From: Aquipseudomonas alcaligenes
GTDB lineage: Bacteria > Pseudomonadota > Gammaproteobacteria > Pseudomonadales > Pseudomonadaceae
Direction: 5' to 3'
Length of the DNA stretch: 64,000 nt
Assembly (NCBI RefSeq): GCF_900156545.1
Contig: NZ_FTNW01000004.1
Location: 124,001-188,000 of the forward strand
Shown here: piece after piece, positions 1 to 64,000 of the stretch
Numbering within the stretch: the first letter of the stretch is position 1
How the letters are laid out: each line of letters begins with the position of its first letter
Translations under genes and position numbers: made by a program
Notes under the pieces: model-generated
Seen by the model: only the letters and a program-made list of their open reading frames with translations
Databases searched by the model: none
What the model was told of the DNA's origin: nothing

Positions 1-809
1 GGCACCAGTTGCTGGGCGACGATGGCCTTGAGGTTGAGCGACAGGTCCATCCACACCTGGTTGTGCCGGTCCGGCGGGAAGAAGTTGATGATGCGGTCCA
101 GCGCCTGGTTGGCGTTGTTGGCGTGCAGGGTCGCCAGGGCCAGGTGGCCGGTTTCGGCGAAGGCCACGGCATAGTCCATGGTCTCGCGGGTACGGATCTC
201 GCCGATCAGGATCACATCCGGCGCCTGGCGCAGGGTGTTCTTCAGCGCCACCTCGAAGGATTCGGTATCGATGCCGACCTCACGCTGGGTGACGATGCAG
301 CTCTGGTGCTGGTGGATGTACTCGATCGGGTCTTCGATGGAGATGATATGGCCGCTGGTGTTCTTATTGCGGTAGCCGATCATCGCCGCCAGCGAGGTGG
401 ACTTGCCGGTACCGGTGGCACCAACGAACAGCACCAGGCCGCGCTTGGTCAGCGCCAGCTTCTTGAGCACCTCGGGCAGCTTGAGGTCGTCGATGGTCGG
501 GATATTGGTCTCGATACGGCGCAGCACCATGCCAGCCAGGTTGCGCTGGTAGAAGGCGCTGACGCGGAAACGGCCGATACCACGGGCGCTGATGGCGAAG
601 TTGCATTCGTGCTTCTCGGCGAACTCGCGGCGCTGCTGCTCGTTCATCACCGAGTGCACCGTCTCGCGGGTCTGCTCCGGCGACATGGGATTCTTGGTCA
701 CCGGCATGATCTTGCCATTGACCTTCATCGAAGGAGGCACGCCGGCGGTGATGAACAGGTCGGAACCACCCTTCTCCACCATCAGACGCAGCAGCTTTTC
801 AAATTCCAT
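1..809 (-). CDS. pilU: Twitching motility ATPase PilU (3' end outside window)
   Basis: PilU is a cytoplasmic hexameric ATPase that works with PilT to retract type IV pili. The visible 269 codons begin MEFEKLLRLMVEKGGSD and run off the left window edge, so the C-terminus is missing. A Walker A motif GATGTGKST lies near residues 130-138, a Walker B-like stretch ILIGEIR near 200, and the conserved His-box region (LATLHANNAN) follows. The start at 809 is the ATG that matches the family N-terminus. It lies 58 bp downstream of the pilT stop on the same strand, so the two are probably one transcription unit. The family call is sure. The PilU rather than PilT name rests on the neighbouring true PilT and on the N-terminal sequence. 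Confidence 0.93.
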   Translation of the reverse strand, partial: MEFEKLLRLMVEKGGSDLFITAGVPPSMKVNGKIMPVTKNPMSPEQTRETVHSVMNEQQRREFAEKHECNFAISARGIGRFRVSAFYQRNLAGMVLRRIETNIPTIDDLKLPEVLKKLALTKRGLVLFVGATGTGKSTSLAAMIGYRNKNTSGHIISIEDPIEYIHQHQSCIVTQREVGIDTESFEVALKNTLRQAPDVILIGEIRTRETMDYAVAFAETGHLALATLHANNANQALDRIINFFPPDRHNQVWMDLSLNLKAIVAQQLV

Positions 810-866
810 CTTTCCCGCCCGTGTGTTTCGTGTGCGGCCGCCGCAAACGCGGCGGCATCGTTGTTG

Positions 867-1901
867 TTAGAAGTTTTCCGGCGTCTTGGCCTTCTCGCGC
901 GCGGACTCGCGGCTGATCAGGCCCTTGCTCAGCAGGTTCTTCAGGCAGGCGTCGAGGGTCTGCATGCCCAGCGAACCGCCGGTCTGGATCGCCGAGTACA
1001 TCTGCGCCACCTTGTCCTCGCGGATCAGGTTACGGATGGCCGGCGTGCCGATCATGATCTCGTGGGCCGCCACCCGACCACCGCCGACCTTCTTCAGCAG
1101 GGTCTGCGAAATCACCGCCTGCAGCGACTCCGACAGCATGGAACGGACCATGGATTTCTCCTCGGCCGGGAACACGTCGACCACGCGGTCGATGGTCTTG
1201 GCGGCGGAGGTGGTGTGCAGGGTGCCGAATACCAGGTGGCCGGTTTCCGCGGCGGTCAGCGCCAGGCGGATGGTCTCCAGGTCACGCATCTCGCCGACCA
1301 GGATGATGTCCGGGTCTTCCCGCAGTGCCGAGCGCAGGGCTTCGGAGAAGCCGTGAGTGTCGCGGTGCACTTCGCGCTGGTTGACCAGGCACTTCTTCGA
1401 CTCGTGAACGAATTCGATCGGGTCTTCGATGGTGAGGATGTGGTGGTACTTGTTGTTGTTCAGGTAGTCGAGCATCGCCGCCAGGGTGGTCGACTTGCCC
1501 GAACCGGTCGGACCGGTCACCAGCACCAGGCCGCGCGGCACGTCGGTGATCTTCTTGAACACCTCGCCCATGCCCAGGTCTTCCATGCTCAGGACCTTGG
1601 AGGGAATGGTCCGGAACACGGCGCCGGCGCCACGGTTCTGGTTGAAGGCGTTGACCCGGAAGCGCGCCACGCCCGGCACTTCGAAGGAGAAGTCGGTCTC
1701 GAGGAACTCTTCGTAATCCTTGCGCTGCTTGTCGTTCATGATGTCGTAGATCAACGCGTGGACCTGTTTGTGGTCCATCGGCGGCAGGTTGATCCGTCGT
1801 ACGTCACCGTCGACGCGAATCATCGGCGGCAGGCCCGCCGAGAGGTGCAGGTCCGACGCGCCCTGCTTGGCGCTGAAGGCGAGCAGCTCGGTAATATCCA
1901 T
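867..1901 (-). CDS. pilT: Twitching motility retraction ATPase PilT
   Basis: This 344-aa protein is the type IV pilus retraction motor, a cytoplasmic hexameric ATPase at the pilus base. It begins MDITELLAFSAKQGASDLH, carries Walker A GPTGSGKST near residues 130-138, the Asp/His-box region and the PilT-specific motif AIRNLIRE (in TPAIRNLIREDK) near residue 290. The length equals that of P. aeruginosa PilT. The start at 1901 has a GGGGAG ribosome binding site just upstream; the longer upstream open frame is antisense to yggS and is not coding. It is divergent from yggS, 72 bp away, and followed by pilU. Confidence 0.97.
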   Translation of the reverse strand: MDITELLAFSAKQGASDLHLSAGLPPMIRVDGDVRRINLPPMDHKQVHALIYDIMNDKQRKDYEEFLETDFSFEVPGVARFRVNAFNQNRGAGAVFRTIPSKVLSMEDLGMGEVFKKITDVPRGLVLVTGPTGSGKSTTLAAMLDYLNNNKYHHILTIEDPIEFVHESKKCLVNQREVHRDTHGFSEALRSALREDPDIILVGEMRDLETIRLALTAAETGHLVFGTLHTTSAAKTIDRVVDVFPAEEKSMVRSMLSESLQAVISQTLLKKVGGGRVAAHEIMIGTPAIRNLIREDKVAQMYSAIQTGGSLGMQTLDACLKNLLSKGLISRESAREKAKTPENF

Positions 1902-1973
1902 GGGACTCCCCAATCGAATGCAAGCGGGTAGAATGCCGCAGACCCCTGACGGGCGGGCTATAGAGCGCAAGTA

Positions 1974-2666
1974 ATGTCCACCATAGCAGAGAATATTGCA
2001 AAGGTTCGCGAGCGTATCCGTGAGGCGGCGCAAGCCTCGCAGCGTGATTCGCAGAGCGTCGGCCTGCTCGCCGTGAGCAAGACCAAACCCGCCGCTGCGG
2101 TGCGCGAGGCTCACGCCGCCGGGCAACGCGACTTCGGCGAGAACTACCTGCAGGAAGCCCTGGCCAAGCAGGCCGAGCTGGGCGACCTGGATCTGGTCTG
2201 GCACTTCATCGGCCCCATCCAGTCGAACAAGACCAAGCTGATCGCCGAGCATTTCCAGTGGGTGCATTCGGTGGACCGCCTGAAGATCGCCCAGCGCCTG
2301 TCCGAGCAGCGCCCGGCGCACCTGCCGCCGCTAAACATCTGCCTGCAGGTGAACGTCAGCGGCGAGGCCAGCAAATCCGGCTGCACGCCGGCAGAACTCC
2401 CCGCGCTGGCACAGGCGGTTACACAACTGCCCGGGCTGCGCCTGCGCGGATTGATGACAATCCCCGAACCGAGCGATGACCCGCAGGCTCAGCGCGCGCC
2501 CCTGGCGCGCCTGCGCCAGCTGCGTGATGAGCTGCACGCCAACCTCGACACTCTCTCCATGGGCATGAGCCAGGACCTGGAAGCGGCCATCGCCGAAGGT
2601 GCCACCTGGGTCCGCATCGGCACCGCGCTGTTCGGTGCCCGCGACTATGGCTCGCCCTCCCTATAA
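1974..2666 (+). CDS. yggS: YggS/PLPBP family pyridoxal phosphate homeostasis protein
   Basis: This 230-aa protein belongs to the YggS/PROSC family, a fold-III alanine-racemase-like barrel that binds pyridoxal phosphate and buffers free PLP without a known catalytic reaction. The PLP lysine is expected at K36 in AVSKTKPAA, and FGENYLQEA and the C-terminal motif MGMSQDLEAAI...GATWVRIGTALFG are typical. It starts at the ATG at 1974, which has no clear Shine-Dalgarno sequence. It is the first gene of a probable yggS-proC-yggT-yggU unit, the usual Pseudomonas arrangement. PLP handling beside proline synthesis is a conserved linkage, although ProC itself is not PLP dependent. Confidence 0.93.
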   Translation: MSTIAENIAKVRERIREAAQASQRDSQSVGLLAVSKTKPAAAVREAHAAGQRDFGENYLQEALAKQAELGDLDLVWHFIGPIQSNKTKLIAEHFQWVHSVDRLKIAQRLSEQRPAHLPPLNICLQVNVSGEASKSGCTPAELPALAQAVTQLPGLRLRGLMTIPEPSDDPQAQRAPLARLRQLRDELHANLDTLSMGMSQDLEAAIAEGATWVRIGTALFGARDYGSPSL

Positions 2667-2679
2667 AGGAAGCATCTGC

Positions 2680-3498
2680 ATGACCCACCCGCGCATCACC
2701 TTCATCGGCGCCGGCAACATGGCCACCAGCCTGATCGGCGGCCTGCTCGCCCAGGGCATTCCGGCCAGCCATATCCGCGCCAGCGACCCGGGCGCCGAGC
2801 AGCGCGCCAAGGTGGCCGCAGAGTTCGGCATCGAACTGTTCGAAAGCAACGCCGAAGCCATTGCCGGCGCCGACGTGGTGGTGCTGGCCACCAAGCCGCA
2901 AGTGCTCAAGGGCGTGAGCCAGGCCCTGGCCCCCAGCCTGCAACCGGGCCAGCTGATCGTCTCCATTGCCGCCGGCATCACCTGCGCCAGCCTCGCCAGC
3001 TGGCTCGGCGATGTCGCCATCGTGCGCTGCATGCCCAACACCCCGGCGCTGCTGCGCCAGGGCGTCAGCGGCCTGTATGCCAACGCGAAAGTATCCGCCG
3101 CCCAGCGCCAGCAGGCCGAACAGCTGCTGTCTGCCGTCGGCCTGGCGCTGTGGCTGGACGAGGAGCAACTGATCGACGCGGTCACCGCCGTCTCCGGCAG
3201 CGGCCCGGCCTACTTCTTCCTGCTGATCGAGGCGATGACCGCCGCCGGCGAGAAGCTCGGCCTGCCGCGCGCCACCGCCGCCCAGCTGACCCTGCAAACC
3301 GCGCTGGGCGCCGCGCGCATGGCCACCGAGAGCGACGTGGAAGCCGCCGAGCTGCGCCGCCGCGTCACCTCGCCCAACGGCACCACCGAAGCGGCGATCA
3401 AGACATTCCAGGCCGGCGGCTTCGAAGCTCTGGTACAACAGGCACTGGACGCCGCCGCCCGGCGCTCCGCCGAACTCGCCGAACAACTGGGTCAATAA
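2680..3498 (+). CDS. proC: Pyrroline-5-carboxylate reductase
   Basis: ProC reduces pyrroline-5-carboxylate to proline with NAD(P)H, the last step of proline synthesis in the cytoplasm. The 272-aa product begins MTHPRITFIGAGNMATSLI with the Rossmann dinucleotide motif GAGNMA at residues 9-14. The mid-protein segment CMPNTPALLRQGVSG and the C-terminal signature VSGSGPAYFF and TSPNGTTEAAI are family hallmarks. The start at 2680 has an AAAGGA ribosome binding site ending 10 bases upstream; a longer in-frame extension overlaps yggS and is rejected. It lies 13 bp after yggS and 9 bp before yggT. Confidence 0.97.
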   Translation: MTHPRITFIGAGNMATSLIGGLLAQGIPASHIRASDPGAEQRAKVAAEFGIELFESNAEAIAGADVVVLATKPQVLKGVSQALAPSLQPGQLIVSIAAGITCASLASWLGDVAIVRCMPNTPALLRQGVSGLYANAKVSAAQRQQAEQLLSAVGLALWLDEEQLIDAVTAVSGSGPAYFFLLIEAMTAAGEKLGLPRATAAQLTLQTALGAARMATESDVEAAELRRRVTSPNGTTEAAIKTFQAGGFEALVQQALDAAARRSAELAEQLGQ

Positions 3499-3507
3499 GG
3501 AACGTCC

Positions 3508-4101
3508 ATGTCCGGATTCGCTGAAGCCCTCATCTATATCGTGCAGACGCTGGGCAGCCTGTACCTGCTGATCGTCCTGTTGCGCTTCATCCTGCAACTG
3601 GTACGCGCCGACTTCTACAACCCGCTCAGCCAGTTCACCGTGAAAGCCACCCAGCCGCTGCTCAAGCCGCTGCGGCGGATCATCCCAGGCTTCGGCGGCC
3701 TCGACCTGGCCTCGCTGGCGCTGGCAATCCTGGTACAACTGGTGCTGATGGTGGTGGTCATCCTGATCGCCGGCGCCAACCCGGCCAGCGTCGGCCTGCA
3801 GCTGCTGGTGTGGGCGATCATTGCGGTGACCTCGCTGTTCCTGAAGATCTTCTTCTTCGCCATGATCATCAGCGTGATCCTCTCCTGGGTCGCGCCCGGC
3901 AGTTACAACCCCGGTGCGCAGCTGGTCAACCAGATCTGCGAACCGCTGCTGGCGCCCTTCCGTCGCCTGCTGCCGAACCTCGGCGGCCTGGATATTTCGC
4001 CGATCTTCGCCTTCATCGCACTGAACCTGATCGACCGCTTCGTGATCGGCAACCTGGCCATGATGAGCGGCATGCCGGCCGTGCTCAGTCCCTTCATCTG
4101 A
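3508..4101 (+). CDS. yggT: YggT family inner membrane protein
   Basis: This 197-aa integral membrane protein has two YGGT repeats, each with two hydrophobic helices flanking a conserved NPL/NPG-containing loop (YNPLSQFTVKATQPLLKPLRRIIPGFGGLD and a second copy near residues 130-160). The family is widespread. Members have been linked to osmotic tolerance and cell envelope or septum positioning, but no biochemical activity is established. It follows proC by 9 bp and is followed directly by the DUF167 gene, with the stop codon at 4099-4101 one base before the next GTG start. Confidence 0.9.
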   Translation: MSGFAEALIYIVQTLGSLYLLIVLLRFILQLVRADFYNPLSQFTVKATQPLLKPLRRIIPGFGGLDLASLALAILVQLVLMVVVILIAGANPASVGLQLLVWAIIAVTSLFLKIFFFAMIISVILSWVAPGSYNPGAQLVNQICEPLLAPFRRLLPNLGGLDISPIFAFIALNLIDRFVIGNLAMMSGMPAVLSPFI

Positions 4102-4102
4102 G

Positions 4103-4399
4103 GTGGGCTGGTTCCGCTGGGACGGCGAGGATCTGCTTCTCGACTGCCACCTGCAGCCGAAGGCGAGCAAGGATGAATTCGCCGGCCTGCATGGCGAGCG
4201 TCTGAAGATCCGCCTCACCGCGCCGCCGGTCGAAGGCAAGGCCAACGCCCAGCTGCTGGCCTTCCTGGCCGGCGCCTTCGGCGTGGCCAAGAGCCAGGTC
4301 AGCCTGGAAAGCGGTGAACTGAACCGGCAGAAGCGGGTGCGCATCCGTGCTCCGCGCCGGCTGCCGGAACTGCCAGGGCTGACCACTCGGTCGCCCTGA
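4103..4399 (+). CDS. yggU: DUF167 / UPF0235 family protein YggU
   Basis: This 98-aa protein is of the UPF0235 (DUF167) family, a small alpha/beta fold of unknown function that commonly sits next to yggT. The segment LQPKASKDEFAG and the motif RLTAPPVEGKANAQLL are characteristic. The start is a GTG at 4103, one base after the yggT stop, so translational coupling is likely. It closes the yggS-proC-yggT-yggU run: a strong sigma-70 type promoter for the next gene begins 35 bp downstream. The function is unknown. Confidence 0.88.
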   Translation: MGWFRWDGEDLLLDCHLQPKASKDEFAGLHGERLKIRLTAPPVEGKANAQLLAFLAGAFGVAKSQVSLESGELNRQKRVRIRAPRRLPELPGLTTRSP

Positions 4400-4433
4400 G
4401 TGACCAGCTGGCCGAAGTTGTGAAGCGCGCCGA

Positions 4434-4461
4434 TTGACGAGCACGCGCCTCACCGCATAAT
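4434..4461 (+). promoter_or_regulatory. Predicted sigma-70 promoter of the dynamin-like GTPase gene
   Basis: TTGACG at 4434-4439 and CATAAT at 4456-4461 are separated by 16 bp. They lie 85 bp upstream of the ATG at 4546 and just after the yggU stop. This suggests the GTPase gene is transcribed independently of the yggS-yggU run. Confidence 0.6.
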
Positions 4462-4545
4462 GCAGGCATCTCCGGCAAAGTCATGGGCATTGTCCGGCCA
4501 AACACCCCGACCCACGCAGGATGCGCACCCGAGAGGAGAGCCAGG

Positions 4546-6534
4546 ATGAGCATGGAACGTCTCAGCCAGCAGGTAGATGCCTATGTCGCCTGGAAGCGCG
4601 AGCTGATGCGCGAGATCACGCGCTATCGCAGCTGGCTGGCGCACAACAGGCTCGGTTCGGACGCGATGGACGCCCGCCTGGAGCGTGCCCTCAAGCTGCT
4701 GCGTACCGACCACATCACCCTGACCTTCGTCGGCGAGTTCTCCCGTGGCAAGACCGAGCTGATCAACAGCCTGTTCTTCTCCGAATACGGCCAGCGCATG
4801 CTGCCGTCACATGCCGGGCGCACCACCATGTGCCCCACCGAGCTGTTCTTCGACCCGCGCTCGGAGCGCTCCTACATCCGCCTGCTGCCCATCGAGACGC
4901 GCATGACCGACGCCAGCGTGGCGCAGTTCAAGCGCATTCCGCGGCACTGGGTGAACATCCCGCTCGACGCGAGCGACCCGGACAACATGGCCCTAGCCTT
5001 CGCCCAGGTGGCCAAGACCAAACCCATGCCGGTGGAACAGGCGATCCAGCTCGGCTTCCTGCCGGACATGCTGGAGCCGGCCGGCAAGCCCGGCCAGGTG
5101 CTGGTGCCGGCCTGGCGACATGCCATGGTCAACTTCGATCATCCACTGCTGCGCCAGGGTCTGCGCATCCTCGACACGCCCGGCCTCAACGCGCTGGGCA
5201 GCGAGCCCGAGCTGACCCTGTCGATGCTGCCGAGCGCCCAGGCGATCCTCTTCCTGCTGGCCGCCGACACCGGCGTCACCGCCAGCGACATGGCGATCTG
5301 GAACGAGCACATTCGCCAACTCGATGACGACACCCAGGCCAGCCTGTTCGCCGTGCTGAACAAGATCGACGTGCTGTGGGACGACCTGGCCGGCGAGGAG
5401 TACGTGCAGAAGGCCATCGGCCTGGTGCGCAACAGCACCGCCAAGCAACTCGGCATCCCGGCCGCCAGCGTACTACCGCTGTCGGCCAAGCAGGCACTGA
5501 TCGCCAAGGTGCGCAAGGACGAGGAACTGCTTGCACGCAGCCAGCTGGCCGACCTGGAACAGCTGCTGTGCGAGCGCATCGTCGCGCAGAAGGAACGCCT
5601 GCTCGAAGAGCGCGTGGTCAACCAGGTGCTGGCCCTGCTCAACAACAGCCAGCATGTGCTCAACCTGCGTCTTGAGAAGGTCCGCGAGCAGCAGGCGCTG
5701 CTCAGTCACCACCAGCACGACAACGGCCAGCTGCTGTTCGAGCTGACCGCCAAGACCAAGGAAGACCACGCCCTGCACCACAAGCGCCTGCTGGGCCTGA
5801 AGACCAACCAGCGCCTGCTCAAGCGCCAGGGCGACCTGCTACGCATCGCCGTGCGCCCGGAGCGCCTGGAGGAACACCTGACCCAGGTGCGCCAGGGTCT
5901 CAGCGGCAGCTGGACCACCCTCGGCATCAACCAGGCCATCGTGCAGTTCTTCCGCAGCGTCGAGCACGACCTCGGCAACCTGGCCCAGGAAGCCGAGATG
6001 GCCAACAAGATGGTCGCCGCCATCTACCGCCGGCACAACGAGGAAAATCCGCTGCACGGAGTCGATGCGCCGCAGTTCAACAGCCAGCGCTACCAGCGCG
6101 AGCTCAAGCAGCTGCGCAACAAGGCCGACCAGTTCCGCCTGCAGCTCAAGACCCTGCTCACCGAGCAGCGCAGCCTGACCAAGCGCTTCTTCGCCACCCT
6201 GGTGCAGGAAGTCATGGGCCTGCACCAGCGTCTGCGCGCCGAGGCCGAGCAGTGGGCGGGCGATGCCCTGATGCCGCTGATGCAGCACACCCTGGAACAC
6301 AAGCAGATGCTGGAAACCCACATGCTGCGCCTCAAGGCCCTGGCCCAGGAAACCCAGCAGGCGCGCCAGCGCGGCCAACAGCTGGCCGGCTACCTGGCCA
6401 CGCTGGAAACCCAGCTGGCCCAGGCTGGCGAGATGCTTCGCGTGCTGCGTCGCCCAGCGCCGATCCAGCGTCAGGGCAAGGTGGTCAGCCTGCCAACGGC
6501 GGCACGTTCGCAGGGCGGCGCCGACAGCGCCTGA
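4546..6534 (+). CDS. Dynamin-like large GTPase
   Basis: This 662-aa protein has an N-terminal dynamin-type GTPase domain and a long helical C-terminal half. G1 (P-loop) is GEFSRGKT at residues 63-70, G3 is DTPG at about 210-213 and G4 is NKID at about 272-275. Residues from about 340 to the end are rich in Gln, Glu, Leu and Arg and read as extended coiled coil, as in the stalk of bacterial dynamin-like proteins. No clear membrane-spanning segment was seen. Bacterial dynamins act on membranes (remodelling, repair, phage tolerance), but the role here is inference only. The ATG at 4546 follows the GAGAGGAGAG ribosome binding site. It sits between yggU and metX, which in my memory are adjacent in P. 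aeruginosa. Confidence 0.85.
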   Translation: MSMERLSQQVDAYVAWKRELMREITRYRSWLAHNRLGSDAMDARLERALKLLRTDHITLTFVGEFSRGKTELINSLFFSEYGQRMLPSHAGRTTMCPTELFFDPRSERSYIRLLPIETRMTDASVAQFKRIPRHWVNIPLDASDPDNMALAFAQVAKTKPMPVEQAIQLGFLPDMLEPAGKPGQVLVPAWRHAMVNFDHPLLRQGLRILDTPGLNALGSEPELTLSMLPSAQAILFLLAADTGVTASDMAIWNEHIRQLDDDTQASLFAVLNKIDVLWDDLAGEEYVQKAIGLVRNSTAKQLGIPAASVLPLSAKQALIAKVRKDEELLARSQLADLEQLLCERIVAQKERLLEERVVNQVLALLNNSQHVLNLRLEKVREQQALLSHHQHDNGQLLFELTAKTKEDHALHHKRLLGLKTNQRLLKRQGDLLRIAVRPERLEEHLTQVRQGLSGSWTTLGINQAIVQFFRSVEHDLGNLAQEAEMANKMVAAIYRRHNEENPLHGVDAPQFNSQRYQRELKQLRNKADQFRLQLKTLLTEQRSLTKRFFATLVQEVMGLHQRLRAEAEQWAGDALMPLMQHTLEHKQMLETHMLRLKALAQETQQARQRGQQLAGYLATLETQLAQAGEMLRVLRRPAPIQRQGKVVSLPTAARSQGGADSA

Positions 6535-6573
6535 AAGCCTCTGGATTCAGGCACTTGACCACGCCCCCCGCGC

Positions 6574-6602
6574 TTGCTGCCGGGGGCCGTGCTCTTTAGA
6601 CT
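6574..6602 (+). promoter_or_regulatory. Predicted sigma-70 promoter of metX
   Basis: TTGCTG at 6574-6579 and TAGACT at 6597-6602 are separated by 17 bp, 31 bp upstream of the metX ATG. A GC-rich hairpin (CCCCCG at 6565-6570 with CGGGGG at 6581-6586) overlaps the -35 region. It could act as a weak terminator for the upstream GTPase gene, although it has no proper T tract. Confidence 0.5.
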
Positions 6603-6633
6603 GCTGCACTTTCCTGGATCGAGAGCAGGGTCG

Positions 6634-7773
6634 ATGCCGACTGTTTTCCCCGCCGACTCCGTTGGCCTGGTCACCCCCCAGACCGCCCGCTTCAGCGAAC
6701 CGCTGGCGCTGGTCTGCGGCCGCAGCCTGGCCGACTACCAGCTGGTCTACGAGACCTACGGCACGCTCAATGCCACGGCCAGCAACGCCGTGCTGATCTG
6801 CCATGCGCTTTCCGGTCACCACCACGCCGCCGGCTTCCACAGCGTCGACGAGCGCAAGCCCGGCTGGTGGGACAGCTGCATTGGCCCCGGCAAGCCGATC
6901 GACACCGACAAGTTCTTCGTCGTCAGCCTCAACAATCTGGGCGGCTGCAACGGCTCCACCGGCCCCTCCAGCCTCAATCCGGCGACCGGCAAACCCTTCG
7001 GGGCCGATTTCCCGGTGATGACGGTAGAAGACTGGGTGCACAGCCAGGCGCGCCTGGCCGACCTGCTGGGCATCACCCAATGGGCCGCCGTGGTGGGCGG
7101 CAGCCTCGGTGGCATGCAGGCGCTGCAGTGGACCATCAGCTACCCCGAGCGCGTGCGCCACTGCCTGTGCATCGCATCGGCGCCCAAGCTGTCGGCACAG
7201 AACATCGCCTTCAACGAGGTGGCGCGGCAGGCCATCCTCACCGACCCGGAGTTCCACGGCGGGCACTTCCAGGAACAGGGCGTGATCCCCAAGCGTGGCC
7301 TGATGCTGGCGCGCATGGTCGGCCACATCACCTACCTGTCGGACGACGCCATGGGCGAGAAATTCGGCCGCGAGCTGAAGACCGACAAGCTCAACTACGA
7401 CTTCCACAGCGTCGAGTTCCAGGTCGAGAGCTACCTGCGCTATCAGGGCGAGGAGTTCTCCGGGCGCTTCGACGCCAACACCTACCTGCTGATGACCAAG
7501 GCGCTCGACTACTTCGACCCGGCCGCCGCCCACGAGGGCGACCTGGCCAGGACCCTGAGCACGGCCAGGGCCGACTTCTGCCTGATGTCCTTCACCACCG
7601 ACTGGCGCTTCTCGCCGGCACGCTCGCGGGAGATCGTCGATGCCCTGCTGGCCGCCAAGAAGAACGTCTGCTACCTGGAGATCGACGCACCGCAGGGCCA
7701 CGACGCCTTCCTCATGCCGATCCCGCGCTACCTGCAGGCCTTCGGCGCCTACATGAAACGGATCGAGGTCTGA
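6634..7773 (+). CDS. metX: Homoserine O-succinyltransferase MetX
   Basis: MetX acylates the hydroxyl of homoserine, the first committed step of methionine synthesis. The family was named for acetyl transfer, but Pseudomonas members are now generally described as using succinyl-CoA. The 379-aa alpha/beta-hydrolase-fold protein has the nucleophile elbow [12 protein letters not shown] around residue 155 and the late catalytic Asp/His region ([10 protein letters not shown], then APQGHDAFL). The length matches P. aeruginosa MetX. The ATG at 6634 has upstream GAGAGCAGGG as a ribosome binding site. It is followed one base later by metW, its usual partner, so the pair is co-translated. Confidence 0.96.
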
Positions 7774-7774
7774 T

Positions 7775-8395
7775 ATGCGAGCGGATCTGGAAATCATCCA
7801 GGACTGGATAGCCCCGGGCAGCCGCGTGCTCGACCTCGGCTGCGGTGACGGTGCGCTGCTGGAGCACCTGCGCGACCACAAGCAGGTCGGCGGCTACGGC
7901 CTGGAGATCGACGCAGAGAAGATCGCCCGCTGCATCGAGCGCGGCGTCAACGTGATCGAGCAGAACCTCGACGAGGGGCTGGGCAACTTTGCCGACAACA
8001 GCTTCGACGTGGTGGTGATGACCCAGTCGCTGCAGGCCCTGAAGTACCCGGACAAGGTGCTGGCGGAGATGCTGCGCGTCGGCAAGACCTGCATCATCAC
8101 CTTCCCCAACTTCGGCCATTGGCGCTGCCGCTGGTACCTCACCACCAAGGGCCGCATGCCGGTTTCCGACTTCCTGCCCTACACCTGGTACAACACGCCG
8201 AACATCCACTTCTGCACCTTCGAGGACTTCGAACGCCTGTGCCACGAACTCGGCGCGCGGGTCGAGGAGCGCCTGGCAGTGGACCACGAACACCGCCACA
8301 ACCTGGGCAGCCGACTCTGGCCTAATCTGTTGGGTGAGATCGGCATCTATCGTGTCAGCGGGGCCGGCCTGGCCGGCCACCGCGTCGCCATCTAA
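7775..8395 (+). CDS. metW: Methionine biosynthesis protein MetW
   Basis: This 206-aa protein has a class I SAM-dependent methyltransferase fold with motif I VLDLGCGDGALL near residues 17-28. MetW is needed with MetX for homoserine acylation in Pseudomonas and related bacteria. Whether it methylates anything is not settled. The start at 7775 lies one base after the metX stop codon. It is followed 15 bp later by the DUF4426 gene, giving a tight metX-metW-DUF4426-rdgB-hemW operon. Confidence 0.95.
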   Translation: MRADLEIIQDWIAPGSRVLDLGCGDGALLEHLRDHKQVGGYGLEIDAEKIARCIERGVNVIEQNLDEGLGNFADNSFDVVVMTQSLQALKYPDKVLAEMLRVGKTCIITFPNFGHWRCRWYLTTKGRMPVSDFLPYTWYNTPNIHFCTFEDFERLCHELGARVEERLAVDHEHRHNLGSRLWPNLLGEIGIYRVSGAGLAGHRVAI

Positions 8396-8410
8396 TCCGG
8401 AGGTTCCGCC

Positions 8411-8830
8411 ATGCGCCGCTTCGTATCCCTGGTTTTCTGCCTGCTGCTCGCCCTGCCCGCTGTTGCCGAGCGTAAACAGACCTTCGGCGAGCTGGACGTG
8501 CACTACAGCGTGTTCAACTCCAGCTTCCTGCAGCCCGATGTGGCCGCCGCCGCCGGGCTGACCCGCAGCAAGACCGTCGGTGTGCTCAATATCGCCGCGC
8601 TGAAAGACGGCAAGGGCCAGGCCGCCAAGGTCAGCGGCACCCTGAAGAACCTGCTGGGCCAGACCAGCGAGCTGAAGTTCAAACAGGTGCTGGAAAGCGG
8701 CGCCGTGTACTACCTCGCCGAGTTCCCGCTGCGCCAGCGCGAAATGCTGACCTTCAGCATCCAGGTGCAGATCGGCGACGCAGCCCCGCACACCCTTACC
8801 TTCAACCAGGAAGTCTTCCCGGACGAATGA
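8411..8830 (+). CDS. DUF4426 family exported protein
   Basis: This 139-aa protein starts [20 protein letters not shown], a clear Sec signal peptide with a probable cleavage site after AVA. The mature part is a small beta-rich periplasmic domain typical of DUF4426 ([20 protein letters not shown] near the mature N-terminus). The family is conserved in Pseudomonas and relatives between metW and rdgB. No function is known to me. The TGA stop at 8828-8830 overlaps the rdgB start, so translation is coupled. A good ribosome binding site (CCGGAGG) precedes the ATG. Confidence 0.85.
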
Positions 8831-9423
8831 TGCTGCTCAAAGAACTCGTACTCGCCAGCCACAACGCCGGCAAGCTCAAGGAACTCCAGGCCATGCTCGG
8901 CGAGCATGTGCGCGTGCGCTCGATCGGCGAATTCTCCAGCATCGAGCCGGAGGAGACCGGCCTGTCGTTCGTCGAGAATGCCATCCTCAAGGCACGCAAT
9001 GCCGCCCGCGTCTCCGGCCTGCCGGCGCTGGCCGACGACTCCGGCCTGGCCGTGGACTTCCTCGGCGGCGCCCCCGGCATCTACTCGGCGCGCTATGCCG
9101 ATGGCCAGGGTGACGCCGCCAACAACGCCAAGCTGCTGGACGCCCTGAAGGATGTCCCGGACGGCGAGCGCGGCGCCCAGTTCGTCTGCGCTCTGGCCCT
9201 GGTACGACATGCCGACGACCCACTGCCGATTCTGTGCGAAGGCCTCTGGCACGGCAGCATCCTGCACGAAGCGCGTGGCGAGCAGGGCTTCGGTTATGAC
9301 CCACTGTTCTGGGTGCCGGAGCGCCAGTGCTCCAGCGCCGAACTGGCCAGCGACGAGAAGAACCGCATCAGCCACCGCGCCCGCGCCATGGCCCTGCTCA
9401 AACAGCGCCTGGGCCTGACGTGA
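8827..9423 (+). CDS. rdgB: XTP/dITP diphosphatase (non-canonical purine NTP pyrophosphatase)
   Basis: RdgB hydrolyses XTP, dITP and ITP to monophosphates and keeps deaminated purines out of DNA and RNA. The 198-aa protein has the substrate-binding start [12 protein letters not shown], the metal-binding [15 protein letters not shown] and the ADDSGLAVD segment, then [11 protein letters not shown] near residue 158. The ATG at 8827 overlaps the DUF4426 stop; a second ATG at 8830 is also possible. Its stop codon at 9421-9423 overlaps the GTG that begins the hemW frame at 9420. Confidence 0.96.
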
Positions 9424-10661
9424 GCCAGACGCCCTCACCCCCTGCCCCTCTCCCGAGGGGAGAGGGGAGCACTTACTCCGCACCTGCGGACAGCACTCGC
9501 CCCTCTCCCCTCGGGGTGAGGGACTTCCAGATACCCCCGCTCGCCCTCTACATCCATATCCCCTGGTGCGTGCGCAAATGCCCCTACTGCGACTTCAACT
9601 CGCATGCTGCCGGACCTAGCCTGCCGGAAGAGGAATACGTCGACGCCCTGCTGGCCGACCTCGACCAGGACCTGGGCCACGTGCACGGCCGCGAACTGAC
9701 CTCGATCTTCTTCGGCGGCGGCACCCCCAGCCTGTTCTCGGCCAAGGCACTCGGCCGGCTGCTGCAGGGCGTGCACCAGCGCGTGCCGTTCGCCAGCGAT
9801 ATCGAGATCACCCTGGAAGCCAACCCGGGCACCTTCGAGCAGGCCAAGTTCCGCGACTACCGCAGCCTGGGCATCAACCGCCTGTCGATCGGCGTGCAGA
9901 GCTTCCAGGAAGCCAAGCTCAGGGCCCTGGGACGTATCCACAACGGCGACGAGGCGATCCGCGCCGCCGATATGGCGCGTGCCGCCGGCTTCGACAACTT
10001 CAACCTGGATCTGATGCACGGCCTGCCCGAGCAGAGCATCGAGGACGCCCTGTACGACCTGCGCACGGCCATCGCCCAGGGACCGACGCACCTGTCCTGG
10101 TACCAGCTGACCATGGAACCCAACACGGTGTTCTGGAGCCAGCCGCCGCAGCTGCCGGAAGATGACCTGCTGTGGGACATCCAGGAAGCCGGCCAGGCTC
10201 TGCTGGCCGCCGAAGGCTATGCGCAGTACGAGGTCTCCGCCTACGCTCAGGCCGGCCGCCAGGCGCGGCACAACCTCAACTACTGGAGCTTCGGCGACTT
10301 CCTCGGCATCGGCGCCGGCGCTCACGCCAAGCTGAGTGCCCCGGACGGGCGCATCGTCCGCAGCTGGAAGACCCGCCTGCCCAAGGACTACCTCGACCCG
10401 GCCAAGGCCTTCCAGGCCGGCGAGCGCGTGCTGGATACCGAGGAGCTGCCTTTCGAGTTCCTGATGAACGTGCTGCGCCTCACCGAAGGCGCGCCCGCCG
10501 CCCTGTTCGAGCAACGCACCGGCCTGCCGCTGGCCAGCCTGGAGCAAGCGCGGCGCGAAGCCGAGGCGCGCCAGCTACTGCAGAGCGACCCGCAGCGCCT
10601 GGTCGCCACCCGTGAGGGCCAGCTGTTCCTCAACGATCTGCTGCAGCACTTCCTGCCCTGA
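9420..10661 (+). CDS. hemW: Heme chaperone HemW, radical SAM (repeat-derived N-terminus)
   Basis: HemW is a radical SAM protein related to HemN that binds heme and is thought to deliver it to respiratory enzymes; it is not itself the coproporphyrinogen oxidase. The [4Fe-4S] motif is WCVRKCPYC (CxxxCxxC), followed by [10 protein letters not shown] and YQLTMEPNT. Two starts are plausible. GTG at 9420 overlaps the rdgB stop and gives 413 aa with about 30 low-complexity residues ([15 protein letters not shown]...) encoded by a REP/BIME element at 9432-9522. GTG at 9516 lies inside the repeat and gives 381 aa, close to the usual length and beginning [19 protein letters not shown] cannot decide between them from sequence alone. 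Confidence 0.93.
9432..9522. repeat. REP/BIME-type palindromic element inside the 5' end of hemW
   Basis: CCCTCACCCC at 9432-9441 pairs with GGGGTGAGGG at 9513-9522. Inside it, CCCCTCTCCC at 9445-9454 pairs with GGGAGAGGGG at 9458-9467. The same unit recurs at 21735-21770, with shorter copies at 41039-41062 and 57805-57826. It sits between the hemW frame start and the first conserved HemW residue, so it is either translated or lies in the leader. Confidence 0.85.
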
Positions 10662-10743
10662 ACCACAGCGTGCGCCAGCTCTCGGCAGCCCCGTCGACAG
10701 ACGGTAAACTGCCGGCGCCCGATCATCACAACAAGGACCACCG

Positions 10744-11067
10744 ATGGATCTCGTACTCGACCTGATCGCCACCCTCTCGCGCTGGTGCCGCGGCAATCTG
10801 TACGACATCTCCCTGGCGATCATGGCCACCCTGTTTGTGCTGTTCGGGCCCGGCATCAACGCCTGGGTGCAGAAGTCCATCAGCGGCCTCAACTTCGTTC
10901 TGCGCACCCTGATCTTCGTGCTGGTCTGCGCCATCGGCTACGGCCTCGCCATCGTCTTCCTCACGCCCTGGCTGGCCAAGGGCCTGGGCTACTTCAACAA
11001 CTTCACCCTGTCGCCGGTCCTGCTACTAGTCTTCTTCCTGATCGGCGTGCTGGCCGATCGCAGCTAG
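10744..11067 (+). CDS. DUF3392 family membrane protein
   Basis: This 107-aa protein has three hydrophobic helices (about residues 22-40, 50-75 and 85-105) and ends LLVFFLIGVLADRS. The sequence fits DUF3392, a small inner membrane family of gammaproteobacteria with no assigned function. It starts at the ATG at 10744 with AAGGACC as ribosome binding site, 82 bp after hemW. A TAAACT box at 10705-10710 could be a -10 element, but no matching -35 was found. Confidence 0.82.
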   Translation: MDLVLDLIATLSRWCRGNLYDISLAIMATLFVLFGPGINAWVQKSISGLNFVLRTLIFVLVCAIGYGLAIVFLTPWLAKGLGYFNNFTLSPVLLLVFFLIGVLADRS

Positions 11068-11100
11068 CGGCGCCCAGCGGGGCGCCCGTCAAGGAGCCCC

Positions 11101-11355
11101 ATGAAGCCACTCAAGCATCTCTATCTGTACTTCCAGGATGGCCAGCGCCTGGCCCTGCGCTTTCCCAAGCAGAGCGAGGACCCGGCCGCCGTCGCCCGTG
11201 CCCTGCGCAAACAGCTGGAATCGCCCTTCCTGAGCATCGAGGTGGATGGCGACCTGCTGATGATTCCGCGCGAAAGCATCAAGTACCTGCAGGTCTGCCC
11301 GATGCCGGCCGCCCTGCCGGAGCTGACCATCCAGGGCGCCGAGGTCATCGACTAG
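11101..11355 (+). CDS. Conserved hypothetical protein, 84 aa
   Basis: This small soluble protein begins MKPLKHLYLYFQDGQRLALRF and ends with PALPELTIQGAEVID. It looks like a compact alpha/beta domain (two strand-rich ends around a helix DPAAVARALRKQLE). It has an AAGGAGC ribosome binding site 5 bases before the ATG at 11101 and follows the DUF3392 gene by 33 bp, probably in one transcript. I recall a similar gene next to the DUF3392 gene in P. aeruginosa, but know no function. Confidence 0.75.
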   Translation: MKPLKHLYLYFQDGQRLALRFPKQSEDPAAVARALRKQLESPFLSIEVDGDLLMIPRESIKYLQVCPMPAALPELTIQGAEVID

Positions 11356-11493
11356 CGTGCCCGCCGCCAGCCAGCCGAGCGGCACCGGGACTGCGTCACC
11401 GTGCAGCCGCTCGACTATCGCCAATCAATCTAATGCTCCAGGCCAAACCGGGATTAAATTGAACCTAGGCAAGTGCAGGGAGAAACGTCACCT

Positions 11494-11895
11494 ATGCAGA
11501 TCAATGGCTACAGCGGCAACCTGCCTCTCTCGACTCAGGTCATCAACAAGTACGGCCCGGCCAATCCCGAACAGGTGAACAAGGCCGTGGACGCTGCTTC
11601 CGACCGAGTCGCCGAGCGCCAGGAGAGCCGCGAACTGAGCCAGGCCGCCACGCGCGGCGCCGCCACCCAGATCTACAGCGCCAACACGCAGCAAAGGCAG
11701 ATCGAAACCTATCTGGCAGTCGCCAGCGAAGGCCAAGTCGACAGCCAGCCCAGCCCGTTGGAGACCGCACGCAATCTGAGTGAGGCGCAACAACGCAACG
11801 ACCAGGCGCAGAACATCGCAGACATCGCCAGCCGCCCCGAGCGGCCTGAGAACGATCCGGCCAGGCCGGAGCCCTACGCTGCAACCTATGCCTGA
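11494..11895 (+). CDS. Hypothetical protein, 133 aa
   Basis: I do not recognise this protein. It begins MQINGYSGNLPLSTQVINKY and is hydrophilic throughout, rich in Ala, Gln, Asn and Arg, with no signal peptide or membrane segment. The last 35 residues are Pro- and Glu-rich (RPERPENDPARPEP) and likely disordered. The ATG at 11494 is preferred because AGGGAGA lies 9 bases upstream; an in-frame GTG at 11473 lacks this. It is followed by a strong bidirectional terminator shared with pckA. It stands at the junction of two blocks that I recall as separate in PAO1. Confidence 0.65.
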   Translation: MQINGYSGNLPLSTQVINKYGPANPEQVNKAVDAASDRVAERQESRELSQAATRGAATQIYSANTQQRQIETYLAVASEGQVDSQPSPLETARNLSEAQQRNDQAQNIADIASRPERPENDPARPEPYAATYA

Positions 11896-11914
11896 GCCGC
11901 CAGGCGGACAGGCA

Positions 11915-11943
11915 CAAAAAAGCCGCCCTCGGGCGGCTTTTTG
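11915..11943. terminator. Bidirectional intrinsic terminator
   Basis: An A6 run, the stem GCCGCCC / GGGCGGC with a TC loop and a T5 run form a symmetric hairpin between the 133-aa gene (plus) and pckA (minus). It can end transcription from either side. Confidence 0.9.
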
Positions 11944-11957
11944 CTTTGACCTACAGC

Positions 11958-13499
11958 TTACAGCTGCGGGCCGGCGTTGCGGATGGCGTCAGACACATCG
12001 AACTTCTTGAAGTTGTCGATGAACTGCTGGGCCAGGCCTTTTGCAGCTTCGTCATAGGCGTTCTTGTCCGCCCAGGTGTTACGCGGGTTGAGCAGATTGG
12101 TCTCGACGCCCGGAACGGCCTTCGGCACGCTCAGGTTGATGATCGGCAGCTGCTCGGTCTCGGCACCGACCAGAGCGCCGCTCTGGATGGCCGCAATCAC
12201 GCCACGGGTGGTCGGGATGTTGAAGCGCTTGCCGACACCGTAGCCGCCGCCGGTCCAGCCGGTGTTGACCAGGTAGACCTTGGAGTTGAAGCCACGGATG
12301 CGCTTGATCAGCAGTTCGGCGTACTCGCCGGCCGGACGCGGGAAGAACGGCGCGCCAAAGCAGGTGGAGAAGGTCGACTTGATGCCGCCGCCCGACCCCA
12401 TCTCGGTGGAACCGACCAGTGCGGTGTAGCCGGACAGGAAGTGGTAAGCGGCCTGCTCTTCGCTGAGGATCGACACCGGCGGCAGTACGCCAGTCAGGTC
12501 GCAGGTCAGGAAGATCACGGCATTCGGCTCGCCGCCCAGGTTCTTCTCGGAACGCTTCTCGACCAGCTCCAGCGGGTAGGCCGCGCGGCTGTTCTGGGTC
12601 AGGCTGTCGTCGGCGTAGTCGGGTACACGGTTCTCGTCGAGGACCACGTTCTCCAGCACGGCGCCGAACTGGATGGCTTTCCAGATCACCGGCTCGTTCT
12701 TCTCGGACAGGTCGATGCACTTGGCATAGCAACCGCCCTCGATGTTGAACACCACGCCCTCACCCCAGCCGTGCTCGTCGTCGCCGATCAGGTAGCGGCT
12801 CGGATCGGCGGACAGGGTGGTCTTGCCAGTGCCGGACAGACCGAAGAACAGGGTCACGTCGCCTTCTTCGCCGATGTTGGCGGCGCAGTGCATCGGCAGC
12901 ACGTCGGCTTCCGGCAGCAGGAAGTTCTGCACGGAGAACATGGCCTTCTTCATTTCACCGGCGTAGCGCATGCCGGCCAGCAGGACTTTCTTCTGCGCGA
13001 AGTTGATGATCACGCAGCCATCGGAGTTGGTGCCATCACGCTCCGGTACGCACTCGAAGTTGGCGACGTTGAGGATCTGCCACTCGGCCTTGGCGCCCGG
13101 GTTGTAGGTTTCCGGGTTGATGAACAGGCAGCGGCCGAACAGGTTCTGCCAGGCGGTCTGGGTGGTCATCTTCACCGGCAGGTAGTGCTCGGCGGCGGAG
13201 CCGACATGGACGTACGAAACGAAGTGGTCCTGAGCGGCGTTGAACGCCTCGACGCGATCCCACAGGGCATCGAACTTGTCCGCGGGGAACGGACGGTTGA
13301 TGTTGCCCCAGGCGATCTTGGACTCGGTGCTCGGCTCCTGGACGATGAAGCGGTCAGCAGGAGAGCGGCCGGTACGGTGGCCGGTGCGAACTACCAGAGA
13401 GCCATTGGCGGCCAGCTCGCCTTCGCCACGGCGAATGGCCTCTTCGACCAGTTGGGCAGCGCTGATGTCGGTGTAAACGGCGGTGTTGGCTTGCGTCAT
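11958..13499 (-). CDS. pckA: ATP-dependent phosphoenolpyruvate carboxykinase
   Basis: PckA converts oxaloacetate and ATP to phosphoenolpyruvate, CO2 and ADP, the entry to gluconeogenesis during growth on organic acids. The 513-aa product starts [17 protein letters not shown] and matches the length in P. aeruginosa. The kinase P-loop [11 protein letters not shown] lies near residue 220, followed by the metal-binding IGDDEHGW and the [10 protein letters not shown] region. The start at 13499 was chosen because the longer frame upstream adds unrelated sequence. The leader contains an inverted repeat (GTAGTGG / CCACTAC) at 13541-13564. It has its own terminator at 11915-11943. Confidence 0.97.
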
Positions 13500-13540
13500 G
13501 AGGGTCCCCGTCGGCCGTGGCCGAGTCTTCCGAACGTTGT

Positions 13541-13564
13541 GTAGTGGGCTGCGAACTCCACTAC
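13541..13564. repeat. Inverted repeat in the pckA leader
   Basis: GTAGTGG at 13541-13547 and CCACTAC at 13558-13564 form a perfect 7-bp inverted repeat with a 10-base spacer, 42 bp upstream of the pckA ATG. It may be an operator or a leader hairpin. No regulator can be named from the sequence. Confidence 0.4.
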
Positions 13565-13657
13565 ATCGATAAAAAAGTCGCGGGAGTATGCCAGAAAAGC
13601 ACACTCCTTGGCAGCCTCTTGTCCACTATACCCTTCAATAGAGTGCGGCTATCGCAC

Positions 13658-14551
13658 TCAATGGCGAGTTGCCGAGGGTTCCTGGCTGTCGCCGGTGACG
13701 AACAGCTGTGCCACGTCGCTGGCATCGAAGAAGTAGCGCTGGTTGCAGAACTGGCAGTCGATTTCCACCTGACCACCGCTTTCCTCCAGCAGTGCCTCGG
13801 CATCCGCCTGACCGATGCTGATCAGCGCGCGGGCCGAGCGCTCGCGCGAACAGCTGCAACGAAACTGCAGCGGGCTTGGCTCGAACAGGCGCACGGCTTC
13901 CTGGTGATAAAGGCGGTGCAGCACAGTCGGGTTGTCCAGCCCCAGCAGCTCCTCGGCGGTCAGGGTATCGGCCAGGGTCAGCAGGTGGTTCCAGCTTTCC
14001 TGACGCTCCTCGGCCTCGGTCTGGTGGTGCGGCGGCAGTTGCTGCAGCAGCAGGCCGCGCGCGCGCTGCCCGTCGGCACGCAGCCAGAAGCGGGTCGGCA
14101 GCTGTTCGGAGGTGGCGAAGTAGGCGGTCAGGCTGTCGGCCAGGCTGTCGCCTTCCAGCTCGACAATGCCCTGGTAGCGCTGACCCTTGGCCGGATCGAT
14201 GGTCAGCGCCAGCACGCCGTCCGGCATCAGGTCACGCAGACCCGCGCCGGCGTCCACCGCCTCGGCGTCATAGCGGGCGATGCCGCGCACTTCGCGCTCG
14301 CTGGAGCATTCGATCATCACCAGCGGCACCGGACCGGAGGAGCGCGCCTGCAGGATCAGCAGCCCCTCGAACTTCAGGGTGCCGACCAGCAGGGCTGCCG
14401 CGGCGAGCATTTCGCCGAGCAACTGGGCCACCGGCTGCGGGTAGGGATGCTTGGCCAGCACGTGCTGGTAGCTCTCGGCGAGACTGACCATCTCGCCACG
14501 GACGTCGTTGTCGTCGAACAGAAAGCGCTGGGTGTGATCGAGGTCGTGCAT
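13658..14551 (-). CDS. hslO: Redox-regulated holdase chaperone Hsp33
   Basis: Hsp33 is a cytoplasmic holdase switched on by oxidative unfolding of its zinc centre. The 297-aa protein begins [20 protein letters not shown]. The four zinc cysteines are all present: CSC (C232, C234) and CQFC (C266, C269), near the C-terminus. It has its own predicted promoter at 14636-14664 rather than depending on hslR upstream. Its neighbour hslR (Hsp15) is the classic partner in many proteobacteria, so both stress functions are kept together next to pckA. Confidence 0.96.
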
Positions 14552-14635
14552 GGGTACCGCCTGCGGAAAAAGGATGACGGGCCGCCAACGCCTCCAACGG
14601 ATGCGCCGCGCTCTAAGCCCCAGGGAATGACTCGG

Positions 14636-14664
14636 ATTTTAGGGACAAATGCCGGCACATCCAA
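14636..14664 (-). promoter_or_regulatory. Predicted promoter of hslO
   Basis: Read on the minus strand, TTGGAT (14664-14659) and TAAAAT (14641-14636) are 17 bp apart, 85 bp upstream of the hslO ATG. This is a sigma-70 pattern. No heat-shock sigma factor motif was recognised. Confidence 0.55.
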
Positions 14665-14687
14665 GCCGCGCAGGATGGCCGGCGTAC

Positions 14688-15077
14688 TCAGCCGCGCAGA
14701 CCGAGAATCTGCCGGCGCTGCTTCTTGTTTGGTCGTCCGTCGGTCTGCACCCCCAGCGCGCCAGCCTTGCGCAGGGCCGCCGCTTCCTCACGGCGGGCGA
14801 TGCTGTCAGCGGTTTCCTCGTAGAGCAGCTGCGCCTCGGGCGCGCCACGACGCACCATGGACAGTGCGCGCACGACCACGGTGCGCTCGTCGAAACCGGC
14901 ACGGATGACATATTCGTCCCCCACTTTCGGCTCCTTGCCCGGCTTGCAGCGCTCGCCTCGGCAATGCACCTTGCCACCTTCTATAGCGTCCTTGGCCAGG
15001 GAGCGGGTCTTGTAGAAACGCGCCGCCCACAACCACTTGTCCAGGCGCACCTTGTCGTCTTTGTCACTCATGCTCAT
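14688..15077 (-). CDS. hslR: Ribosome-associated heat shock protein Hsp15 (S4 domain)
   Basis: Hsp15 binds free 50S subunits that carry a nascent peptidyl-tRNA and helps recycle stalled ribosomes after heat shock. The 129-aa protein has the S4 RNA-binding domain near the N-terminus (VRLDKWLWAARFYKTRSLA, then GGKVHCRGERCKPG) and a basic C-terminal tail (RPNKKQRRQILGLRG). Several starts are possible: GTG at 15083, ATG at 15077 and ATG at 15071. None has a strong ribosome binding site, and I give the middle one. It is divergent from rimB. Confidence 0.92.
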   Translation of the reverse strand: MSMSDKDDKVRLDKWLWAARFYKTRSLAKDAIEGGKVHCRGERCKPGKEPKVGDEYVIRAGFDERTVVVRALSMVRRGAPEAQLLYEETADSIARREEAAALRKAGALGVQTDGRPNKKQRRQILGLRG

Positions 15078-15170
15078 GTCCACATCACTGCATCACAGGT
15101 CCGAATCTTGCCTGATGCCGTTGTCACATGGCACAGCTAAACTCCTGCCAATTTCCGGGGAAAGCCTGCA

Positions 15171-15641
15171 TTGAAGACTTTCGACCAACTGTCGGTGATC
15201 GGCCTGCGCGAATGGATCAACCTGCCCGAACTGGGCATGGTCGGCCTGCGCGCCAAGATCGACACCGGCGCCAGCACCTCGACCCTGCATGCCAGCGACA
15301 TCGTGCCCTTCGAGCGCGACGGCGTGCGCTGGGTGCGTTTCACCGCGCACCTCGGCACCCTGGTGCAGCGCCGCCACGCCAACTGCGAAGCCCCGCTGGT
15401 AACGGTCAAGACCATCAAGAGCTCCAACGGCCAGGCGCAGACCCGCTATGTGATCCGCACCCAGCTGGCCCTGGGTGATCGCCTGTGGCCGGTGGACTTC
15501 ACCCTCGCCTGCCGCAAGACCATGCGCTACCGGGTGCTGCTCGGCGCCAAGGCACTGATCGACGGCCAACTGGTGGTCAACCCGGCGCTCAGCTACGTAC
15601 AAGACAAACCCCAGCTTCCTTCACCTACCGGTGCCCAATGA
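15171..15641 (+). CDS. rimB: RimB-type putative retropepsin-like protease (PF05618)
   Basis: This 156-aa protein belongs to the ATP-dependent zinc protease / retropepsin-like family paired with RimK. The aspartic-protease-like motif is [13 protein letters not shown] near residues 28-40. The start is a TTG at 15171 (TTG AAG ACT), supported by GGGGAAA about 8 bases upstream; no ATG in frame fits. The stop overlaps the rimK ATG (ATGA), so the pair is coupled. In P. fluorescens the rimABK genes control glutamation of ribosomal protein S6; the rimA phosphodiesterase gene is not present here. The protease activity is a family prediction. Confidence 0.85.
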
Positions 15642-16543
15642 AGATCGCCATCCTGTCGCGCAACCCGCGCCTGTACTCGACCCGTCGGCTGGTGGAAGCC
15701 GGCCAGCAACGCGGTCACGAGATGCAGGTGATCGATACCCTGCGCGCCTACATGAACATCGCCAGCCATAAACCGCAGATACACTACCGCGGCCATCCGC
15801 TGGAGGGCTTCGACGCGGTGATCCCGCGCATCGGCGCTTCGGTGACCTTTTATGGCTGCGCCGTATTGCGTCAGTTCGAGATGCAGGGCGTGTTCCCGCT
15901 CAACGAGTCGGTGGCCATCAGCCGCTCGCGCGACAAGCTGCGCTCGCTGCAGCTGCTGTCACGCAAGGGTATCGGCCTGCCGGTGACCGGCTTTGCCCAC
16001 TCGCCGGACGACATTCCCGACCTGATCCAGATGGTCAACGGCGCGCCGCTGGTGATCAAGGTGCTGGAAGGCACTCAGGGTATCGGTGTGGTGCTGTGCG
16101 AAACGGAGAAAGCAGCAGAGTCGGTGATCGAGGCCTTCATGGGCCTGAAGCAGAACATCATGGTGCAGGAATACATCAAGGAAGCAGGCGGTGCCGACAT
16201 CCGCTGCTTCGTGGTCGGCGACAAGGTGATCGCCGCGATGAAACGCCAGGCCAAGCCCGGCGAGTTCCGCTCCAACCTGCACCGCGGAGGCGTAGCCAGC
16301 CTGATCAAGATCACCCCGGAGGAACGCTCCACCGCCATTCGTGCGGCCAAGGTGATGGGCCTGTCGGTGGCCGGGGTGGACATCCTGCGCTCCCACCATG
16401 GGCCGCTGGTGATGGAGGTGAACTCCTCGCCAGGCCTGGAAGGTATCGAAACCACCACCGGCAAGGACGTCGCCAGCATCATCATCGACTACCTGGAAAA
16501 GAATGCCATGCCCGGCCAGACCCGAACCAAAGGCCGAGGCTAG
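15638..16543 (+). CDS. rimK: Ribosomal protein S6 glutamate ligase RimK
   Basis: RimK is an ATP-grasp ligase that adds glutamate residues to the C-terminus of ribosomal protein S6 (RpsF), altering ribosome function. The 301-aa length equals the family norm. ATP-grasp features include the central [35 protein letters not shown], and the metal-binding C-terminal [14 protein letters not shown]. The ATG at 15638 overlaps the rimB stop by four bases. The gene converges on envZ, 38 bp away, with no obvious terminator between them. Confidence 0.96.
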
Positions 16544-16581
16544 AGTGACGCCGACGGGCTCGGCAGCGGCGCGCGCCGCGC

Positions 16582-17895
16582 TCAGCTGGCGTCGCGCGGC
16601 AACAACAAGCCCAGGGGCAGACAGATGCGCGCCTCCAGGCCTCCGCCGGAGCGGTTGCGCAGCTCCACGCTGCCGCCGTGCAGCGCGGCGATGCGCTTGA
16701 CGATGGCCAGCCCAAGCCCCGTGCCCTTGCCACCACGCGCGCGGTCACCGCGAATGAAGGGGTTGAAGATCTCGCCCATTTCCGCAGGCGCAATGCCCGG
16801 CCCGCGGTCCAGCACGCTGAGGACGACATAGGGGGCACTCTCATCGCCCGCCAGGCTGGTCACCACCTCGACATTCTGCCCGCCGTAACGCAGCGCATTG
16901 TCCAGCAGGTTGACCAGCAGACGCTTCAGCGAGACGCGCCGCAACGGAAATGCGGGCACCCGCTCCAGGCACAGGCGAACTCGGTCTTCCTTCTGGTTGT
17001 ACGGAGCCACCGTCTCGCGCACCAACTCGTCGAGCAGCAGCGGCTCGGTTTTCTCGTCACGACCGTCGCGGATGAAAGCCAGGAACTGGTCGAGAATGGC
17101 GTCCATGTGCTCGATATCGCGGATCATGTCCTCGCTCATCTCGGCATCGCCCCCGAGCATCTCCAGCGACAGGCGCAGGCGTGTCAGCGGCGTGCGCAAG
17201 TCATGCGAGACGCCGGCCAGCATCAGCTCGCGCTCACGCGCGCCCTGCTCGATGTCCTCGGCCATCTGGTTGAAGGCGCGATACACCTCGGCCATCTCGC
17301 TGGGCGTATCACTGACCGGCAGACGCACGCTGCGCCCCTGGCCGAATTGGCGCGCGGCGAACACCAGGTGCTTGAGCGGCGCATTGAGCTGGCGCACGAA
17401 GATCCAGGCGGCGGCGGTGGACAGCAGGCCGATGCCGAGGAACCAGCCGAGCACGCTCCAGATCTTCTGCCCGCGCAGCGGGTGCGGGTAGAGCGGCACC
17501 TTGAGCCAGTCCGGCCCCAGGCTGGGCGCCCTGACCCAGAGCGCCGGCGGGCTCTGCACGCGCACCCGCACTTCGGTGTCCGGGCCCAGCTCGGCCTGCA
17601 TCTGACGCAGGAATATCTCCGAGTAGGGCCAGTGCTGCTCGGTAGCCGGCACGTTCTCGTGCGGCACCTGGCTGAGGGTGGCAGCCTGCGCGATATGCGG
17701 CCGGTCCTCCGGCTCCGCGGCCCAGTAGGCGCGCAGGGTCAACGCCGCGCCATGGCTGTACTGGCGGTCAACCAGCATGTCTTCGTTCATCATCAGGTAA
17801 ACCAGGGTCAGCGCCTTGGAAAACAGCACGACGATGAGCACCAGCCACAGGGTGCGGGCGAAGAAGCTTTGCGGGAACCAGACGGGGGTTTTCAT
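16582..17895 (-). CDS. envZ: EnvZ/AmgS-type sensor histidine kinase
   Basis: This 437-aa inner membrane histidine kinase has a first membrane helix near residues 14-34, a periplasmic domain to about 160, a second helix (WFLGIGLLSTAAAWIFV), a HAMP linker, the phospho-acceptor H-box GVSHDLRTPL near residue 232, and an ATPase domain with NLLDNALRYG, DRGPGI and GKGTGLGLAI. It pairs with the OmpR-type regulator upstream. In P. aeruginosa this system is AmgRS, which responds to envelope stress and aminoglycosides. The 97-bp gap to ompR holds two palindromes, so the kinase may be made at lower levels than the regulator. Confidence 0.93.
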   Translation of the reverse strand: MKTPVWFPQSFFARTLWLVLIVVLFSKALTLVYLMMNEDMLVDRQYSHGAALTLRAYWAAEPEDRPHIAQAATLSQVPHENVPATEQHWPYSEIFLRQMQAELGPDTEVRVRVQSPPALWVRAPSLGPDWLKVPLYPHPLRGQKIWSVLGWFLGIGLLSTAAAWIFVRQLNAPLKHLVFAARQFGQGRSVRLPVSDTPSEMAEVYRAFNQMAEDIEQGARERELMLAGVSHDLRTPLTRLRLSLEMLGGDAEMSEDMIRDIEHMDAILDQFLAFIRDGRDEKTEPLLLDELVRETVAPYNQKEDRVRLCLERVPAFPLRRVSLKRLLVNLLDNALRYGGQNVEVVTSLAGDESAPYVVLSVLDRGPGIAPAEMGEIFNPFIRGDRARGGKGTGLGLAIVKRIAALHGGSVELRNRSGGGLEARICLPLGLLLPRDAS

Positions 17896-17911
17896 GCTTG
17901 GCTCGGGGCAG

Positions 17912-17942
17912 GGTGGAAAACAGCCTCAGGCTTTTTCCACCT
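17912..17942. repeat. Palindromic repeat in the ompR-envZ gap (copy 1)
   Basis: GGTGGAAAA and TTTTCCACC, continued inward by AGCCT/AGGCT, form a stem-loop with one bulged base. It lies 17 bp upstream of the envZ ATG and 12 bp from a second, similar palindrome at 17955-17985. Confidence 0.7.
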
Positions 17943-17954
17943 GACGGGCACAAC

Positions 17955-17985
17955 GGTGGATAAGCCGCGAGCGGCGTTATCCACC
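17955..17985. repeat. Palindromic repeat in the ompR-envZ gap (copy 2)
   Basis: GGTGGATAA...GCCGC and GCGGC...TTATCCACC form a long stem with a 2-base core. The GGTGGATAA / TTATCCACCCTA unit is a known type of dispersed palindrome in Pseudomonas genomes. It sits just after the ompR stop, where it may protect or end the ompR message. Confidence 0.75.
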
Positions 17986-17992
17986 CTACTGG

Positions 17993-18727
17993 TTAGGATT
18001 TGCTGCCATCCGGCACGAACACGTAACCCACACCCCAAACGGTCTGGATATAGCGCGGCTTGGACGGGTCCGGCTCGATCAGCCGGCGCAGGCGGGAAAT
18101 CTGCACGTCGATGGAGCGCTCCAGGGCATCCCACTCGCGGCCGCGCGCCAGGTTCATCAGCTTGTCGCGGGTCAGCGGCTCACGGGCATGCTGGACCAAG
18201 GCTTTGAGCACAGCGAATTCACCGGTGGTGAGCATGTGCACTTCGTCGCCCTTCTTCAGCTCGCGGGTGGCCAGCGAAAGCTCGTACTCGCCGAAGCTCA
18301 CCGTTTCATCCTCGCTGGCCGGCGCGCCCGGCACCACCGGTGCCTGGCGGCGCAGCACGGCCTTGATCCGTGCCAGCAGTTCGCGCGGGTTGAACGGCTT
18401 GGCCAGGTAGTCGTCGGCGCCGCCTTCCAGGCCCTGGATGCGGCTGGCCTCATCGCCCTTGGCGGTGAGCATGATGATCGGCATCTGGTTGTTCGCCTCG
18501 CGCAGGCGACGGCAGGCGGACAGGCCGTCCTCGCCCGGCAGCATGAGGTCGAGCACCAGCAACTGGAACAGCTCACGGGCCAGCAGGCGATCCATCTGCT
18601 CGACGTTCTCCACCGCGCGCACGCGGTAGCCCTGCTCGCTGAGGAAGCGCTCCAGCAGACGGCGCAGGCCGGGATCATCGTCGACTATCAGGATTTTTTC
18701 GCCTTCCGGCGCGGCAGCGGTGCTCAT
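17993..18727 (-). CDS. ompR: OmpR/AmgR-type response regulator
   Basis: This 244-aa regulator has a receiver domain (residues about 10-125) with acidic pocket DDDP, the phospho-accepting Asp in LLVLDLMLPGEDG and the Lys in LAKPFNPREL. A winged-helix DNA-binding domain follows (residues about 145-240: RDKLMNLARGREWDALERSIDVQISRLRRLIE region). It is the partner of the kinase at 16582-17895. The ortholog in P. aeruginosa, AmgR, controls envelope stress and aminoglycoside tolerance genes. The gene is divergent from tex; a CATAAT on the minus strand at 18759-18754 may be its -10 box. Confidence 0.94.
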   Translation of the reverse strand: MSTAAAPEGEKILIVDDDPGLRRLLERFLSEQGYRVRAVENVEQMDRLLARELFQLLVLDLMLPGEDGLSACRRLREANNQMPIIMLTAKGDEASRIQGLEGGADDYLAKPFNPRELLARIKAVLRRQAPVVPGAPASEDETVSFGEYELSLATRELKKGDEVHMLTTGEFAVLKALVQHAREPLTRDKLMNLARGREWDALERSIDVQISRLRRLIEPDPSKPRYIQTVWGVGYVFVPDGSKS

Positions 18728-18843
18728 GCAATTTCCCCTTTGACTGTGGCCGCATTATGGCCGAAGGCCGCCCAGGCCCGGCTGCGGCCATTGTTAGCAG
18801 ATTTTTCCCACGAACGGTTCCCATGCCCTTCCGGGGCGGTGTT

Positions 18844-18849
18844 TATAAT
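18844..18849 (+). promoter_or_regulatory. Probable -10 box of tex
   Basis: A perfect TATAAT lies 51 bp upstream of the tex ATG. No convincing -35 at 16-18 bp was found; TTCCCA is 20 bp away. Confidence 0.4.
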
Positions 18850-18899
18850 GCGGCGCTTTCGCGTCGGCCTCGGCGTGGTAATTCTGTCAGGTAGGTTTC

Positions 18900-21218
18900 A
18901 TGGATAGCATCAACAAGCGTATCGCCGCCGAACTCGGCGTCCTCCCGCAACAGGTGGCCGCCGCCGTGGCCCTGCTCGATGAAGGCTCCACCGTGCCCTT
19001 TATCGCCCGTTACCGGAAGGAAGTCACCGGCAGCCTGGACGACACCCAGTTGCGCCACCTGGAAGAGCGCCTGCGCTACCTGCGTGAACTGGATGAGCGC
19101 CGCGCCGCCATCCTCGCCAGCATCGAGGAACAGGGCAAGCTGACCCCCGAACTGACCCGCGAAATCAACGGGGCCGACACCAAGACGCGTCTCGAAGACT
19201 TGTATTTGCCGTACAAGCAGAAGCGCCGCACCAAGGGCCAGATCGCCCTGGAAGCCGGCCTCGGCGAGCTGGCCGACGGCCTGTTCAATGACTCGACCCT
19301 CAACCCGGAAGCCGAGGCTGCGCGTTTCGTCGATGCCGACAAGGGCTTCGCCGATGTGAAGGCCGTGCTGGAAGGCGCCAAGTACATCCTGATGGAGCGC
19401 TTCGCCGAGGACGCCAGCCTGCTCGACAAGCTGCGCTCCTTCCTGAAGAACGAAGCCACTCTCAGCGCCCGCGTGGTCGCCGGCAAGGAAGCCGAAGGCG
19501 CCAAGTTCAGTGATTACTTCGAGCACGACGAGCCGCTGAAGAACGTACCGTCGCACCGCGCCCTGGCGATCTTCCGCGGGCGCAACGAAGGCATCCTCGG
19601 CGCCAGCCTCAAGGTCGGCGACGAAGCGCCCGGCACGATGCACCCGTGCGAACTGATGATCGCCGAGCGCTTCGGCATCGAACAGCGCGGGCGCGCCGCC
19701 GACAAGTGGCTGGGCGAGGTGGTGCGCTGGACCTGGAAGGTCAAGCTCTACACCCACCTGGAAACCGACCTGCTCGGCGAGCTGCGCGAGAAGGCCGAGG
19801 ACGAGGCGATCACCGTGTTCGCGCGTAACCTGCACGACCTGCTGTTGGCCGCCCCGGCCGGTCCGCGCGCCACCCTGGCGCTGGACCCGGGCCTGCGAAC
19901 CGGCTGCAAGGTGGCGGTGGTCGACGCCACCGGCAAAGTGCTGGAAACCGCCACCGTCTACCCGCACGCGCCGCGCAACGACTGGGACGGCACCCTGGCC
20001 ATCCTCGCCAAGCTGTGCGCCAAGCATGCGGTGGACCTGATCTCGATCGGCAACGGCACCGCCAGCCGCGAGACCGACAAGCTGGCCGCCGACCTGATCA
20101 AGAAGCTGCCGGCGCTCAAGCTGACCAAGGTGATGGTCTCCGAGGCCGGCGCCTCGGTGTACTCCGCCTCCGAACTGGCCGCCCGCGAATTCCCGGACAT
20201 GGACGTGTCACTTCGCGGCGCCGTTTCCATCGCCCGCCGCCTGCAGGACCCGCTGGCCGAGCTGGTGAAGATCGACCCGAAGTCCATCGGCGTCGGCCAG
20301 TACCAGCACGACGTGTCGCAGCTGAAGCTGGCGCGCTCGCTGGATGCGGTGGTCGAGGACTGCGTGAACGCCGTCGGCGTGGACGTCAACACCGCCTCCG
20401 CCGCGCTGCTGGCGCGCATCTCCGGCCTCAACAGCACCCTGGCGCAGAACATCGTGCAGTTCCGCGATGCCAACGGCGCGTTCAAGAGCCGCAGCGAGCT
20501 GAAGAAGGTGCCGCGCCTGGGCGACAAGACCTTCGAGCAGGCCGCCGGTTTCTTGCGCGTAATGAATGGCGACAACCCGCTGGACGCCTCCGCCGTGCAC
20601 CCGGAAACCTACCCGCTGGTGCAGCGCATCGCCCAGGACACCGGCCGCGACATCCGCTCGCTGATCGGCGACTCCAGCTTCCTGCGCAGCTTGGATCCCA
20701 AGCGCTTCACCGACGAGAGCTTCGGCCTGCCGACCGTCACCGACATCCTCAAGGAACTGGACAAGCCGGGCCGCGACCCGCGTCCGGAGTTCAAGACCGC
20801 CGAGTTCCAGGACGGCGTCGAGAGCCTCAAGGACCTGCAGCCGGGCATGATCCTCGAAGGCGTGGTGACCAACGTCACCAACTTCGGCGCCTTCGTCGAC
20901 ATCGGCGTGCACCAGGATGGCCTGGTGCACATCTCGGCGCTGTCGGAGAAGTTCGTCAAGGACCCCTACGAGGTGGTCAAGGCCGGCGACATCGTCAAAG
21001 TGAAAGTCATGGAAGTGGACATTCCGCGCAACCGCGTCGGCCTGTCCATGCGCATGAGCGATACCCCGGGGCAGAAGACCGAGGGCCCGCGCGGCGGCGG
21101 CCAGAACCGCGGCGGCAATCAACCGCGCAGCGAACGCCATTCCAGCCAGGACAAGCCGGCGCCGGCCAATGCGGCCATGGCCTCGCTGTTCGCCAACGCC
21201 AAGCAGCTGAGGAAATAA
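18900..21218 (+). CDS. tex: Transcription accessory protein Tex
   Basis: Tex is a cytoplasmic nucleic-acid-binding protein related to eukaryotic Spt6, first found as needed for toxin gene expression and generally affecting transcription. The 772-aa protein has the Tex N-terminal helical region, a YqgF/RNase H-like domain ([17 protein letters not shown] near residue 325), helix-hairpin-helix repeats around 490-560 ([15 protein letters not shown]) and a C-terminal S1 domain near 650-720 ([19 protein letters not shown]). It ends in a Gly/Arg/Gln-rich tail ([16 protein letters not shown]). It is divergent from ompR and followed 3 bp later by a thioesterase gene. Confidence 0.96.
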
Positions 21219-21221
21219 TCA

Positions 21222-21608
21222 ATGAGTGACGCATCGCCCGTCGGCAAAGACAGCAACTTCAGCCGCCTGCTCGGCATCCGCATCCTGCGCGCCGAGAACG
21301 GCGAGGCCGAGCTGCGCATGGCCATGCAGGAGCAGATGCTCAACCTGCACGGGCGCATGCACGGCGGCGCACTCTACTCGCTGATCGACACCGCCCTCGG
21401 CCAGGCCAGCCACAGCCTGTTCGGCGGCGAGGCCGGCAGCATGACCCTGGAGTGCAAGGTCAACTACATCCGCGGCGTCAAGGCCGGCGAGGTGGTCTGC
21501 CACGCCCGCGTGCTCAATGCCGGACGCAAGGTGCATGTACTGGAAGCGCGGGTGGAACAGGGCGACAAGCTGGTCGCCACCGCCCAGGCCACCTTTATCT
21601 GTAAGTGA
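21222..21608 (+). CDS. PaaI-type hotdog thioesterase
   Basis: This 128-aa protein has a single hotdog fold. The family motif is NLHGRMHGGALYSLIDTALGQA near residues 42-63, with the conserved HGG preceding the long helix. Members hydrolyse acyl-CoA or aryl-CoA thioesters, usually as tetramers; the substrate cannot be told from the sequence. The ATG at 21222 lies 3 bp after the tex stop, so it is likely co-transcribed with tex. A REP/BIME cluster follows its stop codon. Confidence 0.85.
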   Translation: MSDASPVGKDSNFSRLLGIRILRAENGEAELRMAMQEQMLNLHGRMHGGALYSLIDTALGQASHSLFGGEAGSMTLECKVNYIRGVKAGEVVCHARVLNAGRKVHVLEARVEQGDKLVATAQATFICK

Positions 21609-21770
21609 TCCGACTCCCTCTCCCTCCGGGAGACGACTGCATGGATGCAGGAGGTAGGGCGACGCAGGATGCCAAAGCCGAGGGTTGGGGCGGCCCGCGC
21701 AGGGTGAGAGAGGCAGCGCACCCAGCACCAGAGTCCCTCACCCCCGGCCCCTCTCCCAGAGGGAGAGGGG
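21609..21770. repeat. REP/BIME cluster between the thioesterase gene and gshA
   Basis: The 302-bp stretch between genes (21609-21910) holds a two-armed repeat. A first arm CCCTCTCCCTCCGGGAGA lies at about 21616-21633. A degenerate inverse arm GGGTGAGAG is at about 21702-21710. A full unit, CCCTCACCCC at 21735-21744 with CCCCTCTCCC / GGGAGAGGGG at 21748-21770, matches the element in hemW. The remaining part, 21771-21910, carries the gshA promoter and no gene that I can support. Confidence 0.8.
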
Positions 21771-21850
21771 CGTCGCAGGCATTGCGCCGATCCCGGCTAT
21801 CGGCGCATCCTCCCCTTCCGGTCAGGCGACAGCGCCGGTCCGCATCCGAC

Positions 21851-21879
21851 TTGCAGTGTGGCGGCTCCACCCCCATATA
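21851..21879 (+). promoter_or_regulatory. Predicted gshA promoter
   Basis: TTGCAG at 21851-21856 and CATATA at 21874-21879 are separated by 17 bp, 32 bp upstream of the TTG start of gshA. The -10 box lies inside the short palindrome CCCC-ATATA-GGGG. Confidence 0.5.
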
Positions 21880-21910
21880 GGGGCGACCGTCGAGTGAAGG
21901 AACAAGAATC

Positions 21911-23497
21911 TTGAGCGATCTCCTCAACCGCCGCCTGGCTCTGCTCGGCGAGGCCGACCACCTGTCCCTGCTGACCCGCTGCCTGCACGGCATCGAGCGC
22001 GAGACCCTGCGCGTCACCGCCAACGGTGAGCTGGCGCAGACGCCGCATCCGGTCGCGCTGGGCTCGGCGCTGACCCATGCGCAGATCACCACCGACTATT
22101 CCGAGGCCCTGCTGGAGTTCATCACGCCGGCCGAGCCAGACCCGGCCGACACCCTGGCCGACCTCGAGCGCATCCACCGTTTCGCCGCCAGCCGCCTGGA
22201 CGGCGAGTACCTGTGGAGCCCGTCGATGCCCGGCCGGCTGCCGGAGGAAGCGGACATCCCGATCGCCCGCTACGGCAGCTCCAATATCGGCCGCCTCAAG
22301 TACGTCTACCGCCAGGGCCTGGCCCTGCGCTACGGCAAGACCATGCAGTGCATCGCCGGCATCCACTACAACTTCAGCCTGGCCGAGGGCATCTGGCCGT
22401 TGCTGCAGCAGCTGGATGGCGATACGCAGAGCGCGCGCGACTACCAGTCCGCCGCCTACATCGCGCTGATCCGCAACTTCCGCCGCTACAGCTGGCTGCT
22501 GATGTACCTGTTCGGCGCCTCGCCGGCGCTGGACGCCAGCTTCCTGCGCGGCCGCCCGCACCAGCTGCAGCAGCTGGATGCCGACACCCTCTACTTGCCC
22601 TGGGCCACCAGCCTGCGCATGAGCGACCTGGGCTACCAGAGCAGCGCCCAATCGGGCCTGACGCCCTGCTACAACGACCTCGCCAGCTACACCGAGAGCC
22701 TGCGCAGCGCCGTGGCCACGCCCTATCCGGCCTATGCCGAGATCGGCACCAAGGACGCCAACGGCGAGTGGCTGCAGCTCAACACCAACATCATCCAGAT
22801 CGAGAACGAGTACTACTCGAGCATCCGCCCCAAGCGCGTCACCTACTCCGGCGAACGGCCGATCCAGGCGCTGATGAGCCGCGGCGTGCAGTACGTGGAA
22901 GTGCGCTGCCTGGACATCAACCCCTACCTGCCGCTGGGCATCGACCTCGACCAGGCGCGCTTCCTCGATGCCTTCATCCTGTTCTGCGCCCTGCAGGACA
23001 GCCCGCTGCTGGCCAGCGGCGTGTGCCGTGCCAGCACCGAGAACTTCCTCACGACGGTCAAGGAGGGCCGCCGCCCAGGCCTGCACCTGCAGCGCGACGG
23101 TGCACCAATCGAACTGCAGACCTGGGCCGGCGAGCTGCTCGACGCCTTCGCGCCCATCGCCGCCCTGCTCGACCGCGCCTATGGCGGCGACGCCTACCGC
23201 AACGCCCTGCAGCTGCAGCGGCGCAAGGTCGAGGACGCGAGCCTGACGCCGTCGGCACGGGTGCTGGCCGAACTGCAGGCACGTGGCGAAAGCTTCCGCG
23301 ACTTCGCCCTGCGCCAGAGCAAGGCGCATGCCGCCACCTTACGCAGCCAGCCGCTGACGGCGGACGAAGAAGCCGCCTTCGAGCGCATGGCGCGCCAATC
23401 GCTGGTCGAGCAGGCCGAACTGGAAGCGGCGCCGACCGGCGACTTCGACACCTTCGTCGCCGCCTACCAGGCCAGCATCCTCGGCATTGGCGTTTGA
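21911..23497 (+). CDS. gshA: Glutamate-cysteine ligase
   Basis: GshA joins glutamate and cysteine with ATP, the first and rate-limiting step of glutathione synthesis. The 528-aa protein has the gammaproteobacterial GshA sequence: [15 protein letters not shown] near residue 32, [14 protein letters not shown] with the glutamate-binding residues, and [13 protein letters not shown]. The start is a TTG at 21911, supported by GAAGG about 10 bases upstream; I recall TTG also for the P. aeruginosa gene. It is a single-gene unit with its own predicted promoter, followed by a 10-bp inverted repeat. Confidence 0.96.
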
Positions 23498-23511
23498 AAT
23501 CAGGCACCTGG

Positions 23512-23546
23512 GTGACGGACTGACGCAGCCAGCGGTAGTCCGTCAC
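23512..23546. repeat. Perfect 10-bp inverted repeat after gshA
   Basis: GTGACGGACT at 23512-23521 and AGTCCGTCAC at 23537-23546 form a perfect stem with a 15-base loop 14 bp after the gshA stop. There is no T tract, so it is more likely a 3'-end stabilising hairpin or a Rho-linked end than an intrinsic terminator. Confidence 0.55.
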
Positions 23547-23628
23547 AAATCCGCCACTTCGACCGTTCGGTTCTGACCAGCGGCACGCCGCGGCCTCCGA
23601 GTCAGGCTAGCCTGTGGGGAAACCCGCA

Positions 23629-23838
23629 TTGGCCACCGCCATGACGCCCGCCGAAGACAACCACGACTGGAGCCTGGAAAGCCTCAACAAGGCCTACCAG
23701 CAAGGCTACATGGCCGGACTCACCGGCCAGCCGCAACAGGCCCAACCGCACCCCGTGGAAGTGCTGGCCGCCGCCTGGGAAGCCGGCTGGGACGATGGCA
23801 ACGAACAGTACGCCCTGCATCAGCGACGCAGCGCCTGA
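23629..23838 (+). CDS. Small Rmf/CrpP-like protein
   Basis: This 65-69 residue protein has the pattern of ribosome modulation factor relatives: LNKAYQQGYMAGLTGQP followed by AAAWEAGWDDGNEQY, compared with the A-x-QRGYxAGxxG ... W-x-x-GWREG layout of Rmf. Rmf binds 30S ribosomes and drives 100S dimers in stationary phase; some relatives (CrpP) have been reported to act on fluoroquinolones, which is disputed. Which role applies is unknown. The TTG at 23629 has GGGGA 8 bases upstream and is preferred over the ATG at 23641, which lacks a ribosome binding site. A strong terminator follows at 23854. Confidence 0.6.
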   Translation: MATAMTPAEDNHDWSLESLNKAYQQGYMAGLTGQPQQAQPHPVEVLAAAWEAGWDDGNEQYALHQRRSA

Positions 23839-23853
23839 GCCGAGACAGATGAG

Positions 23854-23884
23854 AAAAGGGCCGCATTCGCGGCCCTTTCGTTTT
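23854..23884 (+). terminator. Intrinsic terminator after the Rmf-like gene
   Basis: An A4 run, stem GGGCCGC / GCGGCCC with an ATTC loop and a TTTCGTTTT tail. It can act in both directions and may also end the argA message. Confidence 0.85.
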
Positions 23885-23910
23885 GTCCCCGCCCCAGACC
23901 GTTTTAGGCC

Positions 23911-23959
23911 TAGGGCGGGTGAAACCCGCGAGATACCAAGCGGGTCTCACCCGCCCTAC
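23911..23959. repeat. Dispersed palindrome of the GTAGGGCGGGTGA type
   Basis: TAGGGCGGGTGAAACCCGC at 23911-23929 is repeated inverted at 23940-23959 with one mismatch and a loop of about 10 bases. This GGGCGGGTGA-type palindrome is a common intergenic repeat in Pseudomonas. It lies between the Rmf-like gene and the end of argA. Confidence 0.8.
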
Positions 23960-23985
23960 GCCAGCAAGAACTCGCGCCCTCGTTC

Positions 23986-25284
23986 TTATAAGGCCTTCTC
24001 GAAGATCTTCGAGTTGCGCTGGTAGTTGTACAGCGAGGCGCGCGCCGCCGGCAGGCGCTCCACCGCACTGGACTCGAAGCCGCGCTCCTGGAACCAGTGC
24101 GCGGTGCGGGTGGTGAGTACGTAGAGGGTCTTCAGCCCGAGCGCGCGGGCGCGCTCCTCGATGCGCTCCAGCAACTCGTCACCGCGCCCACCGTGGCGAT
24201 ACTCCGGGTTGACCGCCAGGCAGGCCAGCTCGCCGGCATCCGAGTCGGCGATCGGGTAGAGCGCGGCACAGGCGATGATCAGACCATCGCGCTCGACGAT
24301 GCTGAACTGGCCGATCTCGCGCTCCAGCACCTCGCGCGAGCGGCGCACCAGGATGCCCTGGTCCTCCAGCGGAGTGATCAGCTCGATCAGGCCGCCGACG
24401 TCCTCGATGGTCGCCTCGCGCAGCGATTCGAACTGCTCCTGGTCGACCAGCGTGCCGCCGCCGTCGCGGGTGAACAGCTCGGTGAGCAGCGAGCCGTCTT
24501 CCATGTAGCTGACGATATGACTGCGCTTGACCCCGCCGCGGCAGGCCTGGGCGGCGGCGTCGAGCAGCTCGGCCTGGTAGCAGCTGCCGAGGCGCGCCAG
24601 GTGCGCCGGCACCTGCTGCGGACGCAGCTCGCGCACCAGCTTGCCGGCCTCGTCGATCAGACCCCGCTCGGCGGAGTACAGCAGCAGCTTGTCGGCCTGC
24701 AGGTCAATGGCGGCACGGGTGGCGACGTCCTCGCAAGCCAGGTTGAAGATTTCCCCGGTGGGCGAATAGCCAAGCGCCGAGAGCAGCACGATGCTGCGCT
24801 CGTCGAGCAGGCGACTGATGCCCTTGCGGTCGACCCGGCGCACTTCGCCGGTGTGGTGATAGTCGATGCCATCGACCACGCCAATCGGCCGCGCGGTGAC
24901 GAAGTTGCCGCCAGACACGCGCAGGCGCGAGCCCTGCATCGGCGAGGCAGCCATATCCATCGACAGGCGTGCCTCGATGGCGATGCGCAGGCGCCCGACA
25001 GCGTCGATGACGCAGTCCAGGGTCGGCCCATCGGTGATGCGCAGGTCGCGGTGGTAACGCGGCGTCAGACCGCGCTCGACCAGACGCGCCTCGATCTGCG
25101 GGCGCGAGCCATGTACCAGCACCAGGCGCACGCCCAGGCTGTGCAGCAGCACCAGGTCGTGAACGATGTTGCCGAAATTCGGATGCTCCACACCCTCGCC
25201 CGGCAGCATGACCACGAAGGTGCAGTCGCGGTGGGCGTTGATATAGGGCGAAGCGTGGCGGAGCCAGTTGACGTAGTCGTGCAT
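23986..25284 (-). CDS. argA: N-acetylglutamate synthase
   Basis: ArgA transfers acetyl from acetyl-CoA to glutamate, the first step of arginine synthesis, and is feedback inhibited by arginine. The 432-aa protein has an N-terminal amino-acid-kinase-like domain (about 1-280; LVLVHGSRPQIEARL) that senses arginine, and a C-terminal GNAT domain (about 295-432; LACLAVNPEYRHGGRGDELL with the acetyl-CoA loop). The length equals P. aeruginosa ArgA. The ATG at 25284 lies 113 bp downstream of argE on the same strand, so both arginine genes may be read together. No ArgR operator was recognised. Confidence 0.96.
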   Translation of the reverse strand: MHDYVNWLRHASPYINAHRDCTFVVMLPGEGVEHPNFGNIVHDLVLLHSLGVRLVLVHGSRPQIEARLVERGLTPRYHRDLRITDGPTLDCVIDAVGRLRIAIEARLSMDMAASPMQGSRLRVSGGNFVTARPIGVVDGIDYHHTGEVRRVDRKGISRLLDERSIVLLSALGYSPTGEIFNLACEDVATRAAIDLQADKLLLYSAERGLIDEAGKLVRELRPQQVPAHLARLGSCYQAELLDAAAQACRGGVKRSHIVSYMEDGSLLTELFTRDGGGTLVDQEQFESLREATIEDVGGLIELITPLEDQGILVRRSREVLEREIGQFSIVERDGLIIACAALYPIADSDAGELACLAVNPEYRHGGRGDELLERIEERARALGLKTLYVLTTRTAHWFQERGFESSAVERLPAARASLYNYQRNSKIFEKAL

Positions 25285-25397
25285 GTAAAGCCTGTGAGCA
25301 AGGACGGACGAACGAGGTTGTGCCTGCCCCGGTGCGGAGCAGCAAAGGTCGGTCTAGCGTCGTCGCAACATCGGCACGCCTCGCAGGGGTGAACGGG

Positions 25398-26537
25398 TCA
25401 TAGGCAATAGTGCTGGATCAGCTGGCGCAGCAGCGCCACGGTCGGTTCGAGGCGCGCCAGTTCGAGAAACTCCCCCGGCTGATGAGCACAGGCGATATCG
25501 CCCGGGCCGAGCACGATGGTCTCGCAGCCAAGCTGCTGAAGATACGGCGCTTCGGTGCCGAATGCCACCGCCTGCGCGGCATGCCCGGTGAGCTTTTCCG
25601 CAACGCGCACCAGTTCGCTGTCGGCTCTCTGCTCGAAGGGCGGCACGTTGGCGAACAGCGGTGCATAGTCGATCTTCACCTGATGCCGCTCGGCCAGTGG
25701 CTGCAGCTTGCCACGGATAGCCGCGCGCAGCTGCTCCGGGTCCATGCCGGGCAGCGGGCGCAGGTCGAACTCCAGAGCACACTGGCCGCAGATGCGGTTG
25801 GGGTTGTCACCACCGTGGATGCAACCGAAGTTCAGCGTCGGCTGCGGTACGCCGAACTGCGGGTTGTTGAACTCGCGCTGCCACTGTGCGCGCAGCTGGC
25901 GCAGCTCGCCCATGACGTCCTGCATGGCCTCCAGGGCGCTATGGCCGAGGCTCGGGTCGGACGAATGGCCGCTCTGCCCGAGGATGTCGATGCGCTCCAT
26001 CATCACGCCCTTGTGCAGGCGGATGGGTTTCAGTCCGGTCGGTTCGCCAATGACCGCCGCGCGTCCCAGCGGGCGTCCGGCAGCGGCCAGGGCACGGGCG
26101 CCGGCCATCGAGCTTTCCTCGTCACAGGTGGCCAGCACCAGCAGCGGCTGTCGGAACGGCTGGTCGAGCAGACCGCGTACCGCCTCGATCACCAGCGGGA
26201 AGAAGCCCTTCATGTCGCACACGCCGAGGCCCACCCAGCGATCCCCCTGCTCGGTCAACCTGAGCGGGTCGCTGTGCCACAGCGCGGCATCGAAAGGCAC
26301 CGTATCGCTGTGGCCGGCCAGTACCAGGCCGCCGGGACCGCTGCCGAGAGTGGCCAGCAGGTTGGCCTTGCCCGGCGCCACCTCCTGGATCTCGCAGGCG
26401 AAGCCGAGTTCGACCAGCCAGCCGGCCAGCAGCTCGATAACAGTGCGATTGGATTGATCCCAGTGCGGCTGGGTACAGCTCACCGAAGGGGCGGCGATCA
26501 GCGCGGCAAACTGGTCTTTGAGGGGGGGCAGCGACAT
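25398..26537 (-). CDS. argE: Acetylornithine deacetylase ArgE
   Basis: ArgE is a zinc-dependent M20 amidohydrolase that removes acetyl from N-acetylornithine to give ornithine. The 379-aa protein has metal-ligand motifs LAGHSDTVPF near residue 78, GVCDMKGFF near 110, and CDEESS near 143, and the dimerisation segment SGHSSDPSLG. The start at 26537 (MSLPPLKDQFAAL) has GGAGACC upstream; the longer frame adds an unlikely leader. Pseudomonas also uses the ArgJ recycling route, so this enzyme may be auxiliary; related M20 members differ in substrate, but the genomic pairing with argA supports ArgE. Confidence 0.9.
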   Translation of the reverse strand: MSLPPLKDQFAALIAAPSVSCTQPHWDQSNRTVIELLAGWLVELGFACEIQEVAPGKANLLATLGSGPGGLVLAGHSDTVPFDAALWHSDPLRLTEQGDRWVGLGVCDMKGFFPLVIEAVRGLLDQPFRQPLLVLATCDEESSMAGARALAAAGRPLGRAAVIGEPTGLKPIRLHKGVMMERIDILGQSGHSSDPSLGHSALEAMQDVMGELRQLRAQWQREFNNPQFGVPQPTLNFGCIHGGDNPNRICGQCALEFDLRPLPGMDPEQLRAAIRGKLQPLAERHQVKIDYAPLFANVPPFEQRADSELVRVAEKLTGHAAQAVAFGTEAPYLQQLGCETIVLGPGDIACAHQPGEFLELARLEPTVALLRQLIQHYCL

Positions 26538-26609
26538 CGGCGGTCTCCGCGGGCGATGGCCCATGATAGGGCCATCGCCACCGCGGAATAAACCCGAGTG
26601 GCGCAGGGC

Positions 26610-27875
26610 TTAAAGGAAGATGCCGCGCAGGATGAAGAAGAACAGGATCGACAGACCGGCACCCACCGGCAGGGTGATCAGCCAGGACATGAAGATCGAG
26701 CCGATCACGCCCAGGTTCAGCGCACCGATGCCACGGGCGATACCAATACCCAGTACCGCACCCACCAGGGTGTGGGTGGTGGAAACCGGCAGGCCGATGG
26801 CCGAAGCACCGACCACGGTGGTGGCGGTGGCCAGCTCGGCGGCGAAGCCGCGACTGGGGGTCAGCTCGGTGATCTCCTTGCCGATGGTGGCAATCACCTT
26901 GTAGCCATAGGTGGCCAGGCCGACCACGATACCCACGGCACCCAGCAGCAGCACCCAGCCCGGCACGGCGGACTTGGAGCCGATCTCGGCCATACCGTTG
27001 GACTCGATCACGCCGACGATGGCGGCCAGCGGGCCGACGGCGTTGGCTACGTCGTTGGCACCGTGGGCGAAAGCCATCGAGCAGGCGGTGAAGATCATCA
27101 GCACGGCGAATACGCGCTCGACACTGGCGTAGTGGAAGGCCTTGTCGGCCTCAACATCGACCTTGATGCGGCTCAGAATGGCGATACCCAGCAGCATCAC
27201 CAACGCACCCACGCCCACCGACAGCAAAATCCCCTCCTCAGTGGAGAGGTGCAGACCGACATGCTTGAGGCCTTTGGTCACGGTCATGACCGAGACCATG
27301 AAACCGGTGAGGAACATGTACAGCGGCACGAAGCGCTTGGCGTTCTTGAACGGATTTTCGGTATTGATGATCAGCGCCTGCACGCTCATGAACAGGCCGA
27401 AGGCCACCAGACCGGAGAGGAACGGGGTCACCACCCAGCTGGCGACGATCGGAGCAACACCATCCCAGTGCACGGCATCGGTGGACACGCCAACGGCGGC
27501 AAAGCCGATCACGGCGCCAACGATGGTATGAGTGGTCGATACCGGCCAGCCCTTTGTCGAGGCAACCAGCAGCCAGGTGCCGGCTGCCAGCAGTGCCGAC
27601 ATCATCCCCAGCACCATCAGATCAGGACTGATCATCGACGCATCGACAATGCCATTCTTGATGGTGTCGGTCACCTCGCCGCCGGCCAGGTAGGCACCGC
27701 AGAACTCGAAGACCATGGCGATCAGGATCGCCTGTTTGATGGTCAGTGCCCGCGAGCCCACCGAGGTGCCCATGGCATTGGCCACATCGTTGGCGCCCAC
27801 GCCCCAGGCCATGAAGAAAGCAAAGAGGCAGGCGATCAGAAGGAGTACGGTGCCGTAGTCCGTAATCAGAGACAT
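26610..27875 (-). CDS. pitA: PiT family inorganic phosphate transporter
   Basis: This 421-aa membrane protein is a low-affinity, proton-coupled phosphate (metal phosphate) symporter. The two inverted PiT repeats each carry the signature GANDVANA: WGVGANDVANAMG near residue 25 and HGANDVANAVG near 270. About ten hydrophobic helices are visible. It lies 34 bp downstream of the DUF47 gene, the usual partner order in Pseudomonas, and shares its promoter. No Pho box was seen upstream, which fits a constitutive low-affinity system. Confidence 0.94.
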   Translation of the reverse strand: MSLITDYGTVLLLIACLFAFFMAWGVGANDVANAMGTSVGSRALTIKQAILIAMVFEFCGAYLAGGEVTDTIKNGIVDASMISPDLMVLGMMSALLAAGTWLLVASTKGWPVSTTHTIVGAVIGFAAVGVSTDAVHWDGVAPIVASWVVTPFLSGLVAFGLFMSVQALIINTENPFKNAKRFVPLYMFLTGFMVSVMTVTKGLKHVGLHLSTEEGILLSVGVGALVMLLGIAILSRIKVDVEADKAFHYASVERVFAVLMIFTACSMAFAHGANDVANAVGPLAAIVGVIESNGMAEIGSKSAVPGWVLLLGAVGIVVGLATYGYKVIATIGKEITELTPSRGFAAELATATTVVGASAIGLPVSTTHTLVGAVLGIGIARGIGALNLGVIGSIFMSWLITLPVGAGLSILFFFILRGIFL

Positions 27876-27909
27876 GAGAAGTTACCTGTAATCCAAAAGA
27901 AGGCCGGGC

Positions 27910-28587
27910 TCAGCGCGCCAGCAGTTGTTCCAGACGGTTGCCCACGCGCTGGGCACGGTCAGCGACATCGCCGACCCAGTCGATGATCTGGTAGAGGAAC
28001 ATGACGTCCACGGCCGGCATGTCTTTCTCCAGTTTGAACAAGGCGCGGCGCACCTCGATTTGCAGACGGTCGGTGTCGTCCTCGATGCCATCGAGTTCCT
28101 CCACCAGCGTCTCCACCAGCTTGGCCTCGCGGCCTCCGAACCCGGTTTCCAACAGCTCGTCCAGCTCGTTCATGGCCTTCAGCGCCTGGGCGCTGGCATC
28201 CACGGTGCGCTGCACGAAAGTCCGAATCAGCGGCTGCAGCTCCTCGGGAATCGCCATCTCGCGGCCGAGCATCAGGCCGGCGATGTCCTTGGCGCGGTTG
28301 GCAACTTTGTCCTGTACACTGAGCAGCTCAAGCAGGTCCGAACGCGGCACTGGCAGGAACAGGCTCTTGGGCAGGTGCAGACGCACACTTTTCTTTAGCT
28401 TGTCCGCCTCTTTTTCCAGACGCACCATCTCCTGCTGCACTTGCGCGACCTGAGCCCAGTCCTGAGCCATCACCGCCTCGAAGAACGGCACCAGATTGGC
28501 CGCACATTCATGCGCCTTGGCGATGTGTTGCTGCATGGGCCCAATCGGCGAACGACCGAACAGGCTGACGAAAGGATTGGTTGGCAT
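27910..28587 (-). CDS. DUF47 / PhoU-like phosphate transport regulator
   Basis: This 225-aa all-helical protein (TIGR00153, DUF47) begins MPTNPFVSLFGRSPIGPMQQH and reads as a PhoU-like bundle with acidic metal-binding helices (EGIEDDTDRLQIEVRRALF-like segment near residue 170). Such proteins sit in front of pit genes and are thought to regulate the transporter; the mechanism is not established. It is the first gene of the DUF47-pit operon, with a perfect TATAAT 29 bp upstream on its strand. Confidence 0.9.
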   Translation of the reverse strand: MPTNPFVSLFGRSPIGPMQQHIAKAHECAANLVPFFEAVMAQDWAQVAQVQQEMVRLEKEADKLKKSVRLHLPKSLFLPVPRSDLLELLSVQDKVANRAKDIAGLMLGREMAIPEELQPLIRTFVQRTVDASAQALKAMNELDELLETGFGGREAKLVETLVEELDGIEDDTDRLQIEVRRALFKLEKDMPAVDVMFLYQIIDWVGDVADRAQRVGNRLEQLLAR

Positions 28588-28615
28588 GGGGGTACCCCGG
28601 CGGAAAAGGGCGCTG

Positions 28616-28644
28616 ATTATAAGTGGCCTTAGGGCGCTGGCAAA
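28616..28644 (-). promoter_or_regulatory. Predicted promoter of the DUF47-pit operon
   Basis: Read on the minus strand, TTTGCC (28644-28639) and a perfect TATAAT (28621-28616) are 17 bp apart, 29 bp upstream of the DUF47 ATG. Confidence 0.55.
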
Positions 28645-28685
28645 TGCATTACATCGGCCTGCAACAATTCCATGATAGGCGACCT

Positions 28686-30050
28686 GTGAACAAAGAAACC
28701 GAGATCAAGCTGCGCGTCAGCCGCGAAACCCTCGCCGCCCTGCGTGACCACCCACTGCTGAAAAAGCGCAACAAGTCCGGCTGGCAGCGCTGCGAGCTGT
28801 TCAACCAGTACTTCGACACCCCGTCCCGTGACCTGGCCGGCGCGCGCGTGGCACTGCGCCTGCGGCGCGATGGCGAGCAGATCATCCAGACCCTGAAAAG
28901 TCGTGGCCAGAGCGTCGCCGGCCTGTCCGAGCGCAATGAATGGGACTGGTACCTGAAGAAAGCCAAGCTGGACACCAAGCTGCTCAGCGACGACTGCTGG
29001 CCGGCCAGCCTGGCCGAGCTGGACAAGAAGAGCCTGCAGCCGATCTTCACCACCGACTTCGTGCGCGAGAAAGCCGAAATCGCCTGGGGCCGTGGCAAGG
29101 CCAAGACCGTGATCGAGGCGGCACTCGACCTGGGCAAGGTGATCGCCGGCGAGGGCGAGGAAGAAATCTGCGAGCTGGAACTGGAGCTGCGTGAAGGCGA
29201 GCCGGCAGCCCTGCTGGAGCTGGCCTGCGAACTGGCCGCCGACCTGCCGCTGATGCCCTGCGACATCAGCAAGGCCGAACGCGGTTACCGTCTGTTCGAC
29301 TCCGGCAGCTACGGCCTGGCCCTGCCGCTACCAGCGCTGACCGCCGAGATGACACTGGACGACGCTATCGCTGCCATCGCCTGGCATCTGCTCGGCAGCA
29401 GCCAGCGCCTGGCCGAGCAGTACCGCTGGAACGGCCACTGGAAACTGCTGGAGCAATGGCTACAGCAGCTGATCGACCTGCGTGCCCTGCTCGGCAGCCT
29501 CGGTCAGGCCGCACCGCGCGCCTCCAGCCGCGAGCTGCGCGAGGCGCTCGACGCCCTGCTGAGCGACTGGCGCCCGCGCCTGGCCGCCGGCCGCGACGAC
29601 GAGGCACTGCGCCATAACGCACCGGCCATGTTCGCCGGCGAACTGCAGGGCAATCGCTGGGGCCTGCTGTCCCTGCAGCTGTCGCGCTGGCTGCTGCAAC
29701 GCGGCTGGACCGCTGGCCGCAATGCGCGTGGCGAGCGCCAGGGCAAGGCGACGCTGGGCAACTGGCTGCCGACCCTGCTGGCCGAAGAGGCCGAAGGCCT
29801 GCGCCTGAAGCACTACCAGCAGTTCCCTGAAGCCCTGGCCGAACAGCTGCCGCGCATCGAGCGTCTGCAGGCCTGGCTGCGCATGGCACGGCAGGTGCCG
29901 GAGCTGCCGGAGCTGGATCGCCTGTACGGCGAACTGGCCAAGCTGGAGGCACTGGCCACCTGCGCCAACGACGCCGAAGTGCTGGTCGCTCGCCAGGCAC
30001 AGGCCCATACTGTGGCGACGCTCAAACCCTGGAAGCTGCTGCTGAAATAA
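28686..30050 (+). CDS. CYTH-CHAD domain protein (YgiF-like inorganic triphosphatase)
   Basis: This 454-aa protein has an N-terminal CYTH domain (about 1-200) with the signature ExExK as ETEIKLRV at residues 3-10, plus FDTPSRDLAGARVALRLRRDG. A C-terminal CHAD domain (about 215-450) is rich in His, Arg and Leu helices. E. coli YgiF, of the same layout and length, hydrolyses inorganic triphosphate; CHAD domains bind polyphosphate. The GTG at 28686 (V/M-NKETEIKL) gives the natural N-terminus; upstream in-frame starts (ATG 28644) add unrelated residues. It is divergent from the DUF47-pit phosphate operon, a sensible phosphate-metabolism neighbour. Confidence 0.88.
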   Translation: MNKETEIKLRVSRETLAALRDHPLLKKRNKSGWQRCELFNQYFDTPSRDLAGARVALRLRRDGEQIIQTLKSRGQSVAGLSERNEWDWYLKKAKLDTKLLSDDCWPASLAELDKKSLQPIFTTDFVREKAEIAWGRGKAKTVIEAALDLGKVIAGEGEEEICELELELREGEPAALLELACELAADLPLMPCDISKAERGYRLFDSGSYGLALPLPALTAEMTLDDAIAAIAWHLLGSSQRLAEQYRWNGHWKLLEQWLQQLIDLRALLGSLGQAAPRASSRELREALDALLSDWRPRLAAGRDDEALRHNAPAMFAGELQGNRWGLLSLQLSRWLLQRGWTAGRNARGERQGKATLGNWLPTLLAEEAEGLRLKHYQQFPEALAEQLPRIERLQAWLRMARQVPELPELDRLYGELAKLEALATCANDAEVLVARQAQAHTVATLKPWKLLLK

Positions 30051-30065
30051 GCTATGCAGCACCGG

Positions 30066-30102
30066 CCGGAGTCCCGCCTGCAGCATGCGTGGCGGACTCC
30101 GG
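30066..30102. repeat. Inverted repeat between the CYTH gene and the GspE-like gene
   Basis: CCGGAGTCCCGC at 30066-30077 and GCGGACTCCGG at 30092-30102 pair with one bulge around a 14-base loop. There is no T run after it, so it is probably a message-end or leader hairpin. Confidence 0.5.
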
Positions 30103-30141
30103 ACAGGTTCTCAGCCTCGTCGCCACAAGAAAGGGAGCTCC

Positions 30142-31926
30142 ATGTCCGCCCTCGCCTCGCCCACCCAGGATCGCTGGCTCGACCTCAACGACATCCTCCG
30201 CGAACTGGTGGCCCAGGGCCGCGTGGCCCAGGAGCAGGCCGAGCAATGCATGGTGCTGCGCCGCGCCTCGGCCAATGCCCAGCTGCACCCCCTGGAGTTT
30301 CTGGCGGCGCAGCAGGTTGACGACCTGCAACGCCCCGGACGCAAGCACGACCTGGAAGGTTTGACCGTATGGCTGGCCAACTTCGCCGGCCAGCCTTACC
30401 TGCGCATCGACCCGCTGAAGATCGACGTTGCCGCGGTCACGCCGCTGATGTCCTACGCCTTCGCCCAGCGCCACAAGATCCTCGCCGTGGCCGTGGACAG
30501 CGAGGCGGTGACCATCGCCAGCGCGCAACCCTTCGTGCATGGCTGGGAAAGCAACCTGACCCATGTGCTCAAGCGCCCGATCAAGCGCGTAGTGGCCAAC
30601 CCGGCGGATATCCAGCGCTTCACCACCGAGTTCTACCGCCTGGCCCGCTCCGTCAGCGGCGCCACTGCCGTCGACCAGAAGATCAGCGGCGTCGGCAACT
30701 TCGAGCAGCTGCTCAGCCTCGGCGCCAGCGACCAGGAGCCAGACGCCAACGACGCGCATATCGTCAATATCGTCGACTGGCTGTTCCAGTACGCCTACCA
30801 GCAGCGCGCCAGCGACATCCACATCGAGCCACGCCGCGAAGCCGGCACCGTGCGCTTTCGCATCGACGGTGTGCTGCACAACGTCTACCAGTTCCCGCCG
30901 CAGGTCACCATGGCCGTCGTCAGCCGCCTGAAGAGCCTGGGGCGGATGAACGTGGCGGAAAAGCGCAAGCCGCAGGACGGTCGGATCAAGACCAAGACCC
31001 CGGACGGCGGCGAGGTGGAACTGCGCCTGTCGACACTGCCCACCGCCTTCGGCGAGAAGATGGTGATGCGTATCTTCGACCCCGAGGTGCTGCTCAAGAG
31101 CCCGGATCAGCTGGGTTTCTCCCCCGACGATCTGCGCCGCTGGGAAAGCATGACCTGCCAGCCCAACGGCATCATCCTGGTCACCGGCCCTACCGGCTCG
31201 GGCAAGACCACCACGCTCTACACCACGCTCAAGCAGCTGGCGACCGAGGAGGTCAACGTCTGCACCATTGAGGACCCGATCGAGATGATCGAGACCTCCT
31301 TCAACCAGATGCAGGTGCAGCACAACATCGACCTGACCTTCGCCAGCGGCGTACGCGCGCTGATGCGCCAGGACCCGGACATCATCATGATCGGCGAAAT
31401 CCGTGACCTGGAAACCGCCGAGATGGCCATCCAGGCGGCGCTCACCGGCCACCTGGTGCTGTCCACCCTGCACACCAACGATGCGCCCAGCGCCATCAGC
31501 CGCCTGCTCGAACTGGGCGTACCGCACTACCTGCTCAAGGCCACCGTGCTGGGAGTCATGGCTCAGCGTCTGGTGCGGACCCTGTGTCCACATTGCAAGG
31601 CACCGGTGACAATGGAAGAGGAGAGCTGGCAGGAGCTGACGCGCCCCTGGAGCGCGCCCCTACCGACCGGCGCCCACCGCGCCGTGGGCTGCCTGGAATG
31701 CCGGGAAACCGGCTACCGCGGGCGCGCCGGGGTATACGAGATCATGCTGCTCAACGATGGCATCAAGCCGCTGATCACCGCCGACACCGACCTCATCGCC
31801 CTGCGCCGTGCGGCCTTCAAGGACGGCATGCGCAGCCTGCGCCTGTCGGGCGCGCAGAAGGTCGCCGCCGGCCTGACCACCATCGAGGAAGTGCTGCGCG
31901 TCACCCCGCAGAGCGAGCAGAAGTAA
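30142..31926 (+). CDS. Orphan GspE/PilB family secretion ATPase
   Basis: This 594-aa protein is a type II secretion / type IV pilus assembly ATPase. It has a GspE N-terminal region (about 85-185), Walker [13 protein letters not shown] near residue 350, the Asp box TIEDPIE, Walker [18 protein letters not shown], the His box [13 protein letters not shown], and a C-terminal zinc tetracysteine (CPHC and CLEC). The residue set suggests an active ATPase. The gene is alone: no gspF, gspD or pilin genes lie nearby. I recall the same orphan at this locus in P. aeruginosa. The role is unknown. The ATG at 30142 has AAGGGAG upstream. Confidence 0.88.
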
Positions 31927-31996
31927 CGACGCCCAGCAGCCACGTGGCCGTGCAATACTTGCTCTCCCCGAACAAGCATCAGCAGGAGGCAACAGC

Positions 31997-32923
31997 ATGG
32001 GTATCGGTGGCGTCGTCTTTCTCTTCGTTGGCCTGGCCGTGGCCATCGTGTTCATGGGCTTCAAGGTGGTGCCCCAGGGCTACGAATGGACGGTGGAGCG
32101 CTTTGGGCGCTACACCAACACCCTCAAGCCCGGCCTCAACATCATTGTCCCGGTAATGGACCGGGTCGGCCGCAAGCTCAACGTCATGGAAAGCGTGCTG
32201 GATATTCCGCCGCAGGAGGCGATCAGCGCCGACAACGCCATCGTCACCATCGATGCCGTGTGTTTCTTCCAGGTGATCAACGCCGCCCAGGCGGCCTATG
32301 AGGTGAACAACCTGGAGCACGCCATCCGCAACCTGGTGATGACCAATATCCGCACCGTACTCGGCTCCATGGAGCTGGATGCCATGCTCAGCCAGCGCGA
32401 CGCGATCAACGAACGCCTGCTGCGCACCGTCGACGAGGCCACCGCGCCCTGGGGCATCAAGGTCACCCGCATCGAGATCAAGGACATCAGCCCGCCCGCC
32501 GACCTGGTCGAGGCCATGGCCAGCCAGATGAAGGCCGAGCGCCTCAAGCGCGCGCAGATCCTCGAAGCCGAGGGCAAGCGCCAGGCCGAGATCCTCACCG
32601 CCGAGGGCGAGAAGCAGGCGCAGATCCTCAAGGCCGAGGGCGAACGCCAGGCCGCCTTCCTCGAAGCCGAGGCCCGCGAGCGCGCCGCCCAGGCCGAGGC
32701 CGAGGCGACCCGCGTGGTGTCCGAGGCGATTGCCGGCGGCAATGTGCAGGCGGTGAACTACTTCGTCGCGCAGAAGTATGTCGAGGCCCTGGGCAAGCTG
32801 GCATCGGCCAACAACAGCAAGGTGGTGCTTATGCCGCTGGAGGCCAGCCAGGTGATCGGTGCGGTCGGCGGTATCGGCGAAATCGTGCGCGCCACCTTCG
32901 ATAGCAGGGACGGCAAGCAGTGA
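31997..32923 (+). CDS. SPFH/Band 7 (QmcA-like stomatin) membrane protein
   Basis: This 308-aa protein has one N-terminal membrane helix ([19 protein letters not shown]), then an SPFH domain (about 25-190; [24 protein letters not shown]) and a long charged coiled coil of Ala-Glu repeats ([20 protein letters not shown]). It matches E. coli QmcA in layout and length. Such proteins form large cages or scaffolds in the inner membrane and often bind FtsH protease. The stop overlaps the start of the NfeD gene, the standard partner. The ribosome binding site is GGAGG. Confidence 0.92.
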
Positions 32924-33366
32924 TGGAGTACCTGCAGCATCTGTCGTTCTGGGACTGGCTGGCCTTCGGCACCGTCCTGCTGATCCTCGAAGTGTTCGGC
33001 GCGGGCGGCTACCTGCTGTGGATCGGCCTGGCCGCCGCCGCGGTCGGTCTGCTCACCTACCTGCTGCCGGACCTGCCATGGGCCTGGCAGTTCTTCGCCT
33101 TCGCCCTGCTCTCGCTGCTCACTGCGGTGTTCTGGTGGCGCCGCCAGCGCAGCGCCGCCAAGCCTTCCGACGTACCGGGCCTGAATCGCCGTGGCAGCGA
33201 ATTCATCGGCCGCACCTTCGTGCTGCATGAGGCCATCGTCGGTGGACGCGGCAAGATCAGGGCCGGCGACACCCTGTGGCTGGTCACCGGCCCCGAGCTG
33301 CCGGTCGGGCACGAGGTCCGGGTCATCGGTCAGGATGGCGTATTGCTGAAGGTGGAGGCGCTCTAG
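32923..33366 (+). CDS. NfeD family membrane protein (YbbJ-like)
   Basis: This 147-aa protein has two or three N-terminal membrane helices (about 8-75) and a C-terminal OB-fold domain (about 95-145; GRTFVLHEAIVGGRGKIRAGDTLWLVTG). NfeD short forms pair with SPFH proteins and are thought to steer their assembly. The ATG at 32923 overlaps the stop of the SPFH gene; a GTG at 32920 is also possible. Together they form a coupled pair equivalent to qmcA-ybbJ. Confidence 0.9.
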   Translation: MEYLQHLSFWDWLAFGTVLLILEVFGAGGYLLWIGLAAAAVGLLTYLLPDLPWAWQFFAFALLSLLTAVFWWRRQRSAAKPSDVPGLNRRGSEFIGRTFVLHEAIVGGRGKIRAGDTLWLVTGPELPVGHEVRVIGQDGVLLKVEAL

Positions 33367-33369
33367 TTG

Positions 33370-34641
33370 ATGCGGCGAAGTCGCTGGCTTCTGCTGGCGC
33401 TACTCATGCCGCTCAGCGCCTGCAACCTGCTGCATCTGGGCAAACAGATGCAGCAGGTTGAGCGCGACTTGATGCTGGTTCCCGGGCGCCTGCACAGCGA
33501 CCAGACTGCACTGGTGGTGCTGCTCGACGAGCGCGGCGAAGCACTCGGCTACAGGGTGGTAGCGCCCGGCGCGCTGTTCTACTTCAGCGTTGAACGCGGC
33601 GACTATCAGCTGCTGGCCTTCGTCGACAGCAACCTCAACTTCCGCCTCGATCCGGGCGAACCCAGGCACTGGCGCGCTCCGGCCCAGACTGTCGCCATGC
33701 GTCTGCAGCCGAGCGCCGAGCAGCGTGCCGCATTCACCGAACACAACGTCCTGAGCCCGCAACCTGACACCGGCGTAGAGGTTCCCGCAGCGGACCTCAG
33801 CCTGGGGCGGCTGTACCGGGAGCACCCGCGCCTGCGCCACAATTACCTGCAGGTCGTCGACTTCGACGATCCGCGCTTTGACCAGACGCGAATCCAGCAG
33901 GGCGCCTGGCGGCCATTGGATTTCATCCGCGAGATCGGCTACGGGCTCTATCTGCTGCGCCCGTGGCAGGATGATCTGGAGCCCGTGATCCTCATACACG
34001 GCATCAACGACTCGCCACGCAGCTGGCGCGAGCTGGCCGCCGCCATCGATCCGCAGCGCTTTCAGGTGGTGCTCTACCAGTATCCCAGCGGCTCTCCGCT
34101 GACCAACAATGCCTACCTGCTCAGCGAGGCGCTGCGCGACCTGCAACTGCGCTACGCCCCCAAACGCCTGCATCTGGTCGCCCACAGCATGGGCGGCCTG
34201 GTGGCACGGCGCACCGCGCAGCTGCTGCGCCCCGGTGCAGGCGACCAGAGGCTGTGCCTGCTATTGACCCTGGCTACCCCTTGGGGCGGTCACCCCTCGG
34301 CAGCCACCGGTGCGGCGCGCGTACCGGTGGACGTTCCGGTATGGCGGGATATGGCACCCGGCAGCCCGTTTCTGCGGGAGCTCTTCGCCGATCCCCTGCC
34401 CACACACATCCGCCAGTGGCAGCTGGTTGCCTATGCCGGCAACAACCGGATGATCGTCGAGCCCAACGACGGCAGCGTGCCACTGGCCAGCCAGCTGCTG
34501 CCGGCGGCGCAGGACGAGACGGATCGCCTGTATCTGGTCGAGGAAAACCACACCGGCATCATGCGCAGCGCACGCAGCCAGGCGTTGCTGCGCCGGGCCC
34601 TGGCCAGCCTGCCCGAGACAGGCTGCGCCAGCGGACAATAG
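33370..34641 (+). CDS. Lipoprotein alpha/beta hydrolase
   Basis: This 423-aa protein begins MRRSRWLLLALLMPLSACNLL, a lipoprotein signal with lipobox LSAC, so it should be anchored to a membrane by a lipidated Cys19. A C-terminal alpha/beta hydrolase domain (about 200-400) has the oxyanion segment LIHGINDSPRSW, the nucleophile elbow VAHSMGGLVARR and a late His (EENHTGIMRS). It resembles lipases or acyl-transferring hydrolases of unknown substrate. It starts directly after the NfeD stop (TTG at 33367 or ATG at 33370), suggesting a three-gene envelope operon. A terminator follows. Confidence 0.82.
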   Translation: MRRSRWLLLALLMPLSACNLLHLGKQMQQVERDLMLVPGRLHSDQTALVVLLDERGEALGYRVVAPGALFYFSVERGDYQLLAFVDSNLNFRLDPGEPRHWRAPAQTVAMRLQPSAEQRAAFTEHNVLSPQPDTGVEVPAADLSLGRLYREHPRLRHNYLQVVDFDDPRFDQTRIQQGAWRPLDFIREIGYGLYLLRPWQDDLEPVILIHGINDSPRSWRELAAAIDPQRFQVVLYQYPSGSPLTNNAYLLSEALRDLQLRYAPKRLHLVAHSMGGLVARRTAQLLRPGAGDQRLCLLLTLATPWGGHPSAATGAARVPVDVPVWRDMAPGSPFLRELFADPLPTHIRQWQLVAYAGNNRMIVEPNDGSVPLASQLLPAAQDETDRLYLVEENHTGIMRSARSQALLRRALASLPETGCASGQ

Positions 34642-34652
34642 CCGCCGGAAAA

Positions 34653-34681
34653 CAAGAGGCCGCCCAATGGGCGGCCTCTTG
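34653..34681. terminator. Bidirectional terminator between the hydrolase gene and gcvP
   Basis: CAAGAGGCCGCCC and GGGCGGCCTCTTG pair perfectly around an AAT loop between two convergent genes. The U tracts are short, so termination may be partial. Confidence 0.7.
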
Positions 34682-34696
34682 GTCACGACGTTCGAC

Positions 34697-37570
<2,874 letters not shown>

Positions 37571-37572
37571 AG

Positions 37573-37601
37573 CGGGGCTCTCGGAAAATGACAGAGCCCC
37601 G
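37573..37601 (-). promoter_or_regulatory. Hairpin covering the gcvP ribosome binding site
   Basis: On the minus-strand message CGGGGCUCU and AGAGCCCCG pair perfectly (9 bp, 11-base loop) and end two bases before the gcvP AUG. The GAGAG that would serve as Shine-Dalgarno lies in the 3' arm and loop edge, so translation may be gated. Confidence 0.55.
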
Positions 37602-37643
37602 ACGGATCGAGGCTCGACAGCGGGAATCGTGATTCTTGGCGAC

Positions 37644-37664
37644 AGGCCGCGCGTTAGACGCGGC
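37644..37664. repeat. Inverted repeat in the gcvH-gcvP gap
   Basis: GGCCGCG at 37644-37650 and CGCGGCC at 37658-37664 form a perfect 7-bp stem with a 7-base loop just after the gcvH stop on the minus strand. No T run follows. Confidence 0.5.
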
Positions 37665-37672
37665 CCGGCACC

Positions 37673-38062
37673 TTAGGCATCAGCGGAGCAGACGGCCTGA
37701 TAGCCGGCGGCATCGAGCAGCGCTTCCAGCTCGGCCGGGTTGCTCGGCTGCAGCTTGAAGAACCAGGCAGCGTAGGGCTCGCCGTTGACCTGCTCGGGCG
37801 CGTCGGCCAAGGCCTCGTTGACCGCCAGCACTTCACCGGAGATCGGTGCGTAGATATCCGAGGCGGCCTTCACCGACTCGACCACACCGGCTTCCTGGCC
37901 GCTGGCCAGCTGCTTGCCGACTTCCGGCAGCTCGACGTAAACCACGTCACCCAGGGCTTCCTGGGCATGGTCGGTGATGCCCACGGTGACCGAACCATCG
38001 GCCTCCAGGCGGATCCACTCGTGGCTGGCGACGTAACGCAGATCGGCGGGAATGTTGCTCAT
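37673..38062 (-). CDS. gcvH: Glycine cleavage system H protein
   Basis: GcvH is the lipoyl carrier that shuttles the aminomethyl group between GcvP, GcvT and Lpd. The 129-aa protein has the lipoylation lysine K65 in [12 protein letters not shown], with the typical hammerhead fold sequence around it. It starts [20 protein letters not shown] at 38062, with GAGGAGT upstream on the minus strand. It lies between gcvT and gcvP; hairpins are present in the gaps on both sides. Confidence 0.97.
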
Positions 38063-38114
38063 GTCGTACTCCTCGAAATCGCTGGGCGGATCGGCCGCCC
38101 GGAAAATTTAGCAG

Positions 38115-38140
38115 CTGGCGCGGGCTCTGCCCCGCGCCAG
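38115..38140 (-). terminator. Attenuator-like hairpin between gcvT and gcvH
   Basis: CTGGCGCGGG and CCCGCGCCAG form a perfect 10-bp stem with a 6-base loop. On the minus strand it is followed by CTGCTAAATTTT. It could reduce read-through from gcvT to gcvH-gcvP or stabilise the gcvT message end. Confidence 0.5.
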
Positions 38141-38145
38141 GCGAA

Positions 38146-39228
38146 TCAGATGACAGCCTTGCCGTTGCGCACGAAGTTCGCTTGCACGACGCGTACCGGA
38201 TACCACTTGCCACGGATCTCCACCTCGGCGCGGTCGCCGGTGGCGGCCGGCACGCGGGCCAGGGCGATCGACTTGTTCAGGGTCGGCGAGAAGCTGCCGC
38301 TGGTGATCTCGCCCTCACCCACGCCTTCCACCCGCACCACCTGGTGGGCGCGCAGCACGCCGCGCTCTTCCAGCACCAGGCCGACCAGCTTGGGCTGATT
38401 GCCGGCAGCACGCTGGCTTTCCAGGGCGCTGCGGCCGACGAACTGGCGCTCGGCCGGTTCCCAGGCGATGGTCCAGGCCATGTTGGCGGCCAGCGGCGAG
38501 GTGTCTTCGTCCATGTCCTGGCCGTACAGGTTCATGCCGGCTTCCAGGCGCAGGGTGTCGCGCGCACCCAGACCGATCGGGGCGATACCGGCGCCGACCA
38601 GCTCGGTGAGGAAATCGGCGGCCTGCTCGGCCGGCAGCATGATTTCCAGGCCGTCCTCGCCGGTGTAGCCGGTACGGGCGATGAACCAGTCGCCTTCCGG
38701 CAGGCCCTGGAACACCTTGAGCTCATGGATCAGCGCAGCGCGGGCCGGCGATACCAGCTCGGCGGTCTTGGCGCGGGCGTTGGGGCCCTGGATGGCGAGC
38801 ATGGCCAGTTCGGCGCGCTCGTTCAGCGCGACTTCGAAGCCGGCGGTCTGCGCCTGCATCCAGGCCAGGTCCTTGTCACGGGTGGCGGCGTTGACCACCA
38901 CGCGGTAGCCCCAGTCGGTGAGGTAGACGATAAGGTCGTCGATCACCCCGCCACGCTCGTTGAGCATGCCGCTGTAGAGGGCCTTGCCGGGGGTCTTCAG
39001 ACGCTCGACGTCGTTGGCCAGCAGGTGCTGCAGCCAGGCCTTGGCCTGGGCGCCGGTGACGTCGACCACGGTCATGTGGGAGACGTCGAACACGCCGCAG
39101 TCACGGCGCACCTGATGGTGCTCCTCGACTTGCGAGCCGTAGTGCAGCGGCATGTCCCAGCCGCCGAAATCGACCATCTTGGCGCCGAGCGCCAGATGCT
39201 GTTCATACAGGGGTGTACGCTGTCCCAT
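38146..39228 (-). CDS. gcvT: Glycine cleavage system T protein (aminomethyltransferase)
   Basis: GcvT releases ammonia from the aminomethyl-lipoyl GcvH and hands the one-carbon unit to tetrahydrofolate. The 360-aa protein begins [20 protein letters not shown] with [17 protein letters not shown], and has [10 protein letters not shown] and the folate-site residues further on ([13 protein letters not shown]). The start at 39228 has AAGGAG upstream. It is the first gene of the operon. The 105-bp leader region before it shows no glycine riboswitch that I could recognise. Confidence 0.96.
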
Positions 39229-39333
39229 GGATAACTCCTTAAACGGGCCCGGCCTGATGGACGGGCTCATGGACGGCTGCGTCAGCAGGCGCGCATTGTA
39301 GCCCCGCGCAAAGAAACTGGACACTCCGTGTGG

Positions 39334-40953
39334 TCAATGCCCCGGCTGGCGGGCCGAGCGGCGGATCAGACCGATCACCGGCAGCAGGCCGACCAGCACC
39401 AGGGTCAGCGCCGGCAACGCGGCGCGCGCCCATTCGCCTTCGCTGGTCATCTCGAAGATACGCACCGACAGGGTGTCCCAGCCGAAGGGGCGCATCAGCA
39501 GGGTGGCCGGCATTTCCTTGAGCACATCGACGAACACCAGAAGCGCCGCCGACAGCGCACCCGGCACCAGCAGCGGCAGGTACACGCGGAAGAACAGCGC
39601 CGGCCCGCCCACGCCGAGGCTGCGCGCGGCCTGCGGCAACGACGGGCGGATGCGCGCCAGGCTGTTCTCCAGCGGCCCGTAAGCCACCGCCATGAAGCGC
39701 ACCAGATAAGCCAGCAGCAGGGCGAACAGACTGCCCAGCAGCAGCGGCTTGCCGGCGCCGCCGAGCCAGGCGGACAGCGGGATGACCAGCTCGCGGTCGA
39801 GCCAGCTGAAGGCCAGCATGATCGCCACCGCCAGCACCGAGCCGGGCAGCGCATAGCCCAGGTTGCCGGTGCTGACCAGTGCGCGCATCGGCCGGGTCGG
39901 CGCCTGACGCCGAGCGAAGGCCAGCAGCAGGGCCACGCTCACCGTGAGCAGCGCCGCGATGCCGCCCAGCCAGAGGGTGTGCAGGATCAGGCCGATGTAG
40001 CGCTCGTCGAGGTCGAAGCGGCCACGCTGCCAGAACCACACCAGCAGCTGCAGCATGGGCACGACGAAGGCGCAGGCGAACACCAGGCCACACCAGCTGC
40101 TGGCGGCGAACGCCTGCCAGCCGTGCAGGCGGTACAGCGGCTTGCCACGCGGCCGCTCGCTGGCCGGGCGGCTGGCGCCGCGAGCACGGCGCTCGCCATA
40201 GAGCACCAGCAGCACGGCGAGCAGCAGCAGGCTGGCCAGCTGGGTGGCGCTGGACAGGCTGTAGAAGCTGTACCAGGTCTTGTAGATGGCGGTGGTGAAG
40301 GTGTCGAAGTTGAATACCGAGACGGCACCGAAATCGGCCAGAGTCTCCATGATCGCCAGGGCCAGTCCGGCACCGATGGCCGGTCGCGCCATGGGTAGGG
40401 CGACCCGCCAGAACGCCTGCCAGGGCGATAGGCCAAGCACTCGCGCCGCTTCCATCAGGCCCTTACCCTGAGCCAGGAAGGCGCCGCGCGCGAGCAGGTA
40501 GACGTAGGGGTAGAACACCAGCACCAGTACCAGGATCACCCCGCCGCTGGAACGCACCCGCGGGAAGCGGATGCCGCTGCCGAACCACTCGCGGGCCAGG
40601 GTCTGCAGCGGCCCGGCGAAATCCAGCAGACCGACGAAGACGAAGGCCAGCACATAGGCCGGAATGGCGAAGGGCAGCATCAACGCCCAGTCCAGCCAGC
40701 GCCGTCCGGGGAACTCGCAGAGGCTGGTCAGCCAGGCCAGGCTGACGCCGAGCAGCACCACGCCGAAGCTCACCCCACTGACCAGCAGCAGGGTGTTGCC
40801 CAACAGGCGCGGCATCTGAGTGTCCCACAGGTGCGCCCAGATCTCGCCATCGACCTCGTGCCAGGACAGCAGCAAGACCGACAGCGGCAGCAGCACCAGG
40901 GCGGCGATGGCGAAGGCAATGGGATACCAGCGGCGCTGTACGGGATGGCTCAC
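39334..40953 (-). CDS. Ferric iron ABC transporter permease (FbpB-like)
   Basis: This 539-aa inner membrane protein has about twelve hydrophobic helices in two fused halves, each with the EAA-type loop (EAARVLGLSPWQAFWRVALPMARPA near residue 185 and QAARSLGVGGPALFFRVYLP near 440). This is the layout of SfuB/FbpB ferric iron permeases. The start is the GTG at 40953 (V/M-SHPVQRRWYP) with AGGAG 7 bases before it. It follows the binding-protein gene on the same strand, but a terminator hairpin and a REP element lie between them. No ATPase gene is in the window. Confidence 0.9.
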   Translation of the reverse strand: MSHPVQRRWYPIAFAIAALVLLPLSVLLLSWHEVDGEIWAHLWDTQMPRLLGNTLLLVSGVSFGVVLLGVSLAWLTSLCEFPGRRWLDWALMLPFAIPAYVLAFVFVGLLDFAGPLQTLAREWFGSGIRFPRVRSSGGVILVLVLVFYPYVYLLARGAFLAQGKGLMEAARVLGLSPWQAFWRVALPMARPAIGAGLALAIMETLADFGAVSVFNFDTFTTAIYKTWYSFYSLSSATQLASLLLLAVLLVLYGERRARGASRPASERPRGKPLYRLHGWQAFAASSWCGLVFACAFVVPMLQLLVWFWQRGRFDLDERYIGLILHTLWLGGIAALLTVSVALLLAFARRQAPTRPMRALVSTGNLGYALPGSVLAVAIMLAFSWLDRELVIPLSAWLGGAGKPLLLGSLFALLLAYLVRFMAVAYGPLENSLARIRPSLPQAARSLGVGGPALFFRVYLPLLVPGALSAALLVFVDVLKEMPATLLMRPFGWDTLSVRIFEMTSEGEWARAALPALTLVLVGLLPVIGLIRRSARQPGH

Positions 40954-40972
40954 GCGGACTCCTGGCAGGCGG

Positions 40973-41001
40973 AAACGAAACGCCCCGGGCAAGCCGGGGC
41001 G
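40973..41001 (-). terminator. Terminator-like hairpin between the iron-binding gene and the permease gene
   Basis: CGCCCCGG and CCGGGGCG pair around a short loop (40981-41001) and on the minus strand are followed by TTTCGTTT. It would let the periplasmic binding protein be made in excess over the permease. Confidence 0.7.
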
Positions 41002-41038
41002 TCGAGTATAACGGCAGCGGATGCACGGAGTGGATGCT

Positions 41039-41062
41039 CCCTCTCCCGTTCACGGGAGAGGG
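41039..41062. repeat. REP-type palindrome between the iron transport genes
   Basis: CCCTCTCCCG at 41039-41048 and CGGGAGAGGG at 41053-41062 pair around a TTCA loop. A further partial arm, GGGAGAGAGGAG, follows near 41111-41122. It belongs to the same family as the element in hemW. Confidence 0.8.
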
Positions 41063-41130
41063 CTGGGGAGAGGGCTGCCATCACCCGCCCCCAACTCATC
41101 TCCTACCAGTGGGAGAGAGGAGCCCAGGCA

Positions 41131-42132
41131 TCAGTTCCAGCCGGCGCGATCCATCAGCTTGGTCGCCTCGGCCTGGCGCTTGCCAGCCACTTCCACCGGC
41201 ACGCTATCGGCCTTGAACGCGCCCCAGGCGGCTACTTCGGCAGACGGTTTGACTGCCGGATTGGCCGGGTACTCCTGGTTGACGTCGGCGAACAGGCTCT
41301 GCGCTTCCGGCGAGGTCATCCACTCCAGCAGCTGCTGGGCGGCCTCGGCGTGCGGGGCGTGCTGGGTCACGCCGGCGCCGGAGAGGTTGACGTGCACGCC
41401 ACGGTCGGCCTGGTTCGGCCAGAACGGCTTGACCTTCAGGCCGGGCTGCTGCTTGGCCAGACGACCGTAGTAATAGGTATTGGTGATGCCCACATCGCAC
41501 TGGCCGGCATCAATGGCCTGCAGCAGGGCGGTATCGTCGGCGAACACGTCGGTGGCCAGGTTGTTCACCCAGCCCTTGACGATCTCCTCGGTCTTGGCCG
41601 CGCCATGGGCCTCGATCAGGGTGGCGGTCAGCGACTGGTTGTAGACCTTCTTGCTGGTGCGCAGGCACAGGCGGCCTTCCCAGTTCTTGTCGGCCAGGGC
41701 CTCGTAGGTCGACAGCTCTTCCGGCTTCACCCGCTCGGTGGAGTAGAAGATGGTGCGCGCACGCAGCGACAGGCCAGTCCAGGCGCCGGTGCTGGAGCGG
41801 TATTGGGCCGGAATGTTGGCTTCGATAACGGAGGACTTGAGCGGCTTGAGCACACCCTCCTGCTCGGCCTGCCAGAGGTTGCCGGCGTCGACGGTGATCA
41901 GCAGGTCGGCCGGGGTGTTCTCGCCTTCGGCCTTGAGGCGCGCCAGCAGCGGAGCTTCCTTGTCGGTGATGAACTTGATCGGGGTTCCGGTCTTGGCGGT
42001 GTAGGCGTCGAATACCGGCTTGATCAGCTCGTCGATACGCGCGGAGTAGACGACGATTTCATCGGCGGCCTGGGCGGTGCCAGCCAGGGCAGAAAGGGCC
42101 AGGGTGGCCAGGAAACCGGAACGGAGCTGCAT
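41131..42132 (-). CDS. Periplasmic ferric iron-binding protein (FbpA/FutA-like)
   Basis: This 333-aa exported protein begins [22 protein letters not shown], a Sec signal peptide cleaved after AQA. The mature protein starts [22 protein letters not shown], typical of transferrin-like bacterial iron-binding proteins. The paired tyrosines in [12 protein letters not shown] (near residue 225) are the expected Fe(III) ligands. It delivers iron to the permease encoded next. A promoter with an AT-rich palindrome overlapping its -10 lies just upstream, which would fit Fur control, though the match is weak. Confidence 0.93.
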
Positions 42133-42164
42133 GGGTGCTGCCTCTTATTTGGGTCGAGAGAGCG

Positions 42165-42194
42165 AATAGTAGTGAATGCTATTTAGCTTCTCAA
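42165..42194 (-). promoter_or_regulatory. Predicted promoter of the iron-binding protein gene, with a Fur-like palindrome
   Basis: On the minus strand TTGAGA (42194-42189) and TACTAT (42171-42166) are 17 bp apart. AATAG / CTATT at 42165-42183 forms a 19-bp interrupted palindrome over the -10 and spacer. It matches the classic Fur consensus at only about 9 of 19 positions, so the operator call is tentative. Confidence 0.4.
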
Positions 42195-42233
42195 CGTGAC
42201 CCTAGGCCGCAGCGTTACCGGATATTGCAGCCC

Positions 42234-43451
42234 TCAGCGCTGCGCCAGGGCCGGCAGGTCGCCGGCCAGGCCGAGGGCACGGCGCACGAACAGCGCCTTG
42301 GCATCCGGCAGCTCGTCGACCCAGTTGAGGCCGCTGTTGCGCAGCAGGCGCAGCGGCAGCGGGTCGGCCTGGAACAGGCGCTCGAAGCCCTCCATGGCCG
42401 CCATCATCGCCAGGTTGTGCGGCATGCGCCGGCGCTCGTAGCGGCTGAGCACGCGCACATCATTCGGCTGCTCGCCGCGCTGCAGCGCATGCAGCAGCAC
42501 TTCGGCCAGCACCGCGGCGTCGAGGAAGCCCAAGTTGACGCCCTGCCCGGCCAGCGGATGGATGCTGTGCGCGGCATCGCCGATCAGCGCCAGGCCGCTC
42601 TCCACGTAGCGCTTGGCATGGCGCTGGCGCAGCGGGATGCAGATGCGCGGGTCGAGCGCCGTGACCTGGCCCAGGCGCCACTCGAAGGCCTTGCCCAGCT
42701 CATGGCGGAAGGCCTCGTCGTCCAGCGCCATCAGGCGCTCGGCCTCGGCCGGCACGGTCGACCAGACGATCGAGCACCAGTGCTCATCGCCCTGGCGCGC
42801 CAGCGGCAGGAAGGCCAGCGGGCCGTCGTCGGTGAAGCGCTGCCAGGCCGTGGCCTGGTGAGCACGCTCGCAGCGCACGCTGGTGACGATGGCGTGGTGC
42901 AGGTAATCCCACTCGCGGGTGGCGCAGCCGGCCAGGCGGCGCACCGCCGAGTTGGCGCCGTCGGCGGCCACCAGCAGCGGCGCGCGCAGCTCGCGGCCGT
43001 CGGCCAGGGTCAGCAACCAGCCGTCGCCGGAGCGACGCAGCTGCTCCAGGCGGGCGCTGCCGAGCAGGCCGATCTGGCTGTCGTGCAGGCGATCGAGCAG
43101 GGCGTCCTGGACCACGCGGTTCTCGACGATATGACCGAGCACCTCGGCATGCACGCTGGCGGCGGAGAAATGCACGCTGCCGGTTCCTGAGCCGTCCCAC
43201 GCGCGCATGTCGCGGTAGGGCGAGACACGCCGCGCGGCGATGCCGTCCCACACGCCGAGGCGCTCGAGGATGCGCTGGCTGGCGGCGGACAGCGCGCTGA
43301 CCCGCGGCTCGAAGGCGCCCTCGGCAGCGAACGGCCTGACGCTGAGCGGGCCGCCGTCGACCACCAGGATCTCCAGGCCGCTGTGCTCCAGGGCCAGGGC
43401 CAGCGCGCTGCCGACCATGCCGGCGCCAACGATGATCAGGTCCGCTTGCAT
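42234..43451 (-). CDS. ubiI: UbiH/UbiI/VisC family FAD hydroxylase (UbiI-type)
   Basis: This 405-aa flavoprotein hydroxylase starts MQADLIIVGAGMVGSALALAL with the FAD-binding GxGxxG. It has the second FAD motif GDAAHSIHPLAGQGVNLGF near residue 290 and the mid-protein ADGANSAVRR. Such enzymes hydroxylate the ubiquinone ring. It is one of two paralogs here; the other (43940-45124) is more UbiH-like. I assign UbiI from the conserved locus in P. aeruginosa, but the ring position it attacks cannot be told from sequence. Confidence 0.85.
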   Translation of the reverse strand: MQADLIIVGAGMVGSALALALEHSGLEILVVDGGPLSVRPFAAEGAFEPRVSALSAASQRILERLGVWDGIAARRVSPYRDMRAWDGSGTGSVHFSAASVHAEVLGHIVENRVVQDALLDRLHDSQIGLLGSARLEQLRRSGDGWLLTLADGRELRAPLLVAADGANSAVRRLAGCATREWDYLHHAIVTSVRCERAHQATAWQRFTDDGPLAFLPLARQGDEHWCSIVWSTVPAEAERLMALDDEAFRHELGKAFEWRLGQVTALDPRICIPLRQRHAKRYVESGLALIGDAAHSIHPLAGQGVNLGFLDAAVLAEVLLHALQRGEQPNDVRVLSRYERRRMPHNLAMMAAMEGFERLFQADPLPLRLLRNSGLNWVDELPDAKALFVRRALGLAGDLPALAQR

Positions 43452-43460
43452 GCTGTTTCC

Positions 43461-43943
43461 TTAGGCTGTCTGCCGCGCACGCGGCTTGAGGCGGATGTAC
43501 AGGGTCTTGTGCACGATGGCGACCAGGGTGCCCTCGTCGTCGCGCACCTCCACGCGCAGCTCGGGCAGGTACTTGTCGCCGTCGGCAGTGTGCTGGCGAA
43601 TCTGTGCCAGCAGCTCGTCGTCGATGCGGAACTCGGCATGCACCGGGCCCTTGCCGGGGCTGATGAAGTCGATGCTGGCGGCCTTGTCCCAGACGATGTA
43701 GTCGCGCCCCAGCAGCTGCATCAGCATGAGCATGAAGAAGGGGTCGGTCATGCTGTACAGCGAGCCGCCGAACTGGGTGCGCACATAGTTGCGGTTGTAC
43801 CAGCCGAGGCCCATGCGCACCCGTACGCGGCGGAAGTCCGGGCTGATCTCGCGTACGCGGATGCCCGCGCCGAGATAGGGCGGATAAAGGTTCAGTCCCA
43901 GGCGCAGCAGACGGGACATGCGGGCCAGCTTGCGCTCACTCAT
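43461..43943 (-). CDS. DUF4442 hotdog-fold protein
   Basis: This 160-aa protein begins MSERKLARMSRLLRLGLNLYP and has the hotdog-like core NYVRTQFGGSLYSMTDPFFM near residue 55. DUF4442 members are related to acyl-CoA thioesterases but have no confirmed activity. It lies between the two ubiquinone hydroxylase genes: its ATG at 43943 overlaps the ubiH stop by four bases, and ubiI follows 9 bp after its stop. That placement hints at a role near quinone or lipid metabolism, by inference only. Confidence 0.82.
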   Translation of the reverse strand: MSERKLARMSRLLRLGLNLYPPYLGAGIRVREISPDFRRVRVRMGLGWYNRNYVRTQFGGSLYSMTDPFFMLMLMQLLGRDYIVWDKAASIDFISPGKGPVHAEFRIDDELLAQIRQHTADGDKYLPELRVEVRDDEGTLVAIVHKTLYIRLKPRARQTA

Positions 43944-45124
43944 AGGCTGCGGGTGCCCAGGCCCATGGCCTGGCGGGCGAACCAGCGCTTGGCCGGCGGC
44001 AGCAGGTCGAGGCCGAGCAGGCCGAGGGTGCGCCCGGCCACCAGCAGCGACTCGTCGCGGCCGAACAGGCGGGTGACGCGGTCGGAGAAGCCGACGGTCA
44101 TCGCCTGGTCCTGGCTCTGGCGCTGCAGGTAGTGCTGCAGGGTGGCGAAGTCGCCAGGCACCTGCGGCCCAGCCAGCAGGCACTCGGCCAGGGTCTGCGC
44201 ATCGCGCAGCGACAGGTTGAAGCCCTGCCCGGCCACCGGGTGCAGGCTGTGCGCGGCATTGCCCAGCAATACCAGGTGCGGGCGCACCTGTTCGGTGGCT
44301 TCGACCAGCGCCAGCGGGTACAGGTGCCGCGCGCCGACCTGGCGCAGGTTGCCGAGGCGATAGCCAAAGGCCTGCTGCAGCTCGCCGAGGAAGGCGCGCT
44401 CGGGCAGCTGGTGCAAACGCTCGGCATCCACCGGCGGGCGAGTCCAGACCAGCGCGCAGCGGTTGTCCGACAGCGGCAGCAGGGCCAGCGGCCCCTGCTC
44501 GGTGAAGCGCTCGAAGGCCTGGCCGCCATGCGGCTCGGCGGGGGTGACGTTGGCGATCAGCGCGCACTGGTCATACGGCGTGTGGCGCACGGCAATACCC
44601 AGCTGCTCGCGCAGGCCGGAACGGCCACCATCGGCCAGCACCGCGAGGTCGCAGTCGAGACTGGCGTCGTCGTTCAGGTGCAGGCGATAACCGTCGCCCA
44701 GCGCCTCCAGACGGGTGACTTCCGCCGGGCAGCGCCATTCGACCACCGCCGGGTCCAGCGCCTTCCACAGGCAGTGACCCATCCAGGCGTTCTCCAGCAC
44801 GTAGCCGAGCGCCGGCACGCCTTCGTCCGCCGCGCTCAGGCGGGTAGCGCCGAAACGGCCCTGGTCAGAGACCTGGATCTGCATGATGGCCTCGGCGCGC
44901 TCGGCCAGCTGCGGCCACACACCCAGGCGCTCGAAGATCAGCCGACTGCCCTGCGACAGCGCGCTGGAACGGGCATCGTAGCTCGGCTGGTAGTCATTAC
45001 CGGGGGCGAAGGGCTCGACCAGCAGGATGCGCCAGCCGCGCGCCCGCGCGCCGGCCTGCAGGGCCAGGGCCAGGCTCGCGCCGACCAGGCCACCGCCGAT
45101 GATCGCCAGCTGCACGCGGCTCAT
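43940..45124 (-). CDS. ubiH: 2-octaprenyl-6-methoxyphenol hydroxylase UbiH
   Basis: UbiH is an FAD-dependent monooxygenase that hydroxylates a ring carbon during aerobic ubiquinone synthesis, acting with other Ubi proteins. The 394-aa protein starts MSRVQLAIIGGGLVGASLALAL (FAD GxGxxG variant GGGLVG), has ADGGRSGLREQLG and the C-terminal FAD motif GNAAHSLHPVAGQGFNLSL near residue 285. It starts 4 bp after the pepP stop, the same pepP-ubiH linkage as in E. coli. The stop overlaps the DUF4442 start. Confidence 0.94.
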   Translation of the reverse strand: MSRVQLAIIGGGLVGASLALALQAGARARGWRILLVEPFAPGNDYQPSYDARSSALSQGSRLIFERLGVWPQLAERAEAIMQIQVSDQGRFGATRLSAADEGVPALGYVLENAWMGHCLWKALDPAVVEWRCPAEVTRLEALGDGYRLHLNDDASLDCDLAVLADGGRSGLREQLGIAVRHTPYDQCALIANVTPAEPHGGQAFERFTEQGPLALLPLSDNRCALVWTRPPVDAERLHQLPERAFLGELQQAFGYRLGNLRQVGARHLYPLALVEATEQVRPHLVLLGNAAHSLHPVAGQGFNLSLRDAQTLAECLLAGPQVPGDFATLQHYLQRQSQDQAMTVGFSDRVTRLFGRDESLLVAGRTLGLLGLDLLPPAKRWFARQAMGLGTRSL

Positions 45125-45128
45125 GGGC

Positions 45129-46463
45129 TCAGGCCGCCTGCTCGCGGGCGGCGGCCATCAGCGCCTCGATCTCGGCCACGGTCTTGGGCACGCCGCCGGT
45201 GATGATCTCGCAACCGGTCTTGGTCACCAGCACGTCATCCTCGATGCGCACGCCGATGCCGCGCCATTTCTTGGCGACCTTCTCGTTGTCCACGGCGATA
45301 TAGATGCCAGGCTCGACCGTCATCGCCATGCCCGGCTCGAGCACGCGCCATTCGCCACCGACCTTGTAGTCGCCGACGTCGTGCACGTCCATGCCCAGCC
45401 AGTGGCCGGCGCGGTGCATATAGAAGGGTTTGTAGGCCTCGGCGGCGATCAGCTCGTCGACAGCACCTTCGAGCAGGCCCAACTCGACCAGGCCGGCGGT
45501 GATCACCCGCACGGTAGCCTCGTGGGCCTCGTTCCAGTGCTTGCCCGGGGCAATTTCCTTGAAGGCGGCCTCCTGGGCGGCCAGCACCAGCTCGTAGATG
45601 GCCTTCTGCTCGGGCGAGAACTTGCCGCTGACCGGGAAGGTGCGGGTGATGTCGCTGGCGTAGCAGTCGATCTCACAACCGGCGTCGATCAGCACCAGGT
45701 CGCCGTCGCGCAGCAGCGCGTCGTTCTCGCGGTAATGCAGGATGCAGGCGTTGCGCCCGGCGGCGACGATCGAGCCGTAGGCCGGCATCTTCGCCCCGCC
45801 CTTGCGGAACTCATAGTCCAGCTCGGCTTCCAGGTGGTACTCGTAGAGGCCAGCGCGGCTGACCTGCATGGCGCGCACATGGGCACGCGCGCTGATCTCC
45901 GCGGCTTCGCGCATGACCTTGGCCTCGGCCGCGCTCTTGTAAAGGCGCATGTCGTGCAGCAGGTGGTCGAGGGCGACGAATTCGTTGGGCGGAATCGCGC
46001 CCTGGCGCGCCTTGGAGCGGATCACGTTGATCCACTCCATCAGCCGGTGATCGAACTTCTCGTTGGTGCCGATCGCGTAGTAGACGCGCTCGCGGCCCTC
46101 GATCAGGCCGGGCAGGATGTCGTCGATATCGCCGATGGGAAAGGCATCGTCGGCGCCGTACTGCGCCACCGCGCCATCCTGGCCGGCGCGCAGGCCGTCC
46201 CACAGCTCGCGCTCAGGGTCGCGCTCGCGGCAGAACAGCACGTACTCGCCGTGCTCGCGGCCGGGGATCAGCACCATCACCGCCTCCGGCTCGGGGAAGC
46301 CGGTGAGGTACTGGAAGTCGCTGTCCTGGCGGTAGACGTGCTCGACGTCGCGGTTGCGAATATAGACCGGCGCCGCCGGCAGGATGGCGATGCTGTTGGG
46401 CTCCATCTGCTCCATCAGCGACTTGCGCCGGCGGGCGTACTCTGCGCGGGGGATGCTGACCAT
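45129..46463 (-). CDS. pepP: Xaa-Pro aminopeptidase P
   Basis: PepP removes N-terminal residues followed by proline, using a dinuclear manganese centre. The 444-aa length equals P. aeruginosa PepP. The M24 pita-bread domain has metal ligands in LVLIDAGCEIDCYASDITRTFP (two Asp), HRAGHWLGMDVHD (His) and GMAMTVEPGIY and VRIEDDVLVT (Glu). The start at 46463 (MVSIPRAEYARRRKSLM) was chosen by family alignment from memory. It follows the YgfB gene by 10 bp and precedes ubiH by 4 bp. Confidence 0.96.
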   Translation of the reverse strand: MVSIPRAEYARRRKSLMEQMEPNSIAILPAAPVYIRNRDVEHVYRQDSDFQYLTGFPEPEAVMVLIPGREHGEYVLFCRERDPERELWDGLRAGQDGAVAQYGADDAFPIGDIDDILPGLIEGRERVYYAIGTNEKFDHRLMEWINVIRSKARQGAIPPNEFVALDHLLHDMRLYKSAAEAKVMREAAEISARAHVRAMQVSRAGLYEYHLEAELDYEFRKGGAKMPAYGSIVAAGRNACILHYRENDALLRDGDLVLIDAGCEIDCYASDITRTFPVSGKFSPEQKAIYELVLAAQEAAFKEIAPGKHWNEAHEATVRVITAGLVELGLLEGAVDELIAAEAYKPFYMHRAGHWLGMDVHDVGDYKVGGEWRVLEPGMAMTVEPGIYIAVDNEKVAKKWRGIGVRIEDDVLVTKTGCEIITGGVPKTVAEIEALMAAAREQAA

Positions 46464-46473
46464 GGGCTCGACC

Positions 46474-47028
46474 TTAATGCAGGGAAGGTTTCGGGGCCGG
46501 CGCGGCGGGCTTGCCACACTCGGCGAACAGCAGCAGCGGCGCGACGCGCAGGTACTCCATCACCTCCATGTAGTCGCTCTCGCCATCCTCGGACTCCTCC
46601 AGGCCGCTCTGCACCTGGGCGATGGCGGAGAGGTCCTGCAGCACTTCCATGGCCTCGGCGCTCAGCGGTGCGTTGCCGACCACCATGCCGAAGCCGTCGA
46701 GAAAGCCCTGACACCATTGGCCCAGGGCCTTGGCCCGCTCGGCCAGTGGTGCATCATCGGCGGGCAGCAGCAGAACCAGGGTGATGTCGCTGCCGGACAG
46801 CTCGCCCTTGACCATCTCCTGCAGGCCGACCAGCGCCTGGCGCACGTTGTCGGCCGGCTCGCCACCGAGCAGCTCGCTGGCATCGGCGATCCAGGGCCCG
46901 GCCTCGAAGCCGGCACCGGCGCAGCTGCGCCCGAGCAGCAGGCCATGCAGCTCGGCAGGGGAAACAGGTTTGCCAGTGCTCGCCAGCAGGGCGGCGAAGG
47001 CGGCGTAGGGGGAATTCGAAGTGGACAT
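46474..47028 (-). CDS. ygfB: UPF0149 / YecA-YgfB family protein
   Basis: This 184-aa helical protein begins [21 protein letters not shown] and contains [12 protein letters not shown] and GFLDGFG, hallmarks of the UPF0149 family. In P. aeruginosa a YgfB protein represses the ampDh3 amidase and so affects beta-lactam resistance; whether this copy does the same is inference. It leads the ygfB-pepP-ubiH-DUF4442-ubiI run and is divergent from the ZapB-like/zapA genes. Confidence 0.88.
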
Positions 47029-47161
47029 GGTAACTAGGCGCTGAACCGCGCGATCTCTAGAATGGAGGCTCCGTATCCTAGCACCGGCAGGCGCACGCGG
47101 GCCATCGCACCGCCGCCACGCATCCTTTATAGTGCAGCCACTCACAGCCCTGGTAGAGCCG

Positions 47162-47371
47162 ATGGAAGACGCCGAACTGCAAGCCCTCTCGCGCAAGCTG
47201 GAACTCTTGATTCAGCGCGTCGAGCAGCTCAAGTCGCAGAACCGCGCCCTGCTGGCCAGTGAGAAGGCCTGGCGCGAGGAACGCGCCCATCTGATCGAAA
47301 AGAACGAAATGGCCCGGCTCAAGGTCGAAGCGATGATTTCGCGCCTGAAGGCCCTGGAGCAGGACTCATGA
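47162..47371 (+). CDS. TIGR02449 family short coiled-coil protein (ZapB-like)
   Basis: This 69-aa protein begins [23 protein letters not shown] and is almost entirely a predicted coiled coil with a clean Leu heptad pattern. The family (TIGR02449) is found next to zapA and resembles ZapB, the Z-ring layer protein of cell division. The ATG at 47162 is preferred; a longer in-frame start exists upstream. A TATAGT box at 47128-47133 could be its -10 element. The stop overlaps the zapA start by four bases. Confidence 0.85.
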
Positions 47372-47682
47372 CCCAGCCGAACACCGTTACCGTACACATC
47401 CTCGACAAGGAATACTGCATCGCCTGCCCGGCGGACGAGCGCGCCAACCTGGAGAGCGCGGCCCGCTACCTGGACGGCAAGATGCGCGAGATCCGCTCCG
47501 GCGGCAAAGTCATCGGTGCCGACCGCATCGCCGTGATGGCTGCGCTGAACATCACCCATGACCTGCTGCACAAGCAGCAGCGCCTGGACCAGGAAGCTGA
47601 CTCCACCCGCGCCAAGGTGCGCGATCTGCTGGAGCGCGTCGACGGTGCCCTGGCCGCCGATCCGGATGGTCAATTGCTCTGA
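47368..47682 (+). CDS. zapA: Cell division protein ZapA
   Basis: ZapA binds FtsZ and promotes Z-ring bundling. The 104-aa protein starts [20 protein letters not shown] and has the ERANLESAARYLDGKMREIR segment followed by a C-terminal coiled coil. The ATG at 47368 overlaps the previous stop (ATGA), so the two are coupled. It is followed by the 6S RNA gene and fau, the classic zapA-ssrS-ygfA order of gammaproteobacteria. Confidence 0.95.
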   Translation: MTQPNTVTVHILDKEYCIACPADERANLESAARYLDGKMREIRSGGKVIGADRIAVMAALNITHDLLHKQQRLDQEADSTRAKVRDLLERVDGALAADPDGQLL

Positions 47683-47703
47683 TGCCAGAGCGGCGCGATG
47701 GGG

Positions 47704-47709
47704 TATACT
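47704..47709 (+). promoter_or_regulatory. -10 box of the 6S RNA promoter
   Basis: TATACT lies 8 bp before the first bases of the 6S RNA. A good -35 was not found at 16-18 bp. Confidence 0.6.
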
Positions 47710-47716
47710 GCCGTCC

Positions 47717-47866
47717 AGCTCCCTGGAGTGTTGGCCAGTCGGTGATGTCCCTGAGCCGATACGCACAACCACGGGGGTTGCCAGTGGGGCCGGTGTGCAT
47801 GTCCGCCTGACGGAAAGCCTTAACGCCTCCTGCAATCTCCACCTTGAACTTTCGGGTTCAAGGGCT
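47717..47866 (+). ncRNA. ssrS: 6S RNA (SsrS)
   Basis: This stretch of about 150 nt lies between zapA and fau, the conserved place of 6S RNA. 6S RNA is a long hairpin that mimics an open promoter and holds sigma-70 RNA polymerase in stationary phase. The 5' end (GCTCCCTGGAGTGTTGGCC) and 3' end (CTTGAACTTTCGGGTTCAAG with following GGCTA) are as I remember them for Pseudomonas 6S RNA. The ends given are estimates to within a few bases. The downstream fau gene is probably transcribed from the same promoter. Confidence 0.93.
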
Positions 47867-47903
47867 AACCCGACAGCGGCACGCCCGGGGAGTCCTGATT
47901 CTC

Positions 47904-48503
47904 ATGCTTGAAGCCGGCAATCTTTCCCGCCCGGCCCTGCGCCGCCAGCTGCGCCAGGCGCGCCGCACACTCTCTCAGCAACAGCAGAAACGCGCCGCCC
48001 GCGACCTCTATCGCCAACTGGCGCAGCACCCGCTGTTCCGCCGCTGCCGACACATCGCCCTGTACCTGCCCAACGACGGCGAGATTGACCCGCGCCCGCT
48101 GCTGCGCGAAGCCCAGCACCGTGGCAAGGCCACCTACCTGCCGGTGCTCAAACGCTGGCCGCGCACCAAAATGAGCTTCCAGCGCGTGCGTCCGCACGAA
48201 AGCATGACGCGCAACCGCTTCCGCATTGCCGAGCCGCAGGACCTACCCGCCCGCCAGCGCAAAGCCTGGACCCTGGACCTGGTACTGCTGCCGCTGGTGG
48301 GGTTCGACGAACAGGGCGGCCGCCTGGGCATGGGCGGCGGCTTCTACGACCGCAGCCTGGCCTACCGGCAGTTGCGCAAAAATTGGCACAAGCCGACGCT
48401 GCTGGGTCTGGCCCATGAATGTCAGAAGGTGGATCGCCTGGCGCTGGCCAGCTGGGATGTGCGTCTCGGCGCGGTGGTGACCGACCGGCGCTGGTATTGC
48501 TGA
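47904..48503 (+). CDS. fau: 5-formyltetrahydrofolate cyclo-ligase
   Basis: This enzyme converts 5-formyltetrahydrofolate to 5,10-methenyltetrahydrofolate with ATP. The 199-aa protein begins MLEAGNLSRPALRRQLRQAR and has the C-terminal signature LVLLPLVGFDEQGGRLGMGGGFYDR. The basic N-terminal ARRTLSQQQQKRAARDLY region is typical. The ATG at 47904 is preferred; an upstream in-frame ATG at 47844 lies inside the 6S RNA. It is linked to 6S RNA (ygfA in E. coli). Confidence 0.95.
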   Translation: MLEAGNLSRPALRRQLRQARRTLSQQQQKRAARDLYRQLAQHPLFRRCRHIALYLPNDGEIDPRPLLREAQHRGKATYLPVLKRWPRTKMSFQRVRPHESMTRNRFRIAEPQDLPARQRKAWTLDLVLLPLVGFDEQGGRLGMGGGFYDRSLAYRQLRKNWHKPTLLGLAHECQKVDRLALASWDVRLGAVVTDRRWYC

Positions 48504-48539
48504 GGTCGCCGCGCTCCCTGCGGCAACGTCAACGGTGGG

Positions 48540-48668
48540 TCATTGCTCCTGGGTAACCGCCGGCGGATTGCCCTGACGATCCCAGAGGCCCTGGGTGTAA
48601 CCTGTGGTAACCATCCCCAGGCTGAACAGAATGACCAGAACCCACAACAGATCTGGCTTGCGTTTCAT
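48540..48668 (-). CDS. 42-aa single-pass membrane peptide
   Basis: This short gene encodes MKRKPDLLWVLVILFSLGMV followed by a polar tail ending in VTQEQ. It has basic residues at the N-terminus, one hydrophobic helix (about 8-26) and a hydrophilic C-terminus, so it should be an N-in single-pass membrane protein, or an exported peptide if the helix is cleaved. A strong GGAGGCA ribosome binding site precedes the ATG at 48668. It converges on fau. The function is unknown; I recall similar short proteins in Pseudomonas but no name. Confidence 0.65.
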   Translation of the reverse strand: MKRKPDLLWVLVILFSLGMVTTGYTQGLWDRQGNPPAVTQEQ

Positions 48669-48868
48669 CGAGTTGCCTCCCCCTTTCGGCACACTGCTTG
48701 GCTTTACCGGTGGCGGTGTTGTTATTGGCCGTAAACGGCGGCGCCTAGCCTGAGCCATCGACCCGCAAGAAGCGGTGAAGACCCACACATTTTTTGACGC
48801 CATCCGGCAGTCATTGACGGGAACGATTTTCAGTCCCGCGCAAAGACCGGCAAACAGGAGCAAAGTTC

Positions 48869-49318
48869 ATGCCTTATTGGCTGATGAAATCGGAACCCGA
48901 CGAACTGTCCATCCAGCACCTGCAAAAGCTCGGTCGGGCGCGCTGGGACGGCGTGCGCAACTACCAGGCACGCAACTTCCTGCGCAGCATGCAGCCGGGC
49001 GAGTTGTTCTTCTTCTACCACTCCAGCTGCCCGGAGCCGGGCATCGCCGGTATTGCGCGGATCGCCGGGCCGGCTTACCCCGACCCCACCGCCCTCGACC
49101 CGCAGAGCCACTACTTCGATGCCAAGGCCAGCGCCGCCAAGAACCCCTGGAGCGCACTGGACGTGGAGTTCGTCGAAGCCTTCCCGCGCGTGCTGCCACT
49201 GGCGCGCCTGCGCGACAACCTGGCGCTGGCGGAACTGGCCTTGGTGCAGCGCGGCAGCCGGCTTTCGGTGATGCCGGTGAGCGAGGCGCAATGGCACGCC
49301 GTACAGGCCATGCGTTGA
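48869..49318 (+). CDS. EVE domain protein
   Basis: This 149-aa protein is a stand-alone EVE domain, a PUA-like fold that binds modified bases in RNA or DNA. It begins MPYWLMKSEPDELSIQHLQ and has WDGVRNYQARNFLRSMQPGELFFFYHS, which matches the family core. The target is unknown. It is a common core gene of proteobacteria near fau. The ATG at 48869 is preceded by an AGGAGC ribosome binding site. The promoter of the next gene overlaps its stop codon. Confidence 0.92.
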   Translation: MPYWLMKSEPDELSIQHLQKLGRARWDGVRNYQARNFLRSMQPGELFFFYHSSCPEPGIAGIARIAGPAYPDPTALDPQSHYFDAKASAAKNPWSALDVEFVEAFPRVLPLARLRDNLALAELALVQRGSRLSVMPVSEAQWHAVQAMR

Positions 49319-49343
49319 GCCGCCCGCGGCACTGTGCTATCAC
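49315..49343 (+). promoter_or_regulatory. Predicted promoter of the diguanylate cyclase gene
   Basis: TTGAGC at 49315-49320 and TATCAC at 49338-49343 are 17 bp apart, with a TGC just before the -10 (extended -10). The -35 covers the stop codon of the EVE gene. The ATG of the next gene is 26 bp downstream. Confidence 0.5.
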
Positions 49344-49368
49344 CAACGCATAGCCCACGGAGCCGACG

Positions 49369-51228
49369 ATGCGCGCACAACCCGCCTGGCCAGCGCGTCT
49401 GGCCCTGGTTCTTCTTTTCCTGCTGCTGAGTGCGGCCAGCCTGATGATCTGGCGCCAACTGGAGCAGGACCAGCGCAGACGCCTGGATGATCGCCTCGAC
49501 TACCAGGCTCGCAGCCTGGCACGTCAGCTGGAAAACACCCTGCACACTGAAGTGGAGAGCCTGGGGCGTATCGCGCGACTGTGGAACAACCTGGGTCGCT
49601 TCTCCCAGGAGGATTGGGAAACTGAAGCGACAGCCGCACTCACCGATTTCCCGGCCTACCAGTCGGTGCAGTGGGTGGGCGCCGACCTGCAGATGCGCTG
49701 GCTGTTGCCCTTGCATGGCAATGAGGCGGCGCGCGACTTCCGCCTGATCCCGAGCCACCCCAACTACGCACTGGCCATGCAGGCCAGGCAGACGGGTGAG
49801 CAACGCTTTTCCAACAGTTTTGCGCTGGTCCAGGGCGGTCGGGGTTTCGTCCTCTACACCCCGCTTTACCTCCGGGATGCTCAAGGCCAGCGGCAGTTCG
49901 ACGGCTTCCTGCAGGGCGTTTTCCGCGTCGAGCCGCTAATGGACCAGTTGCTCACCCTGCTCGACAACGACAGTTTCAGCCTGCGCCTACTGGAAAACGG
50001 CCAGAGCCTGTACAGCCACGAACGCCCCGACACGCTGAGCCAGCGCGCCATCGAAGTGCCCCTGCGGCTACTCAACAATGACAGTTTCAGCCTGCAGCTG
50101 AGCCCGACCGAGCACCTGCTGCAGCAGATGTCCAACCCCCTGCCACAGGTCGTCCTGGGTGGCGGCCTGGCCATCAGCCTGCTGCTAGTGGCCGCACTGA
50201 GCCTGGCCCTGGAAAACGCCCGCCGCGCCGGCGCCATGCAGCGGATCAACCGCGATCTTCAGTCCGAAGCCGCACGCCGCGAGGAGACCGAGCGTGAACT
50301 GCGCGACAGCCGCGAGCGCTTGCAACTGGTGCTCGACCTGACCGACTCCAGTCGCGACAGCCTATTTATCTTTGACACCGAGAGCCGCAGGCTGCTGCAC
50401 ATGAACCAGGCCACCTATGCCGACCTCGGCTACCGGCCGGAGCAGTTCGCCCAGCTGCTGCGCGACGACCCCGAGAAGCTGCTGCCGGGCTTCTACGCCT
50501 GGCTGGACCTGGTTCGTCATGCCCAGAAGGACAACCAGTCGCGCATCTTCCAGCGCGAGCTGATCCGCCGCGACGGCAGTCGCCAGCCAGCCGAGATCAA
50601 CACCCAGCTGGTGCAACAGGGCGAGCGCGAATACCTGATCGCGGTGTCCCGCGACAACCGCGAGCGCCTGGAGCTGGAAGCACGCCTGCAGCGTCTGTCG
50701 CAGCTGGACGGCCTCACCGGCCTGTACAACCGACGTTTCTTCGACCAGCAGCTGCAGAGCGAATGGCGACGCCTACGGCGCCTCGGCGTTCCGCTGGCGC
50801 TGCTGATGCTGGATATCGACTACTTCAAAGCCTACAACGACAGCCTCGGCCACCTGGCCGGCGATGACACCCTGCGCCAGGTCGCCGGCGCATTGCAGGG
50901 CAGTCTGCAGCGCGAGGGCGATGTGGTGTGTCGTTATGGCGGTGAGGAATTCGCCATCATCCTCGCCAACACCGACCTGGAGGGCGCCCAGCATGTCGCC
51001 GCCAGGGTTCACGAACTCATTGCGAAACTGTCCATCGCACACCCGGGCAGTCCCGAGGGGCGCCTGACCCTGAGCATCGGCCTGGCGGTGGCCGACCCGG
51101 TAGCCGAGGAGCAGCCGGGCGGCCTGGTCGCACGCAGCGACCAGGCGCTTTACCAGGCCAAGCACGCCGGACGCAACCGCACCGGTGTCTGGAACGCCGG
51201 CGGCACGCCGCTTGACACACCCGCTTGA
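49369..51228 (+). CDS. Membrane diguanylate cyclase with CHASE, PAS and GGDEF domains
   Basis: This 619-aa protein should make cyclic di-GMP. It has a membrane helix at about 10-28, a periplasmic CHASE-like sensor (about 35-260; RGFVLYTPLYLRDAQG), a second helix near 262-283, a coiled linker, a PAS domain (about 305-430) and a GGDEF domain. The active site is intact as GGEEF at residues 524-528, and the product-inhibition site RxxD is present at 515-518 (REGD). There is no EAL domain. It sits between the EVE gene and the exporter operon, and I do not recall it at this place in P. aeruginosa. Confidence 0.9.
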   Translation: MRAQPAWPARLALVLLFLLLSAASLMIWRQLEQDQRRRLDDRLDYQARSLARQLENTLHTEVESLGRIARLWNNLGRFSQEDWETEATAALTDFPAYQSVQWVGADLQMRWLLPLHGNEAARDFRLIPSHPNYALAMQARQTGEQRFSNSFALVQGGRGFVLYTPLYLRDAQGQRQFDGFLQGVFRVEPLMDQLLTLLDNDSFSLRLLENGQSLYSHERPDTLSQRAIEVPLRLLNNDSFSLQLSPTEHLLQQMSNPLPQVVLGGGLAISLLLVAALSLALENARRAGAMQRINRDLQSEAARREETERELRDSRERLQLVLDLTDSSRDSLFIFDTESRRLLHMNQATYADLGYRPEQFAQLLRDDPEKLLPGFYAWLDLVRHAQKDNQSRIFQRELIRRDGSRQPAEINTQLVQQGEREYLIAVSRDNRERLELEARLQRLSQLDGLTGLYNRRFFDQQLQSEWRRLRRLGVPLALLMLDIDYFKAYNDSLGHLAGDDTLRQVAGALQGSLQREGDVVCRYGGEEFAIILANTDLEGAQHVAARVHELIAKLSIAHPGSPEGRLTLSIGLAVADPVAEEQPGGLVARSDQALYQAKHAGRNRTGVWNAGGTPLDTPA

Positions 51229-51238
51229 CCTGCATCAA
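51225..51238 (+). promoter_or_regulatory. ANR/FNR-like binding site upstream of the exporter operon
   Basis: TTGAC-CTGC-ATCAA matches the ANR/Dnr consensus TTGAY-N4-RTCAA at every fixed position. It overlaps the stop codon of the cyclase gene. A GAATAT -10 box lies at 51261-51266, so the site centre is 41.5 bp upstream of the expected start near 51273, the usual class II activator position. Confidence 0.6.
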
Positions 51239-51318
51239 GCCGCGCAGGCGACGAACGGCAGAATATGGAAGCCTGCTAACCATAGCCCCGAAGGGGCCGC
51301 TGAAGGGAAGCCCTGATA

Positions 51319-52383
51319 ATGAACGCGCAACGCCCCCTGCCCTACCTGATCGCCGCCGGACTCGCCCTGCTGGCCATGGCCGCCTGGTGGCAGTTGCGCC
51401 CGGTCGGTCTGGGTGAAGGCTTCGCCAGCGGCAACGGGCGTATCGAAGCCACCGAGGTGGATGTCGCCACCAAGCTGGCCGGGCGTATCGCCAGCATCGC
51501 CGTGGATGAGGGCGACTTCGTCCAGCCCGGCCAACTGCTCGCGCAGATGGACACCCAGGTGCTCGACGCCCAGCTGGCACAGGCCAGCGCCCAGCTCAAG
51601 CAGGCCGAGAATGGCGAAATCACCGCCGCCAGCCAGATCACCCTGCGCGAGAGCGAGAAAATCGCCGCCGAAGCCGTGGTACGCCAGCGCCAGGCCGAAT
51701 TACAAGCCGCGCGCAAGCGCCATGCCCGCAGCGCCAAGCTGGTCGAGCGCAACGCCATGGCCCAGCAGCAGCTGGACGACGATCTGGCACGCCTGCAGAG
51801 CACCGAGGCCGCGCTGGCCGCAGCACGTGCCCAGGTCAGCGCGGCCGCGGCCGGCATCGCCGCCGCACAGTCGCAGGCCATCGAGGCACAGTCGGCCACA
51901 GAAGCCGCCCGTGCCAGCGTCGCGCGGCTGCAGGCGGACATCGACGACAGCCAGCTGAAGGCGCCGCGCGCCGGACGCGTGCAATACCGCGTAACCCAGC
52001 CGGGTGAGGTGCTCGGCGCCGGGGGCAAGGTACTCAATCTGGTCGATCTCACCGACGTCTACATGACCTTCTTCCTGCCCGAGCGCCAGGCCGGCCGCGT
52101 CGCCCTGGACAGCGAGGTACGCCTGGTGATCGATGCCGCGCCGCAGTATGTGATTCCGGCCAGGGTCAGCTACGTGGCCAGCGTCGCCCAGTTCACCCCG
52201 AAGACCGTGGAAACCGCCAGCGAGCGCGAGAAGCTGATGTTCCGGGTCAAGGCGCGCATCGACCCCGAATTGCTGCGCAAGCACCTGGAGCAGGTGAAGA
52301 CCGGCGTGCCAGGCATGGCCTACCTGCGCCTCGATCCTGCAGCCGAGTGGCCGGCACACCTGGCGATCAAGGTTCCGCAATGA
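51319..52383 (+). CDS. HlyD family membrane fusion protein (YhiI-like)
   Basis: This 354-aa periplasmic adaptor links the inner membrane ABC exporter to an outer membrane channel. It has one N-terminal membrane anchor ([18 protein letters not shown]), the barrel-lipoyl start [20 protein letters not shown], a long Ala/Gln-rich coiled-coil hairpin (about 90-215) and the second lipoyl half [24 protein letters not shown]. It is the first gene of a three-gene exporter operon; its stop overlaps the next ATG by four bases. A short leader hairpin (GCCCC / GGGGC) lies at about 51285-51296. Substrate unknown. Confidence 0.92.
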
Positions 52384-55085
52384 ACCCGGCGGTCGCCCGC
52401 CTCAACGGTGTCGGCCTGCGCTATGGCGCGACCCACGCCCTCGAGGCCATCGACCTGAACCTGCCGGCGCAGCGCATGGTCGGCCTGATCGGTCCAGACG
52501 GCGTCGGCAAGTCCAGCCTGCTGGCGCTGATCGCCGGGGCGCGCCAGATCCAGGCCGGCAGCGTCGAAGTGCTGGGCGGCGATATGGCCGATGCGCGCCA
52601 CCGCCGGCGCGTCTGCCCGCATATCGCCTACATGCCGCAGGGCCTGGGCAAGAACCTCTACCCCACGCTGTCGGTGTTCGAGAACCTCGATTTCTTCGGC
52701 CGCCTGTTCGGCCAGGACGCCGCCGAACGCGCGCGGCGCATCGACGATCTGCTGCGCAGTACCGGCCTGTCGGCGTTCCGCGAACGCCCGGCGGGCAAGC
52801 TGTCCGGCGGCATGAAGCAGAAACTCGGGCTGTGCTGCGCGCTGATCCATGACCCTGACCTGCTGATCCTCGACGAGCCGACCACCGGCGTCGATCCGCT
52901 GTCGCGTAACCAGTTCTGGGAACTGATCGCGCGTATCCGCGCGCAGCGCCCGCAGATGAGCGTGCTGGTGGCCACCGCCTACATGGAGGAAGCCGAGCGC
53001 TTCGACCACCTGGTGGCGATGGATGCCGGTCGCGTACTGGCCGAAGGCAGCCCGGCCGAGCTGCGCACGCGCACGGGCTGCGCCAGCCTGGAGCAGGCCT
53101 TCATCGCCCTGCTGCCGGAGGAGAAACGTCGCGGCCACCGCGAGGTGGTGATCCAGCCCCTGCAGGACAACAGCGAGATCGCCATCGAGGCCAAAGGCCT
53201 GACCATGCGCTTCGGCGACTTCGTCGCGGTAGACGCGGTGTCGTTCCGCATCCGCCGTGGCGAGATCTTCGGCTTCCTCGGCTCCAACGGCTGCGGCAAG
53301 AGCACCACCATGAAGATGCTCACCGGCCTGCTGCCGGCCAGTTCCGGCGAAGCCCTGCTGTTCGGCCAGACGGTGGACCCGCGCGACATGGCCACGCGCC
53401 GGCGGGTCGGCTACATGTCGCAGGCCTTCTCCCTCTACAGCGAGCTGACGGTACGCCAGAACCTGGAACTGCACGCCCGCCTGTTCCATGTGCCGGCCTC
53501 ACAGATCGACGATCGCGTTGCCGCGATGGCGCGCCGCTTCGACCTCGACGCGGTCATGGACATGCTCCCTGAGCGTCTGCCGCTGGGTATTCGCCAACGC
53601 CTGTCGCTGGCCGTGGCGGTGATCCACCAGCCGGAGATCCTGATCCTCGACGAGCCGACCTCGGGCGTCGATCCGGTGGCGCGCGACGGCTTCTGGCAGC
53701 TGATGCTCGACCTGTCGCGCCAGGACGGCGTGACCATCTTCATCTCCACCCACTTCATGAACGAGGCGCAGCGCTGCGACCGCATCTCGCTGATGCACGC
53801 CGGCAAGGTGCTGGACAGCGACACGCCGCAGGCGCTGATGGCCAAGCGCGGGCTGGACAGCCTGGAAGCGACCTTCATCGCCTACCTGCAGGAGGCGGTC
53901 GGCGAGCAACCGGCGAACACCGCGCCGCCGCTGGAACAGGCGCCGCCGCCACAACGCCAGCGCTTCAGCCTGCGCCGCCTGTTCAGCTACGCCCGCCGCG
54001 AAGCGCTGGAACTGCGCCGCGACCCGATCCGCGGCGGCATGGCCCTCCTGGGAACGGTACTGCTGCTGTTCATCATCGGCTACGGCATCAGCCTGGATGT
54101 CGAGGACCTGACCTTCGCCGTGCTCGACCGCGACCAGACCACCACCAGCCAGGAGTACCACCGCAACCTCTCCGGCTCGCGCTACTTCCTGGAGAAGCCG
54201 GCGCTGCGCGACTACGCCGACCTGGAGCGGCGCCTGCGCAATGGCGACATCAGCCTGGCGGTGGAGATCCCGCCGCACTTCGGCCGCGACCTCAAGCGTG
54301 GCGCCAGCCCGCAGATCGGCATGTGGATCGACGGCGCCATGCCGACCCGTGCCGAGACCATCAAGGGCTACGTCGCCGGCCTACACCAGCACTACCTGGC
54401 CGAGCTGGCCCGGCGCTCGCCGCAGCCGCTGGCCGCCAGCGCCGCCGGCCTGGAGGTGCGCTACCGCTACAACCCGGACGTCGAGAGCCTCAAAGCCATG
54501 GTGCCGGCAGTGATCCCGCTGCTGCTGATGCTGATCCCGGCCATGCTCACGGCGCTCGGCGTGGTGCGCGAGAAGGAGCTGGGTTCGATCATCAACCTCT
54601 ATGTCACCCCGGTCACGCGCCTGGAATTCCTCATCGGCAAGCAGCTGCCCTACATCGCGCTCGGCCTGTTCAACTGCGCCCTGCTGGTGTTGCTGGCGGT
54701 GACGGTATTCGATGTGCCGCTGAAGGGCAGCGTGCTCACCCTCGGCCTCGGCGCGCTGCTCTATATCGCCTGCGCTACCGGCCTGGGGCTGCTGATGTCG
54801 ACCTTCACCAACAGCCAAATCGCCGCCGTGTTCGGTACAGCCATCGCCACCCTGCTGCCGGCCATCCAGTTCTCCGGGCTGATCTACCCGGTCGCCTCGC
54901 TGGAAGGCTTCGGCGCCCTGGTCGGCCAGTTGTACCCGACCTCGCAGTTCCTGGTGATCAGCCGCGGCGTGTTCTCCAAGGCGCTCGAGCTGCGCGACCT
55001 GCTCGGCTCTTTCGTCGCCCTGGCGCTGACCGTGCCGCTGCTCACCCTGCTCAGCGCCAGCCTGCTGCGCAAACAGGAGGTGTGA
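52380..55085 (+). CDS. ABC-ABC-permease fusion exporter protein (RbbA/YhiH-like)
   Basis: This 901-aa protein carries two ABC ATPase domains followed by an ABC-2 type permease. ATPase 1 has Walker [10 protein letters not shown] near residue 38, signature LSGGMKQ and Walker [14 protein letters not shown]. ATPase 2 has GSNGCGKST near 301, a degenerate signature (LPLGIRQR) and Walker [14 protein letters not shown]. The permease part (about 545-900) has an N-terminal helix, a large periplasmic domain and five C-terminal helices. E. coli RbbA of the same layout has been described as ribosome associated; transport of drugs or other compounds is the more usual family view. Overlaps both neighbours. 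Confidence 0.92.
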
Positions 55086-56209
55086 TGGAACACCTGGCCA
55101 ACATCCTCCACCTCGGCATCAAGGAGCTGCGCAGCCTGCAGCATGATCTGGCGCTGGTGCTGCTGATCCTCTGGGCCTTCAGCCTGGGGGTGTACTCCTC
55201 GGCCACCAGCATGCCGGAAAGCCTGCACAACGCCGCCATCGCGGTGGTCGACGAAGACCAGTCACAGCTCTCCGAGCGCCTGGTCCAGGCCTTCCAGGCC
55301 CCCTACTTCCGCACCCCGGAACGCATCGACCTGGGCCAGATGGACCAGGGCATGGACTCCGGGCGCTACACCTTCACCCTCAACATCCCGCCGAACTTCC
55401 AGCGCGACGTGCTGGCCGGGCGCAGCCCGGCGATCCAGCTCAACGTCGATGCCACCCAGGTAAGCATGGCCTTCACCGGCGCCGGCTATATCCAGAGTAT
55501 CGGCGCCAGCGAAGTGGCCGAGTTCGTCCGCCACTACCGTGGCGAGCAGCCGCAGACGGTGGAGCTGGCGGTGCGCGTGCAGTTCAACCCGAACCTGACG
55601 CGCAGCTGGTTCGGCTCAGTGATGGAGGTGATCAACCAGATCACCATGCTGTCGATCATCCTCACCGGCGCCGCGCTGATCCGCGAACGCGAACACGGCA
55701 CCGTAGAGCACCTGCTGGTGATGCCGGTGACGCCGCTGGAGATCATGCTGGCCAAGGTCTGGTCGATGGGGCTGGTGGTGCTGACGGCGGCAGCGCTGTC
55801 GCTGCTGCTGGTGGTACAGGGCTGGTTGCAGGTGCCGATCGAAGGCTCGCTGGCGCTGTTCCTCGGCGGCGCGGCGCTACACCTGTTCGCCACCACTTCG
55901 ATGGGCATCTTCTTCGGCACCGTGGCGCGCTCGATGCCGCAGCTGGGCCTGCTGATCATCTTGGTGCTGCTGCCGCTGCAGATCCTTTCCGGCGGCACCA
56001 CACCACGCGAAAGCATGCCGGAGCTGGTGCAGCAGATCATGCTGGCGGCGCCGACCACCCACTTCGTCGATCTGGCCCAGGCCATTCTCTACCGCGGCGC
56101 CGGGCTGTCCATCATCTGGCCGCAGCTGCTGGCCATCGCCGGCATCGGCACGCTGTTTTTCATCGCGGCGCTGACGCGCTTTCGCAAGACCCTGGCGCAG
56201 ATGGCCTAG
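55085..56209 (+). CDS. ABC-2 type permease (YhhJ-like)
   Basis: This 374-aa permease starts [21 protein letters not shown], with an N-terminal membrane helix (LALVLLILWAFSLGVY), a periplasmic domain (about 45-175) and five to six C-terminal helices containing REREHGTVEHLLVMPVTPLEIMLAK, the typical ABC-2 loop. It is the second half-permease for the fused ATPase-permease encoded upstream. Its ATG overlaps the previous stop (TGATG). The order HlyD, ABC-ABC-permease, permease equals E. coli yhiI-rbbA-yhhJ. Confidence 0.93.
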   Translation: MEHLANILHLGIKELRSLQHDLALVLLILWAFSLGVYSSATSMPESLHNAAIAVVDEDQSQLSERLVQAFQAPYFRTPERIDLGQMDQGMDSGRYTFTLNIPPNFQRDVLAGRSPAIQLNVDATQVSMAFTGAGYIQSIGASEVAEFVRHYRGEQPQTVELAVRVQFNPNLTRSWFGSVMEVINQITMLSIILTGAALIREREHGTVEHLLVMPVTPLEIMLAKVWSMGLVVLTAAALSLLLVVQGWLQVPIEGSLALFLGGAALHLFATTSMGIFFGTVARSMPQLGLLIILVLLPLQILSGGTTPRESMPELVQQIMLAAPTTHFVDLAQAILYRGAGLSIIWPQLLAIAGIGTLFFIAALTRFRKTLAQMA

Positions 56210-56237
56210 CCCCGCCAGCTGCGACGCTGGCGAAGCG

Positions 56238-56258
56238 AACGCGGGCTGTGCCCGCGTT
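56238..56258. terminator. Hairpin between convergent exporter and FliL-like genes
   Basis: AACGCGGGC and GCCCGCGTT form a perfect 9-bp stem with a TGT loop, overlapping the stop of the FliL-like gene. U tracts are lacking, so it is only a candidate terminator. Confidence 0.4.
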
Positions 56259-56664
56259 ACTGGATGATCAGGTTGTTGAACAACAGGTCTTCGACGATGG
56301 GCTTGCCCTCTTCCTGAGTCAGCACATCCTGCACCTGCTTCAGTGCTTCCTGGCGCAGCTTCTCCTTCGCGGACTCGTCGGCCATGCTGGCGTCGCTCTG
56401 CTGGGAGAACAGCATCACCAGCTGGTTGCGGATCAGCGGTTCGTGGTGCTCGACCTTCTCCTCCGCTTCGGTGCCGGTCACGCGCAGGGCGATATCGGCC
56501 TTGTAGAACTTCAGCTTGGGCCCGGCGCCAAAGTTGCCGACCAGGGCCGGCACCAGGCTGTAGTAGGCCACTTTGGGCTCGGCTTTTTCTTCCTCGCCAC
56601 CGCCACTGGCCAGGGCAACGCAGGGCAGGAGCAGGGCAAACAGCAGGGCGATGCTTTTCTTCAC
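56257..56664 (-). CDS. FliL-like exported protein
   Basis: This 135-aa protein starts V/M-KKSIALLFALLLPCVALASGGG, which reads as a cleavable signal peptide (after ALA) followed by a Gly/Glu linker, rather than the uncleaved anchor of true FliL. The rest (YYSLVPALVGNFGAGPKLKFYKADIALRV and IRNQLVMLFSQQS) is a clear FliL C-terminal domain. True FliL stabilises flagellar stators; this gene is far from flagellar genes. The start is a GTG at 56664 with GAGGAAT upstream. Confidence 0.85.
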   Translation of the reverse strand: MKKSIALLFALLLPCVALASGGGEEEKAEPKVAYYSLVPALVGNFGAGPKLKFYKADIALRVTGTEAEEKVEHHEPLIRNQLVMLFSQQSDASMADESAKEKLRQEALKQVQDVLTQEEGKPIVEDLLFNNLIIQ

Positions 56665-56692
56665 GGGACATTCCTCGGTGCGAATTGCGCCT

Positions 56693-56721
56693 AGCATAGC
56701 CATAGCCGGCCGCGCGCCCAA
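56693..56721 (-). promoter_or_regulatory. Predicted promoter of the FliL-like gene
   Basis: On the minus strand TTGGGC (56721-56716) and TATGCT (56698-56693) are 17 bp apart, 29 bp upstream of the GTG start. Confidence 0.5.
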
Positions 56722-56755
56722 GCTTATGGTGCGCCATCAGGTGCGACCATGCTCG

Positions 56756-56783
56756 TTGACCCGCCGGGTGCGCCTCCTACACT
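56756..56783 (+). promoter_or_regulatory. Predicted promoter of the quinone oxidoreductase gene
   Basis: TTGACC at 56756-56761 and TACACT at 56778-56783 are 16 bp apart, 31 bp upstream of the ATG at 56814. Confidence 0.55.
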
Positions 56784-56813
56784 GCCGGCAATCACGAACG
56801 CGAGGAAAGCGCG

Positions 56814-57797
56814 ATGAAAGCCCTGCTCTGCAAAGCCTTCGGCCCGGCCTCCAGCCTGGTCCTGGAAGACCTGCCCAGCCCGGAACCGAAGAAGAACGAG
56901 GTGCTGATCGAGGTACACGCTGCCGGGGTCAACTTCCCCGACACCCTGATCATCGAGGGCAAGTACCAGTTCAAGCCGCCCTTCCCCTTCGCCCCGGGCG
57001 GCGAGGCGGCCGGCGTGGTCAAGGCGGTCGGCGAGAAGATCACGCACCTGCGCGCCGGCGACCGGGTCATGGCCCTGACCGGCTGGGGTGGTTTCGCCGA
57101 GGAAGTGGCGGTGCCCGGCTACAACGTGCTGCCGGTGCCCAAGAGCATGGACCTGACCACCGCCGCCGCCTTCGGCATGACCTACGGCACCTCGATGCAT
57201 GCGCTGAAGCAGCGCGCCAACCTGCAGCCGGGCGAGACCCTGCTGGTGCTCGGCGCTTCCGGAGGTGTCGGCCTGGCGGCGGTGGAGATCGGCAAGGCCA
57301 TGGGCGCCAAGGTGATCGCCGCGGCGAGCACCGCCGAGAAGCTGGAAGTGGCGCGTAATGCTGGCGCCGACCACCTGATCAACTACAGCGAGCAGAGCCT
57401 GAAGGACGAGGTGAAGAAGCTCACCGGCGGCCAGGGCGTGGACGTGATCTACGACCCGGTGGGTGGCGAACTGTTCGAGGAGGCCTTCCGCTCCATCGCC
57501 TGGAACGGCCGTTTCCTGGTGGTCGGCTTCGCCGCCGGCGGCGGCATCCCGGCCTTGCCGGCCAACCTGCCGCTGCTCAAGGGCGCGGCGCTGGTCGGGG
57601 TGTTCTGGGGTTCCTTCGCCCAGCGCCAGCCACAGGACAATGCTGCCAACTTCCAGCAGCTGTTCGCCTGGCATGCCGAGGGCAAGCTCAAGCCGCTGGT
57701 GTCGCAGACCTTTCCGCTGGCACGCGGCGGCGAGGCCATCGACGCGCTGGGCCAGCGCAAGGCCGTGGGCAAGGTTGTCGTCCAAGTAAAGGCGTGA
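56814..57797 (+). CDS. NADPH:quinone oxidoreductase family protein (MDR superfamily)
   Basis: This 327-aa protein is a medium-chain dehydrogenase/reductase without the zinc ligands of alcohol dehydrogenases. It begins MKALLCKAFGPASSLVLEDLP, has NFPDTLIIEGKYQFKPPFPFAPGGEAAGVV, and the NADPH-binding Rossmann segment LVLGASGGVGLAAVEIGKAMG near residues 143-163. Members reduce quinones or enoyl compounds; the substrate is not known. It has its own predicted promoter and is followed by a REP palindrome and a terminator. Confidence 0.9.
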   Translation: MKALLCKAFGPASSLVLEDLPSPEPKKNEVLIEVHAAGVNFPDTLIIEGKYQFKPPFPFAPGGEAAGVVKAVGEKITHLRAGDRVMALTGWGGFAEEVAVPGYNVLPVPKSMDLTTAAAFGMTYGTSMHALKQRANLQPGETLLVLGASGGVGLAAVEIGKAMGAKVIAAASTAEKLEVARNAGADHLINYSEQSLKDEVKKLTGGQGVDVIYDPVGGELFEEAFRSIAWNGRFLVVGFAAGGGIPALPANLPLLKGAALVGVFWGSFAQRQPQDNAANFQQLFAWHAEGKLKPLVSQTFPLARGGEAIDALGQRKAVGKVVVQVKA

Positions 57798-57804
57798 CGC
57801 AACT

Positions 57805-57826
57805 CCCTCTCCCGAAGGGAGAGGGG
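57805..57826. repeat. REP-type palindrome after the quinone oxidoreductase gene
   Basis: CCCTCTCCC at 57805-57813 and GGGAGAGGG at 57817-57825 pair around a GAA loop. It is the shortest copy of the family found in hemW. Confidence 0.8.
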
Positions 57827-57848
57827 TGACTCAGCCTATCGAATGAAC

Positions 57849-57876
57849 GAAAAAGCCGCCCTCGGGCGGCTTTCTT
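57849..57876. terminator. Bidirectional terminator between the oxidoreductase and flavoreductase genes
   Basis: An A5 run, stem GCCGCCC / GGGCGGC with a TC loop, and TTTCTTATTT on the other side. Its stem sequence is identical to the terminator at 11915-11943. Confidence 0.9.
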
Positions 57877-57888
57877 ATTTCCGGGCGA

Positions 57889-58857
57889 TCACTCGCGCGG
57901 TGCGTAGGCAAACACGTCGGCGCGCATCTGGTGCGGGTCCATGCCCGCTTCCACCAGCGCATCCAGGGTGCCGTAGACCATCGCCGGCGAGCCGCTGGCG
58001 TAGACGTGCAGCGCCTTGAGGTCTGGGAAATCCTCGCACACCGCCTCGTGCAGCAGGCCGCAGCGACCGCCCCAGGCATCGGCCTCGCTGACCACCCGGT
58101 GCAACTGCAGTCCCGCCTGCTGCTCCCAGTCCTGCCAATGCGGCAGCTGGTAGAAATCGTCGGGATGACGCACGCCCCAGTACAGGTGAACCGGGTGGCT
58201 GAAACCCGCGGCGCGGCAGTGCTCGATCAGGCTGTGCATCTGCGCCATGCCGGTGCCGGCGGCGATCAGCACCAGCGGCCCGGCCGGCAGTTCGGCCAGG
58301 TGGGTGTCGCCGAACGGCATCTGCACCCGCGCCAGACGCGTGCGGCGCAACTGCGCGATGATCTGCCGGCTGCTGTCCTCGCGGGTCAGGATATGCAGTT
58401 CCAGATCACGGCCGGCATGCGGCGCCGAGGCCAGGGAGAAGGCCGACCACTCGCCGTCGTCGCGCTGCAGCAGCAGATACTGCCCGGCGTGGTAGCGCGG
58501 CGTCTTGCCGGCTGGCGCGCGCAGCACCACGCGGCAGACATCGCCACCGACCTCGCTCAGCTCCAGCACCTGGCAGCCAAAAGTGCGCACCGGCAGTTCG
58601 CCGGGGGCGAGCACGCCGTCCCAGTGCAGCACGCAATCTTCCAGCGGCTCGGCCAGGCAGGTGAACAGCTCGCCGTGATCAAGCTCGGTGCCGGCCTGGC
58701 GCACACGGCCCTCGACCAGCAGCGCGGCGCAGATATGGCAGTTGCCGTTGCGGCAGCTCTGCGGGCACTCGTAACCGAGGCGCCGGGCGCCGTCGAGAAT
58801 GCACTCGCCAGGTTGGAGCTCAAGTACCGCGCCGGAGGGTTGCAGGGTGACTTTCAT
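57889..58857 (-). CDS. [2Fe-2S] ferredoxin-flavin NAD(P)H reductase
   Basis: This 322-aa protein has an N-terminal plant-type ferredoxin domain with cysteines CPQSCRNGNCHIC near residues 31-43 and a further Cys near 67, then an FAD domain (about 95-190; RYHAGQYLLLQ and AFSLASAP) and an NAD(P)H domain (IAAGTGMAQMHSLIEH near 208, ending VYASGSPAMVY). It resembles AscD/CDP-deoxyglucoseen reductase and oxygenase reductases. The ATG overlaps the ubiD stop, so it is coupled to ubiD; I recall the same order in P. putida. Its partner is unknown; reduction of flavin or of Ubi enzymes is inference. Confidence 0.88.
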   Translation of the reverse strand: MKVTLQPSGAVLELQPGECILDGARRLGYECPQSCRNGNCHICAALLVEGRVRQAGTELDHGELFTCLAEPLEDCVLHWDGVLAPGELPVRTFGCQVLELSEVGGDVCRVVLRAPAGKTPRYHAGQYLLLQRDDGEWSAFSLASAPHAGRDLELHILTREDSSRQIIAQLRRTRLARVQMPFGDTHLAELPAGPLVLIAAGTGMAQMHSLIEHCRAAGFSHPVHLYWGVRHPDDFYQLPHWQDWEQQAGLQLHRVVSEADAWGGRCGLLHEAVCEDFPDLKALHVYASGSPAMVYGTLDALVEAGMDPHQMRADVFAYAPRE

Positions 58858-60323
58858 CAGTCGATACCGAGGCTCGCCCACAGCTCATCCACGCGCTTGA
58901 CCACCGCCTCGTCGCGCTCGATCACCCGGCCCCATTCGCGGCTGGTCTCGCCCGGCCACTTGTGGGTGGCGTCCAGGCCCATCTTGCTGCCCAGGCCGGA
59001 TACCGGCGAGGCGAAGTCGAGGTAGTCGATCGGCGTATTATCGATCATCACCGTGTCGCGCTTGGGGTCCATGCGCGTGGTGATGGCCCAGATCACGTCG
59101 TTCCAGTCACGGGCGTTGATGTCGTCGTCGGTGACGATGACGAACTTGGTGTACATGAACTGGCGCAGGAACGACCAGACGCCCAGCATCACCCGCTTGG
59201 CATGGCCGGGGTACTGCTTCTTCATCGTCACCACCGCCATGCGGTACGAACAGCCTTCCGGCGGCAGGTAGAAGTCGGTGATCTCCGGGAACTGCTTCTG
59301 CAGGATCGGCACGAACACCTCGTTCAGCGCCACGCCGAGGATCGCCGGCTCATCCGGCGGCCGCCCGGTGTAGGTGCTGTGGTAGATCGGATCGCGCCGA
59401 CGGGTGATGCGCTCGACGGTGAACACCGGGAAGGTGTCGACCTCGTTGTAGTAGCCGGTGTGGTCGCCGTAGGGCCCTTCCGGCGCGGTCTCGCCCGGAT
59501 GGATCACGCCTTCGAGGACGATCTCGGCACTGGCTGGCACCTGCAGATCGGAGCCGATGGCCTTGACCAGTTCGGTGCGGTGGCCGCGCAGCAGGCCGGC
59601 AAAGGCGTATTCGGAGAGGGTGTCCGGCACCGGCGTCACCGCGCCGAGGATGGTCGCCGGATCGGCGCCCAGAGCCACGCACACCGGATAGGGCTTATCC
59701 GGGTGTTTCAGGCACCACTCGCGGAAGTCCAGGGCGCCGCCACGGTGACTGAGCCAGCGCATGATCACCTTGTTGCGGCCGATCACCTGCTGGCGGTAGA
59801 TGCCGAGGTTCTGCCGCTCCTTGTTCGGCCCCTTGGTGATGGTCAGGCCCCAGGTGATCAGCGGCGCGGCGTCGCCCGGCCAGCAGTGCTGGATCGGCAA
59901 CCGGGTCAGATCAACCGCCTCGCCCTCCTCGATCACCTCGTGGCAGGGCGCATCCTTGAGCACCTTGGGCGCCATGCTGATGACCTTCTTGAAGATCGGC
60001 AGCTTGCTCCAGGCATCCTTGAGGCCCTTGGGCGGCTCGGGCTCCTTTAGGAAGGCCAGCAGCTTGCCGATCTCGCGCAGCTCGCCAACATCCTCGGCCC
60101 CCATGCCCAGCGCCACGCGCTTCGGGGTGCCGAACAGGTTGCCGAGCACCGGCACGGCGAAGCCGGTCGGCTGCTCGAACAGCAGCGCAGGGCCGCCCTT
60201 GCGCAAGGTGCGGTCGCAGATTTCGGTCATCTCCAGCACGGGAGAAACCGGGGTCTGAATGCGCTTGAGCTCGCCGCGCTTTTCCAGCTCGCGGATGAAG
60301 TCGCGCAGATCGCGGTACTGCAT
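58857..60323 (-). CDS. ubiD: 4-hydroxy-3-polyprenylbenzoate decarboxylase UbiD
   Basis: UbiD removes the carboxyl group from the ubiquinone precursor with prenylated FMN made by UbiX. The 488-aa protein starts [20 protein letters not shown], has [21 protein letters not shown] near residue 175 and the metal/flavin site [15 protein letters not shown] near 290, both conserved in the family. It is followed by the iron-sulfur flavoreductase with one-base overlap. Upstream lies the rho terminator, so it probably has its own promoter in 60324-60392, which I could not define. Confidence 0.96.
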
Positions 60324-60392
60324 GCTTGGGCCTCACAGGTCGGGGCGCAAAGTTTAGCGCCGAACTCGGTTATTCAGAAGGCTGCAGAAACG

Positions 60393-60418
60393 CAAAGGCC
60401 GGGTTTCCCCGGCCTTTG
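60393..60418 (-). terminator. Terminator of rho
   Basis: CAAAGGCCGGG and CCCGGCCTTTG pair around a short loop, 15 bp after the rho stop; on the minus strand the stem is followed by CGTTTCTG. It is a GC-rich intrinsic terminator with a short T tract. Confidence 0.75.
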
Positions 60419-60432
60419 TGGCAACGTCTGGA

Positions 60433-61692
<1,260 letters not shown>

Positions 61693-61880
61693 AGGAATGA
61701 CATGATCATGAGGAAGGGAAGGAAAGCACTGGGCTTTACAGGCCGCGCCGCGGAGAAGGCGACTGGATCGCTCGATATTATCGGGGAGGGTGCGTCGGCG
61801 ACGGCTTGAGGGGCAACGGGGAACCCGCTGCAGGCCCGAATGTAACACCGGGTTTGGCGCGACGTCCAGCCTGCGCCCAG

Positions 61881-61910
61881 AAAAAAGCCCCGCACTGTGC
61901 GGGGCTTTTT
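61881..61910 (-). terminator. Terminator of trxA
   Basis: An A6 run, stem GCCCCGCAC / GTGCGGGGC and a T5 run, 10 bp after the trxA stop on the minus strand. It separates trxA from rho. Confidence 0.9.
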
Positions 61911-61919
61911 GCGTGACGC

Positions 61920-62246
61920 TTAGATGTTGGCGTCGAGGAAGGCCGCCAGCTGCGACTTGGACAGGGCGCCGACCTTGGTGGCCTCGACGTTGCCGTTCTT
62001 GAACAGCATCAGGGTCGGAATGCCACGCACGCCGTACTTCGGCGGGGTTTCCTGGTTCTCGTCGATGTTCAGCTTGCAGACCTTCAGCTTGCCGGCATAG
62101 GTCTGGGCAATCTCGTCCAGTACCGGGGCGATCATCTTGCACGGACCGCACCATTCGGCCCAGTAGTCGACCAGAACCGGGCCTTCGGCCTTGATCACGT
62201 CGGCTTCGAAGCTGGCATCGCTGACGTTGGTGATGAAGTCGCTCAT
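61920..62246 (-). CDS. trxA: Thioredoxin 1
   Basis: TrxA is the main cytoplasmic thiol-disulfide reductant. The 108-aa protein has the active site WCGPC at residues 32-36 and the cis-proline motif [11 protein letters not shown] near 74-84. It begins [20 protein letters not shown]. It is divergent from ppx across a 215-bp gap and followed by its own terminator before rho, the trxA-rho order seen also in E. coli. Confidence 0.98.
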
Positions 62247-62284
62247 GTACAGTCTCCGTGACTCGGAAGCAAAAAAGTGGCGCC

Positions 62285-62313
62285 ATCATAGCCCGCATCC
62301 GTCCATGCTGAAA
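62285..62313 (-). promoter_or_regulatory. Predicted promoter of trxA
   Basis: On the minus strand TTTCAG (62313-62308) and TATGAT (62290-62285) are 17 bp apart, 39 bp upstream of the trxA ATG. Confidence 0.45.
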
Positions 62314-62333
62314 GCCGCTGGCCATTGAGCTTG

Positions 62334-62354
62334 ACTATCAATGCTTTTGATAGT
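62334..62354. promoter_or_regulatory. Perfect 8-5-8 inverted repeat between trxA and ppx
   Basis: ACTATCAA at 62334-62341 and TTGATAGT at 62347-62354 form a perfect palindrome with a 5-base centre. It lies 20 bp upstream of the predicted trxA -35 and overlaps a TTGACT at 62331-62336 that could be a ppx -35. The shape fits a dimeric regulator such as a LysR-type protein. The ATAG/CTAT parts recall OxyR half-sites, but the spacing differs. Confidence 0.45.
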
Positions 62355-62461
62355 GCCGATGAAAGACTACGGCAAGCCGGCCATCGCCGGTTAACATGCA
62401 ACCATTGAGGTGGCCGCTCGCGCAGAGAGAGGGCCGACGTTTTGCCAAGGGACCCTATTGC

Positions 62462-63961
62462 ATGCCCACTACCGCCAAAGAGTTTCCCCTGATCGCCGCC
62501 ATCGACCTGGGCTCCAACAGCTTCCACATGGTGCTGGCCAAGGCCGATCACGGCGAAATCCGCATCCTCGAGCGGCTCGGCGAGAAAGTTCAGCTGGCTG
62601 CGGGCCTGGATGAGGAGCGCCAGCTCAGCGAAGAGGCCATGCAGCGCGGCCTGGACTGCCTGCGCCGCTTTGGCCAGCTGATCCAGGGCCTGCCGCAGGG
62701 CGCCGTGCGCATCGTCGGCACCAACGCCCTGCGCGAGGCGCGCAACCGCGCCGAGTTCATCCGCCGCGCCAACGAGCTGCTCGGCCACCAGGTGGAAGTC
62801 ATCTCCGGTCGCGAGGAAGCGCGCCTGATCTACCTAGGTGTGTCGCACAGCATCGCCGACACCCCCGGCAAGCGCCTGGTCGTCGACATCGGCGGCGGCA
62901 GTACCGAGTTCATCGTCGGCCAGCGCTTCGAGCCGCTGCTGCGCGAGAGCCTGCAGATGGGCTGCGTCAGCTTCACCCAGCGCTACTTCCGTGACGGCAA
63001 GGTCACCCCGGCGCGCTACGCCCAGGCCTACACCGCCGCGCGGCTGGAACTGATGAACATCGAGCAGGGCCTGCAGCGCCTGGGCTGGCAGGAGTCGGTC
63101 GGTGCCTCCGGAACCATTCGCGCCGTGGGCCTGGCGATCAAGGCCGGCGGCCTGGGCAACGGCGAGATCAACCCCGAGGGCCTGGCCTGGCTGAAGCGCA
63201 AGGTGTTCAAGCTGGGCGAGGTGGACAAGCTGGAGATCGACGGCATCAAGCCTGACCGCCGGCAGATTTTCCCGGCCGGCCTAGCCATCGCCGAGGCCAT
63301 CTTCGACGCCCTCGACCTGCAGCGCATGGATCATTCCGAAGGCGCGCTGCGCGAGGGTGTGCTCTACGACCTGCTCGGCCGCCACCATCACGAGGACGTG
63401 CGCGAACGCACCCTGGGCGCGCTGATGGAGCGCTACCACGTCGACCTGCAGCAGGCCGCGCGGGTCGAGGCCAAGGCGTTGCAGGCCCTGGAAAAAGTCG
63501 CCGAGGCCTGGCAACTGGACCAGGACTGGCACCGCGACCTGCTGCAGTGGGGCGCGCGGGTCCACGAGATCGGCCTGGACATCGCCCACTACCAGTACCA
63601 CAAGCATGGCGCCTACCTGATCGAGCACTCGGACCTGTCCGGCTTCTCCCGCCGTGACCAGCTGATGCTGGCCCTGCTGGTGCGCGGCCACCGCCGCAAC
63701 ATCCCCAAGGACCGCTTCGCCGAGTTCGGCGACGACGGCGTGCAGCTGCTGCGCCTGTGCGTACTGCTGCGCTTCGCCATCCTGTTCCACCACATCCGCG
63801 GTACCCAGGAAATGCCCAAGGTGCAGCTCAAGGCCGGCCCGCAGAGCCTCGACCTGACCTTCCCGGAAGGCTGGCTGGCCGCCAACCCGCTGACCCAGGC
63901 CGACTTCGAACAGGAAGCCGAGTGGCTGACCCGCATCAACTTCGTGCTGACCGTGCGCTGA
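62462..63961 (+). CDS. ppx: Exopolyphosphatase
   Basis: Ppx releases phosphate from the ends of polyphosphate chains and is related to GppA. The 499-aa protein has the ASKHA phosphate-binding motifs [14 protein letters not shown] near residue 12 and [14 protein letters not shown] near 142, with the [13 protein letters not shown] segment, and a C-terminal HD-like domain (about 320-499; [19 protein letters not shown]). The ATG at 62462 ([10 protein letters not shown]) is preferred over an in-frame start at 62396. It is divergent from trxA. A terminator palindrome begins after its stop and is cut by the window edge. Confidence 0.96.
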
Positions 63962-63974
63962 GGATTCTGCGGAC

Positions 63975-64000
63975 ACAAAAAAGGGAGGCCTAGGCCTCCC
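63975..64000 (+). terminator. Terminator after ppx (cut by window end)
   Basis: An A6 run followed by the palindrome GGGAGGCC-TA-GGCCTCCC at 63983-64000. The expected T run lies beyond the window. Confidence 0.75.

Follow-up and report, generated by a model that had tools for sequence, protein, structure and literature searches.

A 64,000-nucleotide stretch of the Aquipseudomonas alcaligenes genome (the window) contains, at the junction between a diguanylate cyclase gene and an exporter operon, a sequence resembling the binding site of the oxygen-responsive regulators Anr and FNR. Its position raises the question of whose sequence it is: does it form part of a promoter that places the exporter under the control of oxygen, or does it belong to the end of the cyclase gene, with which it overlaps? 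We addressed this question using the sequence of the window, the remainder of the genome and the corresponding loci of relatives.

The exporter operon and its upstream gene

All features described below are on the forward strand. The upstream gene (49369..51228) encodes a CHASE-PAS-GGDEF diguanylate cyclase and is separated by 90 bases from three overlapping genes: one for an HlyD-type membrane-fusion protein (51319..52383), one for an RbbA-type double-ATPase/permease ABC protein (52380..55085, a 4-base overlap with the HlyD gene) and one for a YhhJ-like ABC-2 permease (55085..56209, a 1-base overlap with the RbbA gene). The ABC protein passes the RbbA equivalog model NF033858 with 1572 bits (cut-off 1050) and, together with the overlapping arrangement of the genes, this bears out the HlyD/RbbA/YhhJ-type exporter operon proposed in a first-pass annotation of the window. 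The first protein fails the HlyD equivalog model PRK03598 (NF002939; 155 bits, cut-off 393): the product of 51319-52383 is an HlyD-type adaptor outside the PRK03598 equivalog.

A scan of 51100-51400 found no terminator-like site separating cyclase and operon. Read-through may accordingly contribute some transcription that does not depend on oxygen. Taken further, the short gap and the lack of such a site in the scanned interval favor an alternative in which the operon is transcribed mostly by read-through from the eve–cyclase genes, with the box providing minor tuning. We return to this alternative once the relatives have been described.

A box at class II distance from a −10-like hexamer

The candidate Anr/FNR box, TTGACCTGCATCAA, occupies 51225..51238 (centre 51231.5) and matches all ten fixed bases of the consensus TTGAY-N4-RTCAA; direct reading of the sequence confirms both this fit, previously claimed for the ANR/Dnr consensus, and the reported overlap with the stop codon, the TGA of the cyclase reading frame (49369-51228) being inside the box. 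A −10-like hexamer, GAATAT, is located 22 bases 3′ of the box (51261..51266). With the transcription start set seven bases past the end of this hexamer, at 51273, a position predicted from the spacing, the centre of the box falls at −41.5. Boxes at class II FNR-dependent promoters are centred near −41.5. The window has this geometry (a centre at about −41.5 and about 22 bases to the −10 hexamer), and the class II spacing noted in the first-pass annotation is upheld.

GAATAT agrees with TATAAT at three of six bases, and a sigma-70 consensus scan of 51100-51400 called no promoter. Weak −35 and −10 elements are common at activated promoters. The position of GAATAT is taken in several relatives by GAAAAT, GAGAAT or GACAAT. 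We also considered TTGACC as a sigma-70 −35 element in its own right, but the hexamer 17 bases further on, GCGACG, is no −10 and the consensus scan is silent; this possibility was ruled out.

The leader that would follow from the predicted start comprises 46 bases (51273..51318). It includes a Shine-Dalgarno-like GAAGGGAA at 51302-51309 and an inverted repeat, GCCCC-GAA-GGGGC, at 51285-51297 that may form a hairpin. A conserved leader hairpin was considered and dropped: in a loose alignment the stem is absent in one relative (L053) and poor in two others (L059 and L064). Leader stems built from other letters fold in many relatives, but not in all.

Frequency of the box in the window and the genome

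A match of this kind might arise by chance, or be constrained by coding and kept because the end of the cyclase gene is kept. When one mismatch is allowed the window contains three matches against 1.73 expected, and 22 of 100 shuffled sequences reach three: this count is unremarkable relative to chance and is as such an explanation would have it. The exact pattern, TTGAYN4ATCAA, is rare: it occurs once in the window against an expectation of 0.05 (at least one match in 3 of 100 shuffles), which argues against such an origin. The one-mismatch boxes at 718-731 and 63926-63939 are both within long open reading frames. The latter was rejected as a promoter element, because it sits at the end of a coding frame and is followed, past the edge of the window, by a terminator-like palindrome with a T run and by a facing gene.

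Throughout the genome the exact pattern gives 19 strand hits, corresponding to 13 distinct places; the reversed control gives one forward and one reverse hit. Among the 12 other boxes, the genes behind four are, by family models, hemN, arcD (arginine–ornithine antiporter), ccoN and the gene for cytochrome bd subunit I, the last of these calls being below equivalog cut-offs with a query truncated at 400 residues. The hemN, arcD, ccoN and cytochrome bd genes are textbook Anr targets. Both hemN and cioA are given as Anr targets in the text of PMC6588701.

Two further boxes are worth recording. One, TTGATTTCGATCAA (L005:2031-2044; G000:C3:244030), is fully palindromic and lies ~100 bases 5′ of an open reading frame that by eye is rpoH-like (sigma-32). 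The other, TTGATCCGTATCAA (L014:2034-2047; G000:C10:375833), precedes the gene for a flavodoxin-like protein. Of six further box genes inspected in the genome, two (hemN and ccoN) have the motif NANNNT 22 bases past the box; at the boxes of arcD, the cytochrome bd gene, the rpoH-like frame and the flavodoxin-like gene it was not seen at this distance.

Conservation of the box in relatives

The first-pass annotation had named conservation in relatives that keep the operon as a check on the box. Relatives were obtained by a search of genome contigs, which returned at least 80 loci, and by comparison of the window's HlyD with 398 genomes of the genus, 41 of which had a match at 1e-100. Thinning by shared 10-mers reduced the pooled 149 loci to 111; L166 was too short and was left out, and the two HlyD paralogues from the same genome (L173 and L174) were left out of the counts. 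The box was sought 40–250 bases 5′ of the chosen ATG (30–250 bases in the wider subfamily-B set described below), a start codon that may be wrong for some genes. An anchor gene (EVE, cyclase or fliL-like) in the available flanking DNA qualified a locus as syntenic.

The box proved to be conserved. Among the matches listed, all 34 loci with HlyD identity of at least 81% have a box at 9 or 10 of 10 positions (29 perfect, 5 at 9/10; the rows are partly redundant), as do all 15 loci of the same class that remain after thinning. In subfamily A, to which the window belongs, the box is present in 30 of 31 thinned syntenic loci among the matches listed (17 perfect, 13 at 9/10). Subfamily-A loci for which no anchor was found have no perfect box among the 55 thinned matches listed, and 16 of the 55 have one at 9/10; upstream DNA extends to only ~1.5 kb for some, so that an anchor can be missed and some of these 55 may be syntenic. 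Controls were nearly empty: unrelated HlyD genes had a box in none of seven cases among the matches listed, and reversed upstream sequences gave a single 9/10 match in 111.

A second subfamily (B), with an EVE gene upstream, shares 41–49% HlyD identity with subfamily A (41–44% by tblastn, 45–49% in another comparison). Here the box is found in 18 of 18 thinned loci among the matches listed, 17 of them perfect. When the 398 genomes were searched with a subfamily-B HlyD, 160 gave a hit at 1e-60; some of these hits are subfamily A. The wider set consists of 156 loci (six places are present twice), or 149 distinct upstream sequences, a few weaker matches having been left out; the EVE anchor was checked in the 18 thinned loci. 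Among the matches listed, every one of the 149 distinct upstreams contains the box (136 perfect, 13 at 9/10), whereas shuffled upstreams yield on average 0.02 perfect boxes and 1.91 at nine or better per set.

One exception among operon-keeping relatives is L063 and its near copy L151: neither has a box within 250 bases, and both keep operon and cyclase (L063 also EVE). These may represent a natural loss of oxygen control. In three loci (L148, L150 and L153) the box is 173–229 bases before the chosen start.

Degenerate boxes are seen in many Stutzerimonas copies. Three of these, with no anchor gene found (L071, L076 and L092), carry TTGACTCAGGCTAA, TTGATCTGGATGAA and TTGATCCAGATACA, respectively, 66–69 bases before the start, with a −10-like hexamer 22–23 bases past the degenerate box. 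Separately, four Pseudomonas loci (L074, L100, L102 and L169) are second or third hlyD-rbbA(-yhhJ) operons with no anchor found and no box (best 7/10).

The relationship between the box and the cyclase gene varies. Of 35 rows having both, the cyclase stop lies before the box in 4, within it in 10 and after it in 21 (two more rows have a cyclase and no box). The box is therefore over the stop, or inside cyclase coding sequence, in 31 of the 35, as would be expected were it kept for the sake of the cyclase. Against this, the stop moves among relatives while the box stays: the stop begins at +1, +20, +41, −11, −22 or −42 from the start of the box. Moreover, six thinned syntenic loci (L049, L148, L021, L147, L153 and L098) have a box at 9–10/10 with EVE directly upstream and no cyclase found in the available DNA, and eight thinned loci with the P. 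citronellolis/nitroreducens arrangement, in which a fliL-like gene lies opposite the start of the operon, keep the box at 9/10. The box thus outlasts both shifts of the cyclase stop and absence of the cyclase, and we assign it to the exporter, not to the cyclase. Given this, and its presence throughout the listed subfamily-B upstreams, we attach next to no credence to a chance or coding-constrained match.

Spacing in relatives

The distance between box and hexamer is also kept. Among the matches listed, NANNNT occurs exactly 22 bases past 34 of the 46 subfamily-A boxes scoring at least nine and past the box of 13 of the 18 thinned subfamily-B loci; the wider subfamily-B set has it at this distance in 119 of 149 upstreams. 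When each locus of the wider set is given one class within offsets 21–23, the remaining 30 have the motif at 21 (29 loci) or 23 (one locus). A second, lower peak appears at 29 (29/149) and 30 (52/149) in subfamily B, where offset counts overlap and one locus may count at several offsets, and at 30 (10/46) in subfamily A. The peak at 22 bases is the class II distance.

Box and spacing thus survive both a change of the upstream gene and an operon start that faces a fliL-like gene, which argues against read-through from the eve–cyclase genes as the main source of exporter transcription; we consider that alternative unlikely.

The regulator

The genome encodes an Fnr/Anr-type regulator, L127, that scores 319 bits against NF008365 (cut-off 228). 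Its translation contains CxxC-x5-C plus one more cysteine, and its gene is within ~3 kb of hemN. On these features L127 is a member of the Fnr family for which an oxygen-sensing role is predicted. HTH_Crp_2 matches seven places in the genome, of which three were read as proteins: L127, L128 (22.8 bits against the Fnr cut-off of 228) and L129, which by eye is CRP/Vfr-like and not Fnr-type.

The box could be real and yet read by another Crp/Fnr protein, for example Dnr, which responds to nitric oxide, instead of or alongside Anr. Anr and Dnr of P. aeruginosa have an indistinguishable shared site, according to the text of PMC6588701, and a Dnr may escape the HTH_Crp_2 model. Of the three proteins read among the seven matches, L127 alone is Fnr-type, and tables in PMC8575079 and PMC13086522 name Anr for P. 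aeruginosa. Reading by a protein other than Anr strikes us as very improbable.

Discussion

Together, the conservation of the box, its fixed spacing, the presence of an Fnr-type gene and the occurrence of boxes at known Anr targets support the original reading of an ANR/FNR-type site serving the exporter. The site is very probably a functional Anr box in a class II promoter that drives the hlyD-rbbA-yhhJ operon. From the observed box, spacing and conservation we infer binding, a start site and induction in A. alcaligenes along the following lines. As oxygen falls Anr would retain its [4Fe-4S] cluster; cluster-bearing Anr would dimerize and bind the box centred at −41.5; contact between bound Anr and RNA polymerase would then allow transcription from ~51273; and the three end-to-end overlapping genes should form an exporter.

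Anr control may, moreover, be an old feature of this chromosomal place in Pseudomonas: box and spacing would have stayed in place at the EVE-linked promoter as the exporter split into two subfamilies, the cyclase came or went, and the operon turned round in one group. We give this history an even chance. If it is true, then the exporter would meet a demand peculiar to cells short of oxygen and would belong in a near-core Anr regulon. The box offers a concrete connection, open to testing, between an RbbA-type exporter and oxygen limitation, one that is kept across a large Pseudomonas sample, and microaerobic cells are the place to look for the exporter's substrate.

Comparison with known systems

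The arrangement resembles that of class II FNR-dependent promoters in its palindromic TTGA-N6-TCAA and the 22 bases to the −10 hexamer, with the start being predicted here. The three-gene order is common to E. coli yhiI-rbbA-yhhJ, and the window's ABC protein passes the RbbA model. An FNR box ahead of the E. coli operon was looked for and rejected: a 16-kb stretch contains no exact box and three one-mismatch hits, none before yhiI.

PMC6588701 describes a core Anr regulon for five Pseudomonas species, with which the locus has box and regulator in common; the exporter is absent from the main-text core list of that paper. Our literature search found, outside supplementary material, nothing on genus-wide conservation of the box and, at the level of titles, nothing on control of the RbbA/YhhJ/YhiI exporter beyond the Anr papers cited here.

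The closest likeness is to P. aeruginosa PA5232-PA5231, an HlyD-family gene followed by a gene for an ABC protein in which ATP-binding and permease parts are fused. Judged by gene names and gene order, this pair is likely the counterpart of the window genes. The PAO1 operon presumably begins beside the fliL-like PA5233, an arrangement also seen in the P. citronellolis/nitroreducens group, whereas the window operon comes after EVE and cyclase genes. PA5232 is among the genes with an Anr box in P. aeruginosa strains and is described as quorum-regulated in the text of PMC6588701; PMC8575079, citing Trunk 2010 and Tribelli 2019, tabulates it as upregulated both by Anr and when oxygen is low; PMC13086522, citing Trunk 2010, lists both PA5231 and PA5232 as Anr-regulated; and a colony-morphology screen (PMC2246019) includes PA5231 among its listed mutants. 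Dependence on Anr is reported for this likely counterpart only. The regulator, the promoter architecture and, in P. aeruginosa, the likely counterpart were already known; our analysis adds that the box is conserved across a broad sampling of the genus, a diverged subfamily at the same locus among them.
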